A DNA stretch of 23,703 nucleotides from positions 1 to 23,703 of IMG/VR virus record IMGVR_UViG_3300010885_021803; one strand, written 5' to 3'. The DNA comes from a virus. Below are positions 1 through 23,703 of this stretch, in pieces (position 1 is the stretch's first letter; every line of letters begins with the position of its first letter). The position numbers and the translations under genes were made by a program. A model generated the notes under the pieces. The model searched no databases and was not told where the DNA came from. It saw only the letters and a program-made list of their open reading frames with translations.

Positions 1-5
1 CAATT

Positions 6-365
6 ATGTCTTATCGCGCCTTATCATGGGCAGCAAAGCAGGCTCTCCCAGCTTATGAAAAGCTTGTCCTGCTTATGCTCGCAGACAGAGCGGATGATCA
101 TGACAAATGCTGGCCTTCAGTTCCTAAGCTTATGAAGGATTGTGGCATCTCTAGAGCGCAAGTTCAGAAGTGCCGCAAGAGACTAGAAGAACGTGGGCTT
201 GTCCGCAGGGATGCCCAGACGAGAACCTACGGCCAGACCTCAAACATGTACTACCTAGACTTAACCGTGACAATTGAACATGAGGTCAGTACCCCCGCCT
301 CCAATAGAGGCCCCCCCGCCTCCAATAGACGCCCAGAACCAGTAACCATTAACCAATCAGTATAA
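6..365 (+). CDS. Winged-helix DNA-binding protein, possible replication initiator
   Basis: Protein of 119 aa. Residues about 15-70 read as a helix-turn-helix of the kind found in phage replication initiators and HTH_36 proteins: a hydrophobic helix (KLVLLMLADRAD), the aromatic/proline segment CWPSVPKLMKDCGIS, then the recognition helix RAQVQKCRKRLEERGLV. The C-terminal third is Pro/Asn/Arg rich and contains PASNR twice, encoded by a direct DNA repeat near 292-332. It precedes a helicase and a primase, so a role in starting replication or in early transcription is inferred from context. The start at base 6 fits the domain, but the upstream ribosome site lies outside the window. It could equally be a plain transcriptional regulator. 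Confidence 0.72.
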   Translation: MSYRALSWAAKQALPAYEKLVLLMLADRADDHDKCWPSVPKLMKDCGISRAQVQKCRKRLEERGLVRRDAQTRTYGQTSNMYYLDLTVTIEHEVSTPASNRGPPASNRRPEPVTINQSV

Positions 366-387
366 CCTCTGGAATCCCTGCCAGAGG
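366..387. terminator. Hairpin after the winged-helix gene
   Basis: Perfect 7-bp inverted repeat, CCTCTGG (366-372) and CCAGAGG (381-387), with an 8-nt loop, directly behind the TAA stop. There is no T-run, so it may be an attenuator or RNA-processing hairpin rather than an intrinsic terminator. A TATACT box at 405-410 lies between it and the helicase, but no convincing -35 is visible. Confidence 0.35.
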
Positions 388-438
388 ATAGAGACTATAG
401 GTAGTATACTAGAAAACACGCGGAACAGGAACATAACA

Positions 439-1911
439 ATGGAACTCAGAAGCTATCAATATCGCGCCATAGACGAGCTACGCCAATCCCTCTTGGCGGG
501 GAATCGTAGGGTCGTCATCCAGTCACCCACCGGATCCGGCAAGACTGTCATCGCCGCTGCAATCGTGAACATGGCCCGTGACAAGGGCAAGCGGATCATC
601 TTCGCTGTGCCTGCGCTGAGCCTGATCGATCAGACGGTGGAGCGGTTCAGGCAGAACGGGATCTTCGAGATCGGCGTGATGCAGGGCCAGCACGAGATGA
701 CGGACTATGATCAGCCGGTTCAGGTCTGCTCAGTTCAAACACTGGCGCGGAGACAACCACCCAAGGCTGATCTGGTGATCCTGGATGAAAGCCATGTTAT
801 GTTCAAGCTTTATGATGACTGGATGAACCGGCCTGAGTGGAAGAAGGTTCCGTTCATCGGGTTGACCGCAACGCCCTGGGCGAAGGGTATGGGTGCGCCC
901 GGTCGCTGGGATGATCTGATCATCGGATCGACCCTGCAGGAACTGATCGAACTGGGCCATCTGTCAGACTTCCGCTGTTATGCTCCAGCCCATCCTGATC
1001 TGGCGGGGGTGAAGACAATCGCCGGGGATTACGATCCCAAGGGTCTGGGACATGCGATGGATAAGGCTCCGCTGGTCGCTGACATCGTCTCGACATGGCT
1101 GGAACGTGGCGAGAACCGTGCAACAATCTGCTTTGCTGTGAACAGGGTGCATGCAAAGCACATCCAGACCCAGTTCAGCGATGCCGGTGTGCGGGCTGAG
1201 TACATGGACGCCTACACAGATCTGGAAGACCGGGCCGACATCGTTCGCAGGTTCAGCAACGGCGATGTGCAGGTGATCTGCAACGTGGGTGTACTGACGA
1301 CTGGGTTCGATGCAGATGTGCGGTGCATCATTCTGGCGCGGCCTACTAAGTCTGAGATCCTGTATGTGCAGATGATCGGTCGCGGCCTGAGAACAGCTGA
1401 CGGGAAACAAAACGCACTGATTCTCGATCACAGCGACACCACAATGCGCCTTGGGTTCGTGACTGACATAGGAACTAACAAGCTGCACGATGGGGTAGCC
1501 AACAAGCAGACAGTCGAGAGAACAGCGCCACTCCCGAAGGAATGCCCCAAGTGCGCGTTCCTGAAGCCTCCGAAGACCCGCAAGTGCCCTTCATGTGGAT
1601 TTGAGGCTGTAGCTGTCTCTGAGGTCGAGAACCAGGATGGTGAGCTTCAGGAGCTTACCCGTGGAAAGAAGCTGAAGCCCAACGTCTACACGATGGTTGA
1701 CAAACAACGCTGGTACGCGCAACTTGTCCTGCATGCAGAACTGAGGGGCTATAAGCGCGGCTGGTCATACTGGGCTTACAAAGACAAGTTTGGCGTAGGC
1801 CCCGATAGCTCGCTACTGCATACTGCCGCCAGAGAAATATCACCAGAAGTCCAAAGCTGGATCACAGCACGGAACATCCGCAAAGCAAAAGCAAAGGAGA
1901 GAGCAGCATGA
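439..1911 (+). CDS. SF2 DEAD/DEAH-box helicase with C-terminal zinc-binding segment
   Basis: ATP-dependent superfamily 2 helicase of 490 aa, of the phage Rad3/ResIII-like type. Motif I SPTGSGKT is at residues 29-36, motif II DESH at 116-119, motif III TATP at 143-146, and motif VI QMIGRGLR at 311-318. A CPKC...CPSC pair (369-372 and 383-386) forms a likely zinc knuckle after the second RecA fold, followed by an aromatic-rich tail (about 420-450) seen in phage members. Phage enzymes of this type are thought to unwind DNA during replication or recombination. The reading frame is complete. The stop overlaps the next start as ATGA, so it heads a translationally coupled set with the small proteins and the primase. 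Confidence 0.93.
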   Translation: MELRSYQYRAIDELRQSLLAGNRRVVIQSPTGSGKTVIAAAIVNMARDKGKRIIFAVPALSLIDQTVERFRQNGIFEIGVMQGQHEMTDYDQPVQVCSVQTLARRQPPKADLVILDESHVMFKLYDDWMNRPEWKKVPFIGLTATPWAKGMGAPGRWDDLIIGSTLQELIELGHLSDFRCYAPAHPDLAGVKTIAGDYDPKGLGHAMDKAPLVADIVSTWLERGENRATICFAVNRVHAKHIQTQFSDAGVRAEYMDAYTDLEDRADIVRRFSNGDVQVICNVGVLTTGFDADVRCIILARPTKSEILYVQMIGRGLRTADGKQNALILDHSDTTMRLGFVTDIGTNKLHDGVANKQTVERTAPLPKECPKCAFLKPPKTRKCPSCGFEAVAVSEVENQDGELQELTRGKKLKPNVYTMVDKQRWYAQLVLHAELRGYKRGWSYWAYKDKFGVGPDSSLLHTAAREISPEVQSWITARNIRKAKAKERAA

Positions 1912-2126
1912 ATGACATCGCATATAGGCTACGTGAATCAGCCAAGGAAACCTTCTACGATCCACTCAAATCAGAACTTAACGAAGCCGCCGACCACATT
2001 GAAAAGTTGACAGGGCTTGTTAAGGAATTTCTTAGGTCTAATTGGGACAAATCTTGGCCCACCATGAGAAAATACGATACGTTTGAGGAATATGAAAGCG
2101 CAGTGCTGGAGGGAAAAGATGACTGA
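1908..2126 (+). CDS. Small phage protein of unknown function (72 aa)
   Basis: Starts inside the helicase stop (ATGA overlap) behind a clear AAGGAGAG ribosome site. The sequence is mostly helical and charged. The N-terminal segment ELNEAADHIEKLTGLVKEFL has the heptad-like pattern of many small phage proteins that carry an AADxIEKLE phrase, and the tail is acidic. No enzymatic motif is visible. Tight coupling to helicase and primase suggests co-expression with the replication genes, but function is not assigned. Confidence 0.75.
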   Translation: MNDIAYRLRESAKETFYDPLKSELNEAADHIEKLTGLVKEFLRSNWDKSWPTMRKYDTFEEYESAVLEGKDD

Positions 2127-2385
2127 TCCAGCTAAATGCCACTGCGGCTCCATCAGTTGGGAGCGCAACATTGAAGATAGCCGATACATCTGCGCCAGTT
2201 GCAAGCGGCCCCTGTGGCAACCGATAGACACCGCGCCAATGGATGGGACTACAGTTTTGGGATATGACCATGGCTGGCGTGGAACAATTCGCTATTGGCG
2301 TGGGCCAAAGGTATGGGTGGATGAGATAGATCAGCATTGTTACCCATCTCATTGGATGCCACTTCCAGAGGGACTGGGCAAATGA
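2119..2385 (+). CDS. DUF551-like small phage protein with CxC/CxxC zinc-like head
   Basis: Protein of 88 aa. The start at 2119 is preferred over the in-frame ATG at 2083 because it has a GGAGGGA ribosome site and only a short overlap with the previous gene. The N-terminus carries CHC (residues 7-9) and a CASC motif, a possible zinc site. The rest, WQPIDTAPMDGTTVLGY through HWMPLPEG, matches the layout of DUF551-type phage proteins, which typically end in a THWMPLPEPP-like phrase. Function of that family is unknown. It ends in an ATGA overlap with the primase. Confidence 0.78.
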   Translation: MTDPAKCHCGSISWERNIEDSRYICASCKRPLWQPIDTAPMDGTTVLGYDHGWRGTIRYWRGPKVWVDEIDQHCYPSHWMPLPEGLGK

Positions 2386-3317
2386 CTGGCGCTAGAGATA
2401 TCGCTAAGGGCCGGTGGAAAGAGATCTTGCCCGCCCTGGGCGTCGATGCCCAGTTCCTGCAAAACCGTCATGGTCCATGCCCCATATGTGGCGGGGCTGA
2501 CCGCTTCCGCTGGGATGACCAGAACAGCGAAGGTGGGTTCATCTGCTCACAGTGTGGCGGGGGCGACGGGTTCAGGCTCGCCGGTCGCGTCACTGGACAG
2601 ACATTCAAGCAGCTAGCCGACAAGGTGGAAGAGATGCTTGGACACAGCAATGACTACCGCGGTCCTGTTGGCGACATCGAAGAGCTTCGCCAGCGGGAGA
2701 AAATGAAAACCGTCTGGGAAGCCTCAGGAAGCCCCAGGATTGGTGGCCCGGTGGATGGATACCTAGAAGCCCGAGTTGGCTGTCTGTGGCCTTCTCAGGC
2801 GATCCGTGAAGGCATCTACGGGCAGCACTCCGTCATGGTCTGCAAGATCGTGGATCATGCGGGTGAAAGAGCCGTGAATCTGCATCTCACAATGCTGACC
2901 GATGACGGGCAGAAAGCCAACTTGGACGTAGCAAAGCGCGTCATGAAGGGGAAGCTGCCTGATGGGTGCGCGATCCGGCTGGGTCCAGAGAAGGCTGTGA
3001 TGGGTGTTGCGGAGGGCATTGAGACCGCCATCAGCGCCGCCATCATGTTCGATATGCCGGTTTGGGCCTGCATAAATGGGACGCTGCTATCCAAATGGAT
3101 ACCCCCCGCCAAGGCAGAGCAGATCACGGTTTTTGGCGATAACGATGCAAATTATACTGGTCAATCAAAGGCTTACCATCTCGCAAATCGCCTAGAGGTT
3201 CAGTACAAGCGGCGCGTTGTAGTGGCGATTCCGCCCCTACAGGGGGATGACTGGAATGATCATCTACATAAAACTCGGGGTCAAAACGGGGCGAGTTTCC
3301 TGCGGATTGTGAAGTAG
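2382..3317 (+). CDS. DNA primase, zinc-ribbon plus Toprim
   Basis: Protein of 311 aa starting at the ATG that overlaps the previous stop. An N-terminal zinc ribbon has C33-P-I-C36 and C55-S-Q-C58, with GGADRFRW between and GGGDG after, as in P4 alpha/T7 gp4-type primases. The Toprim fold follows: VAEGIETAISA with the catalytic Glu at 211, and the DND metal-binding motif at 253-255 in TVFGDNDAN. There is no Walker A helicase half, so it is a stand-alone primase and the separate upstream SF2 protein may supply unwinding. It synthesises RNA primers at the phage fork. It ends the plus-strand replication operon at a tandem repeat and a hairpin. Confidence 0.92.
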   Translation: MTGARDIAKGRWKEILPALGVDAQFLQNRHGPCPICGGADRFRWDDQNSEGGFICSQCGGGDGFRLAGRVTGQTFKQLADKVEEMLGHSNDYRGPVGDIEELRQREKMKTVWEASGSPRIGGPVDGYLEARVGCLWPSQAIREGIYGQHSVMVCKIVDHAGERAVNLHLTMLTDDGQKANLDVAKRVMKGKLPDGCAIRLGPEKAVMGVAEGIETAISAAIMFDMPVWACINGTLLSKWIPPAKAEQITVFGDNDANYTGQSKAYHLANRLEVQYKRRVVVAIPPLQGDDWNDHLHKTRGQNGASFLRIVK

Positions 3318-3347
3318 CCGCCAGCAACCGCCAGCAACCGCCAGAAA
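3318..3347. repeat. Three tandem decamers
   Basis: CCGCCAGCAA occurs twice and CCGCCAGAAA once, back to back, starting at the first base after the primase stop codon. The array sits in the converging intergenic region and is too short for a CRISPR. It may be a replication-slippage product or a protein-binding array. Confidence 0.8.
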
Positions 3348-3352
3348 CTAAA

Positions 3353-3383
3353 ACGGGACCGAAGGAGTCAATCCCGGTCCCGT
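3353..3383. terminator. Bidirectional hairpin between converging operons
   Basis: Perfect 9-bp inverted repeat ACGGGACCG (3353-3361) and CGGTCCCGT (3375-3383) with a 13-nt loop. It lies between the end of the plus-strand replication operon (3317) and the end of the minus-strand operon (3413), the expected place for a shared terminator. There is no strong T-run on either side, so termination efficiency is uncertain. Confidence 0.6.
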
Positions 3384-3412
3384 CAATCAGGCGCAACGCA
3401 CAACCACCGCGC

Positions 3413-3514
3413 CTAATGGTGTCCCTTATGCTTTGGGGATGTGAACAGCGCGCTGAATAGGACAAACGCGCCGAACAGGGTGAAGTAGAGGACCGCGCCA
3501 GCTAGCCGGATCAT
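3413..3514 (-). CDS. 33-residue membrane peptide, last gene of the minus operon
   Basis: Very short gene whose ATG overlaps the stop of the KGG-protein gene (ATGA) and has an AGGAAAA ribosome site upstream. It encodes a single hydrophobic helix, LAGAVLYFTLFGAFVLFSAL, and a basic/His tail ending KHKGHH before TAG. The translational coupling and the clean transmembrane profile argue that it is real. Function is unknown; small phage membrane peptides of this size include superinfection-exclusion and lysis-related proteins, but nothing here is specific. Confidence 0.62.
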   Translation of the reverse strand: MIRLAGAVLYFTLFGAFVLFSALFTSPKHKGHH

Positions 3515-3786
3515 TTGGTTTTCCTCGACTTAGAGCCACCAATCTTGCCAGCACGGGACGCCAATGTGGGGTCCATGCTGAACGACCGCTTACTAGGCCG
3601 CACCTTCTTGCCACCAATAGCTCCAGCTTTAGCAGCCAGCGCCTTGTTCGTGGAGAATGCTCGCTTCTCAGCTGGAACAGACTTTCCGCCTTTGGTCGCG
3701 ATCTCTTTCCGCTTTTCTGGTGTCATGCCAGCAAAGCCACGCTTAGCCGGTTCCACCACCACCCAGTTTGATGTTTCAGAAGTCAT
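3511..3786 (-). CDS. KGG-repeat basic protein
   Basis: Protein of 91 aa. The start at 3786 (MTSETSNW) is chosen because GAGGAGGA lies about 9 nt upstream; the longer frame has no such site. The sequence contains phrases of the KGG stress-protein repeat: RGFAGMTPEKRKEIATKGGK, then AFSTNKALAAKAGAIGGKKV, then SFSMDPTLASRAGKIGGSKS. It is strongly basic (pI clearly high by inspection). KGG proteins occur in bacterial stress regulons and in many phages, without a firm biochemical role; nucleic-acid binding is plausible. It overlaps both neighbours in the operon. Confidence 0.82.
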   Translation of the reverse strand: MTSETSNWVVVEPAKRGFAGMTPEKRKEIATKGGKSVPAEKRAFSTNKALAAKAGAIGGKKVRPSKRSFSMDPTLASRAGKIGGSKSRKTK

Positions 3787-3994
3787 AGTTTTCGTCCTCC
3801 TCATTGATGAAAACATCCAAAAACCTACGCACAGAACGGGCATCCTTTTTGGATAGATTGACAAACGCGCTTCTGGTTTCGCCTTTGCCAGTTCGCTGAA
3901 CTTTAATCATCAGGTTTTCTGGGTCTTCAGTGTCATGCGTGAACTCTACCGTATCATTATCCGCATCTGTTATTGTTAAGCTGTAATCCCTCAT
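3776..3994 (-). CDS. Small acidic protein of unknown function (72 aa)
   Basis: Starts at MRDYSLTITDADN behind a GAAGGGGG ribosome site. It is predicted to be mostly beta strand in the first half (alternating hydrophobic/polar residues), then KKDARSVRRFLDVFINEEDE. The acidic C-terminus overlaps the start of the KGG gene by 11 bp. I do not recognise the family. Charge complementarity with the very basic KGG neighbour is suggestive but not evidence of binding. Confidence 0.7.
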   Translation of the reverse strand: MRDYSLTITDADNDTVEFTHDTEDPENLMIKVQRTGKGETRSAFVNLSKKDARSVRRFLDVFINEEDENYDF

Positions 3995-3995
3995 C

Positions 3996-4283
3996 TCAGA
4001 CCCCCTTCGCTTTGCACAGAATGTCGATAGACTTCTGGATTTCAGTGTCCAAACGGTCCCGGTCCCCACTGTTGTGAGCGAGCGCGATGGCCTCCAGTGC
4101 CGCTAACATCTCTGGCGCGGCGACCAGAATGCTCACGTTGTTTTCGGTCCTATGGGTCATAACCCGGCAGATCGAAACATCCCGGTCGGGATCCTGTGAC
4201 CGAATATAGGTAGAGTTATGCACCCATTTGGTGTGCCAAGGTCCCGGTGTATGTGGTAGCCGCTGCGGTACGTAGTGTTTCAT
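3996..4283 (-). CDS. Phage protein of the HTPGPW...LVAAPEMLAALE type
   Basis: Protein of 95 aa. The ATG at 4283 overlaps the stop of the methyltransferase-like gene (ATGA) and has GGGGGA just upstream; an in-frame ATG at 4295 is less likely. It begins MKHYVPQRLPHTPGPWH and later has ILVAAPEMLAALEAIA, the two hallmark phrases of a very common small phage family annotated as hypothetical. The function of the family is not established. The remainder is polar and helical. Confidence 0.8.
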   Translation of the reverse strand: MKHYVPQRLPHTPGPWHTKWVHNSTYIRSQDPDRDVSICRVMTHRTENNVSILVAAPEMLAALEAIALAHNSGDRDRLDTEIQKSIDILCKAKGV

Positions 4284-4864
4284 ATTTTCCCCCATTGTTC
4301 AGCCATTGCATCGGCGATCCCGCTGAATGTTGCAGATCGAATCTTCCACCGGTCAGCGGACGGTGGGAGATTGTACCATTTGGGCAGACTGCGCCCTGAT
4401 TTGGTGACATGCCGCTCACCATGACCAACCATGTCAGTCGGGACCAGCGAAGGCAGATCTTTGAGCCAGAGGCATGTGGTCTTCGTCGCCTCATGACCAA
4501 ACATCCAAGGCTGGATGATCTGGTCCGGTTTTCTAATGCGGCTGGATATGATTGACACTGGGTTTTCCAGTGCAATGCGCGGGATGGGAGCCGCTAGCAG
4601 TGTCCGCACGAATGCGAGCGCCTCCAGTTGCTCCTGTACCTTGTCCTTGAACCAGCGGGCTCCGCTGACCGCCAGATGGGTGCATGGCGGATGGGCAACC
4701 ATCAGGTCCCAGCCATCATGCAGACGGTCCAGCACGTCACCCTGATGGTGATATGCCGGGTCCGCATCACAGGGCAGCAGATCGCAGGACCAAGCGTCAT
4801 GACCTCTGGCGCGGAAAGCATCCCGCACTGTTCCAGAGTACTCACAGGCGATTAGAACGCGCAT
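4280..4864 (-). CDS. DNA cytosine methyltransferase-like protein (short form)
   Basis: Protein of 194 aa. The start at 4864 gives MRVLIACEYSGTVRDAF, a Rossmann/SAM-binding-like opening, behind an AGGGG site. Motif IV-like HPPC is at residues 58-61, with Cys61 as the candidate nucleophile, and ENP at 100-102 matches motif VI of C5-cytosine methyltransferases. The family's full enzymes are usually more than 300 aa with a target-recognition domain; this one is short and has no obvious recognition domain, so activity and specificity are unknown. It may protect phage DNA from host restriction. It lies in a tightly packed operon of small accessory genes. Confidence 0.75.
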   Translation of the reverse strand: MRVLIACEYSGTVRDAFRARGHDAWSCDLLPCDADPAYHHQGDVLDRLHDGWDLMVAHPPCTHLAVSGARWFKDKVQEQLEALAFVRTLLAAPIPRIALENPVSIISSRIRKPDQIIQPWMFGHEATKTTCLWLKDLPSLVPTDMVGHGERHVTKSGRSLPKWYNLPPSADRWKIRSATFSGIADAMAEQWGKI

Positions 4865-5103
4865 GGGATAAGCCCCTGCTGTTCCATCGCGCCCAACAGC
4901 ACGGGATATGGGTCGCATTGGGTGATTTGCCAAAGCTCTAAAATCTCTGCGTTATATTGCTCCGCTATTTTGCGTGGCAGTGGGGGCGAATATTCGCGGG
5001 AATGGAGAGTCGGATCCATGCCTATGCCAATGGTCCGAATCCATTTATCGGCGATATATTTGGCGCGGCGATCTAATTGTTCTGCTGTTTTCTGTAAGCT
5101 CAT
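4852..5103 (-). CDS. Small protein of unknown function (83 aa)
   Basis: The ATG at 5103 overlaps the stop of the upstream gene (ATGA) and has GAGGGGG upstream. The protein is helical, with basic N-terminal and Trp/Tyr-rich central segments (AEQLDRRAKYIADKWIRTIG, then ILELWQITQCDPYPVLLGAM). Its end overlaps the methyltransferase-like start by 13 bp. I do not recognise a family. Confidence 0.7.
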   Translation of the reverse strand: MSLQKTAEQLDRRAKYIADKWIRTIGIGMDPTLHSREYSPPLPRKIAEQYNAEILELWQITQCDPYPVLLGAMEQQGLIPCAF

Positions 5104-5417
5104 GACCAAACCCCCTCAGTTGTTAAAACAGCAATGAACCCGATGTAGGCGCAGCCACGTCCGACCGCTTTTATGGTCTCGTCGTCTTGACCGTCCCAGA
5201 CAGTGGGCAATGTGTCGGTGGCAGCGTAGACGTGATAGCCGGTCGATGTGTCGTGCGGGTTATGGGTCAGGGCATAGTCGCGCCCATGTGCGCCAATGCT
5301 ATCGTCCAAGGCGCGAGCGAACTCGACCGCCGTGCCAGTGAACGTCCTGCCGTCAAGATCGGCGCTGTCGCCGAAAATGAAGCCGCTGTTGTTTTCTATG
5401 AGAATGTAACGATCCAT
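5100..5417 (-). CDS. Conserved-looking phage protein of unknown function (105 aa)
   Basis: The second of two adjacent ATGs (5417) is chosen because AGGGGG is about 7 nt upstream, whereas for the ATG at 5423 it is too close. MDRYILIENNSGFIFGDSAD opens a beta-rich N-terminus; the middle contains AVEFARALDDSIGAHGRDYAL, and Tyr/Thr-rich HVYAATDTLPTVWDG follows. No catalytic motif is seen. The composition resembles soluble alpha/beta early phage proteins. It is coupled by ATGA overlap to the next gene. Confidence 0.7.
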   Translation of the reverse strand: MDRYILIENNSGFIFGDSADLDGRTFTGTAVEFARALDDSIGAHGRDYALTHNPHDTSTGYHVYAATDTLPTVWDGQDDETIKAVGRGCAYIGFIAVLTTEGVWS

Positions 5418-5428
5418 GACCATTCCCC

Positions 5429-5641
5429 CTAATGATAAGCGGCAAGCAACCACTGACGGGCGCTTTCCAGTGAGTAGCAATGCTTGACTTCGCCATGAAC
5501 CGACACGGCGCGCCAATGATGACGGTCCCGGTTCTTGACTTTGATTGGTCCAATGTAACCAGTGGGGCGACCAAAATAAGTTAGCTGATAGATACCGTCA
5601 GCTTTGGTTAGCTGGATTGGGCTTTGCTTTTGCTGTATCAT
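5429..5641 (-). CDS. Small protein, first gene of the minus-strand operon (70 aa)
   Basis: Start at 5641 (MIQQKQSPIQLTK) behind the CGGAG ribosome site of a leader shared with genes at 7193, 7374, 8110 and 8755. It is a beta-rich core with LTYFGRPTGYIGPIKVKN and a C-terminal phrase EVKHCYSLESARQWLLAAYH that looks like a helix packed on a small sheet. Function is unknown. It heads an eight-gene unit running to 3413. Confidence 0.72.
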   Translation of the reverse strand: MIQQKQSPIQLTKADGIYQLTYFGRPTGYIGPIKVKNRDRHHWRAVSVHGEVKHCYSLESARQWLLAAYH

Positions 5642-5662
5642 GTGACTGTCTCCGTTGTGGGA

Positions 5663-5698
5663 CGACTCATAAGTTATCATATACTTGACCATAGTCAA
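5663..5698 (-). promoter_or_regulatory. Promoter of the minus-strand operon
   Basis: On the minus strand TTGACT (5698-5693) is followed after 17 bp by AACTTA (5675-5670) and then TGAGTCG, exactly the spacing seen in the strong promoters at 8043 and 8685. The -10 box is poor at that register; TATGAT or ATAACT slightly upstream could serve instead. A TTGAC-N4-GTCAA dyad (5685-5698) overlaps the -35 and may be an operator. The transcript would share the leader motif of the small-gene regulon. Confidence 0.5.
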
Positions 5699-5715
5699 CA
5701 GCTAAATTCACAAAC

Positions 5716-5774
5716 GGTCCAATGACCAATGGTCCAACGGTCCAACGGTCCATGACCAATGACCAATGACCAAT
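5716..5774. repeat. Repeat cluster 1: GGTCC and TGACCAA units
   Basis: GGTCC occurs at 5716, 5731, 5739 and 5747, and TGACCAA at 5723, 5753, 5760 and 5767, the last three in perfect tandem. GACCA-A-TGGTC is an 11-bp perfect palindrome. The density is far above chance. It resembles iterons or a multi-operator array. The cluster recurs at 5914-6024. Confidence 0.85.
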
Positions 5775-5791
5775 CCGAAAAGGCTAGTCCA

Positions 5792-5956
5792 ATGAGCGAA
5801 ATGACCATCTTCTATATTGCTGTGTTCGTGTTTTTCATCTGTCCAGTGGTCATAGTCATATGGGCAGTGGTTGTTGACCATATAAGCAAGCGCAATTTTC
5901 CCCCGCCAGAGGGTGACCAATGGTCCAGCTGCGTAGTCCGGTCCACTGACCAATGA
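5792..5956 (+). CDS. Small single-pass membrane protein between repeat clusters
   Basis: 54 aa from ATG 5792, with AAAAGG upstream; a longer frame from 5759 would start inside the repeats and is less likely. A hydrophobic helix of about 25 residues (MTIFYIAVFVFFICPVVIVI and on) is followed by the positively charged HISKRN, giving a predicted N-out/C-in topology. The last codons and the stop lie in repeat cluster 2. It may be an exclusion or holin-like peptide, but only the membrane segment is evident. It could be a chance ORF. Confidence 0.5.
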   Translation: MSEMTIFYIAVFVFFICPVVIVIWAVVVDHISKRNFPPPEGDQWSSCVVRSTDQ

Positions 5957-6024
5957 CCAATGACCAGGACGCGACTATGCGTCCCCTGGTCCGTGACCAT
6001 GGTCCAGCGGTCCAGTCCAGTGAC
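5914..6024. repeat. Repeat cluster 2: GGTCC and TGACCAA units
   Basis: The same units as cluster 1: TGACCAATGGTCC, then TGACCAA twice plus TGACCAG in tandem at 5947-5967, then GGTCCGTGACCATGGTCC with its GACCATGGTC palindrome, and further GGTCCAG copies to 6024. Together the two clusters bracket the small membrane ORF. Confidence 0.85.
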
Positions 6025-6051
6025 TGAACCGAAATAGCGATTTAGGTTCTG

Positions 6052-6267
6052 CTATCGCTGCAGTCGTTTGCGGCGCGATAGCTCTGAGGTTATCGAATCC
6101 ATTTCCGCTAGCAGCTTAGCAACATATGGGTCACGTGTATCGCGCTCACGGTATATCGGGAGAGTCGCCGATATATCGCGCAATGCGCCCTGTAGCTCTG
6201 CGACGGGCTTTCCCTTGGCGCGGGCTTCATAATAGGCAAGTGACTGATAGACGGGTTCAACCTTCAT
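6052..6267 (-). CDS. Small charged helical protein (71 aa)
   Basis: Starts MKVEPVYQSLAYYEARAKGK behind the recurrent AATGGAGTCGCCCT leader. It has a long amphipathic helix (PVAELQGALRDISATL, then YVAKLLAEMDSITSELSRRK) with a basic end. No known motif. A 6-bp inverted repeat AGCGAT/ATCGCT (6036-6059) overlaps its stop and may help termination. Function is unknown. Confidence 0.68.
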   Translation of the reverse strand: MKVEPVYQSLAYYEARAKGKPVAELQGALRDISATLPIYRERDTRDPYVAKLLAEMDSITSELSRRKRLQR

Positions 6268-6311
6268 AGGGCGACTCCATTAGGGTTATGAATTAACATT
6301 ACCTTAACCTA

Positions 6312-6392
6312 TTAGACAAAACACAAGGCGCACAATCCGCCCACAAAAACCCAGCACACAAGCGCTGCAATAACCTCAATTGTCTTTTCCAT
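6312..6392 (-). CDS. 26-residue hydrophobic peptide
   Basis: ATG at 6392 preceded by AATGGAGTCAATC, the same ribosome-site leader used by the surrounding small genes. It encodes MEKTIEVIAALVCWVFVGGL and six further residues to TAA: one transmembrane helix with three Cys and almost no soluble part. The shared leader is the main reason for calling it. Function is unknown. Confidence 0.5.
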   Translation of the reverse strand: MEKTIEVIAALVCWVFVGGLCALCFV

Positions 6393-6433
6393 GATTGACT
6401 CCATTCGGTTTCGGTTTCGCATAGCACTATTAA

Positions 6434-6451
6434 GGCGCGCCATGACGCGCC
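6434..6451 (-). terminator. Hairpin after the Cys-motif protein gene
   Basis: GGCGCG (6434-6439) pairs with CGCGCC (6446-6451) around a 6-nt loop. Read on the minus strand it is followed by CTTAATAGT, a weak U-rich tail, 11 bp past the stop of the 243-aa gene. Confidence 0.45.
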
Positions 6452-6461
6452 CGTGTTAGTG

Positions 6462-7193
6462 TTAAGCAGCTATCGCATAATCGCGCACAACGAATCCGCT
6501 CTTATCGCGCTTTGCCTTGTTTCCCTTAGGCGTTAACGCCACAACGACTCCGCGCCCGTCTAAGTGGCGAAGATCATGCTCATCGCCGTCAATTGTGGGA
6601 AAGCCATTCCATGTTGCGGGGCGCGTTCCTGCAAACACAACGGCGACACTTCCCCCGGCGCGCAATATTTCAACGCATTGCGACTCGTTTTTCTCACTAT
6701 GGGAAAATGTCAAATGATAATTTGCGGGAAACTTTCCCTGAGCATGTGCTAAAGCTCGTTTAAAGCTTTTCGTGTAGTCAGTGAATTGAATTGCGGGAAA
6801 CGACTCCATCATAGTCGCGCCGCTTTCATCCCTAATGGCTTCAAAGGCGATATCGGTAGACCCATTCGGGCGGATGCAAAGTTTAAGGCTAGCCTTTTCC
6901 GCTTGGCGCATTGTGGCGTTAATGGCGCGCCACATATCGCGCAAATAGCTTTTCCGATCTTTCATAAAGCGGCGCGCCTTGGCAATGCGCGATAACATGA
7001 CTGAGGGATAATAGACGGCCGCCCCTGATTCCGCGCCAAGGCAAAGCGCTTTGCATCCATCGCTAGCGTCGCCGCAAAGATTGCCAACGCCTGCTAGTGT
7101 ATAGGGCGCCATATAGTGAATCCCATTCATCCATCCCTTTTTGATCGCTTTGATTGCTTTGGGATTGTCTACCGAAAAGATTCTGTTTTTCAT
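6462..7193 (-). CDS. Conserved phage protein with a Cys cluster, function unknown (243 aa)
   Basis: Starts MKNRIFSVDNPKAIKAIKKG behind a CGGAGTCGGATC leader. Key features are a cysteine cluster C40-x6-C47-x3-C51 (LCGDASDGCKALCLG), RPNGSTDIAFE, a QFTDYTKSF phrase, NYHLTFSHSEKNESQ, and a C-terminal DLRHLDGRGVVVALTPKGNK. I recognise this arrangement from an uncharacterised family that recurs in phages and plasmids, but cannot name a reaction. The Cys pattern recalls Gp37/Gp68-like or radical-SAM-like proteins without being a canonical CxxxCxxC. Its promoter is shared with the divergent gene bank at 7374. Confidence 0.75.
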   Translation of the reverse strand: MKNRIFSVDNPKAIKAIKKGWMNGIHYMAPYTLAGVGNLCGDASDGCKALCLGAESGAAVYYPSVMLSRIAKARRFMKDRKSYLRDMWRAINATMRQAEKASLKLCIRPNGSTDIAFEAIRDESGATMMESFPAIQFTDYTKSFKRALAHAQGKFPANYHLTFSHSEKNESQCVEILRAGGSVAVVFAGTRPATWNGFPTIDGDEHDLRHLDGRGVVVALTPKGNKAKRDKSGFVVRDYAIAA

Positions 7194-7220
7194 GATCCGA
7201 CTCCGTTGTGCGTTGTGGCA

Positions 7221-7256
7221 CGACTCATTTATGCATTAAATGCATATACTTGTATC
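7221..7256. promoter_or_regulatory. Divergent promoter region with operator site A
   Basis: ATGCA-TTAAA-TGCAT is a 15-bp inverted repeat at 7231-7245. On the plus strand TATACT (7246-7251) is a good -10 with ACGACT about 19 bp upstream. On the minus strand CATAAA is followed by the TGAGTCG leader at 7227-7221, as at the 8043 promoter. The site can thus serve both the 243-aa gene and the plus-strand small genes; the hexamers are weaker than at 8043 and 8685. Confidence 0.55.
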
Positions 7257-7313
7257 GCAATGAATGTAATAAATAAAATAATTCAAATTGAGTGCGATTC
7301 CCTATTGCGAATC

Positions 7314-7332
7314 GTATGCATAAAGCGCATAC
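7314..7332 (+). promoter_or_regulatory. Operator site E upstream of the 7374 gene
   Basis: GTATGC (7314-7319) and GCATAC (7327-7332) form a perfect 6-bp inverted repeat with a 7-bp spacer, the same arm and spacing as the site inside the 8043 promoter. TTGCGA lies upstream and TACATA/ATATTG downstream; as a promoter it is weak. Confidence 0.5.
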
Positions 7333-7373
7333 ATATTGGGCGAGCAACGCACACAACAAAACGGAGTCACACA

Positions 7374-7637
7374 ATGGAAAACCACTACCGCTCACTTTCT
7401 TCTATTGCCCGCGAAATTTGCAAAGATTGGGAAAAGGTAAATTATGCGGCGAAACCGTATCTTTGCGCTATGCAAACCATGGGCGATATACGGGACAAGT
7501 ATGGTTCAGAAGACGGGACTAGCGTGGTTAATTATTTCCTAAACAATGCTAGCGCTTGGCGCGGCGATACCGCAAAGCGGATCAAATCGGAATTAAAGGC
7601 AATGGTAGCGAATAAGCCCGTGAAGCTTGCAGCATAA
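7374..7637 (+). CDS. Small phage protein (87 aa), relative of the 8110 gene
   Basis: The start at 7374 (MENHYRSLSSIAREICKDW) follows ACGGAGTCACACA; upstream in-frame starts would run through the promoter region. The C-terminal half has VVNYFLNNASAWRGDTAKRI followed by KSELKAM, a pattern (xxYFLNNxxxWRGxxAxxIKxELK) common in small phage hypotheticals. The 8110 product has a comparable ADQFLNSYVGSTTWARN segment, so the two may be distant paralogues. Function is unknown. Confidence 0.72.
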   Translation: MENHYRSLSSIAREICKDWEKVNYAAKPYLCAMQTMGDIRDKYGSEDGTSVVNYFLNNASAWRGDTAKRIKSELKAMVANKPVKLAA

Positions 7638-7648
7638 GGAGTCAGGCT

Positions 7649-7813
7649 ATGAAATATCGCAAAATCGGCGGATTACATTTTCTGAAAATTGGGCGCATTA
7701 CTTTTTCGTGGTGCGTATCGAAGCCAAAGAATCCCAAGGTTGAGGCAATCAAAGCGCTTAAAAAGCGAATAAGCAAAGCTAAAGCTAATTTCAAATTAGG
7801 AGTCGCGCTATGA
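7649..7813 (+). CDS. 54-residue basic phage protein
   Basis: ATG behind ATAAGGAGTCAGGCT, 11 bp after the previous stop, and its own stop overlaps the next start (ATGA). The N-terminus MKYRKIGGLHFLKIGRITFS contains the LHFLxIGRxxFS phrase that I recall from many short phage proteins. The C-terminus is a lysine-rich helix (VEAIKALKKRISKAKANFK). Coupled position, ribosome site and the familiar phrase support a real gene despite its size. Function is unknown. Confidence 0.7.
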   Translation: MKYRKIGGLHFLKIGRITFSWCVSKPKNPKVEAIKALKKRISKAKANFKLGVAL

Positions 7814-8046
7814 TCAAATCAACACAATGGCGAGTCACGAAACATAGCGGCGAATCCGCGCCATGGTATCTTGAGTCGCAAGTTTTGCTAGATGACGGGA
7901 CTAGCACGCCATGGGGAACCATAGGACGCTACCGCACAAGAAAAGGCGCGATTCATGTTGGCATGATCATGCGAGAAAGAGGAGAGCGCATATCATGGCC
8001 GGGGGGTGCTATTCGCATGGGGCTTGCGCTTGTGGAATCTTGTTGA
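7810..8046 (+). CDS. Small protein of unknown function (78 aa)
   Basis: Start overlaps the previous stop, with TTAGGAGTCGCGCT as ribosome site. It looks beta-rich (WRVTKHSGESAPWYLESQVL, then STPWGTIGRYRTRKGAIHVG), perhaps a small SH3-like or OB-like fold, but no family is recognised. Its TGA stop lies within the -35 box of the next promoter, so transcription of the following genes can restart independently. Confidence 0.68.
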   Translation: MIKSTQWRVTKHSGESAPWYLESQVLLDDGTSTPWGTIGRYRTRKGAIHVGMIMRERGERISWPGGAIRMGLALVESC

Positions 8047-8071
8047 CTTATATGCGGTAAATGCATATAAA
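8043..8071 (+). promoter_or_regulatory. Sigma-70 promoter with operator in the spacer (site B)
   Basis: TTGACT (8043-8048), 17-bp spacer, TATAAA (8066-8071), then TGAGTCG. TATATGC (8049-8055) and GCATATA (8063-8069) are perfect 7-bp arms filling the spacer and part of the -10. A repressor bound there would block RNA polymerase. It drives the 8110 and 8326 genes. Confidence 0.82.
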
Positions 8072-8109
8072 TGAGTCGTAGTCACAACGCTACGCAATGG
8101 AGTCGGATC

Positions 8110-8304
8110 ATGGAATACGGAAACAAGTGTGATTACAAAAAGATAGACTTGTTTTGCAAGCATGAAGGCAAAACAGGGGCGGATCAGTTTTTGAATAGCT
8201 ATGTTGGTTCTACAACATGGGCGCGCAATTTGAAGGTAGCACGTGAATATATGGCGGCAAAACTTGGAGTCGATCCGTCTAGGATTGTTGCCGTATATGC
8301 ATAA
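8110..8304 (+). CDS. Small phage protein (64 aa), relative of the 7374 gene
   Basis: Start at 8110 behind ATGGAGTCGGATC, the leader shared with the minus-strand 7193 gene. MEYGNKCDYKKIDLFCKHEG is followed by KTGADQFLNSYVGSTTWARN and a helix (LKVAREYMAAKLGVDP). Likely a distant paralogue of the 7374 product. Expressed from its own strong operator-bearing promoter, which argues for a dosage-controlled accessory role. No biochemical function is assigned. Confidence 0.7.
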   Translation: MEYGNKCDYKKIDLFCKHEGKTGADQFLNSYVGSTTWARNLKVAREYMAAKLGVDPSRIVAVYA

Positions 8305-8325
8305 GCTAAACAATGGAGTCGCGCT

Positions 8326-8616
8326 ATGAAAATGAAACCTGAGCACTATTTCCATGTTCGCAATTGTTTTGAGCAAAGCGCACATTGGATTCCCATGATA
8401 CGGGAAAGCATAGCTAATGAAAACAAGGCGAAAGATCATGATAAGCGCTTGCGTTGGGATATGCTTTACACTGCAGTAGGTTCTAGATGGATATGCGACA
8501 ATCTCTATTCATACCTAGACGATTCCCATATCGACTCCGCATTGCGCGATATCATGCGTCAATTTGATGCGCCACCTAAGTATGTATGGACTCGTCATCC
8601 CATAGGCGTCTTTTGA
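8326..8616 (+). CDS. Small protein of unknown function (96 aa)
   Basis: Start behind ATGGAGTCGCGCT, 21 bp after the previous stop and in the same transcription unit. It is helical throughout, rich in Trp, Tyr and His (MKMKPEHYFHVRNCFEQSAH, later WDMLYTAVGSRWICDNLYSY). No motif is recognised. Followed by a hairpin terminator at 8651. Confidence 0.7.
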   Translation: MKMKPEHYFHVRNCFEQSAHWIPMIRESIANENKAKDHDKRLRWDMLYTAVGSRWICDNLYSYLDDSHIDSALRDIMRQFDAPPKYVWTRHPIGVF

Positions 8617-8650
8617 CATAGCCTAAACAATAGCCGCGCCAAGGGATGAA

Positions 8651-8678
8651 GCTGGAGTCATTGCGACTCCGGCTCTTT
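8651..8678 (+). terminator. Intrinsic terminator
   Basis: GCTGGAGTC (8651-8659) pairs with GACTCCGGC (8665-8673), 9 bp with one G-U pair and a 5-nt loop, then TCTTT. It closes the 8110-8326 unit and lies just ahead of the next promoter. Confidence 0.6.
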
Positions 8679-8684
8679 AGCCGT

Positions 8685-8713
8685 TTGACTCATATGCAGG
8701 AAATGCATATATT
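8685..8713 (+). promoter_or_regulatory. Sigma-70 promoter with operator in the spacer (site C)
   Basis: TTGACT (8685-8690), 17-bp spacer, TATATT (8708-8713), then GAGTCG. ATATGCA-GGAAA-TGCATAT is a perfect 7-bp-arm inverted repeat across the spacer and -10. Same architecture as at 8043. It drives the 8755 gene. Confidence 0.82.
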
Positions 8714-8754
8714 GAGTCGTGGGCGCAACAAGCCCCGAAACGAGGAGTCGAACA

Positions 8755-9210
8755 ATGGCTTGCATTCATACACCGGAAGATATCGGCAAATCTAATGCGG
8801 AGTGCGCTTACGATATGGTTTGTGATTATGCTAATCTTGACGAGTCAAAAGAAGCTTTCTGGCAAAATATGGCCGACACAATTGCTGAATATAAAATGTC
8901 GGATGAAGAGTTTAATCGCGCCGTTAACGCTTTCGATAAGCGCTGCTATGAATTAGCGGAGCGTGTAGCGAAAGAAGAGTATGAAATGCTGGCGATTGAG
9001 TCTGGTTCGCGTGTTGTTATCACAAGCGGAAAAGAGCGGGGGTTTGAAGGGGTTTATGACCGGCCATTTCGCGACGAAAACGGAAACCGTGTTTTTGTTG
9101 TTATCTTTCACAATGAAGAGCCGGAAGATGAAGACGACAATGAAGACACTTTTGTGTATGCCCGCTCAATTCGTGCAATTGGCAAAGTGAAGCGCAGGCG
9201 CAAAGCCTAA
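8755..9210 (+). CDS. KOW-like/SH3-like domain phage protein (151 aa)
   Basis: Start at 8755 behind CGAGGAGTCGAACA; an earlier in-frame start at 8719 would lie in the promoter leader. The N-terminal 80 residues are acidic helices. From about residue 83, GSRVVITSGKERGFEGVY has the G-x-x-V-x-I-x-x-G-x-x-x-G-x-x-G-x-V signature of KOW/NusG-like SH3 barrels, followed by an acidic loop (EEPEDEDDNED) and a basic tail (KVKRRRKA). A nucleic-acid or RNA-polymerase/ribosome contact is inferred from the KOW pattern only. It has its own promoter and a strong terminator, forming a single-gene unit. Confidence 0.72.
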   Translation: MACIHTPEDIGKSNAECAYDMVCDYANLDESKEAFWQNMADTIAEYKMSDEEFNRAVNAFDKRCYELAERVAKEEYEMLAIESGSRVVITSGKERGFEGVYDRPFRDENGNRVFVVIFHNEEPEDEDDNEDTFVYARSIRAIGKVKRRRKA

Positions 9211-9235
9211 TGAAGCGCACAAGGTAGCAACAAAC

Positions 9236-9264
9236 CCCCGGTGTAAGAGCCGGGGTATTTTTTT
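9236..9264 (+). terminator. Strong intrinsic terminator
   Basis: CCCCGG (9236-9241) and CCGGGG (9250-9255) with an 8-nt loop, followed by TATTTTTTT. Textbook rho-independent form; it separates the small-gene bank from the packaging module. Confidence 0.9.
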
Positions 9265-9385
9265 GTCTAACATCCAGGTATTGCTCTGATTATGTTGCGT
9301 AGGATTGGATTAGAGCGTCACTGACGGGCTTTAAGCTTGGCCGGTATGTTGGTATGGAAAACTTAGACTTGGCTGGTTTCTTGTT

Positions 9386-9413
9386 TTGTTCTCACATGGT
9401 TTTGTGCTATATT
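9386..9413 (+). promoter_or_regulatory. Candidate promoter for the terminase small subunit
   Basis: TTGTTC (9386-9391), 16-bp spacer, TATATT (9408-9413) with an extended -10 TGC just before it. It is the only good match between the terminator at 9264 and the gene at 9496. It lacks the operator and leader of the small-gene promoters, consistent with a different (late) control. Confidence 0.5.
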
Positions 9414-9426
9414 GGGTGCGTTCAAA

Positions 9427-9440
9427 CAAGGCGCGCCTTG
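9427..9440. promoter_or_regulatory. 14-bp perfect palindrome in the terS leader
   Basis: CAAGGCGCGCCTTG reads identically on both strands and starts 14 bp downstream of the candidate -10, a position suited to an operator. It contains an AscI recognition sequence, which also occurs elsewhere in the window without the flanking arms. Confidence 0.5.
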
Positions 9441-9495
9441 TGATATGGATTCCCTATTGGCGCTCACATGTTGGCGCGGATAACAGGGGAATTCC

Positions 9496-10116
9496 ATGGC
9501 TAGCGATACAAGCGCACAATCAAAGCCCATAAAGCTAAAAGGCGAGAGACGCTATAGCGGGAGAGAGCACCGGGAACAATTGCAAGCTATTGTCCCTGAG
9601 GTGAAGGCAAAGCGAATAGCACTAGAGAAGGAATACAAGCGAAAGCCCTATAGCAGGGAAGCTTTCTTGTCAGTGTGTGAGCGCATGGCGCATGGGGAAA
9701 CAACGTCAGAGGCATTGCAGTCTGAGGGAATAGCACCATCGACGTTTTATGGATGGATGGAAAGAGAGAGTGAAGAATCCGAAGAACTTCGGAGCATATT
9801 CGGGCGCGCGCGCTACGCTCTAGCTGAAGCGGCATTTTCTGAGGCATTACAACGCTCTAGGGCCTTGATGGATGAGCCCGACATTGACTCTGCACGTGTT
9901 GGCGCGGCGCGCCTGCTAGTCGATACTCTCAAATGGTATGCGGAGCGATTGAACCCGCGCCAATACGCCATGCAACGCATTGAACCCGTAGCGCAGACCG
10001 TTCACAACGTGACCAACAATCTGACGATAGACGCACAATCCCTTGGCGCGGATCAGCGCAGCGCATTGCGGACTGCATTAATTGCAGCCCGTGACCATAA
10101 GATTATCGACAACTAA
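9496..10116 (+). CDS. terS: Terminase small subunit, Sf6-like
   Basis: Protein of 206 aa behind AGGGGAATTCC. After a basic N-terminus, residues about 55-85 form a helix-turn-helix (FLSVCERMAHGETTSEALQS, then GIAPSTFYGWMER), followed by the helical segment ALAEAAFSEALQRS and RVGAARLLVDTLKWYAERLN PRQY, the layout of Sf6 gp1-like small terminases (DNA-recognition HTH plus oligomerisation core). It selects phage DNA for packaging and presents it to the large subunit, encoded about 1.2 kb downstream. The wide gap between terS and terL, with unusual repeats, is noteworthy because packaging sites often lie in or beside terS. Confidence 0.88.
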   Translation: MASDTSAQSKPIKLKGERRYSGREHREQLQAIVPEVKAKRIALEKEYKRKPYSREAFLSVCERMAHGETTSEALQSEGIAPSTFYGWMERESEESEELRSIFGRARYALAEAAFSEALQRSRALMDEPDIDSARVGAARLLVDTLKWYAERLNPRQYAMQRIEPVAQTVHNVTNNLTIDAQSLGADQRSALRTALIAARDHKIIDN

Positions 10117-10241
10117 ACTAAAGCATAAGCACACAAAACTAAACTAAACTAAACCTTAGCCAACTAAACGTGTGAGTTTCTTACATAGTCTCACCGCTCT
10201 AGTATACAGCTAAGTTTAGTTTAGTGCTTATGCTTTAGTTT
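10115..10241. repeat. Long imperfect inverted repeat directly after terS
   Basis: An 18-nt segment at 10115-10132 (overlapping the terS stop codon) is the exact reverse complement of 10224-10241. Inside it, CTAAACTAAACCTTAGC (10144-10160) pairs with 10209-10224 with a one-base bulge, and the arms are built from CTAAA units. A third small hairpin GTGAG/CTCAC sits in the loop. It could form a large cruciform or RNA hairpin: a terminator, RNase III site, or part of a packaging signal. Confidence 0.85.
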
Positions 10242-10591
10242 CCACAGTTTAGTTTTAGTTTCCAAGGTACCTCAGGCATCACCCACCCTATGCCCCGGTC
10301 CAGAGGAGGCCCCCAGGTCTTAGGTACCAAATCCCCTCAAACATAACGCGCCATATATTGCGATCCCCACCCCATATGCACATAATACATACCCATACTC
10401 CCCCCCCCCGGTCCCCACCCTGTAGGTACCTGCTCTCTATACAGTGCGGCTTAGCGCGCTACCCCAGCATAGGCCATAGGTATACCCCCCCCGGTACCCC
10501 CGGTCATAGGTACCCCTGTATTGGGTCCCTCTGTAGATAGTTAGCTTATGGGGTAACTAGTTGTGACATTCCCCGCCAGTGGTGTGGCGGA
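10242..10591. repeat. C-rich non-coding stretch with five GGTACC sites
   Basis: No supportable gene. GGTACC occurs at 10266, 10323, 10435, 10493 and 10509, mostly as AGGTACC; I noticed no other copies in the window. The plus strand is strongly C-biased with a run of 10 C (10400-10409) and one of 8 C (10485-10492). The clustered 6-bp palindromes look like binding sites for a dimeric protein, TerS being one possibility. Confidence 0.75.
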
Positions 10592-10607
10592 TGTTTCACG
10601 TGAAACA
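10592..10607. promoter_or_regulatory. parS: parS site 1 (ParB/Spo0J-type centromere)
   Basis: TGTTTCACGTGAAACA is a perfect 16-bp palindrome, identical to the canonical chromosomal parS bound by ParB; the dyad extends one base each side (10591-10608). ParB clamps load at such sites in a CTP-dependent way and are moved by ParA. No parA or parB lies in the window. Confidence 0.93.
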
Positions 10608-10888
10608 TTTGGAGTCCGTTGCCCCTTTTGCAGAGCTTCGATGGAGCCCCCGGCACGGACAAACACCAGGCGAATTGGTGTGGTGGGGACCGGCCCCTGC
10701 AACAAGCCCGGCCCCCAATGCCAAAGAGGGAGCTGCCAAGCGCTCTCCAGCAAACCCAGTATACCCCACTGGCGGGGATGTTTGAAGCTAAATGATGGGC
10801 TGGCGGGCTTCCAACATCTTGATACCCCGGTGCGCACCCAGGATCTCACCGGCCATTCCGGCCATCAACGGTTGTCTACCACACCCAA
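10608..10888. other. Non-coding stretch between the two parS sites
   Basis: About 280 bp with no convincing gene. Open frames exist on both strands, but none has a ribosome site plus protein-like composition; the longest plus-strand frame owes its VSRET phrases to the parS sequences. The stretch is C/G rich like the preceding region. Confidence 0.6.
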
Positions 10889-10904
10889 TGTTTCACGTGA
10901 AACA
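10889..10904. promoter_or_regulatory. parS: parS site 2 (ParB/Spo0J-type centromere)
   Basis: A second exact copy of TGTTTCACGTGAAACA, 297 bp from the first and directly abutting the stop codon of the minus-strand microprotein gene. The flanks differ from those of site 1 beyond the shared A/T pair, so it is not a simple duplication of a longer segment. Confidence 0.93.
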
Positions 10905-11057
10905 TCAATAGCAGGTCGTATTGCACATGCTGCCTGTGCAACAAGTTGTGCAGGTTGTTAATTTTCCGTTAACGTAGTAGGTGTGTGTGGTGCATGAAGC
11001 ATAAGCTATAGCAGGTAGCATTGTCATGCCCAAGATAGCTATGATGATTTTGCGCAT
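10905..11057 (-). CDS. Cys-rich exported microprotein (50 aa)
   Basis: ATG at 11057 with AAGGGGGAATGCA upstream. MRKIIIAILGMTMLPAIAYA is a classic Sec signal peptide (basic n-region, hydrophobic core, AYA cleavage site). The mature part of about 30 residues starts SCTTHTYYVNGKLTT and continues CTTCCTGSMCNTTCY, with six Cys and many Thr. I recall similar CTT...CTTCC...CTTTC peptides among proteobacterial and phage hypotheticals; function is not known. Its lone antisense position in the terS-terL gap, ending exactly at parS site 2, suggests a moron-like cassette. Disulfide-bonded or metal-binding periplasmic roles are possible. Confidence 0.72.
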   Translation of the reverse strand: MRKIIIAILGMTMLPAIAYASCTTHTYYVNGKLTTCTTCCTGSMCNTTCY

Positions 11058-11138
11058 TGCATTCCCCCTTCAATGACAACAAGATTATAGTATGTTTTGG
11101 CGCGGTGGACTATATTAATCTGGAACAGGGGGCTGCTC

Positions 11139-11300
11139 ATGCCAAAAAATGTTTCTAAACGTCGCTGGAAAGCGCGGCTTATGCTCGGCAAATGGATTCC
11201 GTCCATGGTGATCTATCATTACGGCTTTGATGACCTGTACGGAGATGTTCTAGTTCATCACCCCGAAATGCCCTTTTACAAGATGGCCCCAAAGCTATGA
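11139..11300 (+). CDS. Small basic protein before terL (53 aa)
   Basis: Start at 11139 (MPKNVSKRRWKARLMLGKWI) behind AACAGGGGGCTGCTC; the upstream frame has no ribosome site. The stop overlaps the terL start as ATGA, so translation of the two is coupled. Strongly basic N-terminus, then a Tyr/His/Asp-rich segment (VIYHYGFDDLYGDVLVHH). No family recognised; packaging accessory role is only suggested by position. Confidence 0.68.
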   Translation: MPKNVSKRRWKARLMLGKWIPSMVIYHYGFDDLYGDVLVHHPEMPFYKMAPKL

Positions 11301-13018
11301 CAACGCTTACGCTCGACGGCCAGCAGATCGACATCGAGCGGCAGCTTGCTGAACTTGACCGTGTAGACTGTGAAGAGAGCCTTTACACATTCCTGAAGCA
11401 CTCATGGAAATACATAGATGCGTCACCCTTCACCGAGGGCTGGCCCATTGAAGCTATAGCGGAGCATTTGCAAGCCGTAGCTGATGGCGAGATCCGCAGG
11501 CTCATCATCAACATCCCGCCACGTATGGGCAAGTCGTCCATTACCTCGTGTGCGTTTCCTGCGTGGGTATGGGCGCAGTCTCACACCAGTCCAACCTCTG
11601 GCGCGGGTGTTCAGTTCCTGCATGCCTCATACGCTCAGCAGTTGTCCCTCCGTGATAGCGTCAAATGCCGCCGCCTCATCGAAAGCCCCTGGTATCGCAG
11701 CCTTTGGGGTGACCGTTTCAAGCTGACCTCTGACCAGAACACCAAAGGGCGCTTTGACAATGACCGCAATGGTTCGCGTCTTTCCACGTCCGTGGGGTCC
11801 GCTCTTACTGGTGAAGGCGGCTCTATCATTGTTGTCGATGACCCCAATGCAGCGCAAGAAGCCTTCTCGGAAGCTACCATTGCATCGACCATCGAATGGT
11901 GGGATGGCGCGCTCTCGACCCGCCTCAACGATCCCAAAACGGGTGCCTTCGTCGTTATTCAGCAGCGGCTCTCAGAAGAAGATCTAACCGGCCATATCAT
12001 GTCCAAGGACGAGGGCGAGTGGACGCATCTCTGTCTTCCAATGAGATACGAATGGTCCCGGCATTCCGTTACTTCAATTGGTTGGAATGACCCCCGTGGC
12101 TGCGATGACGACGGGGAGCCTTTGGTTGAGGTGGATGAAGACGGCAACCGCATAGCCATCAGCCCTGATGCTCAGGTTGAGCTTGACGACCGCGAAGGTG
12201 AGCTTCTTTGGCCGGATCGTTTTGGTGAAACGGAAGTTGTGATCCTTGAAAAGCAACTTGGCCCTTGGTCTGCCGCTGGTCAGCTTCAACAGCGCCCAGA
12301 ACCCAAAGGCGGCGGCATTATTAAGCGTGAGTGGTGGCAACCTTGGGAGTCTACGACGTTCCCGAGTATGGATCTTATTATTGCTACGCTAGACACCGCA
12401 TATACGGCCAAGACTGAGAACGATCCGTCAGCCATGACAGTATGGGGCGTATTTACAAGTGATATCTCCGTTCAAGCGCCCAGTCATGCCGGTAGCCGCC
12501 ACGGAGACCGTATGGACTACGCCCGGCAATACACAGAGACCGCGCCAAGGGTTATGTTGATGCATGCGTGGCAGGGCCGCTACGAGCTGCATGATCTTGT
12601 CCTCAAAGTCTCCGAGACTTGCCGCCGCCTCAAGGTGGACACCCTCCTCATCGAAAACAAAGCCGCTGGTCATTCCGTTGCCCAGGAAATTCGCCGGATG
12701 TACGGGCATGAAAAATTTGGCGTCCACATGTTTGACCCAAAATCCCAAGACAAGCTGGCGCGGCTGTATTCGGTTCAGCACCTATTCGCCGAGGGACTGG
12801 TCTTTGCCCCCATTCGCCAGTGGGCCGAGATGGTTATTGCTCAGGTGGGCCAGTTCCCCAAGGGCAAGCATGACGACCTTGTTGATACCGTAAGCATGGC
12901 TATGAGGCATTTGCGCGAGACTGGAGCCATCATGCGCGGTGACGAGTTCAAAGCTGAACTTAGCGATAGCTTAGCATTTAAGGGCAACAATCAATGGCAG
13001 CCGCTCTATCCAATTTAG
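11297..13018 (+). CDS. terL: Terminase large subunit (ATPase and nuclease)
   Basis: Protein of 573 aa. The ATPase half shows a Walker A variant PPRMGKS (74-80), Walker B IIVVDDP (177-183) and the coupling-motif region VVIQQRLSEEDLTGH (about 219-233). The RNase H-like nuclease half shows the acidic residues in ATLDTAYT, LLIENKAAG and GKHDDLVDTVSMA. This is the packaging motor and headful/cos nuclease that docks on the portal. Length and motif order are normal for the family, and no frameshift is visible. It begins in an ATGA overlap with the small basic gene. Confidence 0.95.
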   Translation: MTTLTLDGQQIDIERQLAELDRVDCEESLYTFLKHSWKYIDASPFTEGWPIEAIAEHLQAVADGEIRRLIINIPPRMGKSSITSCAFPAWVWAQSHTSPTSGAGVQFLHASYAQQLSLRDSVKCRRLIESPWYRSLWGDRFKLTSDQNTKGRFDNDRNGSRLSTSVGSALTGEGGSIIVVDDPNAAQEAFSEATIASTIEWWDGALSTRLNDPKTGAFVVIQQRLSEEDLTGHIMSKDEGEWTHLCLPMRYEWSRHSVTSIGWNDPRGCDDDGEPLVEVDEDGNRIAISPDAQVELDDREGELLWPDRFGETEVVILEKQLGPWSAAGQLQQRPEPKGGGIIKREWWQPWESTTFPSMDLIIATLDTAYTAKTENDPSAMTVWGVFTSDISVQAPSHAGSRHGDRMDYARQYTETAPRVMLMHAWQGRYELHDLVLKVSETCRRLKVDTLLIENKAAGHSVAQEIRRMYGHEKFGVHMFDPKSQDKLARLYSVQHLFAEGLVFAPIRQWAEMVIAQVGQFPKGKHDDLVDTVSMAMRHLRETGAIMRGDEFKAELSDSLAFKGNNQWQPLYPI

Positions 13019-13060
13019 CTAAAATCTTGTAGAGTTTCTGACATCTAATGGGAAATGGAC

Positions 13061-13273
13061 ATGAGCCAAGTACTCGCAAGCGCTGTTGTAGACGTTATTA
13101 CGCCTAATACGCCAAAACGTATTGGCAACTTCAGGGTCGAGGTCTGGGGCCAAGACCCCTATGACTACGTTCGTCACTATGAGATTATGGCCCAGTCTGA
13201 TACAGTTGCAGCACAACAGGGCATTGCTCGTTTCGTCGCAGAGATGGAAGCTCTTGGTCTGACAGAGGAATAA
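13061..13273 (+). CDS. Small protein between terL and portal (70 aa)
   Basis: MSQVLASAVVDVITPNTPKR opens a mixed alpha/beta protein with FRVEVWGQDPYDYVRHYEIM and a C-terminal helix (AAQQGIARFVAEMEALGL). ATGs at 13055 and 13061 are in frame; GGGAA is better spaced for 13061. Position is typical for small head-module genes, but I do not recognise a family. Confidence 0.68.
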   Translation: MSQVLASAVVDVITPNTPKRIGNFRVEVWGQDPYDYVRHYEIMAQSDTVAAQQGIARFVAEMEALGLTEE

Positions 13274-13278
13274 CTTCT

Positions 13279-15603
13279 ATGCCAATGACGCCGGGGCTCA
13301 TGGGGAATATTCGGCAAACGCAGCCTAAACAAGAGGCTCTTGGCGACAGCGAAGCCATTGTTGAAATCATTGACGACGGCCAAGATACTGAAAAAACTGA
13401 TAAAAGTGGCGCTATCCTTGAAATTGAACACGCAGACGGGTCAATCACCATTTCCCTGGATGGGAAGCCTATTGATGACAACCGCGCAGAGCGTGATGAG
13501 ACCGACTGGTACCGCAATCTGGTCGAGGATGTTGCCGAAAGCCACCTAAACGGCATTGCACAGGAGCTTTTGCGCGGCATTCGAGACGATATCCAGAGCC
13601 GAAATGATTGGATTGAAGACCGGGCGCAGGGAATTAAACTTCTCGGTCTTAAGATTGAGATCCCCGGCTTGCAGGGTGCGTCTGACGGCGCGCCGATTGA
13701 GGGCATGTCTAAGGTCCGACATCCGCTGCTGCTTGAAGCAGTGCTGCGATTCCAAGCCAATGCGCGTTCTGAACTGCTGCCCACCGATGGGCCGGTCAAA
13801 ATTCGCAACGACAACAACAACGCAACCCTTCAAAACGACCAGTTAGCCAATGCGTTGGAGAATGATCTCAATCATTATCTGACTTCAACGGCTACAGAGT
13901 ACTATCCCGACACGGATCGCATGCTTCTCATGCTCGGCTTTGGCGGTACAAGCTTCAAGAAGGTCTATTTCTGCCCGTTGCGCAATCGCCCAGTGTCTGA
14001 AAGCGTTGATGCAAACGATTTGATCGTCAATAACAGCGCGACGGACCTTAGGAACGCCAAAAGGATCACCCATCGGTCCTATATGCGTCCCAGCACCGTC
14101 AAAAGGCTCCAAATTCTTGGTGTTTACCGCGACATTGACTTATCTACACCCAAAGAGCCGGATCTTGACAGCGTTCAACGCGAAAAGAACGCTCAACAGG
14201 GCATTGCAATGGGGTCTATGAACCCTGATGACCGTGATCGTGAGATCTATGAGGTCTATTGCGAGCTAGATTTGGTTGGATTTGAGCATAAGCACAAGAA
14301 AAAGCCTTCTGGCCTTGAGATCCCATACATCGTGACCATCGATGTGTCGTCTCAGCAGGTTTTATCGGTGGTTCGCAACTATGCCGAGGATGATCAAGAG
14401 CTTCCGGTCGCTAAGCGCCGCTTTGTTAAGTACACTTTTGTGCCTGGGATGGGCTTTTATGATATTGGCCTGCTTCACATACTTGGCAATACGACAAACG
14501 CTATTACGGCTGCTTGGCGTGAGCTGCTAGACGCCGGTATGTACAACAATTTTCCCGGCTTCCTTATGGCGGATACCGGAGCCCGGCAGAACACCAACAT
14601 ATTCCGGGTTCCTCCTGGCGGGGGTGCTTTGGTCAAAACAAATGGCATGCCCATCAATCAAGCCATCATGCCGTTGCCGTACAAAGAGCCCTCTGGAGCC
14701 CTAATGAACCTTGTCGTTCAGATGGCTGAGACCGGCATGCGCGTTGGCGGCACCTCTGAGGTCATGGTGACCGAGGGCAAGCCTGATGCGCCCGTGGGAA
14801 CGACGCTCGCTATGATCGAGCAGGCTCAGAAAGTTCTAAACTCAGTCCACAAGCGCCTTCACGCAGCTCAATCTGAAGAATTTGAGATGTTGGTTGAGTG
14901 CTTCAAAGAACATCCTGAGAGTTTTTGGCAGAAGCGCCGGAAAGCTGCATACCCTTGGGACGAAAAGACATTTGTGGACGCTTTGGACAATTACTATTTT
15001 GTCCCACAGGCGGATCCCAATACGTCGAGCCAGACCCAGCGCCTGATGAAAGTTCTGGCTCTGAAGCAGTTGGTCGCTTCTAATCCGGCTCTTTATGACC
15101 CGATTGCGGTTGATACAGCGGCGCTACAAGCCCTTGGCTGGTCTAATCCGCAACAGTTCATGATCCCGCCGTCTGCGCAGGGCAAGCCCCCGCCAGAGCT
15201 TATGCAGGCCATGGCGAAGATGCAGATCGACAAGAGCAATGCCGATGCGCGCATGATGGATAGCCAAACACGCGCCCAGGATGCTCAGGCCCGGATTGAG
15301 CTGGACCACATGCGTCTTCAGATGGAGTCAAGCCGCGATCAGGGCGACCCCGCCAAGATGGCGCAGGTCCAGACGCAGCAGATGGAAATCCAGCAGCGCA
15401 ATCAAGACACGATGTTTGACGCCATCAACCGCAAGCGTGACCGCGAAAGCCGTGAGCGTCTTGCCGCCATTAAACTTGCTGAAGAGGTTATGCGTAACCC
15501 CGATGGGTTAGCTACAGCTCAGCAGTTTATCGATCCTCAAATGCTTCAGCGTCTGGAGGGCAATGAGCCCACTCTGGATGGCACCAAGACTGGAGAACTG
15601 TAA
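13279..15603 (+). CDS. Portal protein, large P22-like type
   Basis: Protein of 774 aa immediately after terL, the usual portal place. Residues 70-600 are the portal core: WYRNLVEDVAESHLNGIAQE, RHPLLLEAVLRFQANARSEL, a MLMLGFGGTSFKKVYF turn, and GTTLAMIEQAQKVLNSVHKR, which matches the stem/clip-to-crown helices of P22-like portals. The last 150 residues are Gln/Met/Ala-rich coiled coil (from about KMQIDKSNADARMM), like the C-terminal barrel of P22 gp1, whose length (725 aa) is similar. The dodecameric portal is the DNA channel at one capsid vertex. AGAGGAATAACTTCT precedes the start. Confidence 0.9.
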   Translation: MPMTPGLMGNIRQTQPKQEALGDSEAIVEIIDDGQDTEKTDKSGAILEIEHADGSITISLDGKPIDDNRAERDETDWYRNLVEDVAESHLNGIAQELLRGIRDDIQSRNDWIEDRAQGIKLLGLKIEIPGLQGASDGAPIEGMSKVRHPLLLEAVLRFQANARSELLPTDGPVKIRNDNNNATLQNDQLANALENDLNHYLTSTATEYYPDTDRMLLMLGFGGTSFKKVYFCPLRNRPVSESVDANDLIVNNSATDLRNAKRITHRSYMRPSTVKRLQILGVYRDIDLSTPKEPDLDSVQREKNAQQGIAMGSMNPDDRDREIYEVYCELDLVGFEHKHKKKPSGLEIPYIVTIDVSSQQVLSVVRNYAEDDQELPVAKRRFVKYTFVPGMGFYDIGLLHILGNTTNAITAAWRELLDAGMYNNFPGFLMADTGARQNTNIFRVPPGGGALVKTNGMPINQAIMPLPYKEPSGALMNLVVQMAETGMRVGGTSEVMVTEGKPDAPVGTTLAMIEQAQKVLNSVHKRLHAAQSEEFEMLVECFKEHPESFWQKRRKAAYPWDEKTFVDALDNYYFVPQADPNTSSQTQRLMKVLALKQLVASNPALYDPIAVDTAALQALGWSNPQQFMIPPSAQGKPPPELMQAMAKMQIDKSNADARMMDSQTRAQDAQARIELDHMRLQMESSRDQGDPAKMAQVQTQQMEIQQRNQDTMFDAINRKRDRESRERLAAIKLAEEVMRNPDGLATAQQFIDPQMLQRLEGNEPTLDGTKTGEL

Positions 15604-16610
15604 TGGCTTTTGGTCTTCCCTCCGCAGAGCAAATGCGTGATTATCTGATCAGCCAAGGCGTTGATCCAGTTGTAGCTACTGAACGAGCAAACGTGGCCGC
15701 TCGCCAGAATGCTGCGCAGGCAGCTCGCACATCTGCTCTTAGTTTGGCGGCTGGTGCTGCTCCCGCACGTGCGGCTGGCGCGGCTGCTGCTGAAGCTGCT
15801 CCGGCAATTGCCCGCTCTGCCATGGGCATAGGCGAGAGAATTGCTGCTGCTCCGCGCCAGGCATGGGAATTTTTAACAAGGCCCGCAGAGGTTTTAAGAA
15901 ACCCGTCAACTGGAAATTTGATTCAAAATGTTGCCCCCGGCAAAGGAATGCCATTGCCCCGCCCGGATCTTCCGTGGGGCGTTAAGATCCCTGTATTTAC
16001 GCCTGCTCAGCGCGCTACGCAGGGCACCGTTGGCGGCTTGGCTCTTGGCGCGGGCGCTACTGGCGTTGGCGCATTGGCTGACCGGCCTACTGCTGCGCCG
16101 CCGCCCGTCATACCTGCGGATGGGACTATATCCGGTGAAGGCTATGGTTCTCGTTATGATCAGGCCATGGCAGACGGTTCTATATCTGGTGAGCAATATG
16201 GCGAACGCGCCAACATGCTTGCTGCCAGAGCTTTAGGCGAAGCTGCGGGTCTTCCTATGCGGCGTCCATCTGCTGCGCCTTCTTTGGAAAGCCGCCAAGC
16301 TGCCGCTCAAACAATGGCTGACAGGGCACCCGCGCCAATGCGCCGCCCTGATGAAGGCATTCTTTCCCGCATTTTTTCTGGGCAAGATTACCAGTCCAAC
16401 AGCAGGCCGGTAAACGAGCCCATGGGTGGTGCGCCGGTTAACTGGGGCAACTCCGACAGCGCTGCTGATTTCTTTCGTGCTGACAAGGCGTTAATGGCCA
16501 AGCGCAGGGAAGAAGAAGGCATGAAGCGTGGCGGGGCCGCCAACGCCAAACCTGATTCGCTTCACAAAGCCCTTGAGATCATCCATCACCTTCTGACCCG
16601 CAGTCATTAA
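15603..16610 (+). CDS. Ala/Pro-rich virion-associated protein (335 aa)
   Basis: Start overlaps the portal stop (TAATG). The N-terminal 35 residues are helical (SAEQMRDYLISQGVDPVVAT), then a long Ala-rich stretch, a Pro-rich linker, and two copies of a G(T/S)ISGE(G/Q)YG phrase near residues 175-200. The C-terminus KPDSLHKALEIIHHLLTRSH resembles a short conserved helix I associate with proteins in this position of related phages. Low complexity prevents family assignment. Position between portal and scaffold suggests an internal head or ejection protein. Confidence 0.7.
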   Translation: MAFGLPSAEQMRDYLISQGVDPVVATERANVAARQNAAQAARTSALSLAAGAAPARAAGAAAAEAAPAIARSAMGIGERIAAAPRQAWEFLTRPAEVLRNPSTGNLIQNVAPGKGMPLPRPDLPWGVKIPVFTPAQRATQGTVGGLALGAGATGVGALADRPTAAPPPVIPADGTISGEGYGSRYDQAMADGSISGEQYGERANMLAARALGEAAGLPMRRPSAAPSLESRQAAAQTMADRAPAPMRRPDEGILSRIFSGQDYQSNSRPVNEPMGGAPVNWGNSDSAADFFRADKALMAKRREEEGMKRGGAANAKPDSLHKALEIIHHLLTRSH

Positions 16611-16620
16611 GGGCTCAGCC

Positions 16621-18984
16621 ATGAAGCGTCCTACTTCCATCAGCGAAGCCCTGCGTCTAGCCCGCAAGCGTTATGCTGATGGGGGTGGTGCTGATGAAAT
16701 AGTGAATGTTGCGCCTCCAACACCTTTGGGGTTTCTTGATCGCCTTTTTGGTAAAGAACAACCAGTTTCGTATGGCCGCGCTACGCCAGATCAATCTTGG
16801 CCGTCAGAAGAAAAATTAGCTACTTCTAGACAGTATGATCAAACGTATGGGAACCCGGTTGCGCCCACTTTGGCAGAAGGTGCAATGATAGACAGACCGT
16901 CTTTTGCGCAGGCTCAAAAACGATATTTAAGCAAATCAGATACCCCTAATCTACAACCTGTTGATCAAGAGCAAAGAGATCGGCTCGAAACAGCGTGGCT
17001 TGCCGCTAATAAAACTGCGCTTGGATCTTTAGGATTTGATCCTCGGCACATTGCATCTACGCCTGCAACAAAAGAAGCGACAACCGTGGCTGGTTTTTAC
17101 AAACCAGAAAACGATAAAATTTGGTATAATGAAAAGTATCCATCTACTATTATCCATGAATCTCTTCATCGTGGGATTCAAGAATTAAAAGATGCTGGCA
17201 AATTGCCAGATTGGCTAAAAAGTAACATGGAAGAGACGCTTGTCCGTGGAATGATGTTAAAACATCTTGGCAATATAGAAATGGGCCGGGGGGAAACGGG
17301 AAACAAGCAAATTCAATATGCTCAAAATCTTATGGAACCTCGTATGAGCCATGGGGCAGTATGGGCAACTAACCACGGAAAATCTTTCCCTCATATGCTT
17401 ACAGAGCTGGAAAGCTTAGCTGCTCAACATTTGTATGAAAAGCAACCTCGTGGGCCACGCGCTGATGGCGGTCGCAATGAAGCAGTTAAAATTGCCCGTC
17501 AAAGATATGCTGATGGAGGTAGCCCTAGTTACGGCGACACGGCCTATGAGCAGCTTCTGAAAGACATAGCTGCTCAAAAAGCTAAGGCATTGCCTGATAT
17601 ACCGGGATTAAGGCGAGATCCGGCAAAGGTGGCAGCGTCTGCTCCCGCTGCGGTCAAGCATGAACTTGGTGGGTATGAGCCAGTAGCTGAGCCTGTAGTC
17701 AAGCCTCCAATCACTGGCGGGGGTTCCGAAGGCGGTGGAGGGCTATCCAGTTCGTATGGATTACCTTCTGCTACCCCAGAAGGGATAATGTCATCTACGT
17801 CTACGGGGGCAGCCGCGCCAGCAGGGGCAACGCCTGGGTTCTCGTTTACGGGTGCGCCCATTGGGCATGTAGATGCATATGATCTACCAGCGCCTGAACC
17901 TGCTGCACCGCTTGAAGCGCGCTCTGTTCAAACCACTTCTGTTGCGCCCACTCCCGGCATGTTTTCTGGGTCATACACTGGGCAACCAACAGTTCAAAAC
18001 AATGCAGTGGCAAATCAGGCAGCTCTTGGTGCCCAGGTTGGTGCTCAAGTTGGCAACGCACTGAACACAATAGGCACATCCCCAACGGCGGCGGCTCCAG
18101 CGGCTTCTACGGGTCAATCTTCAGGTCCATTTGGGGCCCTTGGGCCGGGACCACAGAACAATCAAGCCGTATTTGACGCCATGGGCAACGTAGCAGTTCC
18201 CGGTGCTAACCCTTATGGGGCAGCGCCTTCTGCCGCCGCACCAGCAACATCAATAGGGTCGTCATCCAAAGGCACAACGCCTGGTGTCCAGCAGCCTTCA
18301 TTTGTTGCAGCCCCAGCGTTTGCTACTGCCGAAGAATTGGGGGATATCCCCGCAGATATGATTGGTCCGACGCCCGCTGGCGCAGCTTTTACAGCAGGCA
18401 TGGCGGATCAATCCATAAGCGGAGAAACTGGGTCATTTGGCGCTGCTCCTGCTGCGCCATCTGCGCCATCTGCGCCAGACACACCATCAGCCCCCGCAGA
18501 AACCGCAGCAACAAGTACTCCATTTGGAATGTCTATATCGGAGGCTAGTCCAGCTACGGCTGCTGCAATGGCAGCAGCACAAAGTGACGATGATGCTGCC
18601 GCTGCGGACGCTGCTGCTGCCGCAGATGCTGCTGCTGCTGAAGGGGCTGCATCGGATACCGGATCAGATTCTGGTAGCTGGGGCGGCGATGGGGACTCTG
18701 GCGGCGGTGGCGATGGTGGGGGTGGTAGTGATGGTGGTGGGGGCGACGGAGGCGGCGGCGATGGCGGCGGTGGCGGCGATGGCGGCGGCGGTGGTGAAAA
18801 ACGTGGTGGGCTTGTGAGCAAAACTAGCCGTGTCGCTAGAGATAACATGGTAAAAAAAGCATTGAATGTTTCCGCTAAACGCAGGCCAAAAGCTAAGTTG
18901 CAAAAAGCAAAAGGTCGCTCTGTTGTTGAACAAGCTGTTGTGGTAGCGTCTAAACTGGCAAACCGCCAACGGGGACGCCCGTAA
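16621..18984 (+). CDS. Large mosaic virion-associated protein with HExxH metallopeptidase-like module (787 aa)
   Basis: Residues 10-22 (ALRLARKRYADGG) and 289-300 (VKIARQRYADGG) are near-duplicates that bracket a distinct, AT-richer module. Within it TIIHESLHRGI carries HExxH at 179-183, a zinc-metallopeptidase signature, with EE at 204-205 as possible third ligand. The remainder is Ala/Pro/Ser/Gly-rich low complexity, including a poly-Ala/Asp stretch and a long Gly-Asp repeat (DNA 18681-18795), ending in a basic tail rich in Lys/Arg (from KALNVSAKRRPKAKLQKAKG). It may be an ejected virion protein able to act on the host envelope; this is inference from the motif and gene position. Peptidase activity is not certain. 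Confidence 0.68.
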   Translation: MKRPTSISEALRLARKRYADGGGADEIVNVAPPTPLGFLDRLFGKEQPVSYGRATPDQSWPSEEKLATSRQYDQTYGNPVAPTLAEGAMIDRPSFAQAQKRYLSKSDTPNLQPVDQEQRDRLETAWLAANKTALGSLGFDPRHIASTPATKEATTVAGFYKPENDKIWYNEKYPSTIIHESLHRGIQELKDAGKLPDWLKSNMEETLVRGMMLKHLGNIEMGRGETGNKQIQYAQNLMEPRMSHGAVWATNHGKSFPHMLTELESLAAQHLYEKQPRGPRADGGRNEAVKIARQRYADGGSPSYGDTAYEQLLKDIAAQKAKALPDIPGLRRDPAKVAASAPAAVKHELGGYEPVAEPVVKPPITGGGSEGGGGLSSSYGLPSATPEGIMSSTSTGAAAPAGATPGFSFTGAPIGHVDAYDLPAPEPAAPLEARSVQTTSVAPTPGMFSGSYTGQPTVQNNAVANQAALGAQVGAQVGNALNTIGTSPTAAAPAASTGQSSGPFGALGPGPQNNQAVFDAMGNVAVPGANPYGAAPSAAAPATSIGSSSKGTTPGVQQPSFVAAPAFATAEELGDIPADMIGPTPAGAAFTAGMADQSISGETGSFGAAPAAPSAPSAPDTPSAPAETAATSTPFGMSISEASPATAAAMAAAQSDDDAAAADAAAAADAAAAEGAASDTGSDSGSWGGDGDSGGGGDGGGGSDGGGGDGGGGDGGGGGDGGGGGEKRGGLVSKTSRVARDNMVKKALNVSAKRRPKAKLQKAKGRSVVEQAVVVASKLANRQRGRP
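18681..18795 (+). repeat. Glycine/aspartate-encoding repeat inside the 787-aa gene
   Basis: GGCGGCGAT/GGTGGTGAT-like units encode runs of GGGGD. The G-rich, C-poor plus strand makes the opposite strand spell a proline-rich frame that is not a gene. Such tracts are prone to slippage, so length may vary between isolates or be mis-assembled. Confidence 0.75.
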
Positions 18985-19004
18985 TCCTGGTACTAGGAGT
19001 CGTC

Positions 19005-20351
19005 ATGTCTGATATGGCAAAACAGGCCCGTGCGGCCATGAAGGCTAAGGCTAAACGCCTTGGCGAAGACCGTCCAACCGAGAAGGTTGATTCGTCCACT
19101 TGGACGCCGCCTGAGCTGCTCAATGCAGACGTGAAGACTGGCATGCGCCCCATCACTCGTCGGGCATACAAGTCTGGCGGCAAAGTTGAAGGTGCTAAGG
19201 CTATTGCCAACATGGGCAAGTCTCCCCGCACCGGCAATAAGCCAATCACGGCTGACTCCCTTGTGAACAAAAACATGAAGGAAGCCAACGAAGAGCGCGA
19301 AGGCTACAAGCACATTGGTGGCTTGAAGTCTGGTGGCCGCGCCAAGAAGATGGTTGGTGGCCCGATGGAGGGTGCCCAGCGGATGATGCAGCGCGCTCAG
19401 TCTGTTGGCGATGTTCCCGGCGCTACCATGAATTTTTCGCCCATCAAGAAGGGATCAATTTCCCCGGCTCGCGGTGTTGGCCTCAAGAAGGGCGGCTCTG
19501 CTGAAAAGCATGAGGACGTTGCTGAAGACAAGGCGCTCATTAAGAAGATGGTGAAGCCGTCTGCCCGCACTGGCAAAGCTGAAGGTGGGGAAGCCAAAGA
19601 AACATGGACGCCAAATCTTCTGGTAAAAACAACCAGCGAACCTCTTACTTCGCAGGGAAGCGGCACATTTGTCCGTAACCCTGAAAAAGAAAAAACATTT
19701 ACCCGCGATTACCCTCCGCAGCCAAAGCCAAAAGCAGCATCCGGTGGGCATATCATTAAAAAAGAAGTTCGCGCCAAGCGGGCTACTGGCGGTCAGGTCT
19801 TCTCTGGCCCCGGCTATCCCGGCAAAGTTCCCGGCGTAGTCCCCGGCGGTCGCACTGCTCATGCTCGCGGCGGCAAAGCTAAGGGCAAGACCAATATCAA
19901 CATCATCATTGGCGGGGGCAAGCCGGGCGCTATGCCAACCGATCCAATGGGCGGGCCTACGCTTCCTCCTGGTATTGGCGCTGGCCCTCCAGGTGGCATT
20001 CCTGTTCAGGTGCCGCCTAATGCGCCTCCTCCGGGCGCGGGAGCTATGCCAATGCCGATGCCCATCCCGATGCCGGGTCCTGCGGGTCCTGCTGGCCCTC
20101 CTGGTATGCCAATGCCCCGCAAGTCTGGCGGGCGTGCGTATCGGTCCTATAAGGACATGGATGCTGGCGCGGGCTCTGGCAAAGGCCGTCTTGAGAAGAC
20201 CGAGATTGCTGAGCGCAGCGCTCGTAAAGTGGGTGGCCGTACATACAGCTCCTACAAGGATATGGATGCCAGCGCCGCCAATGGCAAAGGTCGTCTAGAA
20301 AAGGCTGAGATTGCCTCAAAGACTGCTCGCATTGAGCCGGGCAACTACTGA
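19005..20351 (+). CDS. Basic repeat-containing virion-associated protein (448 aa)
   Basis: Start behind CTAGGAGTCGTC. The protein is highly basic with recurrent SGG(R/K) phrases (YKSGGKVEG, LKSGGRAKK, RKSGGRAYR), a central KKGGSAEKHEDVAEDKALI segment, a Gly/Pro/Met-rich collagen-like stretch (PMPMPIPMPGPAGPAGPPG) and two C-terminal copies of a YxSYKDMDAxAxxGKGRLEK repeat (about residues 373-440). The combination is seen in poorly characterised proteins of related phages. DNA or capsid-interior contact fits the charge, but the role is unproven. Two hairpins follow its stop. Confidence 0.68.
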   Translation: MSDMAKQARAAMKAKAKRLGEDRPTEKVDSSTWTPPELLNADVKTGMRPITRRAYKSGGKVEGAKAIANMGKSPRTGNKPITADSLVNKNMKEANEEREGYKHIGGLKSGGRAKKMVGGPMEGAQRMMQRAQSVGDVPGATMNFSPIKKGSISPARGVGLKKGGSAEKHEDVAEDKALIKKMVKPSARTGKAEGGEAKETWTPNLLVKTTSEPLTSQGSGTFVRNPEKEKTFTRDYPPQPKPKAASGGHIIKKEVRAKRATGGQVFSGPGYPGKVPGVVPGGRTAHARGGKAKGKTNINIIIGGGKPGAMPTDPMGGPTLPPGIGAGPPGGIPVQVPPNAPPPGAGAMPMPMPIPMPGPAGPAGPPGMPMPRKSGGRAYRSYKDMDAGAGSGKGRLEKTEIAERSARKVGGRTYSSYKDMDASAANGKGRLEKAEIASKTARIEPGNY

Positions 20352-20416
20352 ATTTGCAGCGTAGCGCTTAAGCTGCAAATTGGGTGGAGATGCGATCCCC
20401 CTTCGTATCTCCACCC
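20351..20416 (+). terminator. Two adjacent strong hairpins
   Basis: AATTTGCAGC (20351-20360) pairs with GCTGCAAATT (20372-20381), and directly next to it GGGTGGAGAT (20382-20391) pairs with ATCTCCACCC (20407-20416). Both stems are perfect 10-mers. No T-run follows, so partial termination or RNA processing between expression levels is as likely as full termination. Confidence 0.6.
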
Positions 20417-20450
20417 TCCAACCACAAGGGGGAACCGCAGGGGGCGGTCT

Positions 20451-20663
20451 ATGAAGACAACATATCAAGCATACTATCAGTATGAGCTGAAGAAACTCAT
20501 CGGTGCTGAGATTGAGCGACTTAAAGAAGCTCTTGTAAGCTCTTATCAAATCGACGGTTTTGACTTTTCGGGCTACCGACACCATGTAGGTAGAGTCGAA
20601 GGACTTCGCATGGCACTTGACCTGTGCGATGAGGCGGAAGCCATTGCTAATGGCAAAGAGTAG
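20451..20663 (+). CDS. Small helical phage head-region protein (70 aa)
   Basis: MKTTYQAYYQYELKKLIGAE opens two amphipathic helices; the second half, HHVGRVEGLRMALDLCDEAE, matches a phrase (VGRIEGLRLALELCEEA) that I recall from small proteins near phage capsid genes. AGGGGGCGGTCT precedes the ATG. Coiled-coil-like; function is unknown. Placed right before the GroES-like gene. Confidence 0.75.
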   Translation: MKTTYQAYYQYELKKLIGAEIERLKEALVSSYQIDGFDFSGYRHHVGRVEGLRMALDLCDEAEAIANGKE

Positions 20664-20674
20664 GGGGAATAGAC

Positions 20675-21067
20675 ATGCCTTTTATGATTATGGAACATGA
20701 AGTAGATCCGGCTGAGAGCATACGAAATGAAATGGGGGACATTTCTTCAGTTGAGGTGTTCAACAATCAGGTGCTGGTGGCGGTGTACATTCGCCCGCAG
20801 AAGACCAAAAGTGGGATCATTTTGACCAACCAAACAACGGATGAAGACCGTTATCAGTCAAAGGTTGGTCTTGTCCTTAAGAAGGGCCCACAGGCTTTTG
20901 AAGATGTCTCCGGTCAATGGTTTAATGGCCTGAACATCGAAGAAGGCGACTGGATTGTGTTTCGCCCGTCTGATGGCTGGAACATTACGGTCAACAATGT
21001 CCTCTGCCGCATAATTGACGATGTGAATATCAGGGGTCGCGTCGATCAGCCTGATCGCGTCTGGTAA
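20675..21067 (+). CDS. groES: GroES-like co-chaperonin (Cpn10)
   Basis: Protein of 130 aa. After a phage-specific N-terminal extension of about 28 residues, VLVAVYIRPQKTKSGIILTN is the GroES start and mobile loop, with IIL at 48-50 in the place of the IVL GroEL-binding tripeptide. EEGDWIVFRPSDGWNITVNN and the C-terminal strand complete the barrel. Phage co-chaperonins such as T4 gp31 replace GroES so that GroEL can fold the capsid protein; the location just before scaffold and capsid fits that use. TAGGGGGAATAGAC is the ribosome site. Confidence 0.88.
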   Translation: MPFMIMEHEVDPAESIRNEMGDISSVEVFNNQVLVAVYIRPQKTKSGIILTNQTTDEDRYQSKVGLVLKKGPQAFEDVSGQWFNGLNIEEGDWIVFRPSDGWNITVNNVLCRIIDDVNIRGRVDQPDRVW

Positions 21068-21079
21068 TAGGAGAAACCC

Positions 21080-21994
21080 ATGTCTGGTGACGACGAACAG
21101 ATTGAGTTTAAGTTAGATGATGCCCCGCCAGTAGAGGCGTCCAAGAGTGACGAACCGGAAATTGAAATTGTTGATGATCCGGTTGCTGAAGATACCAAAG
21201 CCCCCGAAAAAGATGTCGATAAGGCATTGAAAAAGCTTAATAAAAAGCTTGAGGAGGAGCGCAAAGCCCGCATGGATGCTGAAGCCATAGCGCGGCAGGC
21301 CACTGAGCATGCTCGTTTAGCCCAGAATGAAGCCAGTGACAGCAATCTTCATTTGGTAAACGGGGCCATTGAGTCTGTGCGCCGCGACCAGGAGATCCTG
21401 AAGGCAAACCTGCGGGATGCAATGGCTATTGGCGACTTTGACAAAGCCGCTGAGCTTCAGGAGCAGATGGCTGGGAACATTACAAACCTTCGTCAACTTG
21501 AGCGTGGGTTTGAAGAAATGAAGCAGCAGCCTCGGATGCAACCGCAGGCTCAGGCACCCAGTGAATTGACGGTAGATACGTTGATTGACCGGGTAACCCC
21601 ACGATCTGCTGAGTGGTTGAAGAGAAACCGGGATGCTTTGCCTGATGCGCGGTCTATTCGTGTGATGGCGCGGGCGCATGAGGACGCAATTGATTATGGG
21701 ATTGCTCCTGAATCCGATGCGTATTTCCAGTTTGTTGAGAACAGAATGGGAATTAGCTCTAACCGCCGGTCTATCCCTGAAGTGGACAATGTTATGTCTG
21801 ATGCTTCGTCGTCTAAGCAAAGGCGTTCAACCCCTCCGTCAGCCCCGGTATCTCGCCAGCCGATTGATTCACCAAATCACCGTCCTGGAGTGATTACTTT
21901 GACCGCCGCAGAGGTAGAAGCCGCTAAAATCAGCGGAATTACGCCTCAAGAGTACTATCGCAACAAGATGCGCGAGAACAATCGCTTGAACTGA
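21080..21994 (+). CDS. Capsid assembly scaffold protein
   Basis: Protein of 304 aa with an acidic N-terminus (EIEIVDDPVAEDTKAPEKD), a long coiled coil (DKALKKLNKKLEEERKARMD through about residue 150), a Pro/Gln linker, and a C-terminal helix-rich capsid-binding part (TAAEVEAAKISGITPQEYYR). This is the normal design of phage scaffolds, and the gene lies just upstream of the capsid genes. It shapes the procapsid and is released or degraded before DNA filling. Ribosome site is TAATAGGAGAAACCC. Confidence 0.82.
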   Translation: MSGDDEQIEFKLDDAPPVEASKSDEPEIEIVDDPVAEDTKAPEKDVDKALKKLNKKLEEERKARMDAEAIARQATEHARLAQNEASDSNLHLVNGAIESVRRDQEILKANLRDAMAIGDFDKAAELQEQMAGNITNLRQLERGFEEMKQQPRMQPQAQAPSELTVDTLIDRVTPRSAEWLKRNRDALPDARSIRVMARAHEDAIDYGIAPESDAYFQFVENRMGISSNRRSIPEVDNVMSDASSSKQRRSTPPSAPVSRQPIDSPNHRPGVITLTAAEVEAAKISGITPQEYYRNKMRENNRLN

Positions 21995-22004
21995 GGAGAG
22001 TTAA

Positions 22005-22604
22005 ATGACTGATTCTACTGCAAAACGTCGCGGTCGCCCGCCCAGGACACTTGTCGAGGCTATTGCTGACAACAATCTGCCATCGGAAGCTGATAACTTT
22101 GCGCCGGTAAAGGAGCGCCCACCTATGCGTCCTGCTATGAGGGAAGATGACCCAAGAGTTGCTGCGGCTCGCCGTGCGGCTGAAATTCGCAACCAGTTTG
22201 AGAACGTGGATGAAGGTGCAGATGAATTTCGCACCCCGACCGCGCCAGATGGGTGGCATTACGAGTGGAAGCGCCGCACATTGCTGGGCCAAGAAGATCC
22301 TGCGTATCAGGTTGAGTTGGCGCGCATGGGTTGGGAAGCCGTTTCGACTAAACGTCACCCAGAAATGATGCCAGTGCAGGGAAATCATCCCATAATTGAA
22401 CGAAAAGGAATGGTTTTGATGCAGCGCCCGGCAGTTATTTCGGATGAAGCGCGGTCAAATGAGCTAAGAAAAGCGCGAAACCAAGTTCGCGTGAAAGAAC
22501 AACAGCTTAACGCTGCCCCGGATGGCACTTTGACCCGTGATCATCCCAGCGCTCGCGCCCAAATCAAGAAGGGATATTCCCCAATTGAAGTGCCTGGCGA
22601 CTAG
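22005..22604 (+). CDS. Conserved head-region protein of unknown function (199 aa)
   Basis: Begins MTDSTAKRRGRPPRTLVEAI, with an AT-hook-like RRGRPP. The core TAPDGWHYEWKRRTLLGQED and the segment YQVELARMGWEAVSTKRHPE match proteins I recall between scaffold and capsid genes in alphaproteobacterial phages. The C-terminal half has a basic helix (SNELRKARNQVRVKEQQLNA). It could be a minor head or capsid-maturation factor; the role is not established. GAGGAGAGTTAA precedes the start. Confidence 0.72.
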   Translation: MTDSTAKRRGRPPRTLVEAIADNNLPSEADNFAPVKERPPMRPAMREDDPRVAAARRAAEIRNQFENVDEGADEFRTPTAPDGWHYEWKRRTLLGQEDPAYQVELARMGWEAVSTKRHPEMMPVQGNHPIIERKGMVLMQRPAVISDEARSNELRKARNQVRVKEQQLNAAPDGTLTRDHPSARAQIKKGYSPIEVPGD

Positions 22605-22619
22605 TATTTGACATTTTGG

Positions 22620-22646
22620 AGGGGTCGCCTTGAGCGGCCCCTTTAC
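22620..22646 (+). terminator. Intrinsic terminator before the capsid genes
   Basis: GGGGTCGC (22621-22628) pairs with GCGGCCCC (22634-22641), one G-U pair, 5-nt loop, then TTTACATT. It would limit read-through from the scaffold unit, implying a separate promoter for decoration and capsid genes; TTATAAT at 22656-22662 is a possible -10, without a clear -35. Confidence 0.65.
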
Positions 22647-22764
22647 ATTATGAAATTATAATTGTAATTTTGCTTTTGAGATCCTTATGGATCGACCCCA
22701 TCCCCCGGCGCGGATGGTTAAACTTCCCCCGGCTTCCGAATCTCCCCGGCGCGAGATGACGAGC

Positions 22765-22779
22765 CTCCTGAAAAAGGAG
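22765..22779 (+). promoter_or_regulatory. Hairpin that occludes the decoration-gene ribosome site
   Basis: CTCCT (22765-22769), loop GAAAA, AGGAG (22775-22779). The AGGAG is the Shine-Dalgarno for the ATG at 22788. The stem is only 5 bp but is placed to modulate initiation. Confidence 0.35.
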
Positions 22780-22787
22780 ATTCCGTC

Positions 22788-23378
22788 ATGGCGAACACTG
22801 CCGCCTATAACGGTTTTCAACAGTACAGCGGGACTGGCTCTGCTCCGACCTATGAGCAGGTTGCTGTCCAGATTGCTTACAATGCTTCTGCCATCTTCCA
22901 GGGCGACCCCGTAAACCCCGATGCTAACGGCTACGTTGTTGTTGGCGTTACCACAGCGTCTAGCGGTAACACGCAGATCGCGGGTATCTTTGTTGGTTGC
23001 CAGTATCTGTCGGTTTCGCAGAAGCGCACCGTCTGGTCCAACTACTGGCCCGGCTCCGATGTCGCCTCGACCAACGTGGTCACCGGCTACATCATCAATG
23101 ATCCCAACGCCAAGTTTGTCGCCCAGTTCGGCAACGTCAGTGTTGATCAGGGTTATGTGAACTCCGCTGTTGGCTTCAACATCGGCACCGGCAACACTGC
23201 TAACGGCATCTCTGGTGCGTATCTTGCCACTCTTGGCACGACCGACACGAGCTTCCCATTCAAGGTTGTGGCGCTTGTCACTGATCCTCCGGGCGTAAAC
23301 GGCACTTCTACTGGTGCTTATGCCAAGGCGATTGTGGCGTTCAACTATGTCCAGACCAAAGCTCTCACGGGCACGTAA
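22788..23378 (+). CDS. Probable capsid decoration/cement protein (196 aa)
   Basis: Small, beta-rich, Gly/Ala/Thr/Asn/Val-dominated protein with almost no charged residues (IAYNASAIFQGDPVNPDANG, IAGIFVGCQYLSVSQKRTVW, FVAQFGNVSVDQGYVNSAVG). This composition and its place directly before the major capsid gene fit phage head-decoration or cement proteins. Codon use is strongly C-ending in parts, as expected for a highly expressed structural gene. A minor capsid role is the alternative. Confidence 0.65.
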   Translation: MANTAAYNGFQQYSGTGSAPTYEQVAVQIAYNASAIFQGDPVNPDANGYVVVGVTTASSGNTQIAGIFVGCQYLSVSQKRTVWSNYWPGSDVASTNVVTGYIINDPNAKFVAQFGNVSVDQGYVNSAVGFNIGTGNTANGISGAYLATLGTTDTSFPFKVVALVTDPPGVNGTSTGAYAKAIVAFNYVQTKALTGT

Positions 23379-23394
23379 CAAGGAGTAGAAAGTC

Positions 23395-23703
23395 ATGGCT
23401 GTTAATCTCAGTTCCATTAAAGACCTTCTGCTCCCCGGCCTCCGTGGGGTTGAAGGTAAGTATGAGCAGATCCCTGCTCAGTACGACAAGATCTTCACCA
23501 AGCATGAGTCAAAGATGGCTCTTGAGCGCACTGCTGAAATGCGCTTCTTGGGTCTTGCTCAGCTTAAGACCGAAGGCGGTCAGACTGCCTTTGATAACGG
23601 CGCTGGCGAACGCTACGTCTACAACCAGGAGCATACTGAGATCGCTCTCGGCTATGCCATCACTCGTAAAGCGATTGATGACAACCTGTACAAGACCCAG
23701 TTC
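23395..23703 (+). CDS. Major capsid protein, N-terminal part (gpT-like)
   Basis: 103 codons to the window edge; the gene continues beyond. The ATG follows AAGGAGTAGAAAGTC. LKTEGGQTAFDNGAGERYVY and TEIALGYAITRKAIDDNLYK match the N-arm/E-loop region of HK97-fold capsid proteins of the Mu gpT-like group (pattern of an EGG-x-xxxDxG loop followed by an xGxxITRxxIDDxLY helix). It forms the icosahedral shell, guided by the scaffold and probably folded with the phage GroES. Truncated by the window, not by mutation. Confidence 0.82.
   Translation, partial: MAVNLSSIKDLLLPGLRGVEGKYEQIPAQYDKIFTKHESKMALERTAEMRFLGLAQLKTEGGQTAFDNGAGERYVYNQEHTEIALGYAITRKAIDDNLYKTQF

Follow-up and report, generated by a model that had tools for sequence, protein, structure and literature searches.

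Two parS sites in a phage packaging region

The window, that is, the whole stretch of DNA analyzed here, is a 23.7-kb fragment from an IMG/VR virus record (IMGVR_UViG_3300010885_021803; 23,703 nt) in which a region with two exact copies of parS, the bacterial centromere site, is preceded by replication genes and followed by the start of the late operon. The features that bear on the interpretation of these sites are as follows:

439-1911, plus strand: helicase, a replication gene left of the parS region (phrog_16 / phrog_510 pair with the primase)
2337-3317, plus strand: primase, a replication gene left of the parS region (phrog_16 / phrog_510 pair with the helicase)
9496-10116, plus strand: terS, small terminase subunit (phrog_1482, E = 1.7e-16)
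10592-10607: parS site 1, exact 16/16 TGTTTCACGTGAAACA; extended palindrome ATGTTTCACGTGAAACAT
10608-10680: cassette-end sequence right of site 1 (flank family 0), which adjoins parS also in loci L004, L009, L012, and L013
10889-10904: parS site 2, exact 16/16 TGTTTCACGTGAAACA
10905-11057, minus strand: small ORF of 50 aa, rich in cysteine and with a start resembling a signal peptide; its stop codon directly adjoins site 2
11139-11300, plus strand: small 53-aa ORF, the end of which overlaps the beginning of terL; members of its family occur in 11 or more loci of the window's group
11297-13018, plus strand: terL, large terminase subunit (phrog_38, E = 1.7e-85), the query for collecting relatives
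13279-15603, plus strand: portal protein, first gene of the late operon, to the right of the parS region (phrog_1216, E = 5.5e-28)

The consensus for chromosomal-type parS is the 16-bp tGTTtCACGTGAAaCa, and both sites in the window score 16/16, with a start-to-start spacing of 297 bp. The preliminary description of this DNA reported two perfect copies with differing flanks between terS and terL, and considered a chance match very unlikely. The two copies were verified at the positions given above, context alignment bore out the difference between the flanks, and shuffled sequences yield an expectation of only 0.11 sites even at up to 3 mismatches, a level at which no further site was found in the whole 23.7-kb window. 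The placement between the terminase genes is also upheld by the PHROG matches, but the gap is not empty, given that it holds the two conserved small ORFs. Homologues of the cysteine-rich ORF, 50-54 aa long, were found in loci L003, L006, and L020, with identity across the family ranging from 53 to 94%; Pfam and PHROG searches gave no match for either ORF. The left flank of site 2, which abuts the stop codon of the cysteine-rich ORF, is common to L003 and L004. The left flank of site 1 is common to L003 and its right flank to L004, L009, L012, and L013, and this sharing of flanks with different loci points to site 1 being a mosaic joint. The extremes of the GC skew of the window sit elsewhere, so that the skew does not indicate an origin at parS.

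Conservation of parS among relatives of the window

Using TerL alone as the criterion, we collected 80 relatives of the window from viral contigs. Nearly all of those that combine TerL identity of at least about 80% with enough upstream DNA carry 1-5 exact parS copies upstream of terL, the exceptions being L017, L018, and L030; about 30 relatives with similar TerL have 1-5 exact copies in the same interval as the window. Below about 78% TerL identity, many relatives lack the site, which therefore is dispensable; a search for replacement palindromes in the relatives without parS found none. Where terS is on the same contig, nearly all parS sites fall within the terS-terL interval, and whole-record scans of relatives of up to 61 kb found no exact or one-mismatch parS outside this stretch.

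An alignment of 89 distinct contexts is conserved over the 16 bp only, together with a purine immediately before and a pyrimidine immediately after the palindrome, whereas the flanks are close to random. A census of palindromic 16-mers in the TerL-selected loci returned 81 exact copies of parS in 28 loci, compared to 3 copies of the runner-up. On the TerL tree, the presence of parS is accounted for by 9 changes, as opposed to 24 when the labels are shuffled, and parS is present in 22 of the 24 rows that make up a well-supported set; parS therefore was inherited over deep divergence, with several losses and gains. Counts of parS across the entire IMG/VR (at least 120 contigs per pattern except for the reversed palindrome) are weak evidence, and the TerL-selected sets were used instead.

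A second group of phages and Pelagibacter phage HTVC027P

Many contigs matched by the palindrome alone encode a TerL only 27-29% identical to that of the window, and in many of these, the palindrome is located just upstream of terL. We re-collected this second group by its own TerL, disregarding the palindrome: 51 of the 76 loci have an exact parS no more than 200 bp upstream of terL, most often at a distance of 108 bp from the start codon. Across 28 distinct rows of the group, the 16 site columns are 100% conserved, compared to about 0.4-0.9, with few at 1.0, for the flank columns. Many second-group phages have a single parS site; in 11 loci, a companion, TGTTCCACGTGGAACA, which is the symmetric T5C-A12G form, lies 24 bp from parS. 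Conservation in related phages had been named beforehand as the test that could refute the significance of the two palindromes; both TerL groups keep the site, and with 81 exact copies in 28 loci of the first group and sites in 51 of 76 loci of the second, the conservation exceeds chance and points to selection.

The nearest cultured relatives of the second group are Pelagibacter phage HTVC027P (63% TerL identity) and its kin. HTVC027P contains CGTTTCACGTGAAACA, the T1C form, at 16412-16427, between terS (15254-15781) and terL (20471 on). No site at up to 2 mismatches was found in the cultured TerL relatives MW202675, CRP-901, Pkon1, HTVC023P, 023Pt_psg01, DSL-LC04, and Pag-Yong1. In some second-group loci, for example, L513 and L525, an inverted repeat, TTGCCTA-N5-TAGGCAA, adjoins parS on its right side, upstream of terL, and is possibly another operator or a hairpin.

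Cassette anatomy of the terS-terL gap

In the relatives of the window, the gap is filled by small minus-strand genes and tRNA genes, and the order at the sites is the stop of a minus-strand gene, parS, a ribosome site, and the next gene. At 23 of the 81 sites, the minus strand has a ribosome site and a start codon 11-17 nt beyond the palindrome, versus 1 site for the plus strand; a stop codon abuts the palindrome at 13 of the 81 sites on the minus strand and at 3 on the plus strand. Some sites of this group are embedded in C-rich DNA away from any gene start. Flank families are recombined across loci, such that a given left flank is paired with various right flanks and vice versa. Blocks of homology end at the site in both sequences in 73 of 557 cases, compared to 1.9 for random placement, a ratio that is an upper bound, given the tendency of alignments to terminate at exact matches. 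In the window's group, the parS sites are boundaries of exchangeable minus-strand gene cassettes.

Repeated linkers between genes are familiar from the T4-type PeSL mobile regulatory cassettes and the start-associated sequences of cluster K mycobacteriophages. As in those systems, a short repeat is positioned here between a stop codon and a ribosome site, among shuffled small genes; the difference is that the linker in the window is exactly the host ParB site.

The tRNA genes in the gaps (Gly-TCC, Gln-TTG, Pro-TGG, and Ser-TGA) are on the minus strand and often adjoin parS; they occur in L006, L009, L016, L019, L020, L023, L024, L027, L031, L032, and L046. A role of tRNA genes as attachment sites was considered and rejected: relatives have tRNA genes in their gaps, the window has none, and no integrase was found. 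Also encoded on the minus strand is a protein family with a twin-arginine-like signal (MIASRRGFLAG...), represented by L005:700-1428 and homologues in L003, L007, L008, and L012, often with parS on both sides; Pfam and PHROG searches gave no match for it. A search for known RNA families yielded none above the threshold.

Partition genes and lysogeny

Profile searches, in which the controls behaved as expected, covered 17 virus records from the window's group, 8 from the second group, and 4 cultured relatives for ParB_N (PF02195), and 24 virus records from the window's group for ParA (PF13614) and tyrosine integrase (PF00589); none of these domains was detected, many of the records being fragments. 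The preliminary description noted that no parA or parB was visible, and this observation holds for the window record, where the ParA profile search was negative, and ParB was absent by reading and by PHROG matches. Thus, neither parA nor parB of a phage-encoded ParABS system was found. Plasmid-prophages of the P1, N15, and mycobacteriophage RedRock type encode their own ParA and ParB and use their own site sequence; the window resembles them in carrying a centromere-like site on a phage genome, but neither par gene was found in it. The search for PF00589 gave no indication of a lysogenic or plasmid state either. Segregation as a plasmid-like prophage, also envisaged in the preliminary description, is disfavored because partition and integrase genes are missing, and the cultured relative HTVC027P is described as obligately lytic (PMC12753301).

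Site variants and the host ParB

Burkholderia ParBc1 binds this parS sequence and tolerates changes only at positions 1-16 and 5-12 (PMC5450999), and the Caulobacter consensus, t/cGTTt/cCACGTGAAAca, allows C at positions 1 and 5 (PMC7022226). Variants at tolerated positions in the phages include T1G (L201), T1C (HTVC027P), A16G, and T5C-A12G (the 11 second-group loci with the companion), and most of the phage variants (T1G, T1C, T5C, and A12G) fit the positions tolerated by ParB. ParBc1 does not tolerate changes at the central positions 7-10, where nine sites of the window's group and its fringe depart from the consensus; the related phages L050, L055, L057, and L059 have only a central-variant site each.

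One relative with 70% TerL identity sits in a betaproteobacterial metagenome-assembled genome (MAG). Its phage contig contains GGTTTCACGTGAAACA, and the MAG chromosome carries the gidA-rsmG-parA-parB array, with an exact parS inside gidA; in the family to which the MAG belongs, 30 of 41 genomes have 1-3 exact parS, versus 0 for the reversed control. The MAG, a candidate host by binning of this one relative at 70% TerL identity, thus carries the parS sequence of the window on its chromosome. The chromosomal parS of the ParABS systems in Burkholderiales and Caulobacter resemble the arrangement in the window in having the identical 16-bp palindrome in several sites within 1-2 kb; in contrast to these, the sites in the window are found in a packaging region rather than at a chromosomal origin, with no phage parA or parB.

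parS-like sites in unrelated phages

Bacillus phage phi29 (EU771092) contains four one-mismatch sites, TGTTTCACGTGGAACA, one of which (17243) directly follows the stop codon of gene 16. According to the work of Meijer et al. (2005, EMBO J), as recounted in PMC9437464, the host ParB, Spo0J, traps the phi29 genome in spores. Like the phage in the window, phi29, which is virulent and, by the same account, uses the host ParB, is free of parA and parB and has several copies of parS-type sites. Unlike in phi29, where the sites are scattered and the host sporulates, the sites in the window are confined to the terS-terL interval and mark cassette joints, and its likely hosts, of the Proteobacteria type, do not sporulate. 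Among phi29-like gut contigs, six exact or one-mismatch copies are present in L091 (G034), and two exact copies and one with two mismatches in L131 (G057); the phi29-like gut phage sequence MT835854 (L555) also has several exact or one-mismatch copies. These sites are possibly linked to entrapment in spores of gut Firmicutes.

Another case is a 117-kb GC-rich phage contig (G125, also L166; IMGVR_UViG_3300037518_000322), the terminase of which has actinobacteriophage proteins, among others, as its nearest matches. It contains 24 sites at up to one mismatch (23 TGTTTCACGTGGAACA and 1 exact), all of them in two tracts of small minus-strand genes at 91.7-95.7 kb and 105.8-112.4 kb. On the gene strand, a stop codon lies upstream of 16 of the 24 linkers and a start codon downstream of 18, compared to 5 and 2, respectively, on the other strand, and all 23 asymmetric copies have the same orientation relative to the genes. 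An HU-like gene is located among these linkers. A profile search for ParB_N found none in phi29, L091, L131, or G125, phi29 serving as the positive control for parS-like sites. As in phi29, parS-like sites are present in the phage of the window without a ParB of its own.

Probable recruitment of the host ParB and its alternatives

That the host ParB binds the phage parS sites is, on sequence grounds, very likely, and the best reading of the sites in the window is that they are, probably, functional loading sites for this protein. Recruitment of the host ParB is the best explanation because the sites are identical to the universal ParB site, most variants follow the tolerance pattern of ParB, no phage ParB is found, and phi29 provides a precedent. 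Capture of the host ParB had been put forward in the preliminary description, and the comparisons lend it strong support: canonical parS recurs in two distant TerL groups in which no phage ParB was found, most of the variants are at positions tolerated by ParB, and the betaproteobacterial MAG has an exact parS. Against this reading stand the nine sites with central changes, the lack of parS in many relatives below about 78% TerL identity, and the assignment of the host by binning of a single relative. In addition, a symmetric ParB dimer does not require the uniform orientation of the sites in G125, which copying of the linker along with the gene would explain.

Under this scenario, upon infection, ParB-CTP clamps of the host would load at the parS sites and slide over the adjoining DNA, that is, terS, the accessory cassettes, and terL. 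The resulting complex could tie the phage genome to the host ParA and SMC, such that it would be placed and segregated like the host origin, while ParB on the cassettes and at the start of the late genes would damp their expression until replication of the phage dilutes ParB; by analogy with the phi29-Spo0J case, such damping could be a brake or a deferment. Tethering to ParA/SMC jointly with damping of the nearby genes might be the most likely consequence of ParB loading, a proposal that we make with some hesitation. That cassettes are exchanged at the sites is probably a side effect, no other exact homology being repeated in this rapidly evolving stretch.

Several alternatives merit consideration. 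The parS sites could be local regulatory elements where bound ParB or another factor controls transcription of the cassettes and the late operon, with no placement of the genome. The gene starts on the minus strand at 23 of the 81 sites (1 on the plus strand), the position about 108 bp before terL in the second group, and the start codon after 18 of the 24 sites in G125 all fit this possibility, as does the influence of the ParB-family proteins KorB and Pseudomonas aeruginosa ParB on transcription described in published work, including PMC7022226; the sites of the window's group in C-rich DNA without a near gene start do not, and we regard regulation of this kind as a serious but somewhat unlikely explanation. 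Slightly less probable, in our estimate, and on the whole unlikely, is that the phage copies, as their number rises, act as a sponge, titrating the host ParB and stopping chromosome segregation and division. With 1-3 exact sites in genomes of the host family and 1-5 per phage, tens of phage copies would swamp the host, extra parS slows the growth of Burkholderia (PMC5450999), and G125 has as many as 24 sites. The exact position, however, would be irrelevant for a sponge, whereas both TerL groups keep the site in a set place (the terS-terL interval in the first, mostly position -108 relative to terL in the second), and many second-group phages have a single site.

Alternatively, the palindrome could be kept for cassette exchange, by short-homology annealing or through a recombinase, its identity with parS being secondary. 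This possibility is in line with the re-pairing of left and right flanks across loci, the content of the cassettes (tRNAs and small genes), and the excess of homology blocks ending at the site, overstated as it is by the attraction of ends to exact matches. It appears improbable, however, given that, of the 65,536 possible 16-bp palindromes, the phages have exactly parS, that much of the second group has a lone site at a fixed place without cassettes, and that no PF00589-type recombinase was found in 24 virus records of the window's group. More doubtful still is an RNA hairpin, UGUUUC-ACGU-GAAACA, in the leaders of minus-strand mRNAs that would act on translation or processing: the central variants in the window's group all keep the 6-bp stem, the T5C-A12G pair is compensatory in RNA too, and the sites adjoin ribosome sites, but the 16-mer alone reaches only -3.9 kcal/mol, with flanks included, three of four stretches do not fold better than shuffled sequences, the stem shows no free covariation, and a universal RNA-binding partner would be required for the sequence to act alike in phages whose hosts are unrelated. 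Finally, chance or stray host DNA, in favor of which we found nothing, is refuted by the conservation in loci chosen via TerL alone.

Implications for phage-host interaction

ParB is among the most conserved DNA-binding switches of bacteria and, to our knowledge, apart from phi29, no phage has been shown to exploit it; a literature search, conducted outside most subscription journals, found no report of phage parS without ParB. Given that parS is conserved in lytic phages whose hosts are common in fresh water and in the sea, viruses would seem to read or hijack the chromosome segregation machinery. It is conceivable, if rather speculative, that many lytic phages, among them relatives of the globally abundant pelagiphages, carry the host centromere as a widespread strategy, with ParB at the early/late junction serving both as a tether to the segregation machinery of the host and as a copy-number-sensitive brake on accessory and late genes released by replication-driven dilution. 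HTVC027P on Candidatus Pelagibacter HTCC1062, a cultured phage with published infection transcriptomes, offers a directly testable system. The anatomy of the linkers, in turn, gives a physical account of the shuffling of accessory cassettes in one phage region.

Other features of the window

Directly after terS (10115-10241), the window contains a perfect 18-nt inverted repeat (AAACTAAAGCATAAGCAC) and TAAAC repeats; the inverted repeat is possibly a terminator or a replication element. It is followed at 10380-10500 by C-rich DNA that includes C runs as well as GGTACC/GGTCCC motifs, and similar tracts are found in the gaps of relatives. Farther to the left, the minus strand encodes a GP88 family protein (6462-7193; PF17338) and a DNA methyltransferase (4280-4933; phrog_757).
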